DNA of 51,426 nt, taken from contig NZ_REGA01000025.1 of the NCBI RefSeq assembly GCF_003841505.1, forward strand, positions 1 to 51,426, written 5' to 3'. A program made the translations under genes and the position numbers. Within the stretch, counting starts at the first letter, position 1; each line of letters opens with the position of its first letter. A model generated the notes under the pieces. The model did no database searches and was not told the DNA's origin. It was given only the letters and a program-made list of their open reading frames with translations. Source of the stretch: Natrarchaeobius chitinivorans (GTDB lineage: Archaea; Halobacteriota; Halobacteria; Halobacteriales; Natrialbaceae). Shown piece after piece: positions 1-51,426 of this stretch.

Positions 1-41
1 CGCCCCGCCGGTCTCCTCCCATCACTCGCCCATCTCAGCCC

Positions 42-875
42 ATGCCCATAACTTCCGTCACTCATTACGAGCATCTCGACGTAACACTCGTCAACCCTTC
101 AAAGAACAGGGTCATCGCCGATGCGACGGTCAAGACCGATCGCATCGACGCGAAACGACTCGCACACATGCTTCGGGCGGACATGCTCGCTGAGAGTTAC
201 GTCCCGTCGGACGAGATCCGCATGTTGCGGGATCTCGTCCGAACGAGGAAGGCGCTCGTCGAAGAACGGACAGCAGAGAAAAACCGCGTCAGAGCTGTCC
301 TCAAGCGCACCGACAACGCCTACGACAGCGAGTTGTTCGGCCCAACTGGGCGAGAGTTCCTCGCGGAACTCTCGCTCAGTGATGCTGATCGAACGATCGT
401 CGAAGCGTACCTCTCCGTGATCGACGAGTACGACGCACAGATCGAGAAGCTCGAAGCAAAGATCGAGCAGAAGACACTGGAATCGCCAGCAGCCGCTGGG
501 CTGCTGTCGATTCCGGGTGTTGGCCAGTCCACGGCTGCGTTAATCGTTGCAGAAATCGGTGAAATTGATCGGTTTGACCGGCAGGAAGAACTGGTGAGTT
601 ACGCTGGACTCGATCCAATGGTTCACCAGTCCGGCGACATGGAAGTCCATGGAAGCATCAGCAAAGAGGGCTCAGCGCCACTGCGCTGGGCCCTCGTCTA
701 ATGTGCCCATGTTTCCGTCCGGTACGACGATTACCTCGGCAATTTCTACACACGGTTGAAACGGCGGAAAAACAAGCAGATAGCGATTGTTGCAACAGCT
801 CGGAAGATGCTGGTCTCCATCTTCTACATGCTGAAGCGACAGGAACCGTACGATCCACCGGAGGTGAGTGCCTGA
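42..875 (+). pseudogene. IS110-family transposase, 5'-truncated and interrupted by an in-frame stop
   Basis: The frame shows the middle and C-terminal parts of an IS110 transposase: the KTDRIDAKRLAHML segment of the RuvC-like half, a coiled linker, and the Transposase_20 domain with SIPGVGQSTAALIVAEIG and HGSISKEGS, which holds the region of the catalytic serine. Reading stops at a TAA at 699-701, but the same frame continues without shift for about 57 codons of recognisable C-terminus (RYDDYLGNFYTRLKRRK) to TGA at 873-875. A CAA-to-TAA change is the simplest explanation. The N-terminal DEDD start is missing: the first codons before YEHLDVTL do not look like the family, so the copy is also 5'-truncated. 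Not expected to be active. Confidence 0.85.
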
Positions 876-899
876 GCGACAGTTGCGTCGCTCAGGCAC
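868..899. repeat. Perfect 13-bp inverted repeat at the IS110 remnant's 3' end
   Basis: Arms 868-880 and 887-899 are exact reverse complements (GTGCCTGAGCGAC) around a 6-nt loop, and the left arm contains the transposase stop codon. It may be a terminator-like hairpin or part of the subterminal structure of the element. Confidence 0.7.
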
Positions 900-1004
900 G
901 GCTTGCTTTCGTCCGCACAGCCACCGCTACCGCAACAGGATTGCCCCCGCCTACCGGATGATTCTTTCTCCAAAATGGCCGCTGTCCGGTGATTTTGTAG
1001 TTGC

Positions 1005-1034
1005 GTTCGGGTGAGCCGGGCGGCTCACCCGAAC
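1005..1034. repeat. Perfect 13-bp hairpin between IS remnants
   Basis: Arms 1005-1017 and 1022-1034 (GTTCGGGTGAGCC and its complement) enclose the 4-nt loop GGGC. It lies between the IS110 remnant and the IS1595 fragment and probably marks an element end. No gene is visible from 876 to 1074. Confidence 0.6.
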
Positions 1035-1074
1035 AACTATTGTCAGTGGTGTGGTATAGCCCGGTGCGGGATTT

Positions 1075-1225
1075 TCATAGGAGGGTGAGCGACTCCTGCT
1101 GGCCGACCGCTAGCAGGAGTCGAATCGTCGATTCGTCGGCGGCTTTCGCTGGGATCACGTAGCGCTGCCCAGTACCACGATCAACGAGGATGAACACAGG
1201 CGGCTTGTCACGCTGTCGTGCGATT
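1075..1225 (-). pseudogene. Fragment of an IS1595-family transposase
   Basis: On the minus strand this piece reads DKPPVFILVDRGTGQRY followed by VIPAKAADESTIRLLLA and a few further codons to TGA at 1077-1075. This is the DDE-domain core typical of haloarchaeal IS1595 transposases (VDRGTGQRYV... ADESTIRLLL). An in-frame stop lies just upstream of the readable part, and the downstream half (TDGFRAY region and the C-terminus) is missing. It is a decayed internal fragment about 45 codons long, directly followed by a palindromic element at 1253. Confidence 0.7.
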
Positions 1226-1252
1226 CACGTCGCGTGTGGACGGGCCAGATTG

Positions 1253-1338
1253 CTATAGTAGCCACTGAAAGTCATTGCACACCCGATCGCCAGATGAATC
1301 GGCGCTCGATGTGTAAATCGTTTCAGTGGCTACTATAG
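1253..1338. repeat. Family-1 palindromic element (MITE-like), copy 1
   Basis: This is an 86-bp element whose ends are perfect 18-bp inverted repeats starting CTATAGTAGCCACTG. It has an inner AGTCATTGCACACC motif and a second, weaker palindrome around GATCG. Four further clear copies in the window (3232, 35275, 46246, 49039) share the ends and the layout. No coding capacity. Confidence 0.85.
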
Positions 1339-1402
1339 CGCATACCTGCGTCTTCAGGCGCAGGTTGAGCAATAGGCAATGAATAGTCATGTAGCTCACA
1401 AA

Positions 1403-1409
1403 GTATATA
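1403..1409 (+). promoter_or_regulatory. TATA box of aglF
   Basis: GTATATA is centred about 29 nt before the aglF ATG at 1435, with a purine-rich BRE-like CACAAA in front. The spacing predicts a leaderless transcript, and no Shine-Dalgarno sequence is present. Confidence 0.6.
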
Positions 1410-1434
1410 CAACACCACTCGAGAGTATCCGGGT

Positions 1435-2166
1435 ATGCAAGCAGTCGTCCTGGCCGCAGGCAAGGGCACTCGCCTCCGGCCGCTCACCGAAGACAAGCCG
1501 AAGGTCCTCGTGGAAGTCGACGGCAAACCCCTCCTCGAGGACGTCTTCGACAACCTCCTCGAGATCGGCGTCACGGAACTGATCGTCGTCGTGGGCTACC
1601 GAAAAGAACAGATCATCGAGCGCTACGGCGACGAGTACGAGGGCGTCCCGATAACGTACACCCACCAGCGCGAACAGCTGGGGCTCGCCCACGCCATCCT
1701 CCAGGCGGAGCCACACGTCGACGACGACTTCGTGCTCATGCTGGGCGACAACGTCTTCCGGGGCAACCTCGGGGACGTCGTCAACCGCCAGCGCGAGGAC
1801 CGCGCCGACGCCGCCTTCCTCGTCGAGGAGGTCCCCATGGAAGAGGCCTCCCGGTACGGCGTTCTCGACACCAACGAGTACGGGGAGATCGTCGAGGTGA
1901 TGGAAAAGCCCGACGACCCGCCGTCGAACCTGGTCATGACCGGTTTCTACACGTTCACGCCGGCGATCTTCCACGCCTGTCATCTCGTGCAGCCGAGCGA
2001 TCGCGGCGAGTACGAACTCCCGGACGCGATCGACCTGCTGATCCAGTCCGGGCGGACGATCGACGCGATCCGGATGGATGGCTGGCGCATCGACGTCGGC
2101 TACCCGGAGGATCGCGATCGAGCCGCCGAGCGACTCGAGGAGAAAACCCCAACGCCTGCCGAGTAG
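1435..2166 (+). CDS. aglF: Glucose-1-phosphate nucleotidylyltransferase, AglF type
   Basis: A 243-residue nucleotidyltransferase. The N-terminal signature GKGTRLRPLTEDKPKVL (9-25) binds the nucleotide triphosphate, GLAHAI (83-88) and LGDN (103-106) form the sugar-phosphate/metal site, and the C-terminal part ends after the GWRIDVGYPED motif with no left-handed beta-helix. Length and motifs match the haloarchaeal uridylyltransferase AglF, which converts glucose-1-phosphate and UTP to UDP-glucose for S-layer N-glycosylation. The UDP-glucose dehydrogenase gene aglM lies 1.3 kb downstream on the same strand, supporting UDP-glucose as product. An RmlA-like thymidylyltransferase role is possible but less likely. 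The start was chosen on the TATA spacing. Confidence 0.85.
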   Translation: MQAVVLAAGKGTRLRPLTEDKPKVLVEVDGKPLLEDVFDNLLEIGVTELIVVVGYRKEQIIERYGDEYEGVPITYTHQREQLGLAHAILQAEPHVDDDFVLMLGDNVFRGNLGDVVNRQREDRADAAFLVEEVPMEEASRYGVLDTNEYGEIVEVMEKPDDPPSNLVMTGFYTFTPAIFHACHLVQPSDRGEYELPDAIDLLIQSGRTIDAIRMDGWRIDVGYPEDRDRAAERLEEKTPTPAE

Positions 2167-2302
2167 CACTCTATCAAAGCGTGTCCGTTGATACTGATGT
2201 CGTTATCGCTATTTTGAACGCTGACGATCGATTCAGTTCAGTAGTCGATCGTGAATCGATTTCGGCCCAAAAACGGTGTGTCCTGTCGCTCAGCCCCAGT
2301 TT

Positions 2303-2491
2303 CTACCTCGAGTCCCCCTTGTCGAGAACGCTCGCTGAAACCTGACAGCCACAGGGCGAGGCGATGTGGGTCAGTGGCCCGGTACTCGAGACCATGGCTA
2401 TCGGGGTATTACAGCGGGGACAGCGCGTTGGACCGGGAGGGTCGTCGTCTCCGGTACCGGACGTGGTGTCCGACGATGTTCTGTCGGTCAT
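2303..2491 (-). CDS. Small zinc-ribbon protein (CPxC type)
   Basis: A 62-residue protein with an acidic, Ser/Thr/Asp-rich N-terminus (about 25 residues) followed by a compact zinc-binding core: RCPRCNTPI and, 18 residues later, PCGCQVSASVL. The two CxC/CxxC pairs are typical of the many small CPxCG-related zinc-finger proteins of haloarchaea. The ATG at 2491 was preferred over an upstream in-frame start because homologous-looking sequence begins there. The gene is divergent from the structured element at 2565-2676; the same arrangement recurs at 11.0-11.5 kb. Function unknown; RNA, DNA or protein binding is possible. Confidence 0.65.
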   Translation of the reverse strand: MTDRTSSDTTSGTGDDDPPGPTRCPRCNTPIAMVSSTGPLTHIASPCGCQVSASVLDKGDSR

Positions 2492-2564
2492 CGACCCCTC
2501 GGGAGGTTCCATAGCGAAAGCTCCTTGAGCGCAAATCGCGTTTGTGGGCGGTTCGACGGTCGTG

Positions 2565-2582
2565 CGAGACGTTTATGTCTCG
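2565..2582 (+). promoter_or_regulatory. Palindrome over the TATA-like box of structured element A
   Basis: CGAGAC (2565-2570) and GTCTCG (2577-2582) flank GTTTAT. The TTTAT centre lies about 24-27 nt before the ATG-like start at 2600, correct spacing for an archaeal promoter. Element B has the same palindrome at the same distance. This looks like a TATA box embedded in an operator. Confidence 0.55.
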
Positions 2583-2599
2583 TCGTGTATGAGTTGAAC

Positions 2600-2676
2600 A
2601 TGGCTCCATTGCGACACCGCATTGGAAGCCAGCCTCGGGTGGCTCTAGCACCCGGGGCATTTCCGTACATGCCCCC
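2600..2676 (+). ncRNA. Structured element A (candidate small RNA with two exclusive stems)
   Basis: The sequence CCTCGGGTG (2633-2641) pairs with CACCCGGGG (2649-2657) in a 9-bp stem. The GGGGCAT at 2654-2660 can instead pair perfectly with ATGCCCC at 2669-2675. The two stems share the GGGG and cannot coexist. The DNA is strongly similar to the minus strand of 11122-11043 (element B). An ATG at 2600 opens a 41-codon frame, but the reading frame differs from that of element B after the first stem because the loops are 7 and 6 nt. Conservation is therefore of nucleotide structure rather than of a peptide. Confidence 0.5.
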
Positions 2677-2820
2677 TGTACCTGTTGGAGTACTGACTTC
2701 CATCACTATGTTCGACAGAACGTGACTTATATCTATTGGAAATGGTGTGAATATAGATCGAAACTCGTCTAGTGATTCGGTTACGGTACACGCGCACTGT
2801 CCGTAACAGGGTTCCCGTGG

Positions 2821-3010
2821 CCGGGAGCACGTGCCCGCGCTACGGCGCGGGTCGTGCGACCCGGGGAAGGGCAGGCATGCGGAGGACGCTTTGGTGTCCG
2901 TTCCTGGCGGACTGAAAGGGCGAGGGCGTCTCGAGGAACCCCGGCGACGCAAGCACTGCAGGGCGCACAGCGCCCGAAGCGCGCAGCGAGTCGCGGGACT
3001 CGAGACGGCC
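2821..3010 (+). ncRNA. Candidate structured non-coding RNA
   Basis: There is no convincing ORF here, but dense stable structure. One hairpin spans 2821-2864 (CCGGG/CCCGG, GCACG/CGTGC, CCCGCGC/GCGCGGG) closed by a C(UACG)G tetraloop. Others are GGACGC-TTTG-GTGTCC near 2882-2897 and GGGCGC-ACA-GCGCCC near 2957-2971. A long-range 9-bp pair CGTCTCGAG/CTCGAGACG (about 2927-2935 with 2999-3007) would enclose the last. A TATA-like CTTATATC lies upstream near 2725. The single-stranded GGACTGAAAGGGCGAGG segment resembles a repeated haloarchaeal sequence I cannot name. Strand follows the UNCG loop. This could also be a repeat with structural DNA function. Confidence 0.5.
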
Positions 3011-3026
3011 GAGGGCTTTCGACGTC

Positions 3027-3083
3027 GTTACGGACCGAGTCGCCCGTGGTTACGGACCAAGTCGCCCGTCGCTACGGACCGGG
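3027..3083. repeat. 22-bp tandem repeat, about 2.6 copies
   Basis: Units begin GTTACGGACC(G/A)AGTCGCCC at 3027 and 3049, with a partial unit at 3071. They follow the candidate ncRNA. Confidence 0.6.
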
Positions 3084-3101
3084 ACATGTTCGAGCGCGAT
3101 C

Positions 3102-3124
3102 CCCGGTCGTCACGAACGACCGGG
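3102..3124. repeat. 9-bp perfect hairpin after the candidate ncRNA
   Basis: CCCGGTCGT (3102-3110) and ACGACCGGG (3116-3124) enclose CACGA. It may end transcription of the RNA region, although no T-run follows. Confidence 0.5.
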
Positions 3125-3231
3125 ACTTCGAACACGTCGACGGATTGCGTGTCGAGCGATACTGAGAGGATCTATCGTAACGATTTGGTGTGGGGCTGCA
3201 GACGGTCACGTGCCACCGGAAATGACGTGCA

Positions 3232-3317
3232 ATATAGTAGCCACTGCAAGTCATTGCACACCTGATCGCCGATTCGTCTGGCGATCAGGGTGTAAATCGT
3301 TGCAGTTGTTACTATAG
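3232..3317. repeat. Family-1 palindromic element, copy 2
   Basis: Its ends are ATATAGTAGCCACTGCAAG and the imperfect complement ending TTGTTACTATAG. It carries the inner AGTCATTGCACACCTGATCG motif paired with CGATCAGGGTGT. It lies between the ncRNA region and aglM, about 115 bp before the aglM start. Confidence 0.85.
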
Positions 3318-3431
3318 GCCGTGTGACATCCATCCATACCCCCCTCACCACCGAACTCGAGGGTTCCCACCCCACCGCATTCGGAACCACAACCCAAAAA
3401 CGACTAACGTCAGCCCGTCGTTTCAGGTCGT

Positions 3432-4733
3432 ATGCACGTCTCTATCGTCGGCAGCGGCTACGTCGGGACGACCGTCGCCGCCTGCCTCGCGGACCTCGGT
3501 CACGACATCGTCAACGTCGAGATCGACGAGGACGTCGTGGACGCGTTGAACGCCGGCGAAGCGCCGATCCACGAGGAGGGTCTCGAGCAACGCATCGCCG
3601 ACCACGCCGGTTCCCGACTCGAGGCGACGACGGAGTACGCCGACGTCCGCGAGACCGACGTCACGTTCCTCTGTCTCCCGACGCCCCAGGCCGACGACGG
3701 CAGCCTCGAGTTAGCGCTCATGCGCGCCGGCGCGGAGATGCTCGGCGAGGCGCTCGCACCGAAGCTCGAGGTCGACGATCACCTCGTGGTCGTCAAGAGC
3801 ACCGTCCTCCCCGGTACGACGGAGGACGTCGTCGGTCCGATCCTCGAGGCCGAAGCCGGGACCGCCGTCGGCGACGGACTCGAACTCGCGATGAACCCGG
3901 AGTTCCTCCGGATGGGGACGGCGGTCGCGGACTTTCTGGAGCCGGAGAAGGTCGTCATCGGCGCGACGAGCGACGACGCCGCGGCGACCCTGCGTGAGCT
4001 GTACGCGCCGATCCTCGCCCGTGAAGAGACCGCGCTCGTCGAGACGGGGATCCGCGAGGCGGAGCTGATCAAGTACGCGAACAATGCCTTCCTCGCGTCG
4101 AAGGTGTCGCTGGTCAACGAACTGGGCAACGTCGCGCGGGAGTACGGCGCGGACGCCTACGAGGTGCTCGCGGCGGTCGGCCTCGACGACCGGATCTCCG
4201 AGCGGTTCATGCGCTCGGGGCTCGGCTGGGGCGGCTCGTGTTTCCCGAAAGACGTCGACGCCCTCCGCGCCGGTGCGCGCGAACAGGGGTACGACCCCGC
4301 ACTCTTAGACGCCGTCGTCGCCGTCAACGACGCCCAGCCGCGCCGGCTCGTCGGCCTGCTCGCCGACCACGTCGACCTCGAGGCCGCACGAATCGCGGTC
4401 CTCGGCCTCTCGTTCAAGCCCGGTACGGACGACGTGCGAAAGTCCCGCGCGCTGGACGTGATCGACGTCCTCCTCGAGCGCGGCGCGCGGCCAGTCGCCT
4501 ACGACCCGGTCGCGATGGGGAACGTCCGCGAGCGGTACCCCGACCTCGAGATCGAGTACGCCGAGTCGGCCGACGACGCGCTGTCGGGTGCCGACGGGGC
4601 GGTCGTCGCCACCGACTGGCCCGAGTTCGACGACCTCTCCTTCGACGGGATGGCGCGGCGCGTCCTCGTCGACGGCCGGCGGATCGACGTCGACCGGGAC
4701 GCCCTCGAGGTGTACGAAGGGCTGACGTGGTGA
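3432..4733 (+). CDS. aglM: UDP-glucose 6-dehydrogenase, AglM type
   Basis: A 433-residue member of the UDP-glucose/GDP-mannose dehydrogenase family. It has an N-terminal Rossmann motif GSGYVGTTVAACLADLGH (7-24), a central dimerisation helix with NEFLRMG and EAELIKYANNAFLA, the catalytic GGSCFPKD motif with Cys near 270 and Lys near 273, and a C-terminal UDP-binding domain with LSFKPGTDDVRKSR. It oxidises UDP-glucose to UDP-glucuronate with NAD, the second sugar-nucleotide step after AglF in haloarchaeal S-layer glycan assembly. Length equals the family norm. It is separated from aglF by zinc-finger, ncRNA and palindromic elements, so the pair is probably not one operon here. Confidence 0.9.
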   Translation: MHVSIVGSGYVGTTVAACLADLGHDIVNVEIDEDVVDALNAGEAPIHEEGLEQRIADHAGSRLEATTEYADVRETDVTFLCLPTPQADDGSLELALMRAGAEMLGEALAPKLEVDDHLVVVKSTVLPGTTEDVVGPILEAEAGTAVGDGLELAMNPEFLRMGTAVADFLEPEKVVIGATSDDAAATLRELYAPILAREETALVETGIREAELIKYANNAFLASKVSLVNELGNVAREYGADAYEVLAAVGLDDRISERFMRSGLGWGGSCFPKDVDALRAGAREQGYDPALLDAVVAVNDAQPRRLVGLLADHVDLEAARIAVLGLSFKPGTDDVRKSRALDVIDVLLERGARPVAYDPVAMGNVRERYPDLEIEYAESADDALSGADGAVVATDWPEFDDLSFDGMARRVLVDGRRIDVDRDALEVYEGLTW

Positions 4734-4780
4734 GAACGGACCAACAGAACTGATCGACGCACGGACGATCGGGCTTGCGG

Positions 4781-5176
4781 ATACGATTCGACCGGAACGC
4801 CGAGCGCCCGGAAGTCGTCTACGTTCGTCGAGACGACGGTCGCGTCGTACTCCGACGCCACGCCGGCAATCATCGCGTCCGCCGTGAGGGCGTTGATTCG
4901 ATCGCCGTTGACGTCTTCCGCTCGATGAAGCGGAACTTCGATGGCAGCGATTTCCCACGCGGACGAGACCGTGATCGGAACGGTGCGAACCCACTCGAAC
5001 TGGGACCGGATCTCGTTCGGGTCGAATTCTCCCACAAGCATTCGGCCGACCGCGATCTCTTTGAGATTGAGCGTCGTCGTGATGTACTCGACGTCGTTCG
5101 GCTGGGACTCGAGGTACTCGTACACGTCGAAACGCCCTCCTCAGTGGTGAATCAGGAACGTCGTATCGAGGAGTTT
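4781..5176 (-). pseudogene. vapC-like PIN-domain toxin, inactivated
   Basis: Reading leftward just after vapB, the frame gives KLLDTTFLIHH, then TGA at 5143-5141, then GGRFDVYEYLESQP and the rest of a PIN domain (NLKEIAVGRML, ALTADAMIAG, ATVVSTNVDDF, VPVESY). In family members the stop position is normally Trp (LIHxW), so TGG has become TGA. The expected ATG/GTG before KLLD is replaced by CGT, suggesting a lost base. After VESY there is no stop, and the frame runs on into antisense aglM sequence. The acidic catalytic residues themselves are still readable. A GTG at 5125 could only start a protein lacking the first catalytic Asp. Confidence 0.75.
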
Positions 5177-5465
5177 ACGTCTCGTTCGTGGATTCGTCTT
5201 CGCGCTTCGCTTCGGAGTCGAGCGGGTCCGACAATTCCGCTATCGCGTGCTGTTGACGAGTTGCCTGCCCGTGGCTGGCCGCCGACCGCAACGCGATCGT
5301 TTCGAACTCGCTTGCCTCCTCGTCGGGAAGCGTTCCGAACGTCGCTTTCCAGTCGGGATTGGATTCGTCGATCAGTCGATCGACGAGGTCGGAAACGCTC
5401 TCGTCGCCACGCTTTCGAACGCGTAATCGTTCGTAGACCTCGTCTGTGAGACCGATGGTTTTCAT
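5175..5465 (-). CDS. VapB-like antitoxin
   Basis: A 96-residue protein starting MKTIGLTDEVYERLRVRKRG, the N-terminal fold of haloarchaeal VapB antitoxins, followed by SVSDLVDRLIDE and an acidic, disordered toxin-binding tail. The frame is open ten codons further upstream, but those codons (TYSKPYERV) lie inside a palindromic element, so the internal ATG at 5465 is chosen. It precedes the decayed vapC with its stop at 5177-5175. The antitoxin frame is intact although its partner is dead, and its promoter region is occupied by a family-2 element that ends 6 nt before the start. Confidence 0.75.
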   Translation of the reverse strand: MKTIGLTDEVYERLRVRKRGDESVSDLVDRLIDESNPDWKATFGTLPDEEASEFETIALRSAASHGQATRQQHAIAELSDPLDSEAKREDESTNET

Positions 5466-5471
5466 CACTCT

Positions 5472-5559
5472 CTCATACGGTTTACTGTAAGTCATTGCCG
5501 GCGAACCCGCGACCCGGGCGGCGGGTGCGCCGGGACACAGTTACAGTAATCCGTATCAG
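5472..5559. repeat. Family-2 palindromic element, copy 1
   Basis: An 88-bp element with ends CTCATACGGTTTACTGTAA and the complement of CTGATACGGATTACTGTAA. The centre is GC-rich (CCCGGGCGGCGGGTGCGCC). It sits directly upstream of the vapB start and upstream of aglJ. Confidence 0.85.
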
Positions 5560-5725
5560 GTGGTCGTGTACTCAAAAGTAATTTTCCGATCGGACCGAAC
5601 GAGTGAAATCGAGCGCGTAATCGCGACCAGTATCCTTTTGCAGTCTGACCGACGAGTGGCTGGCGATGGAGAATGTCGAGGCTCGCGCGGATTCGGCTGA
5701 ACTCGATCGCGGGGAGGTTATCGCC

Positions 5726-6685
5726 ATGAGCGAGGCCACGGCGACGCGCGAGATCACGCCCGACGAAGTCTGCGTTCTCATTCCGACGCTCGAGGAGGGG
5801 GCCACGATCGGCGAGGTCATCGACGGGTTCTACGACCACGGCTACACGAACGTCGTCGTCGTCGACGGCGACTCCACAGACGACACGCGCGAGATTGCGA
5901 GCGAACGCGGCGCGCAGGTGTTGATCCAGTCCGGCGACGGCAAGGGACAGGCGGTCCGCGAGGCCCTCGAGTACGTCGACGTCCCGTACGTGTTGATGCT
6001 CGACGGCGACGGAACGTACGATCCGGCCGACGCCGAGACGATGCTCGAGCCGCTCTCGCGAGGGTACGAACACGTCATCGGCAACCGGTTTGCGGACATG
6101 GACGACGACGCGATGCGTGCGCTCAACGGCTTCGGCAACCGGCTGATAAACCGCTCGTTCCGGTTCATCCACGGGGCCGACTACGACGACATCCTTTCGG
6201 GCTACCGGGCGTTTACGACCGAGTCGTTCGAACGGCTCTCGCTCGACTCTGACGGCTTTACGATCGAGACCGAAATCGCCGTCGAGTGCGTGAAACACGG
6301 GGTCGACACGACGGTCGTCCCGGTCAGTTACAGCGCCCGCCCGGAGGAATCGGAGACGAACCTGCACCCGGTGAAAGACGGCGGGACGATCATCCTGGCG
6401 CTGTACTCGCTGGCGAAGACGAACAACCCGCTGTTTTACTTCGGGAGCCTCGGCGTCTCGGGGATCGTCGCCGGCGGCTTCGTCGCGGTGTACGTCCTCT
6501 ACCAGTGGGTCCAGTACGGCCAGGGCCACGAAATCCTCGCGCTCGTCTCGGCTGCGGCCATCCTGCTGGGTGTCCAGTTGCTCATGTTCGGCGTCCTCTC
6601 GGACATGCTCGTCACCTTACACCGCGAACAGCGTCGCCGCTTGGAGCAGATCACCCGGGAGGAGCGCGACCGAAAGGACGATTGA
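5726..6685 (+). CDS. aglJ: Dolichol-phosphate glycosyltransferase AglJ (GT2)
   Basis: A 319-residue family-2 glycosyltransferase. The N-terminal CVLIPTLEEGATIGEVIDGF, VVVVDGDSTDDT and MLDGDGTYDP (metal/nucleotide DxD) define the GT-A catalytic domain. LSGYRAFTTESFERL follows, and the C-terminus carries two membrane helices (about residues 230-258 and 268-295) before a basic/acidic tail. This is the layout of AglJ, which transfers the first sugar from a UDP-sugar to dolichol phosphate on the cytoplasmic membrane face in haloarchaeal N-glycosylation. ATG 5726 is preferred over an ATG at 5666 because GGGGAGGT lies 8 nt upstream and the conserved sequence starts there. Confidence 0.85.
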   Translation: MSEATATREITPDEVCVLIPTLEEGATIGEVIDGFYDHGYTNVVVVDGDSTDDTREIASERGAQVLIQSGDGKGQAVREALEYVDVPYVLMLDGDGTYDPADAETMLEPLSRGYEHVIGNRFADMDDDAMRALNGFGNRLINRSFRFIHGADYDDILSGYRAFTTESFERLSLDSDGFTIETEIAVECVKHGVDTTVVPVSYSARPEESETNLHPVKDGGTIILALYSLAKTNNPLFYFGSLGVSGIVAGGFVAVYVLYQWVQYGQGHEILALVSAAAILLGVQLLMFGVLSDMLVTLHREQRRRLEQITREERDRKDD

Positions 6686-6899
6686 GACGGACTGCTGAAG
6701 ACGACTGCCGGCCGACGAAAGGCGTACGCGAGTCCGACAGAAACGACTGGACACAGTAGGTACGACCAGAGCAGAGAGCGGCGTCATCCCGGACCGTCGG
6801 ACGGGCGGCTGCTGGAGGAAAATCGACCCCCGATCGACGCCGGACAGGGACCAACTGGCCACCCCTCGAGCGGGAATCGGTCGGCGACTGGCCCCCGGA

Positions 6900-7229
6900 T
6901 CAGAACGGGAGCATCGACCGCATCTGCTGGAAGACGCCGCCGGAGTGTTTCTTTCGATACTCCTCGAACGGGCGGTGGAGTTCGTTCAGCAGTTCCTGGC
7001 GGGAGCGAAACTCCTCGGCGTCGACTTCCGCGAGCATCTCCCCGAGTGCCACGTCGCTCCCGTGGACGTTGTACGGAATCCGTTCGTGGCCGAGTTCGGC
7101 CGCGACGTCGTCTTTGGTCGCCGGAAAGGAGAGGTCGGCGTCTTTAAGGCGGGCGTCGACCGCGGCGATACCGAACTCGATACTTTCGGGCTCGTCGTCG
7201 TCTCCGCTCGATGGTGGCCGGACTCCCAT
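6900..7229 (-). CDS. Conserved small haloarchaeal protein (DUF5789-like)
   Basis: A 109-residue soluble protein: an acidic N-terminus (GVRPPSSGDDDEPESIEFG), then VDARLKDADLSFPATKDDV, an ELGHERIPY segment, and the helical ALGEMLAEVDAEEFRSRQEL ending in a basic/hydrophobic tail MRSMLPF. This layout (short helices, a central AELG.R.I.Y turn, S-R-x-E-L-L-N) recurs in small haloarchaeal families around DUF5789/DUF2795. Function is unknown. The start was moved inward to ATG 7229 from an upstream in-frame start that lacks conserved features. The 214 bp before it (6686-6899) show nothing recognisable. Confidence 0.7.
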   Translation of the reverse strand: MGVRPPSSGDDDEPESIEFGIAAVDARLKDADLSFPATKDDVAAELGHERIPYNVHGSDVALGEMLAEVDAEEFRSRQELLNELHRPFEEYRKKHSGGVFQQMRSMLPF

Positions 7230-7318
7230 AGGTGACAGTTCGCGTCCCGTTATGAAAACCGCTACGAAGGCGTCTCGGCTGTCGACACGCATTTGGGGGC
7301 AGCGACGGAGTAACGAAT

Positions 7319-7528
7319 ATGACCGAGTACACCACCGTCTCGATCCCGAAGGATCTCGCCGAGCGCGTCGAAGAAACGATCGAGGGGACGAGCTTCCAGA
7401 GTACGAGCGATCTCGTCCGGTTTTTGCTCCGGAGTATCGTCATCCAGCACCAGAAAGAAGGCGAGTTGACCGAAGCGGAGTTCGAAGAGATCACCGAACA
7501 GCTCCGGGGACTCGGATACCTCGAGTAG
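7319..7528 (+). CDS. Ribbon-helix-helix (CopG/MetJ) DNA-binding protein
   Basis: A 69-residue protein. MTEYTTVSIPKDLAERVEET is the beta strand and first helix of a ribbon-helix-helix fold, and STSDLVRFLLRSI the second helix; a short acidic tail (EAEFEEITEQLRGLGYLE) follows. RHH dimers bind DNA through the paired beta strands. It is divergent from the small gene at 6900-7229 with a 90-bp shared intergenic region. Its last codons run directly into a tandem repeat array (7519-7699) that could hold binding sites, though that is inference. An antitoxin or small transcriptional regulator role is most likely; no toxin gene is adjacent. Confidence 0.8.
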   Translation: MTEYTTVSIPKDLAERVEETIEGTSFQSTSDLVRFLLRSIVIQHQKEGELTEAEFEEITEQLRGLGYLE

Positions 7529-7699
7529 GGAGGTGACCCCGCCTCGCGTAATCGAGACTCACCGCGCCTCGAGCAATCGAAATACTGGTTTCCTCGAGTG
7601 GTCGAATTGACTGGCTCTCGAGTGATCGGGATTGCGTCCCCCTCGAGTGAACGAGTGGCGACTCCTCGAGTGATCGAGATGGTGACCCCCTCGATAGCA
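7519..7699. repeat. Degenerate tandem array, about 8 units of 23-25 bp
   Basis: CCTCGAG-type unit starts occur at 7519, 7542, 7567, 7592, 7616, 7641, 7664 and 7689. The consensus is close to CCTCGAGTGATCGAGAT plus a variable 7-8 nt. Spacing is 23-25 bp throughout. The first unit overlaps the end of the RHH gene. No ORF spans it convincingly. Confidence 0.65.
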
Positions 7700-7766
7700 C
7701 CCGACCGATGCCGGCCCAACCGTTATCCGAGTCGGAGCACGTAGTTCGACCTGGAGGGCGAGCTCC

Positions 7767-7883
7767 ATGCCACACGTTCCGAACTTCCCATCCGACGATT
7801 CGGACGATGGCGAATCGAACCGGCGAGGCATCATCGGTCGGATAATCGACGACGGCGACTGGCCGTCGCCGACCGGCGGCTGA
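7767..7883 (+). CDS. Possible 38-residue acidic small protein
   Basis: The frame reads MPHVPNFPSDDSDDGESNRR and then GIIGRIIDDGDWPSPTGG to a TGA at 7881. The composition is strongly haloarchaeal (Asp-rich) with a short amphipathic GIIGRIIDD stretch. It lies between the tandem array and a convergent gene. I recognise no family and no clear promoter, so it may be fortuitous. Confidence 0.3.
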   Translation: MPHVPNFPSDDSDDGESNRRGIIGRIIDDGDWPSPTGG

Positions 7884-7949
7884 TCCGGTGACTGGGCCGC
7901 GGATATCCGGCGGGAATTTTTCTTCGACGGACCGTATTTCGACGCGCGA

Positions 7950-8372
7950 TCACTCCGAGAGCGACTGTGCCGGCGGCCGCGCGTCGACGATTTCGAGGGG
8001 TTGGCGGTCGCCGGTTCGGTCGAACGCGCCGAAGGAACGCTCGTCGTCGGTCCACGGCGGGACCGCGACGAAGATCACCTGCGCGAGGTCGTCCCGTTTC
8101 GTCACCTCGAGTTCGCGGAGAGGGTGAGAGACGAACTGTCCCTGGGCCTGTCGTGCTGGCGTCGAGAGGTCGACGCCGAAGACGGCGTTGACCGAGTTGC
8201 CGGGATCGGGGAGAAAGAAGTCGGTGAAGACCGGCGTCTCCGGGGGAACGGCGTCGGCCCCCTCGAGTTCGCCGGCCGGCGTGACCGACACGCCGGTCGT
8301 CACGCGATCCGGATCGGCGTCGCTGGCCAGATCGAGCAGGACTTCGACGAGCCCTCGCGTGATGTAAACCAT
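7950..8372 (-). CDS. Conserved hypothetical protein, possibly JAB/MPN-like
   Basis: A 140-residue soluble protein starting MVYITRGLVEVLLDLASDAD, with a strand-rich middle (VTTGVSVTPAGELEG, TPVFTDFFLPD, NAVFGVDLSTP) and QGQFVSHPLRELEVTKRDDL near the C-terminus. The beginning and the GxFxSHP turn recall JAB/MPN-fold proteins, but no HxH zinc motif is present, so peptidase activity is not supported. Start ATG at 8372. It lies 68 bp downstream of the next leftward gene and could be cotranscribed with it. Confidence 0.65.
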   Translation of the reverse strand: MVYITRGLVEVLLDLASDADPDRVTTGVSVTPAGELEGADAVPPETPVFTDFFLPDPGNSVNAVFGVDLSTPARQAQGQFVSHPLRELEVTKRDDLAQVIFVAVPPWTDDERSFGAFDRTGDRQPLEIVDARPPAQSLSE

Positions 8373-8440
8373 ACGTCTCGTAGGGTCCGAGCGTAGTTAG
8401 CTGTATGCCCCGCCGGTGCCGGAGTCGTCGGCGAGCACCG

Positions 8441-9124
8441 TCAGAACGGGAGCGCCGTTCGCACTGCTCCCGCATACAGCAGCGGCGCTCGTCGCCTCGA
8501 ACCCGCGAGTGCGTCCTCGAGCGCCACGTCGGCGTTCTCGAGGACGCCGGGGCCGTGACCGCCGAGGACTCGTTCCGGAGTGACCCGTCCGAGTTTCTCC
8601 TGTGGGGGAATCAGTCTGCGCATCGGGTGAACGCCGAGGCGTTCGTTCCCCGCCAGGAAGTACTCCGCCGTTCCGACCGATTCGGGGACGACGAGCGTTC
8701 CGCGTTCCGGATCGAAGAGGATGGCCTCCTGCCAGAAGCGGTTGTCGACGAGTTTGCGCGCCTCGAGGCGGGTATCGGAGAGTTGGTCGGAAAACCGGGC
8801 GACCGGCGCGTCGATCTCCTCGGAGACGCCCTCGAACCAGCGAGGAAGATAGACCGGGACCCGGTGGCGGTTCGCGATGGTCTCCGCGTCGCGGCTGTGT
8901 CGGTCGAGCAGGACGACGACGCCGGCGACCGGGCCGAACTCGGCCAGCAACTCGTCGAGCCCCTCGGCGTCGACCGGGTCGACGAGCCAGCACTCGCCGT
9001 CGACCTCGAGGGCGTGGCTCGCGCGTTGCATACGTTCGTCGGAATGTGCGATCCAGCCGACGCCGCCGTCGAACCGATCGATCTCCTCGAAGTCGGTCGC
9101 ACGTTCGTCGACGCGAAGCGTCAT
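8441..9124 (-). CDS. Metallo-beta-lactamase-fold-like haloarchaeal protein, metal motif degenerate
   Basis: A 227-residue protein. GVGWIAHSDERMQRASHALEV, ECWLVDPVD, VVVLLDRHSRDAETIANRH and a C-terminal GGHGPGVLENADVALEDAL follow the strand order of metallo-beta-lactamase-fold hydrolases. DRHSRDA takes the place of the HxHxDH signature and GGHGPGV resembles the final metal His loop. The first His pair is altered, so catalysis is uncertain. It is probably cytoplasmic, since no signal peptide is seen. It is followed closely by the hypothetical gene at 7950-8372 in the same direction, suggesting a two-gene unit. Confidence 0.7.
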   Translation of the reverse strand: MTLRVDERATDFEEIDRFDGGVGWIAHSDERMQRASHALEVDGECWLVDPVDAEGLDELLAEFGPVAGVVVLLDRHSRDAETIANRHRVPVYLPRWFEGVSEEIDAPVARFSDQLSDTRLEARKLVDNRFWQEAILFDPERGTLVVPESVGTAEYFLAGNERLGVHPMRRLIPPQEKLGRVTPERVLGGHGPGVLENADVALEDALAGSRRRAPLLYAGAVRTALPF

Positions 9125-9252
9125 ACCGGTGATACGGTTTCTCCGGGCAAAAGCGTATCACATGTGGCAAGGAACCGCTTCGATGCCCGGTATTCGGCGT
9201 TGTTCCCCGGTTCGTCGGAGGGAACCGTCGAACGGTTACGATAATCCCAATC

Positions 9253-9328
9253 CTGGCCACTGCACGTCGTTGCCCGCCTGATCGTCGGACGGATCGACGG
9301 TCAGTCTGTAACTCGTGCAGTTGTTTCA
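9253..9328. repeat. Degenerate family-1-like palindromic element
   Basis: The left arm GCCACTGCACGTCGTTGCCC and the right arm ending CTCGTGCAGTTGTTTC keep the ACTGCA...TGCAGT pairing and the CCTGATCG core of family 1, but the TATAG ends are lost. The rest of 9125-9373 holds only the HalOD1 promoter region. Confidence 0.5.
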
Positions 9329-9373
9329 CTTTCAAACTCGGTATTTATCCGACCACGACTACTGAAACCGATA

Positions 9374-9646
9374 ATGGCCCCCGGAAATCCGGAACAGCAG
9401 TTGGTGGTGGAGTACGAAATTCCAGCGGATGAATCCGTGAGTACGGCGGCGATCGATGCTGTAAGTTCGCTCAAAGAGTGTGAGCCGCGGGAGTTGACTC
9501 CGTTATACAGGACGATCGATCCGGAACTGCTGGACGATCTGTGTCAGTCCCGGCAGAACGGGACAGTCAAATTCGTCTACAGCGACTTTCACGTTACTGT
9601 CGAGAGGGGCGAGTATCTTCTCCTCCGACCAGCAGATTGCGAGTGA
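9374..9646 (+). CDS. HalOD1 output-domain protein
   Basis: A 90-residue protein made of a single HalOD1 domain: VVEYEIPADESVSTAAIDAV, then REL.PLYRTIDPELLDDL and VKFVYSDFHVTVERGEYLLL. HalOD1 (halobacterial output domain 1) is found alone or attached to signalling modules, and its molecular function is not established. It sits 71 bp upstream of a PAS histidine kinase on the same strand, so the two may form a signalling pair. The TATA-like GGTATTTATCC near 9340 gives a short or absent leader. Confidence 0.85.
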   Translation: MAPGNPEQQLVVEYEIPADESVSTAAIDAVSSLKECEPRELTPLYRTIDPELLDDLCQSRQNGTVKFVYSDFHVTVERGEYLLLRPADCE

Positions 9647-9717
9647 TTGTCGCGGACGTGTCGTCGCCTGCGACGGACCGGGACAACCTTTTCCCCGTCA
9701 GTCGGCTGAAACCGGAT

Positions 9718-10812
9718 ATGAATGGCCGGGAGCCAGAAGCGCTCATTCCAGCGGCCGTGGACACCCTCCCGATCAACTTCGCAATCCTCGATGACGAAGG
9801 GACGATCCTGTACACGAATCGCGCATGGCAGGAGTTCGGCGAAGCGAACGATATCGAAATTCGGCCGGATACGATCGGAACCAACTACCTGGCGATCACC
9901 GGACAGGCGGAGACGGAGACGGCACAGACGGCTGCCGCTGGGTTGTCGGAGATCCTGGCGGGCGAACGAGAACTCTTCGAGTTCGAATACCCGTGTCACT
10001 CCCCCGATAGGAAACGGTGGTTTCTCATGCGCGCAGCGTCGTTCACCGACGACGATCAGCGGTACGTCGCTGTTGCACATTTCGACATCACGGACCGGTA
10101 CGAGTACCAGCGTCGGTTGGAAGAATCCAACGAGCGACTTCAGCAGTTCGCCTACGTCGCCTCTCACGACCTCCAGGAGCCGTTACGGATGGTCACGAGC
10201 TACCTGCAACTGCTCGAGCGTCGGTATCGCGACGAACTGGACGAAGACGCCGAAGCGTTCATCGAGTTCGCAGTTGACGGTGCCGAGCGAATGGAGGCGA
10301 TGATCGAGGGGTTGCTTACGTACTCCAGGGTCGAAACGCAGGGAACGTCCTTCGGTTCGGTCGACCTTGACGCAGTGTTGGACGACGTCCTGACGGATCT
10401 GGCTGTCCGGATCGACGAAACCGGTGCCGATATCACTGCCGAGTCGCTTCCGACCGTCGACGGTGACGCCAGCCAGCTCCGCCAACTCTTCCAGAACCTG
10501 CTGGAAAACGCCCTCCAGTACAGCGGTGAGCAGGAACCCCGCATATCGATCTCTGCCACGCGTGACGGGGACGAGTGGATCATTTCGGTCAGTGACGGGG
10601 GGATCGGTATCGATCGAGACGATGGAGACCGAATTTTCGAGATATTCCAGCGACTCCACACCCACGAAGAGCACGACGGGACGGGAATCGGCCTCGCACT
10701 CTGCCGGCGAGTCGTCGAACGACACGGTGGCGACATCTGGGTCGAGTCCGAACAGAACGGCGGATCGACGTTCTCGTTTCGGCTGCCATCGACCACCGAT
10801 GACGAGGCGTGA
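9718..10812 (+). CDS. PAS-domain sensor histidine kinase
   Basis: A 364-residue soluble kinase. The PAS domain (about 10-128, INFAILDDEGTILYTNRAWQ) is followed by a HisKA domain with the phosphorylated His150 in VASHDLQEPLR, then the HATPase_c domain with N box QNLLENALQY (259-268), G1 DGGIGID (293-299) and G2 GTGIGLAL (321-328). No membrane segment or receiver domain is present, so the partner response regulator lies elsewhere. ATG 9718 was chosen as the start; the open frame upstream overlaps HalOD1 in another frame and has no domain. The stop TGA (10810-10812) is the first three bases of a family-2 element, so the original C-terminus may have been slightly different. Confidence 0.88.
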   Translation: MNGREPEALIPAAVDTLPINFAILDDEGTILYTNRAWQEFGEANDIEIRPDTIGTNYLAITGQAETETAQTAAAGLSEILAGERELFEFEYPCHSPDRKRWFLMRAASFTDDDQRYVAVAHFDITDRYEYQRRLEESNERLQQFAYVASHDLQEPLRMVTSYLQLLERRYRDELDEDAEAFIEFAVDGAERMEAMIEGLLTYSRVETQGTSFGSVDLDAVLDDVLTDLAVRIDETGADITAESLPTVDGDASQLRQLFQNLLENALQYSGEQEPRISISATRDGDEWIISVSDGGIGIDRDDGDRIFEIFQRLHTHEEHDGTGIGLALCRRVVERHGGDIWVESEQNGGSTFSFRLPSTTDDEA

Positions 10813-10895
10813 TACGGTTTTCTGTACGTCATTGCCGTCGCATCCGCGATCCGGGCGGCGGGTGCGCCGGTAAACAGGTACAGTAATCCGTATGA
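10810..10895. repeat. Family-2 palindromic element, copy 2
   Basis: Its ends are TGATACGGTTTTCTGTAC and the complement of TCATACGGATTACTGTAC. The core GATCCGGGCGGCGGGTGCGCC is nearly identical to the core of copy 1. Its first TGA serves as the kinase stop codon. Confidence 0.85.
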
Positions 10896-11042
10896 TACGG
10901 CGTCTCCCCGACGGTCGATACGGGCATCGCCGCTTCGTCTCGAGAACCGGTCACCTCACTTCCTTCACGAGATACCAGTAATTATATTATCGTTCAGATA
11001 TACTGTCACGATGGAAGCCGCTCGCCCCAGAACGTGTCCGCG

Positions 11043-11122
11043 GGGGCATGCGTAGTGAAATGCCCCGGGTGGTGGAGCACCCGAGGCGGGTGGCTTCCAA
11101 ACACGCGACGTTTGGCTGCCAT
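11043..11122 (-). ncRNA. Structured element B (second copy of the element at 2600)
   Basis: Read leftward from the ATG-like triplet at 11122, this repeats element A: GGAAGCC, CCTCGGGTG (11086-11078) pairing with CACCCGGGG (11071-11063), and an alternative GGGGCAT (11066-11060) pairing with ATGCCCC (11049-11043). The loops differ in length from element A while the stems are intact. It is divergent from a zinc-ribbon gene at 11228, as element A is from the gene at 2491. The open frame from 11122 (about 38 codons) is not aligned with that of element A past the first stem. Confidence 0.5.
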
Positions 11123-11139
11123 GCTTTCGTTACTGCCAC

Positions 11140-11157
11140 CGAGACAAAAAGGTCTCG
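11140..11157 (-). promoter_or_regulatory. Palindrome over the TATA-like box of structured element B
   Basis: CGAGAC (11140-11145) and GTCTCG (11152-11157) flank AAAAAG, i.e. CTTTTT on the transcribed strand. The distance to the ATG at 11122 equals that in element A. The conserved GTCGTGCGAGAC context is shared with 2560-2570. Confidence 0.55.
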
Positions 11158-11227
11158 CACGACAGTTTAGTATCGCGCTCGATCAGCCCCCGGTCCCGAT
11201 TAGCGGCCGGTTCGGGAGGCGGCCCCG

Positions 11228-11473
11228 ATGAGTTCGCGGTCCGACGCCGCCGACGCGGCGAGTTCCGACGGCCCACCCGGCCCCGTCTGCGACCGGTGTG
11301 GCGACCCGATCCGGGAGGACCGGGTGTTCCGCCTCTCGAGCGAACCGTGTCCCGCACTCGCCGGGCGGTACGAGGCCGTCACGAAGACGTACTGTCCCGA
11401 CTGCGTCGCCGGCATCGGGATGCTTGCTCTCTCGGCCGGGCCTCGAGGCTCCGTCATCATCGAGTCGGAGTGA
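11228..11473 (+). CDS. Small zinc-ribbon protein
   Basis: An 81-residue protein with a disordered Ser/Ala/Asp-rich N-terminus, then VCDRCGDPIREDRVF, a 30-residue middle, and TYCPDCVAGIGMLALSAGP. The CxxC...CxxC arrangement is a zinc ribbon of the kind common among haloarchaeal small proteins. ATG 11228 is preceded by GGGAGGCGGCC, a possible ribosome-binding site. It faces away from structured element B; the intergenic region of about 70 bp up to the palindrome would hold both promoters. Not clearly homologous in sequence to the zinc protein at 2303-2491 beyond the Cys pattern. Function unknown. Confidence 0.75.
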   Translation: MSSRSDAADAASSDGPPGPVCDRCGDPIREDRVFRLSSEPCPALAGRYEAVTKTYCPDCVAGIGMLALSAGPRGSVIIESE

Positions 11474-11570
11474 CGGGCGCTCGAGGAGCGATTCGGCGGC
11501 GCGATACGTGACGGAGAATTGATCCGGGGAGAGCGGCCGATTTCCTCGGAACCGACGTCCATCCAACTGC

Positions 11571-11649
11571 TCATACGGATTGCTGTACCTGTCTACCTGA
11601 GACCGCGGAACGGCACCCGGTCGATCCATGGACAGCAAACTGTATCAGG
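11571..11649. repeat. Family-2 palindromic element, diverged copy
   Basis: Its ends are TCATACGGATTGCTGTACC and the complement of CCTGATACAGTTTGCTGTCC. The centre differs from the other copies. It ends 11 bp before the stop of the minus-strand membrane protein gene. Confidence 0.7.
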
Positions 11650-11659
11650 CACCGCTAGA

Positions 11660-11887
11660 CTACGACGACCTCGTACTGGGTTGTTTCAGGTACGAGTACA
11701 CGAGGACCAGAAGGTACGCGCCTGCGAGGAAGCTGATTCCCATCGCGAACGGTGAGACGGAACCGTCAGGCGGTGCGACGACGAACAACGCCCACGTCAC
11801 AGCGAAACCGACGAGCGCCCCAATCAGGACGGCTACTCTCCGCGGAGTGAATCCACCGTCTGACCGCAGCGAAAGCTGTTCGGGCAT
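11660..11887 (-). CDS. Small membrane protein, two transmembrane helices
   Basis: A 75-residue protein: a short N-terminus with RSDGGFTPRR, helix 1 VAVLIGALVGFAVTWALFVV (about 18-37), a PPDGS turn, helix 2 MGISFLAGAYLLVLVYSYL (about 49-67) and a short Ser-rich tail. The positive N-terminus suggests it starts in the cytoplasm. No named family is recognised. It is a typical haloarchaeal two-helix protein located upstream of, and divergent from, the terminal reductase operon. ATG at 11887. Confidence 0.7.
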   Translation of the reverse strand: MPEQLSLRSDGGFTPRRVAVLIGALVGFAVTWALFVVAPPDGSVSPFAMGISFLAGAYLLVLVYSYLKQPSTRSS

Positions 11888-12300
11888 AGATCCGTATTCG
11901 ACGAGTAGACGGATGAATCTGGCGGTAATGACGGATTTCTTGCAGGAGTGTACCAGAAGGGACTTCCCGATGGTGGCGGCCGTCCACAGGGAGACGACGA
12001 CCTGAAAGCACAGTTTCCCGTTACTCGATGCGCCGCTCCCACCATAGTCCGGGTGGCCGACCCCGGATGGCTCGTGGTCCTGACGATGCTCGTCGTCGGT
12101 GGCGTCTTCTGCGACGCGTTCGTTTGCCTATATCGCGTACGGACGAGAACAAGGTGAACGTACTGAGACAGAGCGGGGTTGCAGTAACGAGACAGTGGTG
12201 AGATGCAGTACCTTCTCGAGGCATTTCCCGGTGTTTTCCAAATTGCGGGCCGAAATTTTCCGACGCAGTTTGTAGTACTCTCCGTATTTATTAAAATAAA
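11888..12300. other. Intergenic stretch without a confident gene
   Basis: No convincing coding region is visible. A short plus-strand frame around 12052-12120 (PGWLVVLTMLVVGGVF) looks like a transmembrane helix but breaks off. In another frame the DNA continues as FAYIAYGREQGERTE, which hints at a frameshifted remnant of a small membrane protein. The last 70 bp become very AT-rich. Confidence 0.4.
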
Positions 12301-12308
12301 ATTTTCCC

Positions 12309-12376
12309 ATGGGTAGTTTATTACTATGGGTATGACAAGGATAATAGGGGTCCAACATTGGGAAAAGGTTTAAACC
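12309..12376 (+). promoter_or_regulatory. Promoter region of the heme-copper reductase operon
   Basis: An AT-rich block contains two direct copies of ATGGGTA (12309-12315, 12326-12332; 17 bp apart) and a perfect palindrome GGTTTAAACC (12367-12376) whose TTTAAA can serve as TATA box about 33 nt before the ATG at 12407. The direct repeats are candidate regulator sites, for example for an oxygen or nitrogen-oxide responsive factor. That assignment is inference. Confidence 0.45.
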
Positions 12377-12406
12377 AGCTGGTCATGACATTGGCTATCG
12401 TATTCC

Positions 12407-12553
12407 ATGAGCCACGAAGATACCGAGGAGATCCCCGTCATGCAACGAATCTACAACCGAATATGGCTGCTGGCAGTGATTGGGATAATCTTCTTTTTCG
12501 TCACGTACGTTGGATGGGGACTGATAGACGTATTCTCGGTGCCTGCGAGGTGA
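12407..12553 (+). CDS. 48-residue single-helix subunit of the heme-copper reductase
   Basis: The frame reads MSHEDTEEIPVMQRIYNRIW, a transmembrane helix LLAVIGIIFFFVTYVGWGLI, and a short DVFSVPAR tail to TGA at 12551. Size, topology and position immediately before subunit II (3-bp gap) match the small accessory helix of ba3-type and related heme-copper enzymes (subunit IIa-like). ATG 12407 follows the GGTTTAAACC promoter. No other function is suggested by the sequence. Confidence 0.75.
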   Translation: MSHEDTEEIPVMQRIYNRIWLLAVIGIIFFFVTYVGWGLIDVFSVPAR

Positions 12554-12556
12554 TTC

Positions 12557-13102
12557 ATGCCGGGACCATTCGACAAACCCGAAGGCAACTGGTGGGACGA
12601 ACCAGTCAATCGGCGCGAAGGCATGTGGCTCGGCATCGCGGGCGTCTGGTCGCTGGCCATCTTCGGCTGGATGAGCGGCTTCACCCGCTTCGGTGACCAG
12701 AATCCCGTCGGCGAGACGTACGAGGTCGATCCATCCGAGTATCGGGAAACAGTCCAGGCGTACATAGACGAAGCTGACGAGAACGAGGAGGGACACATCA
12801 TCCCGCCAGGAGACTCGGTCTACATCGGTGCGTTCCGGTTCAACTGGGACGGCCTCCCGGTGGTGCTCGAAGCGGGCCAGGAGTACGACATCCATCTGGG
12901 AGCGTACGACGTCCAGCACGGTTTCTCGATTCGTCCGGAACACAGCCTGAGCCAGCAGATCAACCTCCAGATCCTCCCGGACACCGAGTGGGTTATCCCG
13001 ATGAGCTTCGACGATCCGGGAACCTACCACGTCATCTGCAACGAGTTCTGTGGCCAGGGTCACAACAGCATGCACGGCACCCTCTACGTGGAGGAACCGT
13101 AA
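12557..13102 (+). CDS. Heme-copper reductase subunit II with CuA site
   Basis: A 181-residue protein with one N-terminal membrane helix (about 22-42) and an outer cupredoxin domain. The CuA ligands are complete: His121 (QHGF), Cys161, Glu163, Cys165, His169 and Met172 in CNEFCGQGHNSMHG. It accepts electrons from a blue copper protein or cytochrome and passes them to the hemes of subunit I. It has a single helix, as in ba3-type (B-family) enzymes, not two as in the A family. It abuts subunit I with the stop directly before the next ATG. Given subunit I, it probably belongs to a CuA-type nitric oxide reductase rather than an oxidase. Confidence 0.9.
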   Translation: MPGPFDKPEGNWWDEPVNRREGMWLGIAGVWSLAIFGWMSGFTRFGDQNPVGETYEVDPSEYRETVQAYIDEADENEEGHIIPPGDSVYIGAFRFNWDGLPVVLEAGQEYDIHLGAYDVQHGFSIRPEHSLSQQINLQILPDTEWVIPMSFDDPGTYHVICNEFCGQGHNSMHGTLYVEEP

Positions 13103-14833
13103 ATGGTCGCGACGCTCTCTCAGCTGTTCGATAACGACTACGACGAGGAGGGGTTCCGGACCTGCTCCGTGACCGGCCTCGAGATTCATCGCACGGCCGA
13201 GAACCACGTCAAACTCTTCGGACTGACGGCGGTCGTCGCGATGGTCGTCGGTGGGATCTTCGCCATCACCGTCGCGATGACCCGCTGGGAACTGATCGGA
13301 TTGATCGGCGAAGCTAACTACTACCGCCATCTCAGCATGCACGCCTGGAACCTCCTCATCTTCTGGCTGGTGTTCATGGAGATCGCCATTCTCTACGTCG
13401 GCGGTCCGATGGTACTCGGCCGGCGACTCCCGCTCACGAAGGTCGCCAAAGCCGGCTGGGTCACGATGGTCGCTGGCGCTCTCGGCATCAACTACTTCAT
13501 CTGGACGGCGTCCGGCGCCGAGGTCGCACCGCTGCTTACGGCCTACGTCCCACTGAACATCCCGACGGGCTTTTTCGCCAGCGCCATCGTCTTCCTGGTC
13601 GGGGCGACCATCGCTGCAGTGCCGTTTCTCGCCACCATCTGGAAGGAAAAACGCTGGGGGACGGACGACACGCTTCCGCTCGTGACCTTCGGTGCGTTCA
13701 TCACGAGCATCATCGCCGTTCAGGCCATTCTCGGCGGGATCGCCGCCTTCAGTTACGGCCTCGTCTGGAAGGTCGGCATCATCGAGACGATAAACAGCGG
13801 TGCCTATCGGACGCTCTTCTGGACGATCGGACACGGCTCCCAGCAGATCAACTTGCTGGCGATGATCACGGTGTGGTATTTCCTGACTCACGTCGTCGGC
13901 GGCGCCGTGGTCGTCAGCGAGAAAGTCTCGCGGTCGGCGTTCATCCTCTACCTGTTTTTCATCAACCTCGGGGCGGCCCACCACCTGATGGCGGACCCGG
14001 CCCTCGGCGTCGGCTGGAAGCTCTTCAACACGTCGTACGCGTTCTACGGTGCCGCGTTCGCGAGCATGATACACGCCTTCGCCATCCCGGCGGGGCTGGA
14101 GGCCGGCCGCCGCCAGCGCGGTCTTGGTGGCGGCCTGTTCGGCTGGCTCACCTCCGCTCCCTGGCGCAATCCCGTCTTCTCCGCGACGATTTTCAGCATC
14201 ATCCTGTTCGGATTCGTCGGCGGCATCACCGGCGTCCTGATGGGCCAACTCCAGCTCAACATCACCTGGCACAACACCTTCGCGACGGTCGGACACTTCC
14301 ACGCCACCGTCGCGGTGGGGACGACGCTCGCCTTCATGGGGCTGGTCTTTTTCGTCATCCAGACGATGTTCCGGCGCGATTTCGTCTCCGGAACGCTCGC
14401 GTCGCTGGTACCGTACTTCTACGCCGGGGCGATGGGTATCGCGACGCTTGCCATGATCTACCTCGGCATCCTCTACGGCGTGCCGCGACGCACCTCGAGC
14501 GTCGTCCGGAACATCCCCGGTGCCGATTTCAGCATCTCCGCGGCCGCACCGCTCATGTCACTGTTCGGCGTCTTCGCCGTGCTGGCGATACTCGCCGGAG
14601 TCCTCTTTCTTCTCGTGGCGCTCGGGTCGCTGTTGTTCGGCGCTCGGCTCGAGAGAGGAGACGACGCCGGTTTACGCCCCGACGGGGGGCTGACACCGGA
14701 CGGTGGAAAGCCGGTCCACGCCGTCGATATGCGCGGAACCTTCGCGATGTGTCTGATCTTCATGGCGACGTTCGTCGTCCTCTACGTGCTCAACTGGTTC
14801 CTCCTCGTCCAGTTGTGGTCTATCGGCGCCTGA
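13103..14833 (+). CDS. Heme-copper reductase subunit I, catalytic Tyr replaced by Gln (probable NO reductase)
   Basis: A 576-residue protein with about 13 membrane helices. All six metal-ligand histidines are present: His80 (low-spin heme), His244, His293 and His294 (CuB), and His398 and His400 (high-spin and low-spin hemes). In oxidases the CuB His of helix VI is followed four residues later by the cross-linked Tyr (HPxVY). Here the motif is IGHGSQQIN, giving Gln248. Loss of this Tyr is known from nitric oxide reductases of the superfamily, including CuA-containing types described as eNOR. The nirK gene 3.6 kb away supports NO as substrate. By similarity alone it would be called a ba3-type oxidase subunit I. 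Confidence 0.88.
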   Translation: MVATLSQLFDNDYDEEGFRTCSVTGLEIHRTAENHVKLFGLTAVVAMVVGGIFAITVAMTRWELIGLIGEANYYRHLSMHAWNLLIFWLVFMEIAILYVGGPMVLGRRLPLTKVAKAGWVTMVAGALGINYFIWTASGAEVAPLLTAYVPLNIPTGFFASAIVFLVGATIAAVPFLATIWKEKRWGTDDTLPLVTFGAFITSIIAVQAILGGIAAFSYGLVWKVGIIETINSGAYRTLFWTIGHGSQQINLLAMITVWYFLTHVVGGAVVVSEKVSRSAFILYLFFINLGAAHHLMADPALGVGWKLFNTSYAFYGAAFASMIHAFAIPAGLEAGRRQRGLGGGLFGWLTSAPWRNPVFSATIFSIILFGFVGGITGVLMGQLQLNITWHNTFATVGHFHATVAVGTTLAFMGLVFFVIQTMFRRDFVSGTLASLVPYFYAGAMGIATLAMIYLGILYGVPRRTSSVVRNIPGADFSISAAAPLMSLFGVFAVLAILAGVLFLLVALGSLLFGARLERGDDAGLRPDGGLTPDGGKPVHAVDMRGTFAMCLIFMATFVVLYVLNWFLLVQLWSIGA

Positions 14834-14903
14834 TCTCCCACCGCGTTCACCGTGCGACGGTTTTCGGTAAACGGTTTCATGGCAGCGTCAAAATACACTC
14901 AAA

Positions 14904-15593
14904 ATGGCTGATCGCCGAACTTCGCCGTCGCTCAGACGGTATCCCGAGCGAATGTGGCGCGACCTGTTGAGCGTCTACTACGCCAACACGCCGGTCTGGC
15001 GGTGGCTAAAAAGCGCTGCACTGATCTTTCTCGGCTTTTTCGCCTGGACGAGCGGTGCCGTCGTGTTGTCCGTCAGGCCCGAATGGGGATTTCTCACGTA
15101 CGTGATGGCGTACGGCTTCCTGTTGCTCCTCTGGGGACCGTTTACTCACTTCGTCGTCGTTCCCGTCTCGATACGGCTCCGACGGACCGCCGAACACCCG
15201 ACCGTTCGAGCGGTGAACCGCCACTCGGGCAAGATCAACCTCTCGATCTTCTTCGCGCTCGTACTCCTCTTCGGCACGTTCACGCCGGGAATCATGATGT
15301 TCGAGTTCTCCCCGGCCCTCGGAGACGGAGATGGGGATCGGTCGGAGGTTCGTGGGACCCTGGACTGTGACGTCGACGACGATCTCGTCACCTGTCACGT
15401 CGAGGGTGCCCAGGGAATCGACCGCGTCGTCGCGACCTCCGGCGACGCGACCGTCGCAACCGCTGACGAGCCGCCGTTCGAGTTCGAGGTACACGTAGAC
15501 GACCTTCAGGAGACCAGGACGGGCCACGAACTCGTCGTCGACTATCAGGACGAAGACGGGGAGACGCTTCGTCGTCAGATCAGAACGTTCTGA
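14904..15593 (+). CDS. Membrane protein of the reductase operon (possible third subunit)
   Basis: A 229-residue protein with three membrane helices (about 33-57, 63-92 and 112-137), then an extracytoplasmic domain of about 90 residues with two cysteines (LDCDVDDDLVTCHVEG) and an immunoglobulin-like strand pattern ending in RRQIRTF. It lies 70 bp downstream of subunit I on the same strand. I recognise no named family. Position and topology suggest an extra subunit or assembly factor of the Gln-type reductase, possibly equivalent to subunit III of eNOR operons. The Cys pair could take part in copper or disulfide chemistry. ATG at 14904. Confidence 0.7.
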   Translation: MADRRTSPSLRRYPERMWRDLLSVYYANTPVWRWLKSAALIFLGFFAWTSGAVVLSVRPEWGFLTYVMAYGFLLLLWGPFTHFVVVPVSIRLRRTAEHPTVRAVNRHSGKINLSIFFALVLLFGTFTPGIMMFEFSPALGDGDGDRSEVRGTLDCDVDDDLVTCHVEGAQGIDRVVATSGDATVATADEPPFEFEVHVDDLQETRTGHELVVDYQDEDGETLRRQIRTF

Positions 15594-15690
15594 GGACGCG
15601 ACTCGAGCGGTTCATCGGACTGCATCGTCGACTATTCCACTGTCAACCTCCTGGACAGCTGATTCGACCGAAACGAGGTCGGATTCCTCT

Positions 15691-15713
15691 CACGGCTAAC
15701 GCCGTGGGCTTCC
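15691..15713 (-). mobile_element. Solo end of an IS200/IS605-IS1341 type element
   Basis: Read leftward, the sequence is GAAGCCCACGGCGTTAGCCG: a 6-bp hairpin (GCCGTG/CACGGC, loop TAAC) preceded by GAAGCC. This is the usual right end of TnpB-carrying haloarchaeal IS200/IS605 or IS1341 elements. No intact tnpB adjoins; the frames at 15714-15807 are at most a decayed tail. Confidence 0.55.
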
Positions 15714-15807
15714 TCCTTGCATCTCTGTGAAACGCCTCGTGGTGCGTCGGTATCGTGAAAGGTAGTCCGATAGCACTGGGTGGCGAGGCATGTGTCGGCA
15801 CCGCAGA

Positions 15808-15895
15808 GGGATTATCGTAGAAGTCCCGCCGGCGGATCGAAACACGGTGTCGGCAGATGAGCGACGAACCGTTCGGTTGGCTACGATACTCCCTC
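15808..15895. repeat. Family-3 palindromic element, copy 1
   Basis: Its ends are AGGGATTATCGTAG and the complement of GAGGGAGTATCGTAG. It shares these ends with the element at 33898-34001. It is immediately joined to a family-2 element on its right. Confidence 0.65.
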
Positions 15896-15982
15896 TCATA
15901 CGGTTTACTGTAAGTCATTGCCGGCGCACCCGCGACCCGGGCGGCGGGTGCGCCGGTAAACAGTTACAGTAATCCGTATCAG
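15896..15982. repeat. Family-2 palindromic element, copy 3
   Basis: It starts CTCATACGGTTTACTGTAAG and ends TTACAGTAATCCGTATCAG, with a core almost identical to copy 1. Its right-end TCA (15979-15981) is the stop codon of the minus-strand ccdA gene. Confidence 0.85.
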
Positions 15983-16635
15983 AATGCGATCAGCAACTGG
16001 CCGACGCCTGCGACGACGAGGACGACTCCAGCGGCCGTGTGGATGAGCCGTCGGCGGTGCCCGATCCGGTCGAGAAGCCCACGCTGTCCAACCGCGATGG
16101 CAACCGTCGCGCCCACCAGAAGCAGACCGAACCCGGTGGCGTACGCCGTGATGACCACCAGGACGTGGCCCGGTGGGAAGGTCAACGCTCGTACGATGAT
16201 GGCGAGGACCAGCGGAAGGACACACCCTGCGGCAGCAATTGCGTACCCGCTACCGAATGCCACGAATCCTGCGACTGATTCGCTGCGTTCCGGGAGTGGG
16301 AGGTGCAGTGTGGGGCCCAGACCGAGGACAACAGCCACACCGAACCCGATGAGGGCAACGCCAACGAGCGGCTCGATGACCGAAACGAACGGTGTTATCG
16401 ACTCTCCGACGACCAGAACGAGCACTGCAAGCCCGGCGAAGACGAGCCCCGCCCCCAGGGCCGCCGCAACTCCTCGCACGAGCGCCCCGGTAATCGGCGG
16501 GTCATCGCCATCGGTGGCCGTGACGTAGTAGCCGACATATCCGGGGAGCAACGCGTTCGAGCACGGCGAGAAGAACGTGGCTATGCCCGCGCCGAACGCG
16601 ATGCCCGTGGCCCCAACGATCTCGGAGCTAAGCAT
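15979..16635 (-). CDS. ccdA: CcdA-type thiol-disulfide transporter
   Basis: A 218-residue membrane protein with six helices and the two conserved cysteines of the CcdA/DsbD membrane domain: Cys25 in FFSPCSNALLPGY and Cys138 in AAAGCVLPL. It passes reducing equivalents from cytoplasmic thioredoxin to outer thioredoxin-like proteins. The TlpA-like gene directly upstream overlaps it by 8 bp, so TlpA is the probable partner and copper-site or heme maturation the probable purpose. The stop codon is provided by a family-2 palindromic element, but the last helix looks complete. Confidence 0.88.
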   Translation of the reverse strand: MLSSEIVGATGIAFGAGIATFFSPCSNALLPGYVGYYVTATDGDDPPITGALVRGVAAALGAGLVFAGLAVLVLVVGESITPFVSVIEPLVGVALIGFGVAVVLGLGPTLHLPLPERSESVAGFVAFGSGYAIAAAGCVLPLVLAIIVRALTFPPGHVLVVITAYATGFGLLLVGATVAIAVGQRGLLDRIGHRRRLIHTAAGVVLVVAGVGQLLIAF

Positions 16636-17155
16636 CGTGACCGCCTGCTTCCTCGAGAGTCGTCACGATCGTATCGGCAGCGTGTGCGCCCGTTCCGGAC
16701 CACGTAATGTGGTTGTTCTCGTCGAGGACGACTGCTGTGGGTATCGTCTGTGCGTCGAGTGCCTGCGTCAGCGTGAGGTCGTCGTCGGTCGCTACCGGCC
16801 AGCGCCCATCGTGATCGCGCCACCAGTCACGGATGTCCGCCTCGGAGACCGCGTGTCCGACCGGTTGATTGGTCACCGAGACGAACTGCACGTCGTTGCC
16901 GACGCGGTCGTACGCCTCGCCGAGTGCGGGCATCGCTTGCGCGCAGACGCTACACCACGTAGCGAAGAACTCGAGGAACGTGACGCGACCGCGTTCGGGA
17001 ACCGTGATCGGGGAGCCGGGGCTCCCCGGGGCCTCGACGGTGTTCAGGCGCCGTGGCTCCACGTCGCCCGACGGATCACCGCCGCGTAGTAGCCAGACGC
17101 CGCCACCGACGGTTCCAAGACCAGCGAATCCGGCCAGCAGTTCGCGTCGGTTCAT
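16628..17155 (-). CDS. TlpA-like thioredoxin-fold protein, exported
   Basis: A 175-residue protein with a Tat-like N-terminus (NRRELLAGFAGLGTVGGG) serving as signal or anchor, then a thioredoxin fold with the active site WCSVC (67-71) and the cis-Pro loop IPTAVVLDENN. It probably keeps cysteines of the CuA domain or SCO protein reduced outside the membrane, receiving electrons from the overlapping downstream CcdA. The gene belongs to the leftward set cupredoxin-SCO-TlpA-CcdA next to nirK, with 3 bp between it and the SCO gene. Confidence 0.87.
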   Translation of the reverse strand: MNRRELLAGFAGLGTVGGGVWLLRGGDPSGDVEPRRLNTVEAPGSPGSPITVPERGRVTFLEFFATWCSVCAQAMPALGEAYDRVGNDVQFVSVTNQPVGHAVSEADIRDWWRDHDGRWPVATDDDLTLTQALDAQTIPTAVVLDENNHITWSGTGAHAADTIVTTLEEAGGHDA

Positions 17156-17158
17156 GGG

Positions 17159-17863
17159 TCAGGTGTCCACGAGTGATTCGACGTCCTCCAGCACGTCGGC
17201 GGGTTGTGGTGGCCCGCTCTCGTAGCTTCGCTCGACGATGCCGTTCTCGTTTACCAACAGGATGAGGCCGTTGTGAATATACGGCATCCCCGAGTCCTCT
17301 CCCTCTTCTTCGTATTCGTAGGCCTCGCCGTACGTGTCCTCGACGACGCGCCGCGCGCGCTCGGGCGTCTCGGGTCGAAGTAGAGAGACGTTCTCGAGGT
17401 CGTAGTCGAACCCCTGCCCATCTCCCCACTCGCGTAACACGTCGGGGGTGTCGGATTCCGGGTCGAACGTGATGGCCGCGAGGTTGATGTCGTCGGTGAA
17501 CCCGTCTCGGGCGCCACGGGCCTGGGCGTGGACCAGAAGCGATGCCAGCCCGACACAGACACCTGCACAGCGTGTGTACAGGAACGTGAGCAACAGGTGG
17601 CGGCCGTCGGCGAGGTCGGCGACGGACACCTCCGCTTCGTCGCGCAACACGTCTGGCAGTGTCGCGTCGGGTAGCTCCTCGCCGTATATCGGATACGAGA
17701 GGTCAGCCTCGCGGAGCGCGTCGTAGTTTTCGGGTGGCGAGAGGTGTGTGTTCGGTGGCCTGCGGTCGCCGCTGGTCAGGCACCCTGCCGTCGGCAACAG
17801 CGCCGCGGCTCCAGCGACACGCAACACGTCACGACGTTGTAGGGGTGGGGAAAGGGGTGTCAT
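17159..17863 (-). CDS. SCO1/SenC-type copper chaperone
   Basis: A 234-residue lipoprotein. The signal QRRDVLRVAGAAALLPTAGC has a twin arginine and lipobox, giving the mature Cys28. The SCO domain carries the copper ligands Cys99 and Cys103 in TRCAGVC and a C-terminal His in MPYIHNGLILL. SCO proteins deliver copper to CuA centres or reduce their cysteines. The nearest CuA protein is subunit II at 12557-13102. ATG 17863 overlaps the stop of the upstream cupredoxin gene (ATGA), showing translational coupling. A longer open frame to 18229 in the same phase is only overlap with that gene. Confidence 0.88.
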   Translation of the reverse strand: MTPLSPPLQRRDVLRVAGAAALLPTAGCLTSGDRRPPNTHLSPPENYDALREADLSYPIYGEELPDATLPDVLRDEAEVSVADLADGRHLLLTFLYTRCAGVCVGLASLLVHAQARGARDGFTDDINLAAITFDPESDTPDVLREWGDGQGFDYDLENVSLLRPETPERARRVVEDTYGEAYEYEEEGEDSGMPYIHNGLILLVNENGIVERSYESGPPQPADVLEDVESLVDT

Positions 17864-18432
17864 TGGTCTCCGGGGGGTTCCTCGGTGAGGATTTCGCGTG
17901 TCTGTTCGTTCAGGTCGGCTATTCGGCTCCGGGCGACGTTCGGGAGTTCCTCCTGTGGTTCCCGCAGCGCAGGCTCGGTCTCGGGGTCGTAGTCGGGCCA
18001 GCCAACGATGATGCGGCCGACGCTCCCAACTACCTCGTGGGCGATGCAGACGGCCGTCGTATCGACGTAATCGTAGACGCCCTCGGCTTCGAACGTGCGC
18101 TCGTACGTCGATCCGACCGCTGTGAGTTCGGGGCTGGCCCACGACTCCGCCGTTTCGGGGATGCGGAGAGGGCCGTGCGTGTCCGGGTGGTACGCCGTGG
18201 CATCGTGGTCGCCCGAATGGAGTTTCCACTCGACGGTACCGCCAACCGCGATGTGAACCAGTCGTGGTTCGAACTGTGGCTGCGGTTGTGACATCATCTC
18301 GACGGTGACCTGCATCGGCAACCCGCCGTCATCTCCGCTCTCAGTGGCCAGACAGCCAGCGAGCGTGCCCGCGCCACAGCAGGCGCTCGCGGCCAGCAGC
18401 CTCCGTCGTGATAGTGTGATTGGGACGACCAT
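17860..18432 (-). CDS. Cupredoxin (halocyanin-like) lipoprotein without the axial Met
   Basis: A 190-residue protein. The signal SRRRLLAASACCGAGTLAGC gives a lipid-anchored Cys27, followed by a plastocyanin-like domain with HIAVGGTVEWKLHSGDHDAT and CIAHEVVGSVG. The probable copper ligands His76, Cys129 and His132 are present, but the position of the usual axial Met (halocyanin GM.G) is Ser137. This should raise the redox potential or change the copper geometry. The last 50 residues form an acidic helical tail. It lies 23 bp downstream of nirK, so it is a candidate electron donor to NirK or to the reductase, or a copper carrier. Confidence 0.82.
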   Translation of the reverse strand: MVVPITLSRRRLLAASACCGAGTLAGCLATESGDDGGLPMQVTVEMMSQPQPQFEPRLVHIAVGGTVEWKLHSGDHDATAYHPDTHGPLRIPETAESWASPELTAVGSTYERTFEAEGVYDYVDTTAVCIAHEVVGSVGRIIVGWPDYDPETEPALREPQEELPNVARSRIADLNEQTREILTEEPPGDQ

Positions 18433-18455
18433 AGTGTGAATGGGCCGCGGGGCAG

Positions 18456-19559
18456 TTATTCGCCGCTCGCGTCGTAGATATCGGGGTTTTCCTCCCCTTC
18501 GACGTCGATGACCGCGAGGGCTCCCTTGCGGCCGGCGCGGGAGAGCGCGTGGTCGACGACCTTCACGGGTCCGGGAACTTTCATCTCCATTTCGCCCATG
18601 GTGACCGTCCCGGGTGCGACGGGCGTCGTTTCGACGTTTCGTGCGGGGTCGCTCAGGAGGTCGCCATCGCGGTAGAGGCGACTAAAGACGTTCCCGATGG
18701 GGTGGACGGCACTGGTGAGGTTAGGACCGCCACTAGCGAAGTACAGGCGAACCGTCTCGCCCACTTCGGCGTGCATCGGCCCCTGGGTACCGTCTTCGGT
18801 GAATCCGTACGCTTCGCCGTTGAAGAGGACGTACGTTGGGTCCTCCGCGGCTCCGGCGTCGAAGTCGTACGAGTGGTGTCCTTCTTCCCCGGTGTCGCCA
18901 TCCGTGTAGAGTTCGTGCTGGCCGAGGTAGAGTTCGCGGTCGACCTCGGGGAGTCCGTCTCTGGGTTCGACGAGGATGGCTCCGAACATGCCCGCACTGA
19001 TGTGGTGGTCCATGTTGGGGACGGCACAGTGGTAGATGTGGACGCCCGCGTAGTCCATCGTGGCGGAGATGGTCGCTTCCTCGTCGCCCGGAGCGAGCGT
19101 CGTGTGTTCGGCTCCGCCGCCCGGCCCGTACACGGCGTGGAAGTCGATGTTGTGTGGGTGCATGTTCGACTCCTCGGGCACGCGAAACGTCAGGTTGAGC
19201 GTGTCGCCTTCGCGGACCCGAATCATCGGTCCGGGGACTTGCCCCTCGAACGTCATGAAGTGGAACGTGGCGCCCGGCTCGATTTCAGCGACGTGTTCGC
19301 TGCATTCGACGGTGAGGTCGTGGGTGCGGGGTTCGTCCCAGTCGACCGGTGGGGGGACGTCTGTGGGGTCGCCACCGATAGTGTCCACGTCGACGGGTTC
19401 AGCAGCGGGGAGACCCTCGTCGTCGCTGCCGTCGTCGGACGGCTTCGTGTCCTCGTCAGTAGGGTTGTCAGTAGCCATACAGCCTGCAACCGCGGCGGTA
19501 CCACTAGCGGCGAGTACCTGCAGCATGCGTCGTCGGTGGAGAGTGGGTGATTGGGACAT
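18456..19559 (-). CDS. nirK: Copper-containing nitrite reductase NirK
   Basis: A 367-residue lipoprotein with a Tat signal (RRRMLQVLAASG) and lipobox Cys27, then two cupredoxin domains. The type 1 copper ligands are His136, Cys178, His186 and Met191. The type 2 ligands are His141, His177 and His286, and the catalytic Asp139 sits in HPHNIDFH. All spacings fit NirK, which reduces nitrite to NO at the outer membrane face. It heads the leftward cluster cupredoxin-SCO-TlpA-CcdA. A TATA box at 19596-19602 lies about 38 nt upstream. Together with the Gln-type heme-copper enzyme this makes a nitrite-to-N2O module. Confidence 0.93.
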   Translation of the reverse strand: MSQSPTLHRRRMLQVLAASGTAAVAGCMATDNPTDEDTKPSDDGSDDEGLPAAEPVDVDTIGGDPTDVPPPVDWDEPRTHDLTVECSEHVAEIEPGATFHFMTFEGQVPGPMIRVREGDTLNLTFRVPEESNMHPHNIDFHAVYGPGGGAEHTTLAPGDEEATISATMDYAGVHIYHCAVPNMDHHISAGMFGAILVEPRDGLPEVDRELYLGQHELYTDGDTGEEGHHSYDFDAGAAEDPTYVLFNGEAYGFTEDGTQGPMHAEVGETVRLYFASGGPNLTSAVHPIGNVFSRLYRDGDLLSDPARNVETTPVAPGTVTMGEMEMKVPGPVKVVDHALSRAGRKGALAVIDVEGEENPDIYDASGE

Positions 19560-19595
19560 CGTCGTTCACACCTAACAGTAGGAGTACGAGGATCA

Positions 19596-19602
19596 TATAT
19601 GG
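19596..19602 (-). promoter_or_regulatory. TATA box of nirK
   Basis: The minus strand reads CATATATGATCC, giving a strong TATA box about 38 nt before the nirK ATG, which allows a short leader. The 180 bp between here and the Cu ATPase stop show no gene. Confidence 0.55.
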
Positions 19603-19783
19603 GCCAAGAGATTCCTGGATACCAAGAATCGTTGACAATCTACCCGCGATATCGTGGGTCTATTTATACCCCGGGTGGCACTGCAGTGAACTGGTCGGAC
19701 AGAAGAGAGCCCAATGGGCGGAAAATACCGGCTTCGCCGGGACAACCCTGGCAGTGCTACGACCGAATGTCAGACTCTCGAGA

Positions 19784-22237
19784 TCACCGGATCACGGTCC
19801 GCCGTGAGTTAGAGACCACGATGATACTGCTGGCAGCCATCGCCAGCGCGGCGAAGAAGGGATTGATGAGGCCGACGACGGCGAGCGGGACCGCGACGGC
19901 GTTGTAGAGAAACGCCCAGCAGATGTTCTCCCGAATCCGCCGACGCGTCCCCGTCGCGAGGGCGAAGACGTCCTCGAGCGCCGTGAGGTCGCTGTCGGTG
20001 ACCACGACGTCGGCGGCGTCGGCGGCGCGAGCGGTCCCGTCGCCCATCGCGATCCCCAGGTCGGCCGCCGCCAGCGCCGGTGCGTCGTTGGTACCGTCGC
20101 CGACCATCACCGTCGTCCCGGTCGCGACGAAACGGCGAACGGTCTCGAGCTTTCCGTCCGGCGGGACGCCGGCGAACACGCGGTCGACGGCCTGGTGGTC
20201 CCGGAATCGCTCTGCGCTCGCTCCGTCGTCCCCGGTGAGGACGACCACTTCACAGTCGCTGACCGTCTCGATCGCGGATTCCCACTCGGCTCGCTCCCGG
20301 TCCTGTATCGTGACGACGCCCCGGGCCCGGCCGTCCCAGCCCACAACGACCGGTAACCCGCCCTGGCGATCGACCGCGGCGACGTGAGCGGCGAGGTTCT
20401 GGGGGATGGCCCCCACTTCCCGCTCCACCAGGTCCGGCGTCCCGACGACGACCCGCCGCGAACCGATCGTCGCTGAGACACCCTCGCCGGGGTGGCGGCT
20501 GAACTCCTCTGCATCGGGCAGTTTACGTTCGGCGGCGGTGTCGTCTCGAAATTCGGGTTCGACGTCCGGGACGCCGCCGTCAGTGGTTATTCTCGAGCGG
20601 TCACCGGTCGAGTCGGTGAGAGTCGCCTCCAGAATCGACTCGGCAACGGGGTGACTGGCGAACCGCTCGACTGCAGCCGCCATCCGTAACGTCTCGTCCG
20701 ATCCGGCGACGTCGGTCACGTGCATCGTCCCCGTCGTCAGCGTCCCGGTCTTGTCGAAGACGACGACGTCGGCGTCGGGTGCGGTCTCGAAGACCGACTC
20801 GTTCGTGACGACGACGCCTCGCTCGAGTGCGTCGCGCAACCCGGCGGAGATCGCAAGCGGCGTCGCCAGACCCATCGCACACGGACACGAGACGACCAGG
20901 ACCGTCAGGCCGGCCAGCAAGGCGGCGGCGACGGTGCCGCCGGTCAGGAGCTGCCAGAGCGCGACGCTCGTCCCGAGGACGAGTACCAGCGGGACGAAAA
21001 CCGTCGCGAGTGCGTCCGCCAGTCGCTGGGCTGCCGGCGACCGACTCTGGATCTCCCACAGCGCCGACGCGATCCGGTCGACGGTGCTCTCCGCCTCGGG
21101 GCCGACCTCGACGACGAGGGCGTCGTCGGCGACGACCGATCCGCCAACGACCTCGTCACCCGGTTCTTTCGTTACCGGCAGCGACTCGCCGGTCAAGACA
21201 GACTCGTCGACGTCCGCAACTCCCTCGACGACGGTGCCGTCCACGGGAACGCGTTCTCCGGGTGCGACGACGAGTCGATCACCCGGCTCGACCGAACCGA
21301 CGGAGACGGTTTCCCTGCCGTCGGCGGTGAGTCGTGTGGCGTCGCTGACGCGGGCGGTCGTCAGCGTCGAGATGGCGTCCGTCGCTCGTCGTCGAATTCG
21401 ATCCTCGTAGTATCGGCCGACCGTGACGACCATGATCACCGCGACGCTGACGTCGTAATACAGGTGCGTGCTGCCAGTCGTCATCGCGACCGTACTGTAC
21501 GCGTACGCCGACAGTGCTGCAACCGATACAAGCAGGTCCATGTTCGGCTGTCTCGTCGTAATGCTCACCCAGGCGCCTCGGAGTACGGGAAAGCCGGTAT
21601 AGAAGAGCACGACGGACGTGAACAGACCGATGAACACCATCGGGAGGTAGAGCGTGAGGGGAGTCGCGGCGTCGGTAAAGAGCAGCCCCATCTCCATACC
21701 GAGGTAGCTGGGATAGAGAAAGAAGAAGTACCACGGCATCACGAGCATCGAGAAGAACCCGCCGACGATCAGCCGCTGGATGGTGTCACGTTGGCGCTCT
21801 CTGGCGGCATCGTCGACGCTTGGATCTCCAGCGTCGTCACGAAACTGGACCGTGTAGCCGTGTCCTGACAGTACCTCCGGGAGCTCGGCTTCGGACACCG
21901 CGTCCGGGTCGTAGACGACCCGGGCCATCCCCATCGCGTAGTTGGCGTCCACTACGTAAATGCCGTCAATATCGTCGGCACACAGCCTGAGAAACGCCTC
22001 GCAAGTCGTACAGTGCATTCCGCTCACGGCGAGATACGTCTCGAGGGCGTCGTCCGGAGCGTCCCCGTCGTCGGAGTTTTGCTCGAGTGAGTCCACTGAC
22101 GACGCTGCGGGTCCATCGACCTGGTCGAGTCTCGCTGCGACCGTACAGCATCCCCGACAGCAAAAGCACCCATCGACATCGTCGTCCGTGACGGGCGGAT
22201 CGGGCGTGGGGAGGTCACAGAGATCGCAAGAACCCAT
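19784..22237 (-). CDS. Copper P1B-type ATPase, CcoI/CopA type
   Basis: An 817-residue P-type ATPase. The N-terminus has a cysteine cluster (CDLC at 4-7 and CFCCRGCC at 24-31) resembling the TRASH-like front of FixI/CcoI ATPases, then one heavy-metal domain with GMHCTTC (Cys76, Cys79). Eight helices include the SCPCAMG transport motif. DESVLTGES, the phosphorylated [16 protein letters not shown] and [10 protein letters not shown] follow. It moves Cu(I) across the membrane, and the CcoI-like N-terminus suggests copper supply to exported enzymes (NirK, CuA) rather than only detoxification. It lies downstream of nirK in the same direction but has its own upstream region. Confidence 0.9.
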
Positions 22238-22342
22238 TCGTTTCGCTCATTCACGCGGAGCGTCGAAAGACTTGCGCCGGTACAGATCGCCCACCGCCTT
22301 AAACACCGAACCGACTTTGACAGTGGGCCGATATCAGTCGCC

Positions 22343-22837
22343 ATGGTCGCGGACGTCACCGAGATCTCGAGATCTCTCGACGAGCACCACACTCGGTTCT
22401 TACGGGTTTGTGCCGGCGGGCTCGCGGTCCTCGTTGCCTGGCTCCACCTCTTGCATCCGGAGTACGGGTACGAACACCTACTCCGCTACATCGAATACGG
22501 AACCGTGTACGATCCGCGTCCGCCACTGTTCGTCGGTTCCGGACTGGCGATCTTCGCTGGCATCGTTCTGGCCTTCAAGGGTGTCGGGAAACGGCGGGTT
22601 TACCTACTGGGAATCGCGCTGATGGGAGTGTATCTGCTCGGATACGTTGCCTGGCACACCGTCCTCGATCACGGCGCGTTTTGGCCGCACATCGATCCAC
22701 ACCATCACGACGACGTGGGACTCGTCGAATCGATGGTCGCCCACCTTCAGGCCGATACCATCGCGATGGTTAGCAAGACGGCGGAAACCGTATTGCTATT
22801 TCTCTTGGCGGTACTCTACGGCACCGATGTCGAGTAA
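22343..22837 (+). CDS. Four-helix membrane protein with a His-rich loop
   Basis: A 164-residue protein. Helices lie near 22-40 (CAGGLAVLVAWLHLL), 62-80, 86-104 and 145-160, with a loop PHIDPHHHDDVG at about 116-127 that could bind metal. It is divergent from the copper ATPase with a 105-bp shared upstream region, which supports a role in the copper or denitrification island, but I recognise no family. His residues inside helix 1 (WLHLLHPEYGYEHLL) could also bind heme or copper; that is speculation. ATG at 22343. Confidence 0.75.
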   Translation: MVADVTEISRSLDEHHTRFLRVCAGGLAVLVAWLHLLHPEYGYEHLLRYIEYGTVYDPRPPLFVGSGLAIFAGIVLAFKGVGKRRVYLLGIALMGVYLLGYVAWHTVLDHGAFWPHIDPHHHDDVGLVESMVAHLQADTIAMVSKTAETVLLFLLAVLYGTDVE

Positions 22838-22959
22838 CCCGTCAGCGACAGTCGCCACTGTCCGTCACTGAACACCCGATCGCCAGACGGTAGCACGGTT
22901 CGAGTGACTCGAATCGACGACAACTATTTGACCATCCTGGGCGTGGCTCCAGACACGAA

Positions 22960-23286
22960 ATGATCGAACCGGGCCGCATCGTTACGGGGCTGTCCCAGGG
23001 GCGCGTCGCCGAGATGGATCTCGGCAAAGAACCGACCCGTGAAGACATTCGAGAGGAAGTACTGCAATTCAAACAACAGGGGCTGTGCGGGCGACGGATC
23101 GCCGAACAGTACATCGTCCCGTATTTCATCGCGCATAGTGACTACGGCGATCGGGAGATCGATATCCTCGACGACGTCCTCGCGGAGGAATACCGGGATC
23201 TGGACCTCTGCGTCGATGGGCGAAGCGCAGAATGTAGTCGCTTCCGCGGCGGTTGCAAGGAGTATCGGTCCAACTCGAAGAACTGA
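22960..23286 (+). CDS. Hypothetical protein
   Basis: A 108-residue soluble protein beginning MIEPGRIVTGLSQGRVAEMD. The middle is helical (PTREDIREEVLQFKQQG), and there are four cysteines (GLCGRR, DLCVDG, AECSRF, GGCKEY) with the last three in the final 30 residues. No family is recognised. Codon use and acidic composition fit a real gene. TATA-like ACTATTTGACC lies about 35 nt upstream. A long minus-strand frame over the same DNA and the next gene is regarded as an antisense shadow. It sits between the denitrification island and a VOC protein. Confidence 0.6.
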   Translation: MIEPGRIVTGLSQGRVAEMDLGKEPTREDIREEVLQFKQQGLCGRRIAEQYIVPYFIAHSDYGDREIDILDDVLAEEYRDLDLCVDGRSAECSRFRGGCKEYRSNSKN

Positions 23287-23412
23287 CCGGCGTTCGTCCC
23301 TCCTCGAGTGCGATAGTAGCCAAATTCTGGCAGCTCTCGGATATATCGATGGCTGTTTCGGTAACTCGTTTCCGGCCGACAGTATATGGTTCTCCCGCGT
23401 GTACACGAGCGC

Positions 23413-24099
23413 ATGCTCACCGGACTCTCCTGGCTCGCCCTCGAGGTAAAGTATCTCGAGCGGGCGCGGGAATTCTACGGCGAGACGCTGTCGATGGAAC
23501 TCCGGTCGCACGGGGAGCGGGAACTCGTCTTCGCGGCCGGCGAGACGGATTTCGTCTGCCGACGGCCGTCCGAATTTCCCCGCGGCGGCGTGCACACCCA
23601 CTACGCGTTCTCGATTCCGGCCGCGGAGTACGACGACTGGTGGGCCCGTCTGGGCGAGGAGTACGACCTCGAGGAGGCACAGTTCGGCTCCGCGAAGTCG
23701 CTGTACCTCTACGATCCGGACGGTCACTGCGTCGAACTGGGCCAGCGCGACGTCGAGGGGCCGGGGATCGACGGAATCTTCGAGGTCGTCCTCGAGGTCG
23801 AGGATCTCGAGCGATCCGAGGCGTTCTACGCGAGCCTGGGGTTCGAGAAAGTCGACGCCGGCAACGGCCGCGAGCGGGTGCGGATGACCGGTCCGATGGA
23901 CCTCGAACTCTGGGAGCCACACCTCGGGATCGCCGACGCCCGCGGCGGCGTCCACGTCGATCTGGGGTTCGAAACGAGCGAGCCGACCGCGGCGCTCGAG
24001 GCGGTCTCTGACGACGTCCGGCGCGTCGATCACGTCGCCGACGAGCGGGTCGTCGTCCGCGACCCGGACGGACACTTCCTGACGTTTACGACGAACTGA
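23413..24099 (+). CDS. VOC (glyoxalase/dioxygenase fold) protein
   Basis: A 228-residue protein made of two VOC modules. The first runs from LSWLALEVKYLERAREFYGE to LYLYDPDGHCVELGQRD, the second from GIFEVVLEVEDLERSEAFYA to VVVRDPDGHFLTFTTN. Each has the typical strand-helix start and the DPDGH metal-ligand end. Such proteins are metal-dependent glyoxalases, dioxygenases or resistance enzymes, and the sequence does not fix the substrate. ATG 23413 is preferred to the frame start at 23386 because the fold begins there. Confidence 0.82.
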   Translation: MLTGLSWLALEVKYLERAREFYGETLSMELRSHGERELVFAAGETDFVCRRPSEFPRGGVHTHYAFSIPAAEYDDWWARLGEEYDLEEAQFGSAKSLYLYDPDGHCVELGQRDVEGPGIDGIFEVVLEVEDLERSEAFYASLGFEKVDAGNGRERVRMTGPMDLELWEPHLGIADARGGVHVDLGFETSEPTAALEAVSDDVRRVDHVADERVVVRDPDGHFLTFTTN

Positions 24100-24160
24100 C
24101 GGGTTCCAATAGACGGCGTCGATCCGGTCGTCACGTCCGTGCCCTCGTTTTTCGACCGCT

Positions 24161-24209
24161 CGGTCGCTGCGTTCGTTCGGTCGCTGCGTTCGTTCGGTCG
24201 CTGCGTTTG
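24161..24209. repeat. 17-bp tandem repeat, about 2.9 copies
   Basis: CGGTCGCTGCGTTCGTT is repeated exactly at 24161 and 24178, with a partial third copy at 24195. It lies between two convergent genes, which suggests polymerase slippage or a terminator region. Confidence 0.75.
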
Positions 24210-24226
24210 CGGAACGTCTCGAGGAG

Positions 24227-24517
24227 CTACAGCCGATCCGTATCGACGTCGACCCCCGGCGGGGCCACGATCAGGAACCCGCGGAAGTGGACGAGGTTTC
24301 CGCCCGACTCGCGGACGTCGCGGGCGAAGCCACTGGCCAGGTCGTTGACGTCGCCTTCGACGCACAGCAACAGGACGTTTCCTTTCGAGATGGTCTCGAG
24401 CCACTCTTCGGCGGAGGTCGTGCCGTCGAGAACGCCGAGGACGATGCTTCCCTCGAGGTCGAGTTCCTCGTCGATGTGTTCCTCGACCGTCCGGAGGTCG
24501 AGGTCGAAATCGCTCAT
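24227..24517 (-). CDS. DUF5779-like haloarchaeal protein
   Basis: A 96-residue soluble protein: MSDFDLDLRTVEEHIDEELD, then SIVLGVLDGTTSAEEWLETI, GNVLLLCVEGDVNDLASGFA and a C-terminal strand region GGNLVHFRGFLIVAPPGVDV. The pattern agrees with the uncharacterised haloarchaeal DUF5779. The longer open frame reaching 24982 has no haloarchaeal features before this ATG, so 24517 is used. Function unknown. Confidence 0.78.
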   Translation of the reverse strand: MSDFDLDLRTVEEHIDEELDLEGSIVLGVLDGTTSAEEWLETISKGNVLLLCVEGDVNDLASGFARDVRESGGNLVHFRGFLIVAPPGVDVDTDRL

Positions 24518-24785
24518 ACTGGCTGGCTCGAACCGCGGCGGCAAAAACGTTCCTCTGTTTCGACTGGACCCCGAGTCGCTCCGCCAGCTGACTCGAGCGG
24601 TTCGCAGCCGTTCAGTTGGCCGTCTCGACCCTGTTCTGTTTCGACTCGAGCCTTCGTCGTCGGCGGTTTCGGTCGACTCGAGGTTGCACTCGCCCGCCCG
24701 ACTCGACCTGTCGAGGGGCGGTGAGAAGCCGGCCGCGAATTGATCGACGGGTACACTCTTACGCGACCCGGCCCAATCGACGGCT

Positions 24786-25379
24786 ATGCGCGATCTCGAC
24801 GATACCGACCTCGAGATCCTCGAGTTGCTCACCGAGGACGCCCGGCGTCCGTACAAGGAGATCGCCGATAACGTCGGCCTGACGCCGCCGGCGGTCTCCG
24901 ACCGTATCTCCCGGCTCGAGGAACAGGGGATCATCCAGGGATTCACGATCGACGTCGATCGAGAGAAACTTCGGGGCAACACGCCCGTTCTCGTCGAACT
25001 CGAGCCGGTTCCGACGGCCGTCGACGACGTCTACGCGGCCGTCGCCGAACTCGAGGAGATCGAGGCGCTCTTCGAGGGCGTCGACGGTCGTATCGTCGTC
25101 CACGCAATGCTCCCCGATACGTACGTCCGTTCGTGGCTCGAGTCCGGACTCGACCTCGAGACCGTTCGGGGGTACGAGGTGACCGTCCTCGCCCGATCTG
25201 ACCGGGCCGTGGGCGTCTCGGCGACGGACTTCGCGCTCGAGTGTGTCGTCTGCGGGAAGACCGTCAGCGGCGACGGCGTCACGACGACGGTCGGCGGCGA
25301 GACCAAGACGTTCTGCTGTCCGTCCTGTGAGGACCGGTACGTCAGCCGGTACGAATCCCATCGGGATGCCCTCGAGTGA
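24786..25379 (+). CDS. Lrp/AsnC-type regulator with C-terminal TRASH domain (copper-responsive)
   Basis: A 197-residue protein. The N-terminal winged helix DLDDTDLEILELLTEDARRP to SDRISRLEEQGIIQGF is AsnC-like, a central RAM-like region follows, and the last 40 residues form a TRASH metal-binding domain: CVVCGKTVSGD, then TKTFCCPSCEDRYVSRYES. This combination is the haloarchaeal copper-sensing regulator that controls a copper P-type ATPase gene. The Cu ATPase of this window lies 2.5 kb away, with two unrelated genes between. It may set expression of the ATPase and the NirK copper chain. A TATA-like TACACTCTTACG precedes the ATG. Confidence 0.88.
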   Translation: MRDLDDTDLEILELLTEDARRPYKEIADNVGLTPPAVSDRISRLEEQGIIQGFTIDVDREKLRGNTPVLVELEPVPTAVDDVYAAVAELEEIEALFEGVDGRIVVHAMLPDTYVRSWLESGLDLETVRGYEVTVLARSDRAVGVSATDFALECVVCGKTVSGDGVTTTVGGETKTFCCPSCEDRYVSRYESHRDALE

Positions 25380-25801
25380 ACGCGAGTGAATGGGACGGTC
25401 CGACCGAGCGGCGAACGGAACGGATCGGTCGAGCGGCAAACAACATTGATCGACCGATCATCGAAACACGATTGTCCACTGAATACCCTCATAATCTCAC
25501 GATCGAAGATTCCATTGGCGGCAGCGGGATCCGGAGTGACTGGGTGTTCAGTTCGGGGTGCGCGCTGGCGCGCCCGACCGAATTTCACCGGTCGATCGGC
25601 CAAATATGTGTGTCGACCCCCCTCGTCGTCGGTCGACGGTGGTCGCCCACCAGTACAGTACTAGCACGTAAGTCAAATATTAGGCCGTTGGTGTCTGGCG
25701 TTTTTTCGGTTTTCGAGGGATCGTGTGTTGTGGTGACAGTCAGCCACCCGGTCGAAACAGCGTCACCTTTATATATGTCGTCGAACCTCGAATCGGATAC
25801 A
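25380..25801 (+). promoter_or_regulatory. Leader/promoter region upstream of leuA
   Basis: No gene is seen in these 422 bp. There is a stable hairpin (GGGTGCGC 25556-25563 with GCGCGCCC 25568-25575, loop GCTG), a T6 run near 25701-25706 that could end transcription, and a strong TATA box TTTATATA around 25768-25775. The TATA box lies about 30 nt before the ATG at 25802 and predicts a leaderless start. Confidence 0.5.
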
Positions 25802-27035
25802 ATGTCTTCACCAGACAGCTCATCCTCTGATACCAATCAGGGGGGTCGAGTTCTTCCAGGGCACGTTAGATTCCACTGACGAAATAGAGTCAGCACGTGT
25901 CTTCGATACCACCCTCCGGGACGGCGAACAGTCGCCCGGAACGTCGTTCTCGTACGACGACAAACGGCAGATCGCTTCGATTCTGGATGAGATGGGAACC
26001 CACGTCATAGAGGCTGGTTTCCCCGTCAACTCCGACGCGGAGTTCGAAGCCGTTCGTGACATCGCTTCCTCGACGTCGACGACCACCTGCGGGTTGGCCC
26101 GCGTCGTCGACGCGGACATCGAAGCCGCACTCGACTCCGAGGTCGAGATGGTACACACGTTCGTGAGTACCAGCGACGTCCAGATCGAGGATTCGATGCA
26201 CGCCACGCGAGACGAGGTCGTACAGCGCGCAGTCGAGTCGGTCGAGCGCATCAAAGCGGCGGGGGCGACGTGTATGTTCTCGCCGATGGACGCGACGCGA
26301 ACCGACGAAGCGTTCCTGATCGACGTGATCGAGGCGGTCACCGAGGCGGGAACCGACTGGATCAACATTCCCGACACCTGTGGGGTCGCCACCCCTGGTC
26401 GGTTCCGGGCCATGATCGAGAAGGTTCGTGCCCACACGGACGCGCGGATCGACGTCCACACGCACGACGACTTCGGGCTGGCCACCGCTAACGCGCTCGC
26501 TGGCATCGAGGCCGGTGCCGATCAGGCCCAGGTTTCGGTCAACTCGATCGGCGAGCGCGCCGGCAACGCCGCCTACGAGGAGTTCGTGATGGCCGTCGAG
26601 TCGCTCTACCAGTGTGACACCGGTATCGATACGACGCGAATCATCGAACTCTCGGAGATCGTCGAGGAGAAAAGCGGGATGCCGACGCCGGGCAACAAAC
26701 CCATCGTCGGCGACAACGCCTTCTCCCACGAGAGCGGCATCCACGCCGCCGGCGTCATCGAGAACTCTGATACCTTCGAACCCGGCGTCATGACCCCCGA
26801 GATGGTCGGCGCGGAGCGGCGACTGGTCATGGGCAAACACACCGGCACCCACTCGGTCCGGGAGCGTCTGCTCGAGTGCGGGTTCGACCCAACGGCCAAG
26901 CAGGTCAAGGCGGTGACCCGGCGCGTCAAAGACTACGGCGCGGAGAAACGTCGGGTCACGGTCGACGACCTGGAACGGTTCGCCGAGGAAGCCGGCGTCG
27001 AACGCACGCACGAACAGGAGGAGGTGCGCATCTAA
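25802..27035 (+). CDS. leuA: 2-isopropylmalate/citramalate synthase LeuA, 5' frameshift
   Basis: From about 25845 the frame reads VEFFQGTLDSTDEIESARVF and DTTLRDGEQSPGTSF, then a complete HMGL-like TIM barrel with HTHDDFGLATANAL and ESGIHAAGVIENSDTFEP. No ATG, GTG or TTG opens this frame before 25992, which is inside the barrel. The ATG at 25802, correctly spaced from the TATA box, starts MSSPDSSSSDTNQGG and shifts out of frame at a run of six G (25840-25845). One G less would join both parts. It is therefore a frameshift, a sequencing error or recoding. The protein (about 410 residues) lacks the regulatory C-terminal domain of full LeuA. It heads the ilv-leu operon. Confidence 0.8.
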
Positions 27036-27144
27036 ACGATGTCCTCCCCGTTTGCCACCGTTCGCGAGCACCGGCTACGGCGCTCGAGATCGTGCGCGGA
27101 GACTCACAAAAGTTATATCCCTCGAGGGAGCTACGATACTAACG

Positions 27145-27225
27145 ATGACTCGACGCGCTCGTCAGTCCGTTCACACGGTCGACACCGGCGCGTTCGCTTC
27201 GATTCGTATTGTAGGGGCGGCCTAG
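27145..27225 (+). CDS. Candidate leader peptide before ilvB
   Basis: A 26-codon frame, MTRRARQSVHTVDTGAFASI then RIVGAA and TAG. ATG 27145 lies about 29 nt after a TATA box (GTTATATCC near 27112-27119). The last codons include Ile, Ile and Val and run into a hairpin GGGGC (27214-27218) / GCCCC (27225-27229) that overlaps the stop codon, followed by a T-rich stretch. The layout resembles a branched-chain attenuator. The remaining leader to ilvB (27230-27355) has no gene. Confidence 0.4.
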   Translation: MTRRARQSVHTVDTGAFASIRIVGAA

Positions 27226-27355
27226 CCCCTTACTCCTTATCCCGTCGATCCGGTTTCACGTTCGCACCGTTTTCAGAGCGACCAGTCAAACAGCAGATGA
27301 CACCACACCGAACACCGCGACCAACGGACCGCCACACGGCGGTGGGAGATAATCG

Positions 27356-29161
27356 ATGAGCGAACGCGCAGCACCGATTACCTCGACCGAAGAACAGCAC
27401 GACGACCACGAGCCGGCGGCCGACGAGCCACCGGCGACCGACGGCGAAGCGGGGTCGGAGACGACGCCGACCCCCGTCACGACGGGTGCCGAAGCGGTCG
27501 TTCGAGCCCTCGAGAACGCGGGCGTCGAGTACGCCTTCGGCGTGCAGGGCGGTGCGATCATGCCCGTCTACGACGCCCTCTACGATTCGGACATCTACCA
27601 CATCACGATGGCCCACGAGCAGGGGGCGGCTCACGCGGCCGACGCCTACGGCATCGTCTCGGGCGAGCCGGGCATCTGTCTCGCGACGTCGGGGCCGGGT
27701 GCGACGAACCTCGTCACCGGTATCGCCGACGCCGACATGGACTCCGACCCCATGCTCGCGCTGACGGGACAGGTTCCGACCGAGTTCGTCGGCAACGACG
27801 CCTTCCAGGAGACCGACACGGTCGGCGTCACCACGCCGGTGACGAAGGACAACACCTTCTCCGCGGACGCCGACCGCGTCGGGACCGACGTGAGCGAAGC
27901 GTTCGCGCTCGCCCGCGAAGGGCGGCCCGGGCCGACGCTGGTCGACCTGCCCAAAGACGTCACGAACGCCGACACCGACCGCGAACCCGACGAGCCGCGC
28001 GTGCCCGACACCTACGAGGTTCAGGAACGGGCCGACCCGGAGACCGTCGCGGCCGCGGCCGAGCGGATCGAGAACGCGAACCGACCCGCGCTGTTGCTCG
28101 GCGGCGGCGTCATCAAAGGCGAGGCAAGCGACGTCTGTCGCGAGTTCGCTATCGAACACGAGATCCCGGTCATCACGACGATGCCCGCGATCGGCGCGTT
28201 CCCGGAAGACCACGAACTCGCCATGGAGATGGCGGGCATGCACGGCACCGGCTACGCCAACATGGCGATCACCCACTGCGATACGCTGATCGCGATCGGC
28301 ACCCGGTTCGACGACCGCCTGACCGGCGGCATCGAGACCTTCGCGCCCGACGCGGAGGTCATCCACGTCGACATCGATCCCGCCGAAATCTCGAAGAACA
28401 TCCACGCGGATTACCCGCTGGTCGGCGACGCCGGAACGGTCGTCGAACAACTGGCCGAGGCCGTCGAATCGTCGCCGCAGGCGACCAAGTGGCGCGCCCA
28501 GTGCCAGCAGTGGAAGTCCGACTACTCGATGGCCTACGAGGCTCCCGAGGACGAACCCGTCCGACCGGAGTTCGTCGTGGAGGCGTTAGACGAGGCCACG
28601 AGCGATCGAGCCATCGTGACCACCGGCGTCGGCCAACACCAGATGTGGGCCTGCCAGTACTGGACGTTCACCGAGCCCCGGACGTGGGTCTCGAGTCACG
28701 GCCTCGGAACGATGGGGTACGGGCTGCCCGCCGCCATCGGCGCGCGGGTCGCCGCCGACGACGACCAGGAGGTCGTCTGCATCGACGGCGACGGCTCGTT
28801 CCTGATGACCTTACAGGGGCTGTCCGTGGCCGTCCGCGAGGACCTCGACATCACCGTCGCCGTGCTCAACAACGAGTACATCGGCATGGTCCGGCAGTGG
28901 CAAGACGCCTTCTTCGAGGGTCGCCACTCCGCGTCGGACTACGGCTGGATGCCCGAGTTCGACAAACTCGCCGAGGCCTTCGGCGCAGAAGGGTTCCGGA
29001 TCGACGACTACGACGAGGTCGCCGACACCATCGCCGACGCGATCGCCTACGACGGGCCGTCCGTGATCGACGTCCACATCGATCCGCAGGCGAACGTCTA
29101 CCCGATGGTGCCAAGCGGTGGCGACAACGGTCAGTTCGCACTGACGGAGGACCAGCTATGA
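27356..29161 (+). CDS. ilvB: Acetolactate synthase large subunit
   Basis: A 601-residue ThDP enzyme. After an acidic, low-complexity N-terminus of about 40 residues, the Pyr domain shows the catalytic Glu in MAHEQGAAHAADAYG and GVCLATSGPG-like GICLATSGPGATN. The FAD/central domain has RPALLLGGGVIKGE, and the PP domain has the ThDP motif GDGSFLMTLQG to NN. It condenses pyruvate with pyruvate or 2-oxobutyrate, the first common step to valine, leucine and isoleucine. It overlaps ilvN by 4 bp (ATGA). The Asp/Glu-rich extension is a haloadaptation. Confidence 0.95.
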   Translation: MSERAAPITSTEEQHDDHEPAADEPPATDGEAGSETTPTPVTTGAEAVVRALENAGVEYAFGVQGGAIMPVYDALYDSDIYHITMAHEQGAAHAADAYGIVSGEPGICLATSGPGATNLVTGIADADMDSDPMLALTGQVPTEFVGNDAFQETDTVGVTTPVTKDNTFSADADRVGTDVSEAFALAREGRPGPTLVDLPKDVTNADTDREPDEPRVPDTYEVQERADPETVAAAAERIENANRPALLLGGGVIKGEASDVCREFAIEHEIPVITTMPAIGAFPEDHELAMEMAGMHGTGYANMAITHCDTLIAIGTRFDDRLTGGIETFAPDAEVIHVDIDPAEISKNIHADYPLVGDAGTVVEQLAEAVESSPQATKWRAQCQQWKSDYSMAYEAPEDEPVRPEFVVEALDEATSDRAIVTTGVGQHQMWACQYWTFTEPRTWVSSHGLGTMGYGLPAAIGARVAADDDQEVVCIDGDGSFLMTLQGLSVAVREDLDITVAVLNNEYIGMVRQWQDAFFEGRHSASDYGWMPEFDKLAEAFGAEGFRIDDYDEVADTIADAIAYDGPSVIDVHIDPQANVYPMVPSGGDNGQFALTEDQL

Positions 29162-29829
29162 GTGGAGGACTCGAGGGACCGCCGCCGGAGGAGCGCCCGA
29201 CGCCGGAAGGACGGCGCAACAAACAGGGGATCCGCATCGACCCCGAGGTCGAGGCGACCCACGAACCGCGACGCACCGTCATCTCCGCGCTGGTCGAACA
29301 CGAACCGGGCGTGCTCGCCGAGGTTTCGGGACTGTTCTCGAGACGGCAGTTCAACATCGAGAGCCTGACGGTCGGTCCCACCACCGACGACGACCGCGCG
29401 CGGATCACGATGGTCGTCGAAGAGCCCGATCCCGGAATCGACCAGGTCAAAAAACAGCTTCGCAAGCTGATTCCGGTGATCTCCGTGCGCGAACTCGCGC
29501 CCGACGCGATGCGCCGGGAGCTGGCGCTCGTGAAAGTCGACGCCGAACGACCCGACCAGGTCGCCGCCGTCGCGGACATGTACGGCGCAAAGACCGTCGA
29601 CTCGAGCCCGGAGACGGCGACGTTCGAGATAACGGGCGCGCGACAGAAGATCGACGCGGCGATCGAGACGTTCGGCCAGTTCGGGATCCGCGAAATCTCG
29701 CGAACCGGTACGACGGCGCTCGCGCGCGGAACCGACGAGACGGCGGGGTCCGGCCCCGCAACCGAGGTATCGTCCGCCGAAACGGCGAACCAGACCAACG
29801 CATATACGCAGACACCTACCGATGACTGA
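29158..29829 (+). CDS. ilvN: Acetolactate synthase regulatory small subunit
   Basis: A 223-residue protein. An N-terminal charged stretch leads into an ACT domain ([30 protein letters not shown]), followed by the second ACT-like C-terminal domain ([40 protein letters not shown]). It binds the IlvB dimer and confers feedback control by valine. Start ATG 29158 overlaps the ilvB stop, and its end overlaps ilvC by 8 bp, so translation is tightly coupled. The acidic, Thr-rich tail after ARG is not conserved. Confidence 0.93.
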
Positions 29830-30880
29830 CGAATTCACCACCGACATCTACTACGACGACGACGTCGACGAATCGTACCTCGCAAACACCACGGTCGCCG
29901 TACTCGGCTACGGCAGCCAGGGCCACGCCCACGCGCTCAACCTGCACGAAAGCGGCGTCGACGTGGTCGTTGGCCTCCGTGAGGACTCCTCCTCGCGTGC
30001 GGCCGCGAAAGAAGACGGACTCGAGGTCGCGACGCCGGTCGAGGCCGCAGCGCGGGCCGAGGTCGTCTCGGTGCTGGTTCCGGACACGGTCCAGCCCGCG
30101 GTGTACGAACAGATCGAACCCGAACTCGAGGAGGGCAATACGCTGCAGTTTGCCCACGGCTTTAACATCCACTACAACCAGATCCAGCCGCCCGAGCACG
30201 TCGACGTGACGATGATCGCGCCGAAGTCGCCGGGTCACCTCGTCCGTCGTAACTACGAGAATGACGAGGGAACGCCCGGACTGCTCGCGATCTATCAGGA
30301 CTACACGGGCGACGCGAGAGAGCGAGCGCTGGCCTACGGCAAAGGAATCGGCTGCACTCGCGCCGGCGTCGTCGAGACGACGTTCAAAGAGGAGACCGAG
30401 ACCGACATCTTCGGCGAGCAGGCCGTCCTCTGTGGCGGTATCGCCGAACTCATCAAGGTCGGCTACGAGACGCTCGTCGACGCGGGCTACAGCCCCGAGA
30501 TGGCCTACTTCGAGTGCATGAACGAGATGAAACTCATCGTCGACCTCATGTACGAGGGCGGACTCGGCGCGATGTGGGACTCCGTCTCCGACACCGCCGA
30601 GTACGGCGGTCTCACTCGCGGCGACGACGTGATCGACGATCACGTCCGCGACAACATGGAAGAGGTGCTCGAGCAGGTTCAAAACGGCGAGTTCGCGACG
30701 GAGTGGATCGCGGAGAACCAGGCGAACCGACCGGTTTACACCCAGCTCAACCAGGCCGAGAAGGATCACGATATCGAACAGGTCGGCGAGCGACTGCGCG
30801 CCCTGTTCGCCTGGGAGGAGGGCGCACAGGAGACCGAAACGGACGACGAGGAGCGCACACGCGTTCAGGCGAAAGAGTAA
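29822..30880 (+). CDS. ilvC: Ketol-acid reductoisomerase
   Basis: A 352-residue class I enzyme. It has the Rossmann motif [17 protein letters not shown], a cofactor loop GLREDSSSR whose serines favour NADPH, and [10 protein letters not shown]. The metal site residues lie in [30 protein letters not shown] and SDTAEYGG. It isomerises and reduces acetolactate or acetohydroxybutyrate for valine and isoleucine synthesis. The last 20 residues ([16 protein letters not shown]) form an acidic tail. It overlaps ilvN and is followed 10 bp later by a small operon gene. Confidence 0.95.
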
Positions 30881-30890
30881 CACGAAAACG

Positions 30891-31172
30891 ATGACACGAA
30901 AGACGGACACCGAGAACGACGAACGGACGATGGCAAACGTCAGCCACACGAACCCGTACACCGGGCGGTCGGCCGGACAGCTGTTCAACCGCGGGCCGAT
31001 CGTGGCCGCAGACGGCGGTGAACGGGCCGCGGGTGACCGGTCTACGGAGACCGACGCGGACGAGGACTCGACACGGACGATGAAAGGCGTCGATCACACG
31101 CCGCCGAACGAGGCCGACGACGCGAACCGCGTCTTCGAACGCGGCCGACGGCCGGTAGGGGACGACGAATGA
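30891..31172 (+). CDS. Small operon protein between ilvC and leuC, with a repeated motif
   Basis: A 93-residue hydrophilic protein carrying two related segments: [22 protein letters not shown] and [22 protein letters not shown]. Both follow M-x-x-V-x-H-T-x-P, an A/G-rich link and F-x-RG, and each is preceded by an acidic Thr-rich stretch (ENDERT, DEDSTRT). I know no function. It is translationally coupled to leuC (ATGA overlap at 31169). Its fixed place in the operon suggests a role in branched-chain synthesis or complex assembly, which is inference. Confidence 0.75.
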
Positions 31173-32590
31173 GCGAGGGGACGCTGTACGACAAGGTCTG
31201 GGATCGCCACAAGGTGACCGAACTCCCGACCGGACAGGACCAGTTGTTCGTCGGTCTCCACCTCATTCACGAGGTGACCAGCCCGCAGGCGTTCGGCATG
31301 CTGCGCGAGCGCGACCTCGAGGTCGCCTACCCCGAACTGACCCACGCGACCGTCGACCACATCGTTCCGACGGCCGACCAGTCCCGACCCTACGAGGAGG
31401 ACGCGGCCGAAGAGATGATGTCCGAACTCGAGGAGAACGTCCGCGAGGCCGGCATCGACTTCTCCGATCCGACCTCCGGCGACCAGGGGATCGTCCACGT
31501 CATCGGCCCCGAGCAGGGGCTGACCCAGCCCGGCAAAACGATCGTCTGTGGCGACTCGCATACGAGTACCCACGGCGCGTTCGGCGCGCTCGCGTTCGGG
31601 ATCGGCACCAGCCAGATCCGGGACGTGCTCGCGACGGGCACGCTCGCCTTCGAGAAACAGAAGGTCCGCAAGATCGAAGTCGACGGCGAACTGGGCGAAG
31701 GCGTCGAGGCGAAAGACGTCATCCTCGAGATCATCCGTCGACTCGGCACCGAGGGCGGCGTCGGCTACGTCTACGAGTACGCCGGCTCCGCCATCGAGGA
31801 CCTCGGCATGGAGGGTCGGATGTCGATCTGTAACATGTCGATCGAGGGCGGCGCTCGTGCGGGCTACGTCAACCCCGACGAGACCACCTACGAGTGGCTC
31901 GAGGAGACCGACTACTTCCAGGAGAACCCCGAGAAGTTCGACGAGCTCAAACCCTACTGGGAGTCCATCCGCTCGGACGACGACGCGGCGTACGACGACG
32001 TCGTCACGATCGACGCCGACGAACTCGAGCCGGTCGTCACCTGGGGAACGACTCCCGGTCAGGGGATCGGCATCACTGAGGAGATTCCGGCACCCGACGA
32101 ACTTCCCGAGGACAAGCGAGACACCGCTCGACGCGCCCAGGAGCACATGCGCGTCGAACCCGGCGAGACGATGGACGGCTACGAGATCGACGTCACCTTC
32201 CTCGGCTCCTGTACGAACGCCCGCATGCCCGACCTCCGTCGAGCGGCGGCGATCGTCGAGGGTCGCCAGGTCCACGACGACGTCCGCGCGCTCGTCGTTC
32301 CCGGCAGCCAGCGTGTCCAGGAGGCCGCCGAGGAGGAAGGTTTGAAAGACGTCTTCGAGGAGGCCGGCTTCGAGTGGCGCAACGCCGGCTGTTCGATGTG
32401 TCTCGGCATGAACGAAGACCAGCTCGAGGGCGACGAGGCCTGCGCGTCGTCGTCGAACCGGAACTTCGTCGGCCGACAGGGATCGAAAGACGGACGGACC
32501 GTCCTGATGAACCCGCAGATGGTGGCCGCGGCGGCGATCGCGGGCGAAGTCACGGACGTTCGCGACCTAACGGAGGTGCAGACGGTATGA
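31169..32590 (+). CDS. leuC: 3-isopropylmalate dehydratase large subunit
   Basis: A 473-residue aconitase-family protein. The [4Fe-4S] ligands are in [12 protein letters not shown] and [13 protein letters not shown], and substrate and active-site motifs include [20 protein letters not shown]. It isomerises 2-isopropylmalate to 3-isopropylmalate together with LeuD and may act on citramalate-derived substrates. It overlaps both neighbours by 4 bp. Its length of about 470 is normal for the bacterial-type large subunit. Confidence 0.94.
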
Positions 32591-33228
32591 GTGGAAACGA
32601 AGTAGACATTCCCGAGGTCGACTCCGCGTCGGGATCGGGGATTCCGATTCGCGGCAACGACATCGACACGGACCAGATCATTCCAGCGCGGTTCATGAAG
32701 GTCGTCACCTTCGACGGACTGGGGGAGTTCGCGTTCTTCGACCTCCGGTTCGACGAGAACGACGACCTCAAGGAGCATCCGATGAACGAGGAACGGTTCC
32801 AGGATTCGTCGGTAATGGTCGTCAACAGCAACTTCGGCTGTGGCTCCTCGCGCGAGCACGCACCCCAGGCGCTGATGCGCTGGGGAATCGACGCGCTCAT
32901 CGGCGAGAGCTTCGCCGAGATTTTCGCGGGTAACTGCCTGGCGCTCGGCATCCCGACCGTCACCGCCGACAGCGAGACGATCGAGGAACTGCAGGACTGG
33001 GTCGAGGCGAACCCCGACGGAGAGATCGAGATCGACGTCGAGGCCGAAACCGTCACCTACGGTGGACAGACAATCGACGTCACCGTCGACGAAGCCCAGC
33101 GCAAGGCGCTCGTCGAAGGCGTCTGGGACACGACGGCGCTGATGAAGTCCAACGCGGGCGAAGTCCGCAAGAAGGCCCAGGAACTGCCGTACGTTGGGGA
33201 CGACCAGATCCCCGACCCAGCAGACTGA
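32587..33228 (+). CDS. leuD: 3-isopropylmalate dehydratase small subunit
   Basis: A 213-residue swivelling-domain protein with [17 protein letters not shown] and [20 protein letters not shown], the substrate-specific loop of LeuD, then [16 protein letters not shown]. It completes the LeuCD enzyme. ATG 32587 overlaps the leuC stop. It is the last gene of the operon here; leuB, which often follows in haloarchaea, is absent, and a convergent gene begins 176 bp later. Confidence 0.94.
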
Positions 33229-33404
33229 TATCCGACGGCGATCACCGACTGGTCGGCATCGATCGTACCGACCGGCGTCGGCGTCTCGTCCGCCTCTCCT
33301 GTTCAGACACGACTCGAGGCCAGCGAGCGTTTTGGTGACCGAATTCGAGTCGTGCGAGCGCCGGTGGGCAATATGCGAGCGTATGGGCGTCGATGTGCAA
33401 TAGA

Positions 33405-33869
33405 TCAGTTTCGAGTGACGACGACGACCTCGGTCCCGGCTGGATCCTCGGCGAGCTGGAAGAGAAGCTCGACGTCCGTCCCGGTTCCACCGAGGTCGAC
33501 CGACCGGTTTTCCGACGGCGTCGCGTAGACTATCGGGGCGTCGATTACGAACGTTCGCGGACTGGTTCCCTCGAGGGAAACGGTGACGACGCTCGCATAC
33601 GCGCCCGCCCGCTCGATCTCGAAGCGCTCGATCGGTGTCGTCGTCACCGAATCCGTCGGAAGCGTCACCGTTACGATCCGCTGGGGTGGCGGGTGTCCAT
33701 CTGGCGGGAGGTCCTCGTGTGCGACGAGCGACGTGGCTGCGCGGTCGATCGCAGCGACGTCGCGGTCGACCGTGTGCTCGCTCTTGACGGTCGCGCCGTG
33801 TTCGATCGCGGGGACGGACAGAGAAACGAGGGCGACCGCCAGCAAAACGGCGAGAACGTATCGGATCAT
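33405..33869 (-). CDS. DUF7311-like membrane-anchored protein
   Basis: A 154-residue protein with an N-terminal signal anchor (MIRYVLAVLLAVALVSLSVP) followed by an extracytoplasmic strand-rich domain (AIDRAATSLVAHEDLPPDGH, RIVTVTLPTDSVTTTPIERF). It matches the haloarchaeal DUF7311 pattern, whose genes normally follow a coiled-coil (DUF7310-type) gene near type IV pilus/secretion genes. Here it overlaps the preceding coiled-coil frame by 4 bp. The alternating hydrophobic helix could be a prepilin-like anchor, but no class III signal is obvious. Function unknown. Confidence 0.75.
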   Translation of the reverse strand: MIRYVLAVLLAVALVSLSVPAIEHGATVKSEHTVDRDVAAIDRAATSLVAHEDLPPDGHPPPQRIVTVTLPTDSVTTTPIERFEIERAGAYASVVTVSLEGTSPRTFVIDAPIVYATPSENRSVDLGGTGTDVELLFQLAEDPAGTEVVVVTRN

Positions 33870-34189
33870 CGAAACCGGGGCCGGACGAGCGAACTGATAG
33901 GGATTATCGTAGCCTCCCGGAGGTCTCGAAACCGGGCCTTCGACACTGCGTCTCGGTTCTTCAGCGGGAAACTATGAACTCCTACGATAATCCCTATGAG
34001 ATCCTCCGACCGATCCTCCCTCGACGACCGCGCCGTTTTTGCCCCAGTTCCGAGCGATCTTCGAGACCCGTCATCGATCGACAGTTCCCGGTCGACGGAG
34101 TCGCCAGTGGCCTCGATCCGTCTCGTCAGCGCCGCGAGTCGCTGCTCGTGCGTTTCGATCCACGACTCGAGTGCCTCGATATCGGTCAC
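33866..34189 (-). CDS. Coiled-coil (DUF7310-like) small protein with an in-frame palindromic-element insertion
   Basis: A 107-residue frame. Residues 1-65 are hydrophilic with a heptad-like start (MTDIEALESWIETHEQRLAA LTRRIEATG). About residues 64-98 are encoded by a family-3 palindromic element (33898-34001), and the last nine residues SLVRPRFR return to presumed native sequence, whose stop overlaps the DUF7311 start (ATGA). The element contains no stop in this frame, so reading continues and coupling is kept. The protein is probably altered rather than abolished. The DUF assignment rests mainly on gene order. Confidence 0.6.
   Translation of the reverse strand: MTDIEALESWIETHEQRLAALTRRIEATGDSVDRELSIDDGSRRSLGTGAKTARSSREDRSEDLIGIIVGVHSFPLKNRDAVSKARFRDLREATIIPISSLVRPRFR
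33898..34001. repeat. Family-3 palindromic element, copy 2 (inside a coding frame)
   Basis: Its ends are TAGGGATTATCGTAG and CTACGATAATCCCTA, an exact 15-bp inverted repeat about 104 bp apart overall. The ends match the 15808-15895 element. It splits the coiled-coil gene without breaking the frame. Confidence 0.75.
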
Positions 34190-34294
34190 ACGCCCTCTGG
34201 TCTCCTCTCAGTATGTAAACCTTCGACCACTCGACTCGTCTTTTCACCTGCTCCCGGTCTAACGTTTAAGTACGGAAAGGAGGCGAGAGGGGGT

Positions 34295-34792
34295 ATGCGT
34301 TCAGACGATACCCGGGTCACCCTACGATCCGGCCGCGAGACGCACCGATCCCGATCGTTCGAATCCGACGACCGCGCAATCGAGGGACTTCCGATCCGGC
34401 TCGTGATCGCGCTCGTCGTTGGCATCGCCGCCCTCTCGGTCATGATGAACATGCTCGGGGGCGTCGGTGAGTTCGGCGAGACAGAAGTGACTGTCGAGTG
34501 GGAGGACGATCACGTCCTTCAGGAGAGCGATCTGGCCGAAACGCTCGCGTTCACGGTCGTCGACGAAGAAGGAAACGCCGTCGAGGACGCAACCGTCATC
34601 GTCTCCGCCGGTTCAGCACAGCTAGAGGACCCGGTCCACGTAACCGGCTCGTCCTCGATAACGATTCCCGACGACGCCGAACTCCGTCAGGACCAGGACA
34701 CAGGAACGCTCGAGGTGGAAATCGTTCCACCGAGTGACAGTAATTACGTCGACAAGCAGACGAACCCGGAGATCGTACTCATCGACGGCTAA
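34295..34792 (+). CDS. Pilin-like haloarchaeal membrane protein (DUF7382-like)
   Basis: A 165-residue protein. A basic N-terminus (RSGRETHRSRSFESDDR) is followed by AIEGLPIRLVIALVVGIAAL, a single helix at about 34-58, and an extracytoplasmic immunoglobulin-like domain (VTVEWEDDHVLQESDL, AFTVVDEEGNAVEDATVIVS). The layout is that of haloarchaeal pilin-like proteins. GAGGCGAGAGGGGGT just before ATG 34295 contains a ribosome-binding site, and TTTAAG at 34265-34270 is a TATA box about 27 nt upstream. The longer open frame from 33974 runs back through the palindromic element and is not used. Confidence 0.75.
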   Translation: MRSDDTRVTLRSGRETHRSRSFESDDRAIEGLPIRLVIALVVGIAALSVMMNMLGGVGEFGETEVTVEWEDDHVLQESDLAETLAFTVVDEEGNAVEDATVIVSAGSAQLEDPVHVTGSSSITIPDDAELRQDQDTGTLEVEIVPPSDSNYVDKQTNPEIVLIDG

Positions 34793-34820
34793 TCGGTGTG
34801 ACGGTCAGTGGTTACGATCG

Positions 34821-35096
34821 CTACGTATCGAGAAACTGTTTCTCCCACTCCCGTCGGTCTTCGATCGCCTGTCGACCTCGATCGCTGATCGCATAATAGT
34901 TCGTCCGTCTATCGAGTTGGCCTTTGGTGACGAGTTCTTTGTTGACGAGCGTATCGAGGTTCGGGTAGAGTCGGCCGTGATTGATTTCGGCGCTGTAGTA
35001 CGTCTCGATGTCTTCTTTGACGTCCTGTCCAGACGGCTGATCGGCTCCTGCAATGACGTACAGGAGGTCTCGCTGGAACCCAGTCAGTTGGTCCAT
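34821..35096 (-). CDS. PadR-family transcriptional regulator
   Basis: A 91-residue winged-helix protein: LTGFQRDLLYVIAGADQPSG, QDVKEDIETYYSAEINHGRL, YPNLDTLVNKELVTKGQLDR and RTNYYAISDRGRQAIEDRRE are the helices and wing of PadR N-terminal domains. It lacks the C-terminal dimerisation domain of long PadR proteins, as in the PadR-s2 subgroup. It faces the pilin-like gene (convergent, 28 bp apart). Target and ligand are unknown. Start ATG 35096. Confidence 0.88.
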   Translation of the reverse strand: MDQLTGFQRDLLYVIAGADQPSGQDVKEDIETYYSAEINHGRLYPNLDTLVNKELVTKGQLDRRTNYYAISDRGRQAIEDRREWEKQFLDT

Positions 35097-35274
35097 GTTT
35101 CACCCATGTGATCACACCATGGGAGTGACTATTTGTTATCTATCGCGTATCTGAACATAGAACCGGTTTCGTTGGGATTACTGGCCTCTCTTACGGAATT
35201 TTTGTTAGTAATTACACATCACACTCGACGAGACGAGCCGGTGAGAGTTCGGTATCAGTGGAACCGTCGTCGGA

Positions 35275-35359
35275 TATAGTAACCACTGAACGTCAGTGTA
35301 CACCTGATCGCACGAGGGCTGTACGATCAGCGTAGAACTAGTTCCAGTCGTAACTATAG
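35275..35359. repeat. Family-1 palindromic element, copy 3
   Basis: The ends are TATAGTAACCACTGAACG and the imperfect complement ending CAGTCGTAACTATAG. The core CACCTGATCGCACGAG is paired with CTGTACGATCAG. It fills most of the 340-bp gap between PadR and the cold-shock gene; the rest of that gap shows nothing. Confidence 0.8.
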
Positions 35360-35436
35360 AGCACCAGCTCGAGGTCGATTCGTCCGAAGAATGAATGGTC
35401 GTATGTGAAACCCGTTACCGAACGTGAGAGGCCGTT

Positions 35437-35631
35437 TTACAGGCGGGTGACGTTGGTGGCGCGGGGGCCCTTGGGGGCCTGTTCGATGTCGAATTCGATG
35501 TCTGTGCCTTCTTCGAGGTCCGGACCGCCAACGTCTTCCATGTGGAAGAAAACGTCATCGTCCGCGTCGTCCGTCGAAATGAAACCGTAACCGCCTGTGT
35601 CGTTGAAGAAATCAACGTTTCCTTTCGCCAT
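35437..35631 (-). CDS. cspA: Cold-shock domain protein
   Basis: A 64-residue protein filling one cold-shock domain: MAKGNVDFFNDTGGYGFIST (RNP1-like GYGFI), DDVFFHMEDVGG (RNP2-like VFFH) and QAPKGPRATNVTRL at the end. Such proteins bind single-stranded RNA or DNA and act as RNA chaperones. ATG 35631 is preferred over an upstream in-frame start because the domain begins there and the TATA box sits about 28 nt upstream, giving a leaderless transcript. The acidic DDADDD loop is a halophilic feature. Confidence 0.92.
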   Translation of the reverse strand: MAKGNVDFFNDTGGYGFISTDDADDDVFFHMEDVGGPDLEEGTDIEFDIEQAPKGPRATNVTRL

Positions 35632-35658
35632 TGCAACCGTACAAACCGCTGCCACACG

Positions 35659-35676
35659 TATAACAGTTGTGTTATA
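35659..35676 (-). promoter_or_regulatory. Inverted repeat over the cold-shock gene promoter
   Basis: TATAACA (35659-35665) and TGTTATA (35670-35676) form a perfect 7-bp inverted repeat with a GTTG spacer. The proximal arm is the TATA box about 28 nt before the start codon. It could be an operator, or a symmetric promoter element. Confidence 0.55.
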
Positions 35677-36078
35677 ACTTTGGTTTCGGATCGTCGATAA
35701 TTTCCCGTAGAATTTCCGTTACAGGCTCCCTATTCGAAGACCGTGTGTCCGAACGGTTTGTCACGGTAGAGAGAATGGGGATGTCGAACCCGAAGAAGAA
35801 CTACGTTTCTGGGGGCTGAAGTGCGGTCAGACGGTCGAACAGGCACGATCGGTCCGGGACGAACCCCGGTCGACTGGACCAAGCTCGAATACAGATCCGC
35901 TCTCGGCCGTCGATCCGAACTGACCGTGTGTCCGATTTTGTCTGATAGCGAACGTCGAGTCAGTGATCGTGGTAGTCGGACTCGAGGTTCTGAACGGGTA
36001 TCGTCGAGTATTATCCATGGAATACTCGAGGCGGCTTCGAATAGTATCATTTACGTACACCCGGCGAAATGGAGGAAT
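35677..36078. other. Intergenic region before the preQ0-type transporter
   Basis: About 400 bp with no supported gene. An inverted repeat CGAGTATT (36005-36012) / AATACTCG (36021-36028) encloses ATCCATGG and lies some 50 bp before the transporter start. It may be an operator or a hairpin in the leader. The open frame reaching back to 35821 lacks haloarchaeal protein features. Confidence 0.45.
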
Positions 36079-36795
36079 ATGACCTCGACACGAGCGACGC
36101 CGACTGTCACGCAGGTGTCGCTGATCGGTTTGTTCGTCGCGGCGCTCGTCACTGCCCAGTTGACCGCTTCGAAGGTTCTCGCCTTCGATCTACCCGCCTC
36201 GCTTCCGGTGACCGGGGCCGAACTCGTGTTGCCCGGGGCTGCACTCGCGTACGCCCTGACGTTCGTCGCGAGTGACTGTTACACCGAACTGTACGGCAAA
36301 CGCGCCGCACAGATCGTCGTCAACGTTGCGTTCGCGCTGAACTTCGTCGTCCTGGCGCTCGTCTGGTCGACGATCGCCGCGCCGGCGGCCGAGGCGAGCG
36401 TCGATCCCGCCGCGTTCGAGACGGCACTCGGCGCATCGACCAACGTCGTCCTCGGGAGTCTCTTCGCCTACCTCGTCAGTCAGAACTGGGACGTCTGGAT
36501 CTTCCACCGGATCCGCGACCACACCGGCGTCGAAAAGCTCTGGCTGCGCAATCTCGTCTCGACCGGGACGAGTCAGGCGATCGACACCGTCATCTTCGTG
36601 ACGATCGCGTTCGCGCTCGCACCTGCACTCCTCGGCGTCGGTATCGTCCTTCCGGCCGATCAACTCCTCGCACTGATCGTCGGTCAGTACCTGCTGAAAC
36701 TCGCCATCGCCGTCCTCGATACGCCCGTCGTCTACGCCGTCGTCACGTTCGTTCGCTCGCGCGACGGCGGCACCGTCGCGGAGGCGCCCGCCTGA
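36079..36795 (+). CDS. Queuosine/archaeosine-precursor transporter (YhhQ/VUT family)
   Basis: A 238-residue membrane protein with about six helices. The signature segments LTASKVLAFDLP, LTFVASDCYTELYGKRAAQI and RNLVSTGTSQAIDTVIFVTI are those of YhhQ/VUT proteins, which import 7-deazaguanine precursors (preQ0/preQ1). In archaea the product is archaeosine in tRNA. ATG 36079 is preceded by GGAGGA and by an IR-containing leader. No tRNA-guanine transglycosylase gene is nearby, so the functional assignment rests on the family. Confidence 0.88.
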   Translation: MTSTRATPTVTQVSLIGLFVAALVTAQLTASKVLAFDLPASLPVTGAELVLPGAALAYALTFVASDCYTELYGKRAAQIVVNVAFALNFVVLALVWSTIAAPAAEASVDPAAFETALGASTNVVLGSLFAYLVSQNWDVWIFHRIRDHTGVEKLWLRNLVSTGTSQAIDTVIFVTIAFALAPALLGVGIVLPADQLLALIVGQYLLKLAIAVLDTPVVYAVVTFVRSRDGGTVAEAPA

Positions 36796-36919
36796 TACGG
36801 CCTGCAGTCTGTTCGTCGTGCGACGCGGCCCGTCCTCCATCTCGTCGTCGGTTCGCTGGACCGTCGTGGAGATCGGTTCAGTTGGTACTATACGGTTTCC
36901 GTCGTTTGTACGCACAGGC

Positions 36920-38017
36920 ATGGACGAACGTGTACGCGAACACGCCGACGTATTGGTCGACTGGAGTGCCCGCGTCGAGACAGGTGACGACGTCGTCCTC
37001 TCGGTCGGGCCCGAAGCGCACGATCTCGCCGTCGCAGTCGCCGAGAAACTCGGCGAGCGCGGAGCCAACCTGCTCGCAACGTACGGCTCCGGGGAAGTTA
37101 CCCGGGCCTATCTCCGCGCACACGACGACGAGTTCGACGGCGATTCCACACACGAACTCGCACTCTTCGAGGAGGCCGACGCCTACCTCTCGCTCGGCGG
37201 CGGCCGGAACACGAGCGCGCTCGCGGACGTCTCGAGTGAAACCCGCAACGCGTATCGTACCGCCAGAACCGAAATCCGGGAAGCGCGCTACGACACGCGC
37301 TGGGTCTCGACCGTTCACCCGACTCGCTCGCTCGCCCAGCAGGCCGGCATGGCCTACGCGGAGTACCAGGAGTTCGCCTACGACGCGATCTTGCGCGACT
37401 GGGAGTCCCTGGCCGCGGAGATGGCGCGGCTGAAAGACCTTCTCGACGACGGCTGCGAGGTTCGCCTCGTCTCTGGCGGGACGGACCTCACGATGCGAAT
37501 CGACGACCGCACCGCGGTCAACAGCGCCGCGTCGGTCGCCTACGACTCACACAACCTGCCGAGCGGCGAGGTCTTCACCGCCCCGTCCGCGACCGACGGC
37601 GAGGTCACGTTCGACGTGCCGATGACGGTTCGAGGCGAAGCAGTCCGTGGTGTTCGCCTCGAGTTCGATGACGGCGACGTCGTCGACTACGACGCCGAAC
37701 GGGGTGCGGACGTGATCGGCGACGTTCTCGAAACCGACGACGGTGCACGCAGATTGGGCGAACTGGGGATCGGAATGAACCACGGAATCGATCGCTACAC
37801 GGATAACATCCTCTTCGACGAGAAGATGGCCGAGACCGTCCACCTGGCGCTCGGGCGGGCGTACGACGCGTGTCTTCCCGACGGCCAATCGGGGAACGAG
37901 TCGGCCGTCCACGTCGACCTGATCACCGACGTCGGCGAGGACTCCCGCCTCGAGATAGACGGCGAGGTCGTCCAGCGAGACGGACGGTTCCGCTGGGAGG
38001 ACGAATTCGACAAGTAA
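36920..38017 (+). CDS. M29-family aminopeptidase
   Basis: A 365-residue protein with the domain order of the M29 (thermophilic) aminopeptidases. The N-terminal substrate domain (VLVDWSARVETGDDVVLSVG) is followed by the metal-binding half with NLPSGEVFTAPSATDGEVTF, GELGIGMNHGI, FDEKMAETVHLALGRAY and HVDLITD, which hold the Glu, His and Asp metal ligands. It removes N-terminal residues from peptides in the cytoplasm. ATG 36920 lies about 30 nt after CTATACG, fitting a leaderless transcript. It follows the transporter by 124 bp and probably has its own promoter. Confidence 0.9.
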   Translation: MDERVREHADVLVDWSARVETGDDVVLSVGPEAHDLAVAVAEKLGERGANLLATYGSGEVTRAYLRAHDDEFDGDSTHELALFEEADAYLSLGGGRNTSALADVSSETRNAYRTARTEIREARYDTRWVSTVHPTRSLAQQAGMAYAEYQEFAYDAILRDWESLAAEMARLKDLLDDGCEVRLVSGGTDLTMRIDDRTAVNSAASVAYDSHNLPSGEVFTAPSATDGEVTFDVPMTVRGEAVRGVRLEFDDGDVVDYDAERGADVIGDVLETDDGARRLGELGIGMNHGIDRYTDNILFDEKMAETVHLALGRAYDACLPDGQSGNESAVHVDLITDVGEDSRLEIDGEVVQRDGRFRWEDEFDK

Positions 38018-38263
38018 GGACCACCTAACGCAGGGTACGCGGGACCCAACTGATCGAACCGGCTGCATAATTATACGTCTCTCTGCCCTCGAATTCAGTA
38101 CCGCCCCACCGGTGGCGGCCAGTAACCGGCCGAGGACGCCTGCTCGGCGTCCCGTTCCCCGTTTCCACAGTGTCTGCCCGCCCCGCCGGAGGCGGTACGT
38201 ATCCGGCCTCCGTATTTCTTCACCGACCGTGATGCTCTCGGTACTCGAGTCCGTACTTCAGGT

Positions 38264-38878
38264 ATGCGAGATCAGCTCCGGGCCGGTATCGCCATCTACA
38301 ACGACGGCCACTACCACGCCGCCCACGACGCCTGGGAGGCGCGCTGGCTCGACCTCGAGACCGGAACCGACGACGAGCGCTTGCTCCACGGGCTGATCCA
38401 GTTCACCGCGGCAGTCTATCACGCCCGCGAACGCAACTGGGAGGGGGCCGTCGGCCTGGCCGAGAGCGCGCTCGAGTACCTCTCGGGACTGCCCGACGGC
38501 TACCGGAACCTAGAGCTCGGCCCGGTTCGATCCGCTCTCGAGGTTCTGGCCGCCGATCCCGAGGTGATCGAACGACGACGGCCGCTCTCACTCGAGCACG
38601 AGGGGGACGTCCCGACGCTCGCCGACCTCGACTTCGAGCCGACGGCGATCGCGGCGGTCGTCCTCGCCGACGAGTACGGCTACGACGAGGCGGCCGTCGA
38701 GCAGGCACGAACCTACGCGCGCCGTGACCTCGAGGCTGGAGCTGACGATAGCCGGTTTATCACGCTTCTGTTCGACTTCGTCCGAGAAGACGACCACCGC
38801 GGGATCGTCTTCCAGCGACTCGCGGATCACGTCGACCGGCGTCGGTCGCGCGAAGAAGACGTCGAGGGATTATTTTAG
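38264..38878 (+). CDS. DUF309-domain protein
   Basis: A 204-residue soluble helical protein. The N-terminal motif AIYNDGHYHAAHDAWEARWL and LLHGLIQFTAAVYHARERNW are the DUF309 core (family pattern FN.G.Y.EAHE.WE..W). The rest (about 125-204) is a haloarchaeal helical extension with many acidic residues. Biochemical function is unknown. The 245 bp before it hold GC-rich inverted repeats only. A family-2 element begins about 25 bp after its stop. Confidence 0.85.
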   Translation: MRDQLRAGIAIYNDGHYHAAHDAWEARWLDLETGTDDERLLHGLIQFTAAVYHARERNWEGAVGLAESALEYLSGLPDGYRNLELGPVRSALEVLAADPEVIERRRPLSLEHEGDVPTLADLDFEPTAIAAVVLADEYGYDEAAVEQARTYARRDLEAGADDSRFITLLFDFVREDDHRGIVFQRLADHVDRRRSREEDVEGLF

Positions 38879-38902
38879 TAGAACGACGGTGCCTCGAGGA
38901 CA

Positions 38903-38989
38903 ACCCTACGATTTACTGTAACCCATTACCGGCCCGACTGCCGCCCGGGTCGCGGGTGCGCCGGGACATCGGTACAGGAATCCGTCTCA
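38903..38989. repeat. Family-2 palindromic element, copy 4
   Basis: It begins CCCTACGATTTACTGTAACC and ends GGTACAGGAATCCGTCTCA, with the core CCGCCCGGGTCGCGGGTGCG. The right-end TCA (38987-38989) is the stop codon of the minus-strand dehydrogenase gene. It separates two convergent genes. Confidence 0.8.
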
Positions 38990-39730
38990 ATCGTGGTGGG
39001 CGGAGTTGTCCTGTGGGTCGTAATCCAGAACCTCTCGAGCGCGATCGATCGAGTAGTACTTGCGGTCGTTGTCGGAGATGCCGTAGACGATTTCGTAGCC
39101 GTAGTCGGCACGAATACATCGGTCGAAGAGGTGTGCACAGTCGCGATAAGAGAGCCACATCGCCTGTCCTCGTTCGTAGTCGATCGGCGGATGGCCCTCG
39201 GTGAGGTTACCGATGCGGACGCAGACGACCGAGAGGTCGTGTTCGTCGTGGTAGTAGCGGCCGAGCGTCTCGCCCGCAGCCTTGGAGACTCCGTAGAGGT
39301 TCCCCGGGCGAGGGAGTTCGGTTCCGTCGAGGAGGTAATCGTCGTCCGGACGGTACATCTCCGGCGTCCGGTCGTCGGTTTCGTACGCGCCGACGGCGTG
39401 GTTCGAGGAGGCGAAAGCGACCCTATCGACGCCCGCGTCGACGGCGGCCTCGAAGACGGTCTGCGTGCCGTCGATGTTGTTCGTAAAGACGCTGTCCCAC
39501 GGCGCTTCCGCTCGGGGGTCACCGGCGAGGTGGATCACGGCGTCGATTCCGTCCATCGCCTCGCGGACGGCGTCCTCGTCGGTGATGTCGGCGACGACGA
39601 ACTCCCCCGGCTGTTCTCCCGTCGGCGGATCGCGATCAAGCAACCGCCACTCGTGTTCGTCCGCGAGGTCGCCGAGGATCGCCTCCCCGACGCGTCCCGC
39701 AGCCCCCGTGAGCAGGACCGACTGTGCCAT
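38987..39730 (-). CDS. azf: NAD-dependent short-chain sugar(-phosphate) dehydrogenase, Azf-like
   Basis: A 247-residue extended SDR protein: MAQSVLLTGAAGRVGEAILG (glycine-rich NAD motif), VVADITDEDAV, VIHLAGDPRAEAPW, ASSNHAVGAY and the catalytic LYGVSKAAGE (Tyr and Lys). It most resembles the haloarchaeal glucose-6-phosphate dehydrogenase Azf and the related uronate dehydrogenases, so it probably oxidises glucose-6-phosphate with NAD. A uronate or other sugar epimerase role cannot be excluded. ATG 39730 was chosen because the fold begins there. The stop is contributed by a family-2 element; the C-terminus (DNSAHHD) may have been trimmed. Confidence 0.78.
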   Translation of the reverse strand: MAQSVLLTGAAGRVGEAILGDLADEHEWRLLDRDPPTGEQPGEFVVADITDEDAVREAMDGIDAVIHLAGDPRAEAPWDSVFTNNIDGTQTVFEAAVDAGVDRVAFASSNHAVGAYETDDRTPEMYRPDDDYLLDGTELPRPGNLYGVSKAAGETLGRYYHDEHDLSVVCVRIGNLTEGHPPIDYERGQAMWLSYRDCAHLFDRCIRADYGYEIVYGISDNDRKYYSIDRAREVLDYDPQDNSAHHD

Positions 39731-39814
39731 TCGTTCGACTCGAGGGAAAGCGTCGATAAGTAACGTACGATTCGGATCGGAACCACCTTCTCGACCGCAA
39801 CCGACCGCTCTCGT

Positions 39815-40195
39815 ATGACCGACGAAACGGAAGCTACCGACGCCACGACGCCGACGACCGCCGAAGCGGCCTGCTTCGAGGCCGGCATCAAGTTCGGGTC
39901 GCTCTATCACCAGTTCGCCGGCACGCCGCTCTCACTCGAGAGCGCCGCGAGCATCGAGACGGCGATCGAAGAAGCGATCGAGAACCAACCTCACTGCACT
40001 GACGTGACCGTCACAGTTCAGCGAGACGCCCTCGAGGCCGAACTCGCGGAGGCGACGGCCGAGTACACCGAACTGACGGGGCGCTTTCTCGAGGTCGAAA
40101 TCGTCCTCGAGTACGACGGCTGTGAGGTCCACACTCGGATGGCGATGGAAGACGGCTATCCCCTGATGCGACTCGAGGAAGTGCGGGGCCGATGA
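39815..40195 (+). CDS. mptD: Archaeal dihydroneopterin aldolase MptD
   Basis: A 126-residue protein. After an acidic Thr-rich leader (about 18 residues), ACFEAGIKFGSLYHQFAGTP, ETAIEEAIENQPHCTDVTVT, EYTELTGRFLEVEIVLEY and EDGYPLMRLEEV follow the MptD (former DUF372) pattern. MptD cleaves 7,8-dihydroneopterin to 6-hydroxymethyl-dihydropterin and glycolaldehyde in archaeal folate/methanopterin-type cofactor synthesis. Together with the nearby creatininase-family (ArfB-like) gene it suggests a small pterin/flavin precursor neighbourhood. It is divergent from the Azf-like gene with 84 bp between the starts. Confidence 0.85.
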   Translation: MTDETEATDATTPTTAEAACFEAGIKFGSLYHQFAGTPLSLESAASIETAIEEAIENQPHCTDVTVTVQRDALEAELAEATAEYTELTGRFLEVEIVLEYDGCEVHTRMAMEDGYPLMRLEEVRGR

Positions 40196-40487
40196 CGGTT
40201 CGGGATCGGTGAAGAGGATTGCACAGCGGGTTACGGCCGTCGAATTGGGGTCGCGCGCTCGAGTCGACTGTCCTGGCCCGCTCGAGTCGAATGCCTCGAC
40301 CCGGTCGTCTCGGTCCGCTGTCTCGACTCACTCGTCTCGGTCCGCTCTCGGACAGCATTCGACGCCACGATGCGGGACGTCCTTTTCGAAACTGGACCGC
40401 TATTTCGGCAGTGGCGCGTTCCTCGAGACATTTTTCACTTTCACTTTCGGGCGACCTTTTAACCCCGATCCCCTCGAAAGAGCGATC

Positions 40488-40928
40488 ATGAGTCAGGCGA
40501 CGTTCGGCGACGACGAACTGTTCGGCGAGGCGGCAAACGAGATGCGCGAAGACGTCGAGTCTTCGCTTGCTGCCGGCTGGGACGCGCTTCCTGCGGCAGA
40601 CGACGTCTGGGAGACGGACGCGGACAACGTCCTCGGGGTCCTCAACGGCCTCAACTCCGCGCTCGACGTCGGCGACGCCGAGGATCACCTCCGGGACGCC
40701 AAAAAGTGGTTCACGATGGGCGAACGCGCCGACGCGTTCGAGGACGCCGACGACCTCGAGGCCGAAATCGCCGACCTGGAAGAGGCCATCGAAGATATCT
40801 CCGAGGCGAGCGAACAGGTGAGCGATCTCACCTCGACGATCCCGACGCTTCGCGGAACGCTGGAGGATTCGGGAGTCGACGACGCGGACGACGAGGGCGA
40901 CGACGAAGCCGACGAAGCCGACGAGTAA
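40488..40928 (+). CDS. DUF5790-like haloarchaeal protein
   Basis: A 146-residue acidic helical protein: MSQATFGDDELFGEAANEMR, DVWETDADNVLGVLNGLNSA, EDHLRDAKKWFTMGERADAF, then a probable coiled coil (ADDLEAEIADLEEAIEDISE ASEQ) and a very acidic tail (DDADDEGDDEADEADE). This is a widespread uncharacterised haloarchaeal family (DUF5790). CTTTTAACC (about 40456-40464) is a TATA box about 28 nt before ATG 40488. The 290 bp upstream show only AT/GC-biased repeats of CTCGAGTCG type. Confidence 0.8.
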   Translation: MSQATFGDDELFGEAANEMREDVESSLAAGWDALPAADDVWETDADNVLGVLNGLNSALDVGDAEDHLRDAKKWFTMGERADAFEDADDLEAEIADLEEAIEDISEASEQVSDLTSTIPTLRGTLEDSGVDDADDEGDDEADEADE

Positions 40929-40958
40929 CACTCTCCGGCCGACACACCGGCTTCGTCG

Positions 40959-41696
40959 CTATCGGTCGTCGGGCCGCGGGACGTTTCGCTCGGCGACCGC
41001 CTCGAGCAGCCGTGCGAGAGCGTCGCCGGCTAACTCGAGCAGTTCTTCACCCCGGCGTTCCGTGCCGTCGCTCGGGTCGCCAACGACGCCGTTTTCCGTG
41101 AATTCGGCCGAATCGTACGCCAGGTTCGCGTGGCTAACCCACTCGCCCCAGCCGTCTGCAGCGCCGGCTTTCGCCTCGTCGATTCGATCCTCGCGGACGA
41201 GATCCGGTTCGCAGTGACGTACGAGTGCGGTCTCGAGCGGACCGCCGTGGCCCATCTCGGCCGAGTGGTCGCCGACGGCCTCGAACCACGTGAACGGAAC
41301 CGCATACGCCGTTCCGTCGCGGGAGAGGCGACCGCCGACCTCGCGAAGGGCGTCGACGTTGCCGCCGTGGCCGTTGACGACGACGACGCGGTCGAAGCCG
41401 TGGTATGCGAGACTCTCGATCGACTCTCGAACGTATCTGCGGAACGTCTCCGGGGACACCCACATCGTTCCGGGGAACTGACGGTGTTCCTCGGCGATAC
41501 CGACGGGAATCGCCGGGGCGCGGACGACCTCGCGATCGACCCGTTCGACGCCGGCGTCCGCGACCGCGCGTGCGGTCAGCACGTCGGTTCCCAGCGGGGC
41601 GTGGGGCCCGTGTTGTTCCGTGCTCCCGACCGGAAGTACGGCGAGATCCGTCTCGAGTTCGGAGACGTCCGTCCACGTCGCCTCGGTGAGATCCAT
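40959..41696 (-). CDS. arfB: Creatininase-family amidohydrolase, ArfB-like
   Basis: A 245-residue protein. VLPVGSTEQHGPHAPLGTDV (metal His/Glu/Asp), PGTMWVSPETFRRY, RVVVVNGHGGNVDAL and DHSAEMGHGGPLETALV are creatininase-family metal motifs. In archaea this family includes ArfB, the formamide hydrolase that follows ArfA in making riboflavin and F420 precursors from GTP. Length and halophilic context fit ArfB, but other creatininase paralogues exist, so the symbol is tentative. ATG 41696 is used because the upstream frame (21 codons) is not conserved-looking. Confidence 0.78.
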   Translation of the reverse strand: MDLTEATWTDVSELETDLAVLPVGSTEQHGPHAPLGTDVLTARAVADAGVERVDREVVRAPAIPVGIAEEHRQFPGTMWVSPETFRRYVRESIESLAYHGFDRVVVVNGHGGNVDALREVGGRLSRDGTAYAVPFTWFEAVGDHSAEMGHGGPLETALVRHCEPDLVREDRIDEAKAGAADGWGEWVSHANLAYDSAEFTENGVVGDPSDGTERRGEELLELAGDALARLLEAVAERNVPRPDDR

Positions 41697-41803
41697 GCGC
41701 GAGTACTCCGACCGTGTGGGCATGAAACCGTCGGTCGGTCGAGTTGCCTGACCCTGCACGTGCCGATTCGGTCGTTAACCGGACGCGGAGCGACTTCCGA
41801 CGC

Positions 41804-42766
41804 ATGGATCGCGGCGAAGCGGTTCTCGAGGCGATTCAGGCGTCCCTTCCGGACTGGCTGCTCGTCGTCGCCGCGCTGGTGACGCGACTCGGCGACGTCT
41901 GGGTGCTGATCACGGCCGGTCTCGTCGCGTCCTGGCTTCTCGCCTGGCGCGGCGGGGTGAGCGACCCCGGTCGATCCCGACTCGAGGACGACGCTGCGGG
42001 GTCGACCACACCGTCGGCGTCGCGATCCGAACTCGGTGAGGGGCCGTGGATCCTGGGCGTCGTCGTCGGCGGTCTCGCGCTCGTGATCGTACTGAAGTAC
42101 ACGTTCGCTTTGCCGCGACCGACGGCCGTCGCCGCCGTGCCGGACGCGCTTCCGTCGGTACTCGTTTCGTTTTACGTCTCGTCAGTTACCATCGACGGCT
42201 ACGCTTTCCCGAGCGGTCACGCAGTCGGCGCCACCGTAACCTACGGGTTGCTCGCCACGGCGCTGGGTCTCGGAACCCTTCGATCCCGGCTCGCGGTCGC
42301 CGCGGTCGTCGCGGGCGCGGTGGGCCTCTCCCGGCTCGTTCTCGTCGTCCACTACCCGGCTGACGTGGCTGCCGGATTCGCGATCGGTCTCGCCTACCTC
42401 GTCGTCGTGCGATCGGTCCTCGAGCGCGTTCCGACCGACCGGACGACGGCGTCGTTTGCGGTCGCGCTCGGGCTGGCGGTCATCGCGCTGGTCGCCAGCG
42501 GCCTGTCGGTCCGGTCGATCCAGTACGTCGCACTCGCTACCGGGGGACTCGGCGGGTGGCTCGTCGGCCGCCCCGCTCCCGAGTCGGGAGGAGTCGATCG
42601 TGGGTGGGTCGGTCTCTCCGGGGTCGGACTCGTCGGCATCGGCGTCTTCGGCGGGCGACTCGACGTCGTCGCGTCGGCCGCGCTCGTCGGCTCTCTCGCG
42701 GTCGTACCTGCGGTCGTGTTTCGTCGGCGATCGCGGAGAACGCACGGCGATCGACCCCCGCGATGA
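41804..42766 (+). CDS. PAP2-type membrane phosphatase
   Basis: A 320-residue membrane protein with about eight helices. The phosphatidic acid phosphatase signature is complete: KYTFALPRP, PSGHAVG and SRLVLVVHYPADV (acid/base His and nucleophile His). It acts on lipid phosphates such as polyprenyl or dolichyl diphosphate at the outer face. The C-terminal third holds extra helices and a cluster of Arg (FRRRSRRTHGDRPPR). It is divergent from the ArfB-like gene. ATG 41804 is preferred over 41744, whose extra codons lie in the shared promoter region. Confidence 0.87.
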   Translation: MDRGEAVLEAIQASLPDWLLVVAALVTRLGDVWVLITAGLVASWLLAWRGGVSDPGRSRLEDDAAGSTTPSASRSELGEGPWILGVVVGGLALVIVLKYTFALPRPTAVAAVPDALPSVLVSFYVSSVTIDGYAFPSGHAVGATVTYGLLATALGLGTLRSRLAVAAVVAGAVGLSRLVLVVHYPADVAAGFAIGLAYLVVVRSVLERVPTDRTTASFAVALGLAVIALVASGLSVRSIQYVALATGGLGGWLVGRPAPESGGVDRGWVGLSGVGLVGIGVFGGRLDVVASAALVGSLAVVPAVVFRRRSRRTHGDRPPR

Positions 42767-42823
42767 CCGCAAGCGGCGTACGCAGGGAGAACCAGTTTCA
42801 GGGTTCGCCAACAACCCCCGGAT

Positions 42824-43165
42824 ATGACCGACGACCGCGAACTCGGGATCGAACTGGGTGACGTCCGCGAGGCGCTCGAGAGCCGTGAGTACCCGGTCGA
42901 GCAGGACGAATTACTCGAGGAACACGGCGACGAGCAACTCGAGATCAGCGAGGAGACGGTGACGCTCGCGGAGCTGCTCGAGCCGCTGAACGAGGACGAG
43001 TACGGCTCGTTCGACGAGGTCGAAACCGCGATCATGAACATGGTCGGCGACGCGGCGATCGGCCGCAAAAACTACAGCGACCGGACGCCGCCCGCGGCTG
43101 GCGAGGATCGCCAGGACGAAGGCGCGCCGGACCAGGAGGGACAGCGCGAACAGGAGTCGTTCTGA
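42824..43165 (+). CDS. Small acidic haloarchaeal protein (DUF5789-like)
   Basis: A 113-residue protein: MTDDRELGIELGDVREALES, REYPVEQDELLEEHGDEQLE, ETVTLAELLEPLNEDEYGSF and EVETAIMNMVGDAAIGRKNY, then a disordered Glu/Gln/Asp tail. It has the same layout as the 6900-7229 protein (L-x-D-V, YP, E-x-x-G-D, A-I-x-N-M-V-G-D) and appears related to DUF5789. Probably cytoplasmic; function unknown. It follows the PAP2 gene by 57 bp on the same strand. Confidence 0.75.
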   Translation: MTDDRELGIELGDVREALESREYPVEQDELLEEHGDEQLEISEETVTLAELLEPLNEDEYGSFDEVETAIMNMVGDAAIGRKNYSDRTPPAAGEDRQDEGAPDQEGQREQESF

Positions 43166-43189
43166 AGTCGGAGTTCGTTCGGGCGGCTG

Positions 43190-43339
43190 ACGGTCGTCGC
43201 CGCTGCTACCGCGGCCCTCTCGCGGTCGCACCGGGACACAGTGTTAGCGATCCGTCTCATACGGACTGCTGCAAGTCATTACCGGAGTGACCGCGGGACG
43301 GGGTCCGGTCGTTCCAGTACACAGTTACAGCAATCCGTA

Positions 43340-43343
<4 letters not shown>
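43190..43343. repeat. Family-2 palindromic element, copy 5, next to a partial copy
   Basis: A complete copy runs from CTCATACGGACTGCTGCAAG (about 43257) to CAGCAATCCGTATCAG (43342). Just left of it, GCACCGGGACACAGTGTTAGC followed by GATCCGTCTCA repeats the right half of a family-2 element, so two elements lie head to tail. The right-end TCA (43340-43342) is the stop codon of the minus-strand ABC transporter. Confidence 0.75.
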
Positions 43344-45337
<1,994 letters not shown>

Positions 45338-45405
45338 TACGTTTCGGTCAGGGACGGTCACCAATAAGGGTTTGCTACGAATCGAAACATATAGCGCGCA
45401 GTCAG

Positions 45406-45897
45406 TTACTCCGAATCGATCACGACCTCGTCACCGACGTCGATCCCCGTTTCGTTCGTGTACCCGCGTGGGACCTCGAGAACCCACTTCGCCTGGCCGG
45501 AGTATCGGAGGTCTTCACCGTCCTCGCCGGGTTCCGGGGCGCGTGCGTGCTCGATCGTCGTGACCTCGCGGTCCGCGTCGATGAACACGATGTCGATGTC
45601 GAAGTCCATCTCCCGCATGACGTACGTCCGGTCACCCTCACTCGCGTGAACGAACAACATACCCTCGCCGGACTCGAGGGATTCGTGATCGCTCAGGCCC
45701 GTGTACCGTTCTTCCACGGTGTCGGCGACTTCGACCTCGACGGTGGCTTTCGGGTCGCCGTCGTCGTCGAGGACGGACACCACCGCTCTATCCTGACTCC
45801 ATGGCGTGGAGACGACGCCGACCTGAACGAGGAGGAAACCGGTGACGAAGAGGGCAACGACGGCGAGAAGAGCCGTCCAGACGCGCTCATCGACCAT
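45406..45897 (-). CDS. DUF192-family exported protein
   Basis: A 163-residue protein with one N-terminal helix (about 8-26, ALLAVVALFVTGFLLVQVGV), then the DUF192 domain: VEVEVADTVEERYTGLSDHE, EGMLFVHASEGDRTYVMREM, DFDIDIVFIDADREVTTIEH and KWVLEVPRGYTNETGIDVGD. The family is exported or membrane-anchored and of unknown function. It lies 68 bp upstream of the ABC exporter in the same direction and could be its operon partner. ATG 45897 is about 60 bp from tRNA-Val. Confidence 0.85.
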   Translation of the reverse strand: MVDERVWTALLAVVALFVTGFLLVQVGVVSTPWSQDRAVVSVLDDDGDPKATVEVEVADTVEERYTGLSDHESLESGEGMLFVHASEGDRTYVMREMDFDIDIVFIDADREVTTIEHARAPEPGEDGEDLRYSGQAKWVLEVPRGYTNETGIDVGDEVVIDSE

Positions 45898-45957
45898 GCC
45901 ACTGGTCCGATGCGAGAAAGTAAAGGTTATTCGGACGGGGCAGTTCTGTTCGAATAC

Positions 45958-46031
45958 GGGCTCGTGGTCTAGCTGGTTATGACGCGGCCTTTACAAGGCC
46001 GAGGTCGGTGGTTCGAACCCGCCCGAGCCCA
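45958..46031 (+). tRNA. tRNA-Val (anticodon UAC)
   Basis: A 74-nt cloverleaf. Acceptor GGGCTCG/CGAGCCC with discriminator A, D arm GTC..GAC, anticodon stem CGGCC/GGCCG with loop TTTACAA (anticodon TAC), variable AGGTC, T arm GGTGG-TTCGAAC-CCGCC. All stems pair. CCA is not encoded. The 3' end is copied three to four times just downstream. Confidence 0.95.
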
Positions 46032-46032
46032 T

Positions 46033-46122
46033 ATTTCTGCCGCGAACAACTTCGTGAGCGGCAGAAATCTGTTGTGAGGGCGGGTTCGAATCAGACGGCA
46101 CCGAGCGAAGCGAGGTGACGGC
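46033..46122 (+). other. tRNA-Val tail unit: covarying hairpin plus inverted T-arm
   Basis: Directly after the tRNA come an 11-bp perfect hairpin ATTTCTGCCGC (46033-46043) / GCGGCAGAAAT (46058-46068), then GGGCGGGTTCGAA (46078-46090), which is the tRNA-Val T arm and acceptor side in reverse orientation, then GAGCGAAGCGAG (46103-46114), then direct copies of the T arm. The same order follows tRNA-Phe. The inverted and direct T arms can fold into a long stem. Confidence 0.7.
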
Positions 46123-46207
46123 GTGGTTCGAACCCGCTCGAGCCACTGGTCGCGTCGTTCGAACTCGCTCGAGCCACTGGTCGCGTCGTTCGAACTCGCT
46201 CGAGCCA
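46123..46207 (+). repeat. Three tandem 31-bp copies of the tRNA-Val 3' end
   Basis: GTGGTTCGAACCCGCTCGAG (46123), GTCGTTCGAACTCGCTCGAG (46154) and the same again (46185), each followed by CCACT and, for the first two, GGTCGC. They copy the T arm and acceptor 3' strand of the adjacent tRNA. They look like stacked attachment sites. Confidence 0.8.
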
Positions 46208-46245
46208 CTCTTCCTGCTGGAATTGACATCCACCCGTGGCTGATG

Positions 46246-46330
46246 CTATAGTAGCCACTGAACGTCATCGCACACCCGATCGCGGGACAGATCGGCGATC
46301 GGTATATCAATCGTTTCAGTTGATACTATA
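46246..46330. repeat. Family-1 palindromic element, copy 4
   Basis: The ends are CTATAGTAGCCACTGAACG and the imperfect complement TCGTTTCAGTTGATACTATA. The core GCACACCCGATCGC is paired with GCGATCGGTATA. It lies 39 bp after the tRNA-Val tail copies. Confidence 0.85.
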
Positions 46331-46471
46331 ACTGTTCCATGTCGGTACCGATGCAACCGCGACCGTCCCGTGTCCCATCGACAATAACGGGCAGTGGTCC
46401 GCCTGACACCTCGAGAAATCGGCGCTGTAATCGAAGACTATCAGTCAGGAGCCTGCAGTTGCCGGGAGTAG

Positions 46472-46918
46472 TCAGTGCTTGAGTCGGGCGACGTTCTCTC
46501 GAATCTGGCTGAAAAACCCGTCTCCGGATTCGGATTCGAGAGCCGAGTGGAGTCTCGAGTTCTCCGGTTCGTCGCGGATGACGACGCGGAGATAGGGCTC
46601 AAGTTGGTCGTAGTTGTCAGCCAGGACGACGGTGTGGTTGTTCTCGTCGTGATCGACGACGCCGGCGTCTGCGAGTTTCGGGACGTGACACTGGACGGAG
46701 GAGACGTAGACGCTCTTGTACTCGTTTTTGGCGACTTCGTCGGGCGGAACGTCGTGTTCCCAGCCGGCGATCCGTTCGGCGAGTTCGGAGAGTTCGATCG
46801 GGCCCTCCTGACCTCGCAGTGCGTAGAGCAGATACCGCCGCCGTCGGTTCGCCAGCAACTCCAGTATAGTGTCCGCCGAAAGCTCATGGCCTTCCTGACT
46901 CGGGGTAAGGGCACCCAT
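46472..46918 (-). CDS. Winged-helix DNA-binding protein (DUF7344/ArsR-like)
   Basis: A 148-residue protein: LSADTILELLANRRRRYLLY (helix 1), ALRGQEGPIELSELAERIAG, KSVYVSSVQCHVPKLADAGV and VDHDENNHTVVLADNYDQLE give the winged helix typical of the haloarchaeal DUF7344 regulators, with a helical C-terminus (PYLRVVIRDEPENSRLHSAL). It has no metal-site cysteines beyond one Cys in the recognition helix. It probably regulates a nearby gene, perhaps within this tRNA-linked island. ATG 46918. Confidence 0.83.
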   Translation of the reverse strand: MGALTPSQEGHELSADTILELLANRRRRYLLYALRGQEGPIELSELAERIAGWEHDVPPDEVAKNEYKSVYVSSVQCHVPKLADAGVVDHDENNHTVVLADNYDQLEPYLRVVIRDEPENSRLHSALESESGDGFFSQIRENVARLKH

Positions 46919-47131
46919 AACAGGATATTACTCGCCGAAGCGGAAAAGGGTGTCTTGAATATCCGATAATCCAACAGGCGGGCGTTTAACGATCGGAATA
47001 CCGACTGTATTCCCGTCGTTACTAATCACGTATTAGTTTCCGTGGTGATTTCATTCGTAGACGTGTGAACGAGTCGAACACCGCTCTCGATTCGAAATCC
47101 TTTTTTATACCATCGACGGAGATAGAGACGC

Positions 47132-47205
47132 GCCGCCTTAGCTCAGACTGGGAGAGCACTCGACTGAAGATCGAGCTGTCCCCGGTTCAAATCCGGGAGG
47201 CGGCA
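47132..47205 (+). tRNA. tRNA-Phe (anticodon GAA)
   Basis: A 74-nt cloverleaf. Acceptor GCCGCCT/AGGCGGC with discriminator A, D arm GCTC..GAGC, anticodon stem CTCGA/TCGAG with loop CTGAAGA (anticodon GAA), variable CTGTC, T arm CCCGG-TTCAAAT-CCGGG. A TATA box TTTTTTATAC lies about 27 nt upstream. Its 3' end is repeated at four further places in the next 2.3 kb. Confidence 0.95.
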
Positions 47206-47334
47206 TTTCTGCTGCGAGCAACACCGCGAGCAGCAGAAATCCATCCGAGTGGATTTGAACTAGAGAACACGCAGCGCGAGCGAAGCGAGCGACCGTGTTC
47301 GCGTGGTTCAAATCCGGGAGGCGGTATGGTTTTT
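47205..47334 (+). other. tRNA-Phe tail unit: covarying hairpin, inverted T-arm, direct tail copy, T6
   Basis: ATTTCTGCTGC (47205-47215) pairs with GCAGCAGAAAT (47230-47240). GGATTTGAAC (47251-47260), the T arm inverted, pairs with GTTCAAATCC (47306-47315). Between them lies GAGCGAAGCGAG (47278-47289) and ACCGTGTTCGCGTG. The direct copy continues GGGAGGCGGTAT and is followed by T6 (47329-47334). Compared with the Val unit, the first hairpin shows a compensating C-G to T-A change. Confidence 0.7.
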
Positions 47335-47343
47335 TCACACGAT

Positions 47344-47440
47344 TTCCATTCGAGCGGGAGCACTCGACTGTAGATCAAGCTGTCCCCGTTCTCGTGAGCG
47401 AAGCGAGCGACCGTGTTCGCGTTGTTCAAATCCGGAAGGA
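47344..47440 (+). other. Partial tRNA-Phe-like sequence plus another tail copy
   Basis: CGGGAGCACTCGACTGTAGA then TCAAGCTGTCCCCG (about 47354-47388) matches the D arm, anticodon arm and variable region of tRNA-Phe with changes, including GTA in place of the GAA anticodon. It is followed by GAGCGAAGCGAG (47396-47407), ACCGTGTTCGCGT and TTGTTCAAATCCGGAAGG, a decayed T arm. It is a pseudo-tRNA, not a functional tRNA, because both acceptor strands are missing. The 270 bp after it contain no gene. Confidence 0.6.
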
Positions 47441-47712
47441 AACACCCATATTTTCCGTCATCTCGAGATCCACCGAGAGAAATGAAGAAGGAGAGTCAGT
47501 GTTCAGCGGCTATTGGTTGCTTCGAGCTGGTTGGGGGACCGGCCGTGTCGGAGAGGCTTGCTTGTCGGCTTCACGTCGGATCGATTGATACGGATTGGTT
47601 TCCGAAGTGACTCCGTTCTACCGATACCCCCTGCAACACGTGTTCATGCGGGAACAATGATGGCCAGATGTGGCCGGTTCGAAGCTTGCGATTGCCCGAC
47701 GGACGATGTCGG

Positions 47713-48642
47713 TCAACTCGTCCAGTAGGTCATCGGCGGATCCGGCCGACCGACGAAACAGTAGCTGGTGAACCCGTAGTGTTCGATGATCGCTTTGGCA
47801 TCCTCGGCGTTTTCTTTCTCGTCGAATATGAGGAGGGCACTGCGCCCCGATCGGACTCGCCAGCGATTGCCGCTAATCTCGTCGATGGTCAGGTCCGAGG
47901 GGTCGATATTGATGCAGTCCTCGCTTCCTCCGAAGGATCCCGAAGCGGAAGGTGCGTTCCCGTTCTCGAGCCAGTAGGTCATCGGCGGATCCGGCCGACC
48001 GACGAAACAGTAGCTGGTGAACCCGTAGTGTTCGATGATCGCTTTGGCATCCTCGGCGTTTTCTTTCTCGTCGAATATGAGGAGGGCACTGCGCCCCGAT
48101 CGGACCCGCCAGCGATTGCCGCTAATCTCGTCGATGGTCAGGTCCGAGGGGTCGACGTTGATGCAGTCCTCGCTGAACGAAGGTTTGGGTTCGTCGTCAT
48201 CCTCCTCGTCCGGATCCTTCTCGTCGTTATCGTCCTCCTCAGCCGAATCCGTCTCGTCGTCGTCCTCCTCAACCGGAGCCGTCTCGTCATCATCCTCCTC
48301 AGCCGGATCCGTCTCGTCACCGCCGTCAGTGGATCCCAAATCATCGTCAGAATCGTCGTCACCGTGGTCGGCGTGTTCCGTATCATCGTCGGAACCGTCG
48401 TCACCGTGGTCGGCGGCTTCCGAATCTTCGCCGGAATCGCCGGTGGACTCGGAGTCACCATCGGAACCGGTGCCGGAACCATCGTCACTACCGGCCCCTT
48501 CATCGTCCGAACCGCTGTTGATCGTGATCTCGATGTCATCACCGAGACATCCGGCCAGCGCGGTCGCCCCCGAGGCAGCAACGGCCGCCCGAAGCATCGA
48601 TCGGCGAGTCGGTTTTCGATCTGATCGGTTACTGTCGGGCAT
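47713..48642 (-). CDS. Tat lipoprotein with acidic stalk and two nearly identical domains
   Basis: A 309-residue protein. The signal RRSMLRAAVAASGATALAGC gives lipid-modified Cys32, then an Asp/Glu/Ser-rich stalk (about 43-155). Two copies follow of a 65-residue domain with SGNRWRVRSGRSALLIFDEK, ENAEDAKAIIEHYGF and CFVGRPDPPMTYW (about 158-224 and 241-307). The domain occurs in many bacterial secreted proteins (HYGF..xCFVGRPxPxMxYW), function unknown. The copies differ by about three bases over 204 bp, so the duplication is recent or gene-converted. It lies inside the tRNA-Phe-tail bounded region, which points to transfer. Confidence 0.85.
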   Translation of the reverse strand: MPDSNRSDRKPTRRSMLRAAVAASGATALAGCLGDDIEITINSGSDDEGAGSDDGSGTGSDGDSESTGDSGEDSEAADHGDDGSDDDTEHADHGDDDSDDDLGSTDGGDETDPAEEDDDETAPVEEDDDETDSAEEDDNDEKDPDEEDDDEPKPSFSEDCINVDPSDLTIDEISGNRWRVRSGRSALLIFDEKENAEDAKAIIEHYGFTSYCFVGRPDPPMTYWLENGNAPSASGSFGGSEDCINIDPSDLTIDEISGNRWRVRSGRSALLIFDEKENAEDAKAIIEHYGFTSYCFVGRPDPPMTYWTS

Positions 48643-49038
48643 AGCACCCCTCTAAAACGTCTGGTGTCATCGATCCGACCGAGTAAGGTCTCTCGGTGAC
48701 CACTGATGGAGTCGTCAGACTCATATCTACTCAATAATGTAATGAAATATTAAACCTTCTTTTTTGAGAGGAAGTACAAGTAGTTCAAGAAGCGCGGAAA
48801 ATGCCGACGTCGGTTCTGTAGAGTCAGTCAGTGAGGTGTGACTGTAGAAGGGAGGATATCGAATTCAGAGGCCGCCTCTCCGAACTCGGAGCTCGGTCTG
48901 AAGCGCACCGAGCGAGTCTCCAAACCGAATATTGATCACTCTGACGAGGCCGGCCTGGCTGGTGACCTCATATATTATTCTCCGTATAATAGCTCGTAAC
49001 AATAACTCGGTTGACATTCTTCGACGACGACGGCCCAA
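48643..49038. other. AT-rich region upstream of the duplicated-domain lipoprotein
   Basis: It holds the promoter area of the minus-strand lipoprotein (TATTAAACC and CATTACATTATTG near 48735-48760) and otherwise no gene. Base composition is clearly lower in GC than the flanks (around 48725-48790 and 48970-49015), fitting acquired DNA. Confidence 0.5.
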
Positions 49039-49124
49039 CTATAGTAACAACTGGAACTATTTACACACTGATCACACAGCCGTCGTGCGATCAGGTGTGC
49101 ATTGACTTCCAGTGGCTACTATAG
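49039..49124. repeat. Family-1 palindromic element, copy 5
   Basis: The ends are CTATAGTAACAACTGGAAC and the complement of CTATAGTAGCCACTGGAAG. The core ACACACTGATCACACAGCC is paired with GTGCGATCAGGTGTGC. The following 240 bp (49125-49365) contain no gene. Confidence 0.85.
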
Positions 49125-49365
49125 CACGTAAACTCGTCTTCGAACTCAATACGGCCTCATTCGAGTACCGTCACTCCTCATTCCTGGTTTGGCCAGTAGC
49201 CGATACCGTTGCTCACGGCTGGCGACGGAAGCCGGGGCACCGACGGTTCTATGGGACTGGTGCTGATTATTTCTACTGTCGCTACTCCGGAGAGTTATAT
49301 TCGTATCGGACGATACCGCTTCGCTGTCCAGAGCGCCAGGGATTCTCGTCGCCGACTCTGAGCGA

Positions 49366-49513
49366 GGATTCGAACTCCGAGCGTCGCAGCGCTCGAGCCA
49401 GGGCGACCGTGTTCGCGTGGTTCAAATCCGGGAGGCGGTATCTTTTTTGCGAATCTGTGAGGGAGCGCAGCGACCGAACCGTGAGCGAAGAGGATGTATC
49501 CGGGAGGCGGTAT
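49366..49513 (+). other. Distant tRNA-Phe tail copies with inverted T-arm
   Basis: GGATTCGAACTCC (49366-49378) is an inverted T-arm-like sequence. GCGACCGTGTTCGCG leads into GGTTCAAATCCGGGAGGCGG (49419-49438) and TAT, then T6 at 49443-49448, the same order and T6 as after tRNA-Phe. A further ATCCGGGAGGCGGTATC occurs at 49498-49514. There is no complete tRNA here. Together with 47205 these copies bound a region of about 2.2 kb. Confidence 0.65.
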
Positions 49514-49667
49514 CTCTCAGCGCGACAACCCTGAACGGAGACTATGGAGTGAGGGAAGTCTGTGCCTCGCAGCGAAAACGTGTCCCTCGAGAACCGGTCC
49601 TGGCGTCCAGCCGTTTGCAGCGAGCAAACCCGTGGACAGAGACGTGTGATTCCGGACGGAGACGCCG

Positions 49668-50441
49668 TTAGACCGCAAATCCGCGGAGTTGTTTGTTCCA
49701 GCCGGTTCCGGACTGCCACAGGAGCGTTCCGTTCGTATCGTCGGTGAGTTCTATCGACACCGCATCCCCCCTGGTGACGTCTGCCGTCGAGCCAGCGAGG
49801 TCCGCCCAGGAATCGGTGGTCGTCTGGTCGAGTGTCGGCCGTCGAGCATCCTCGCGCTCTGGCCCGTGACAGACGAAGAGATCGGCCGCGTCGACCGGTT
49901 CTCCACCGTCGTGAGTGAGGGTAACGGTCGATGTGCTCGATCCAAATTCGGAATCGAAGTCGATTTCGAAACTCGCGTCGGGCGGACTGGCGTCGTCGAA
50001 ACGACTGGTGGCAGCGTTTTCAGTGGTTCCCACCTTCTCGAAGTGATCTCGTCTCACGCTGACGATCGGCATCTGGTTGTCCCAGGTCGATCGTTTGTTG
50101 AGTGAGACGTCAGCGCTCACGCAGTCCCCGAGGTCCAGTCTCTCCATATCGAACTCGTACTCGAGGCCCGTCGTGATCCTGGCGACTCCAGTCGGGTCTT
50201 CGAGGAGCAATCCACGAGTCGGGAGCGCAACGATCGTCCCACGAACCGAAATCCGGGGTGCGGTCATGCCCGGTTCGTCGACGAGCGCCATCGCGTCGTC
50301 GAACGTGGTCTCCTCCTCGGACGGTTCGCAGTCGGTACTGTCGTCGAGGGCACCGAGACAGCCCGCGAATCCGGTGGTTCCCGTGCCGATCGACGCGAGG
50401 ACGGTTCGCCGGTCCAAGTCACCATTTCCGACGTATTTCAC
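49668..50441 (-). CDS. Exported lipoprotein with nucleic-acid/OB-like and cupredoxin-like strand pattern, function unknown
   Basis: A 257-residue protein. DRRTVLASIGTGTTGFAGC is a twin-arginine-like signal with lipobox. The middle (PRISVRGTIVALPTRGLLLE, DPTGVARITTG) resembles an OB-type strand arrangement. The C-terminal part (TVTLTHDGGEPVDAADLFVC, SIELTDDTNGTLLWQSGTGW) looks like the beta-sandwich of haloarchaeal pilin-like or type IV pilin-domain proteins. The GTG at 50441 is chosen: it lies about 25 nt after TACTTATG on the minus strand, whereas the further upstream start would be a TTG within the promoter. No family is recognised with certainty. Confidence 0.7.
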   Translation of the reverse strand: MKYVGNGDLDRRTVLASIGTGTTGFAGCLGALDDSTDCEPSEEETTFDDAMALVDEPGMTAPRISVRGTIVALPTRGLLLEDPTGVARITTGLEYEFDMERLDLGDCVSADVSLNKRSTWDNQMPIVSVRRDHFEKVGTTENAATSRFDDASPPDASFEIDFDSEFGSSTSTVTLTHDGGEPVDAADLFVCHGPEREDARRPTLDQTTTDSWADLAGSTADVTRGDAVSIELTDDTNGTLLWQSGTGWNKQLRGFAV

Positions 50442-50516
50442 AAGTACCTTACTAACCGAACATAAGTACAAACGAGGACATCGAAAGTGAAATGACTCCC
50501 TTTCCGACTGTCTCGC

Positions 50517-50591
50517 CAGGGTTCGAACCAGGCGAATCGAGTGCCGACTACAGCGAGGCGGCCGGTGTGGCGGGGTTCGAATTCGGGACGG
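50517..50591 (+). other. Isolated T-arm pair resembling the tRNA tail units
   Basis: CAGGGTTCGAACCAGGCG (50517-50534) and GGGGTTCGAATTCGGGACGG (50572-50591) are T-arm-like sequences about 40 nt apart. GCGAGGCGGCCGGTG lies between them. The layout agrees with the Val and Phe units, but no tRNA adjoins. It may be left from a unit that arose at another tRNA gene. Confidence 0.45.
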
Positions 50592-50686
50592 AGGGGCGGA
50601 GTTGCCCTCAGCGCAATTCCAACGGTGGGACTTCTACGGATACGTGACGTTATCCCGTTGGGCTCGAAATAGCTCCTAAACCTCGA

Positions 50687-51193
50687 ATGCTTGACTCGCT
50701 CGTCGACGCGGTGTTCGCGTTCCTCCTGTACGCAGGCCCTCCTGCACTGTTCGTGGTATTCGTCTTGAAGGGGGCGTTCGTCGGGAAACCGATCCCCACG
50801 ACGGTGATCCTGCCCGGATACGTGCTCGCGATCTCCGCGAACCGCGTCGAAACCGCGGGAGTCATCCTCGTCTCGACAATTGGCTACGTTCTCGGCCAGC
50901 TTCTCATCTACTACCTCGCGCGCCGCGAGGGCCTGTCGGCGATCCAGTCGTCGCCGCGGATCCACATCCCGTCCGAACGGATCAACCAGTCGGAGCAGTG
51001 GCTCGAGCAGTACGGCGGCATCGGCGTGTTCGTCACGAACTTCGTTCCGTATCTTCGCGGGCTGATCTTCGTTCCGGCGGGGATAGCACGCTACCCGGTC
51101 GTGCCACTCGTGTTCTGGGCGTTCACGTCGACGGTAATCTATCATACGGTGATCGTCGCCCTCGCGGTTGGGGCAGTGCGGACGATATTCTAG
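50687..51193 (+). CDS. DedA/VTT-family membrane protein
   Basis: A 168-residue membrane protein with about five helices. FVVFVLKGAFVGKPIPTTVI, LPGYVLAISANRVETAGVIL, STIGYVLGQLLIYYLARREG and the DedA motif FVTNFVPYLRGLIFVPAGIA follow the SNARE-associated/VTT domain. Bacterial DedA proteins help maintain membrane potential and recycle lipid carriers; the haloarchaeal role is unknown. Its TAG stop coincides with the TA target of an IS630 element, so the native C-terminus may have been a little longer. ATG at 50687. Confidence 0.85.
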   Translation: MLDSLVDAVFAFLLYAGPPALFVVFVLKGAFVGKPIPTTVILPGYVLAISANRVETAGVILVSTIGYVLGQLLIYYLARREGLSAIQSSPRIHIPSERINQSEQWLEQYGGIGVFVTNFVPYLRGLIFVPAGIARYPVVPLVFWAFTSTVIYHTVIVALAVGAVRTIF

Positions 51194-51426
51194 TGCACTT
51201 GCAAGCGTCGACTGCTTAGCTTATCTCTTCTGAGCACCTCTCTATAGGGATGGGACGGAAAAAGCACATCGTCAACCTCTCTGACAAGGAACGAAGCGAA
51301 CTTGAGGCGATTATCTCGACGGGTGAACATAGAGCAGAGGATATCACCCGCGCACGAATCCTGCTAAAGGCTGACGAGGGGCTCACAGATCCCGCGATCT
51401 GTGAGCACCTCGATTGTTCGATCTCT
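51192..51426 (+). mobile_element. Left end of an IS630-family element (continues beyond the window)
   Basis: From 51193/51194 the sequence TGCACTTGCAAGCGTCGACT forms the probable terminal inverted repeat, followed 45 bp later by the transposase start. IS630 elements insert at TA, and the DedA stop TAG at 51191-51193 supplies it. The right end lies outside the window. Confidence 0.6.
51250..51426 (+). CDS. IS630-family transposase, N-terminal part
   Basis: The first 59 codons are visible: MGRKKHIVNLSDKERSELEA, IISTGEHRAEDITRARILLK and ADEGLTDPAICEHLDCSIS. This is the helix-turn-helix DNA-binding region of IS630 transposases (RARILLKAD, then the HTH). The DDE catalytic part is beyond the window edge, so intactness cannot be judged. 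Confidence 0.85.
   Translation, partial: MGRKKHIVNLSDKERSELEAIISTGEHRAEDITRARILLKADEGLTDPAICEHLDCSIS

Follow-up and report, generated by a model that had tools for sequence, protein, structure and literature searches.

Repeat units bearing cognate tRNA 3' ends downstream of haloarchaeal tRNA genes: candidate arrays of small tRNA-targeted DNA cassettes

Introduction

What is the origin of sequences that follow a tRNA gene and repeat that gene's own 3' end, once inverted and once in direct orientation? The question is raised by a 51,426-nucleotide contig (NCBI RefSeq NZ_REGA01000025.1, referred to here as the window) of the 4.57-Mb genome of the haloarchaeon Natrarchaeobius chitinivorans, in which tRNA-Val and tRNA-Phe are each trailed by such an arrangement. 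The initial annotation of this DNA proposed a small tRNA-targeting element that acquires the tail of its host, a stack of attachment sites, or read-through RNAs mimicking tRNA T arms.

Unit architecture at tRNA-Val and tRNA-Phe

The host genes, tRNA-Val(TAC) (45958..46031, + strand) and tRNA-Phe(GAA) (47132..47205, +), were called by ARAGORN and by Rfam, the tRNA match having an E-value of ~1e-13 for both. Behind each lies the order originally described: hairpin, inverted T arm, GAGCGAAGCGAG, and direct T arm with acceptor strand. In general form the unit reads M1-A'-M2-A and measures ~105-145 bp, where M1 is a hairpin (H1) with a spacer, A' an inverted copy of the T loop and 3' T stem, M2 a long hairpin tipped by GNA, and A the tRNA stretch nt 53-73 repeated in direct orientation. 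The direction of A' is ambiguous where the loop is the palindrome TTCGAA, but its inverted orientation is evident from loops of the form TTCAAAT. The orientation of A and A' alternates, so each hairpin module sits between inverted T-loop sites. M1 and M2 together make up ~70-120 bp that is hairpin throughout, and the units contain no integrase or other genes, as a tRNA-targeted integrative element would.

At tRNA-Val, M1 (46032..46078, +) comprises H1 (46033-46068), with the stem ATTTCTGCCGC/GCGGCAGAAAT and tandem GA mismatches, and a short spacer. It is followed by A' (46079..46090, -; GGCGGGTTCGAA), the inverted T loop and 3' T stem of this tRNA; by M2 (46091..46125, +), a hairpin carrying GAGCGAAGCGAG with a GNA triloop between tandem GA; and by A (46126..46146, +), the direct copy of tRNA-Val nt 53-73, identical at ~19/22 positions. 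Two extra tandem copies of 31 bp, with decayed Val tails, complete the array (46147..46209, +).

At tRNA-Phe, M1 with its H1 (47206..47247, +) is identical over its first 36 nt to an M1 found 3' of tRNA-Gly in another genus (G018). The inverted T-arm copy A' (47248..47259, -; AGTGGATTTGAA), a long M2 hairpin tipped by GAGCGAAGCGAG (47260..47305, +), and the direct copy of tRNA-Phe nt 53-73 (47306..47326, +; 21/22 over the 22-nt tail) follow. Further on, tRNA-Phe nt 23-53, from the anticodon arm to the 5' strand of the T stem, recurs at 94% identity (47358..47388, +); this copy ends exactly at nt 53, with a hairpin module placed exactly at 53|54 (47389..47423, +) and a second, decayed direct tail (47424..47444, +; 17/22) beyond. 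This tRNA-Phe-specific variant, consisting of TTTTTCRCACG..., the anticodon-arm copy, a hairpin and a tail, is conserved in two families (L017, window 47340-47444; L051; L099; L111), which hints at age or function.

The compensating pair change reported between the Val and Phe hairpins (C-G/T-A) is present in the sequence, as is the pairing of at least 10 bp between the inverted and direct Phe T arms. All three occurrences of GAGCGNAGCGAG in the 51-kb window, where 0.11 would be expected, fall within units, as do all three copies of the GAGCGAAGCGAG string. That the two loci might resemble each other through this common string alone is rejected, the string itself being variable (GNA, GA-RC..GY-GA). 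Compared with dinucleotide shuffles, the units fold strongly both as DNA (z -5.2 at the Val locus, -4.2 at the Phe locus) and as RNA (z -6.0 for Phe), and none of 200 shuffles folded as well as either.

Recurrence within the genome and across the Halobacteriales

The initial annotation would have been undermined had such units been absent near other tRNAs. In the 300 nt downstream of tRNA genes, the same architecture was found after 20 of 42 in this genome, at 1-4 copies per tRNA, and it recurs in most relatives. Units also occur at tRNA-Trp and in two displaced cases; these account for three apparent orphans, which were traced to tRNA-Trp (absent from the Infernal list), tRNA-Arg(TCT) and elongator tRNA-Met, so the existence of orphan units here was rejected. 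Nearly every tail copy, scored as at least 17/22 within 900 nt, has an inverted copy directly upstream.

The copies are cognate, as the initial annotation had claimed from two loci. Where a unit is present, the tail of its own tRNA scores above all other tRNA tails almost without exception, and in a set of 112 units drawn from this genome and its relatives, identity to the cognate tRNA at acceptor positions reaches 92%, compared with 49% when tRNAs are shuffled (z 19). In the same 112 units, pairing of A' with its own T stem exceeds that with others (z 11). Chance, or a bare T-loop consensus, is rejected because the acceptor parts match the cognate tRNA.

Among relatives, tail copies follow tRNA-Val in 18/26 genomes, tRNA-Phe in 15/27, initiator tRNA-Met in 21/30 and tRNA-Gly in 13/21, with 0 to 5 tandem copies per tRNA; about half of tRNAs have no units, and a tRNA with units in one genome can lack them in a relative. 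The pattern ATTTGAAY-N25..55-GTTCAAATCC was matched in 16 of the 19 genomes sampled from the Halobacteriales, compared with 1 of 101 from elsewhere in the phylum, and its reversed control gave no matches. Units were seen in no fewer than nine families within the order. The phenomenon is therefore larger than the two loci first noted, being genome-wide and order-wide. Two haloarchaeal plasmid or megaplasmid records contain a match to the pattern. Viral contigs (IMG/VR) yielded no unit, three pattern matches there, lying in coding context away from any tRNA, being rejected as chance, and phage records gave no match.

Stem conservation and strand asymmetry

In H1 the stem leads into tandem G.A pairs and then, through two base pairs, to a loop. 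In 27 distinct H1 stems the inner pairs are Watson-Crick in 151 of 162 cases (97 +/- 4 when shuffled), several pair types occurring at each position, and the pairs inside the GA step switch jointly from AC/GT to GC/GC in 26 of the 27. In M2 the stem formed by A' and A is carried on, followed by a conserved pattern of internal mismatches that often culminates in a GA-RC-GNA-GY-GA tip. This tip is found 45 times on the tRNA strand and once reversed, and the looser GA-RC..GY-GA motif of M1 100 times as against 6, suggesting that one folded DNA strand may matter.

Structured RNAs tolerate G-U pairs and not A-C. GT and AC mismatches were counted in the stems of the units, with tRNA stems measured in the same way as a control. 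The GT:AC ratio was 45:45 in the A'/A stems, 8:6 in H1 and 23:14 in M2, compared with 24:2 in tRNA stems; lacking a wobble preference, the palindromes look to be maintained at the level of DNA. The initial annotation took its compensating pair change as a sign of selection on structure, and in H1 pairing is indeed kept; with the G-U preference absent, such covariation does not by itself imply selection on RNA.

Breakpoints, gain or loss of units and shared modules

The edges of the copies are fixed. Of the direct copies, which are cognate to their host, 61 have nt 52/53 as their first position and 64 have nt 73 as their last. Several genomes contain truncated copies of the 5' part of tRNA-Phe that stop at nt 53 or 55 and have a hairpin at that point, and a partial tRNA-Val copy in Natrialba swarupiae (G003) likewise has its hairpin at 53|54.

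An empty and a filled site differing by exactly one element are seen in Natronococcus sp. A-GB1 and N. amylolyticus, which differ behind tRNA-Val by a single 106-bp unit. The N. amylolyticus array starts at base 1 after the tRNA, A-GB1 has the extra unit before it, and past this unit the arrays align from the first base over 794 bp at 95%. The extra unit is nearly the same as one from Natrialba hulunbeirensis. Along arrays, the distal copy is the more decayed in 22 steps and the less decayed in 6, which points to growth or replacement at the tRNA side. In another genome (G086) unit pairs are tandemly duplicated in alternation.

The same modules are common to different tRNAs and genera, and the T-arm parts that flank them remain local. 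One M2 family, GAGGTTCTGC..GCAGGTTCTC, has 28 exact matches spread over 15 genomes, and its reversed pattern has none. Each of the 28 lies downstream of a tRNA in the same orientation, 54-317 nt away, with ~17 tRNA species as hosts. The tails of these copies match the cognate tRNA at 14-21 of 21 positions, nearly all being recognisable. M1 and M2 also combine independently, as in a Natronoglomus unit that joins an M1 known from Natronococcus and Natrialba to an M2 known from Natronorubrum.

Origin of the units

Two of the original proposals, a tail-acquiring element and stacked attachment sites, agree with the wider data: the cognate tails, the breakpoints at the T-loop edge, the clean gain or loss of one unit and a module shared by ~17 tRNA species. 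The initial interpretation as a whole is partly supported. The account that we favour, though with slightly less than even confidence, is that the units are arrays of small non-autonomous tRNA-targeted DNA cassettes whose modules are exchanged at T-loop sites. The units would be inserted by a recombinase, most likely of the tyrosine type, with the 7-bp T loop serving as its crossover. As A and A' alternate, modules are bounded by inverted TTCRAAY sites, which makes M1 and M2 exchangeable between loci with T stem and acceptor parts staying local; the recombinase would thus swap M1 or M2 between T-loop sites, leaving the tRNA-specific flanks in place. Unequal homologous recombination over the 21-bp tails would then add or remove whole units, and recognition of the strand-specific GNA/tandem-GA hairpins may take place on single-stranded DNA in folded form. 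Recombination at the T loop would be the simplest account of cognate flanks combined with travelling modules.

Several observations weigh against this account. No recombinase tied to the units was identified, the nearby integrases belonging to separate kb-scale elements; neither circles nor hairpin intermediates were observed, and viral contigs and phage records yielded no units. A double-stranded circle of 106 bp would be strained, how the inverted A' first arises is left without explanation, and the one-strand loop motif (45:1) equally suits a role in RNA. Ordinary homologous recombination, if unequal and acting on the 21-bp tail and flanks, could also make an array grow at one tRNA, and the alternating duplication in G086 looks like a case of this.

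A bolder form of the cassette account, which we consider possible but somewhat doubtful, envisages an exchange system spanning the whole haloarchaeal order. The 7-bp T loop would be a universal recombination site in all tRNA genes, and a dedicated recombinase, possibly acting on single DNA strands in folded form, would insert gene-free hairpin modules flanked by inverted T loops and swap them between tRNA loci, much like a gene-free integron.

Alternatively, the units could be a passive array: remnants of old tRNA-targeted integrations, reshuffled by ordinary homologous and unequal recombination and by template switching at palindromes, with neither a dedicated recombinase nor a function. Tail copies behind tRNAs are a classic mark of integration, unit pairs are duplicated in tandem in G086, whole units are common to the neighbouring genera of N. 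hulunbeirensis and Natronococcus A-GB1 at the same tRNA, and the missing wobble preference suits a DNA process. However, homology across tRNA species amounts to ~7-10 nt of T loop, yet one M2 is found behind ~17 species with cognate tails, and template switching towards perfect palindromes would erase the tandem GA mismatches and GNA tips, whose confinement to one strand is 100:6 and 45:1, respectively. We regard a purely passive origin as unlikely.

Less probable still is that the units act as RNA, the read-through trailer folding into H1 and H2 and serving in tRNA maturation, in termination or as T-arm decoys. Their constant position downstream on the tRNA strand, strong folding relative to shuffles, the confinement of GNA loops and tandem GA pairs to one strand, and H1 covariation would all suit such a role. 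Against it stand the GT:AC counts, which differ from those of tRNA stems in all three classes of stem, and the fact that about half of tRNAs do without units, as can the same tRNA in relatives. Rfam covariance models run over the units reached gathering score only at the tRNAs themselves. The T-arm mimicry first suggested is weakened by the even GT:AC ratio of the A'/A stems.

Were cassette exchange to be confirmed, around half of the examined tRNA genes in an archaeal order would carry an undescribed and actively reshuffled repeat system, with the most conserved part of the tRNA serving as its address. This would bear on the preference of integrating elements for tRNA genes and on the evolution of tails and attachment sites, and could be tested in cultured, genetically tractable haloarchaea. 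The annotation of integrative elements would be complicated as well, since tail copies alone do not here mark the end of a large island.

Relationship to larger integrative elements

The tRNAs that host units are also used by ordinary integrative elements, though at other sub-sites. At tRNA-Gly(TCC) a 44-nt anticodon-to-end copy lies 2.5 kb away with an integrase remnant, a unit being found beyond it, and at tRNA-Arg(TCT) a 13-bp 3'-end copy has an integrase beside it. Large integrative elements displace units, and among the cases seen there is no sign that they create them.

That the tail copies are decoy or spare attachment sites, taking incoming elements and so sparing the tRNA gene, is very improbable: related DNA (648 bp, 94-95%) at the tRNA-Arg(TCT) 3' end and at the displaced Arg-unit tail 16 kb on, together with the displacement of units in this genome (at Gly, at Arg and probably at elongator Met) and in N. 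swarupiae (at Val), would suit it, but insertion of a unit between the tRNA and an older element would explain the Arg case just as well, most of the elements seen use the tRNA itself (anticodon-to-end or 13-bp 3'-end sites) and not a T-loop site, and M1, A' and M2 are left unexplained.

The decayed integrative element at tRNA-Gly(TCC) (L176, G000:C15:104800-109600) contains two intact units and a truncated third at its tRNA-proximal side, with a further partial unit past its right end, and units may therefore ride on larger elements too. In the tRNA-Val region of N. swarupiae (L214/L215), insertion-sequence-like ends, GGAGCGTGTCATAGAA and TTCTATGACACGCTC, appear to interrupt the H1 of the displaced unit, and an integrase gene adjoins the displaced Val tail.

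Comparison with known systems

Integron attC sites are palindromic, strand-specific, imperfect hairpins with a G|TT core, and new units are added at one end of the array. The tRNA units resemble them in all of these respects, but their sites read TTYGAAC / GTTCRAA and not RYYYAAC / GTTRRRY, they have neither a coding cassette nor a demonstrated integron integrase, and the site is the host's own tRNA.

The 178-bp repeats of E. coli tyrT (rtT RNA) lie in tandem behind a tRNA gene and each contain a copy of the tRNA 3' end, as the units do. To our knowledge these repeats are confined to a single locus and lack an inverted T-arm copy and exchange of modules between tRNAs, whereas the units occupy many loci, possess the inverted copy and have modules in common between tRNAs. 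CRISPR arrays are similar in their repeat duplication and polarised growth beside a fixed leader-like site, and differ in that here the inserts are common palindromic modules and the repeat is a tRNA tail; unique spacers between near-identical repeats were not found, the spacers being recurrent module families.

Tyrosine-integrase elements in tRNA genes include some that use a T-loop sub-site (PMC8371274). As in these, a direct tRNA 3' copy flanks the insert, the left edge lies at the T loop, and an intact tRNA is retained beside the old tail; unlike these, the unit is ~106 bp without a gene, has an inverted T-arm copy, and shares its modules across ~17 tRNA species. The PATEs and other small mobile repeats of Haloquadratum are dispersed and have IS605-like palindromic ends (PMC3119063). 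Units resemble PATEs in being short, non-autonomous, palindromic haloarchaeal mobile DNA, with target duplication seen only as the tail copy, but they are found only behind tRNA genes and carry copies of the local tRNA. Dispersal to many non-tRNA sites, as in MITE, PATE or REP-type repeats, was not observed, all 28 copies of the M2 family lying behind tRNAs.

The units thus fail one tested defining feature each of attachment arrays (they lack genes), attC sites (the core is wrong) and PATEs (they are not dispersed), and, with caution and with a mechanism that is a proposal, appear to be new in kind. No prior description was found in Rfam or in the largely open-access literature searched, a negative result that is weak evidence.

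Other features of the window

Just past the Val array lies a MITE-like repeat of ~85 bp (46246-46330) with terminal inverted repeats TATAGTA..ACTGAA / TTCAGT..TACTATA, present in at least 40 copies in this genome at 86-93% identity, one of them behind tRNA-Asn. An 88-nt tRNA-Glu(CTC) called by ARAGORN (41267-41354, -) is absent from the Rfam tRNA search of the genome and is possibly a pseudogene or a false call. Downstream of the Phe array, 47713-48642 (-) encodes a predicted secreted, very acidic protein, in which a domain of ~70 residues is internally duplicated (DPSDLTIDEISGNRWRVRSGRSALLIFDEKENAEDAKAIIEHYGFTSYCFVGRPDPPMTYW).
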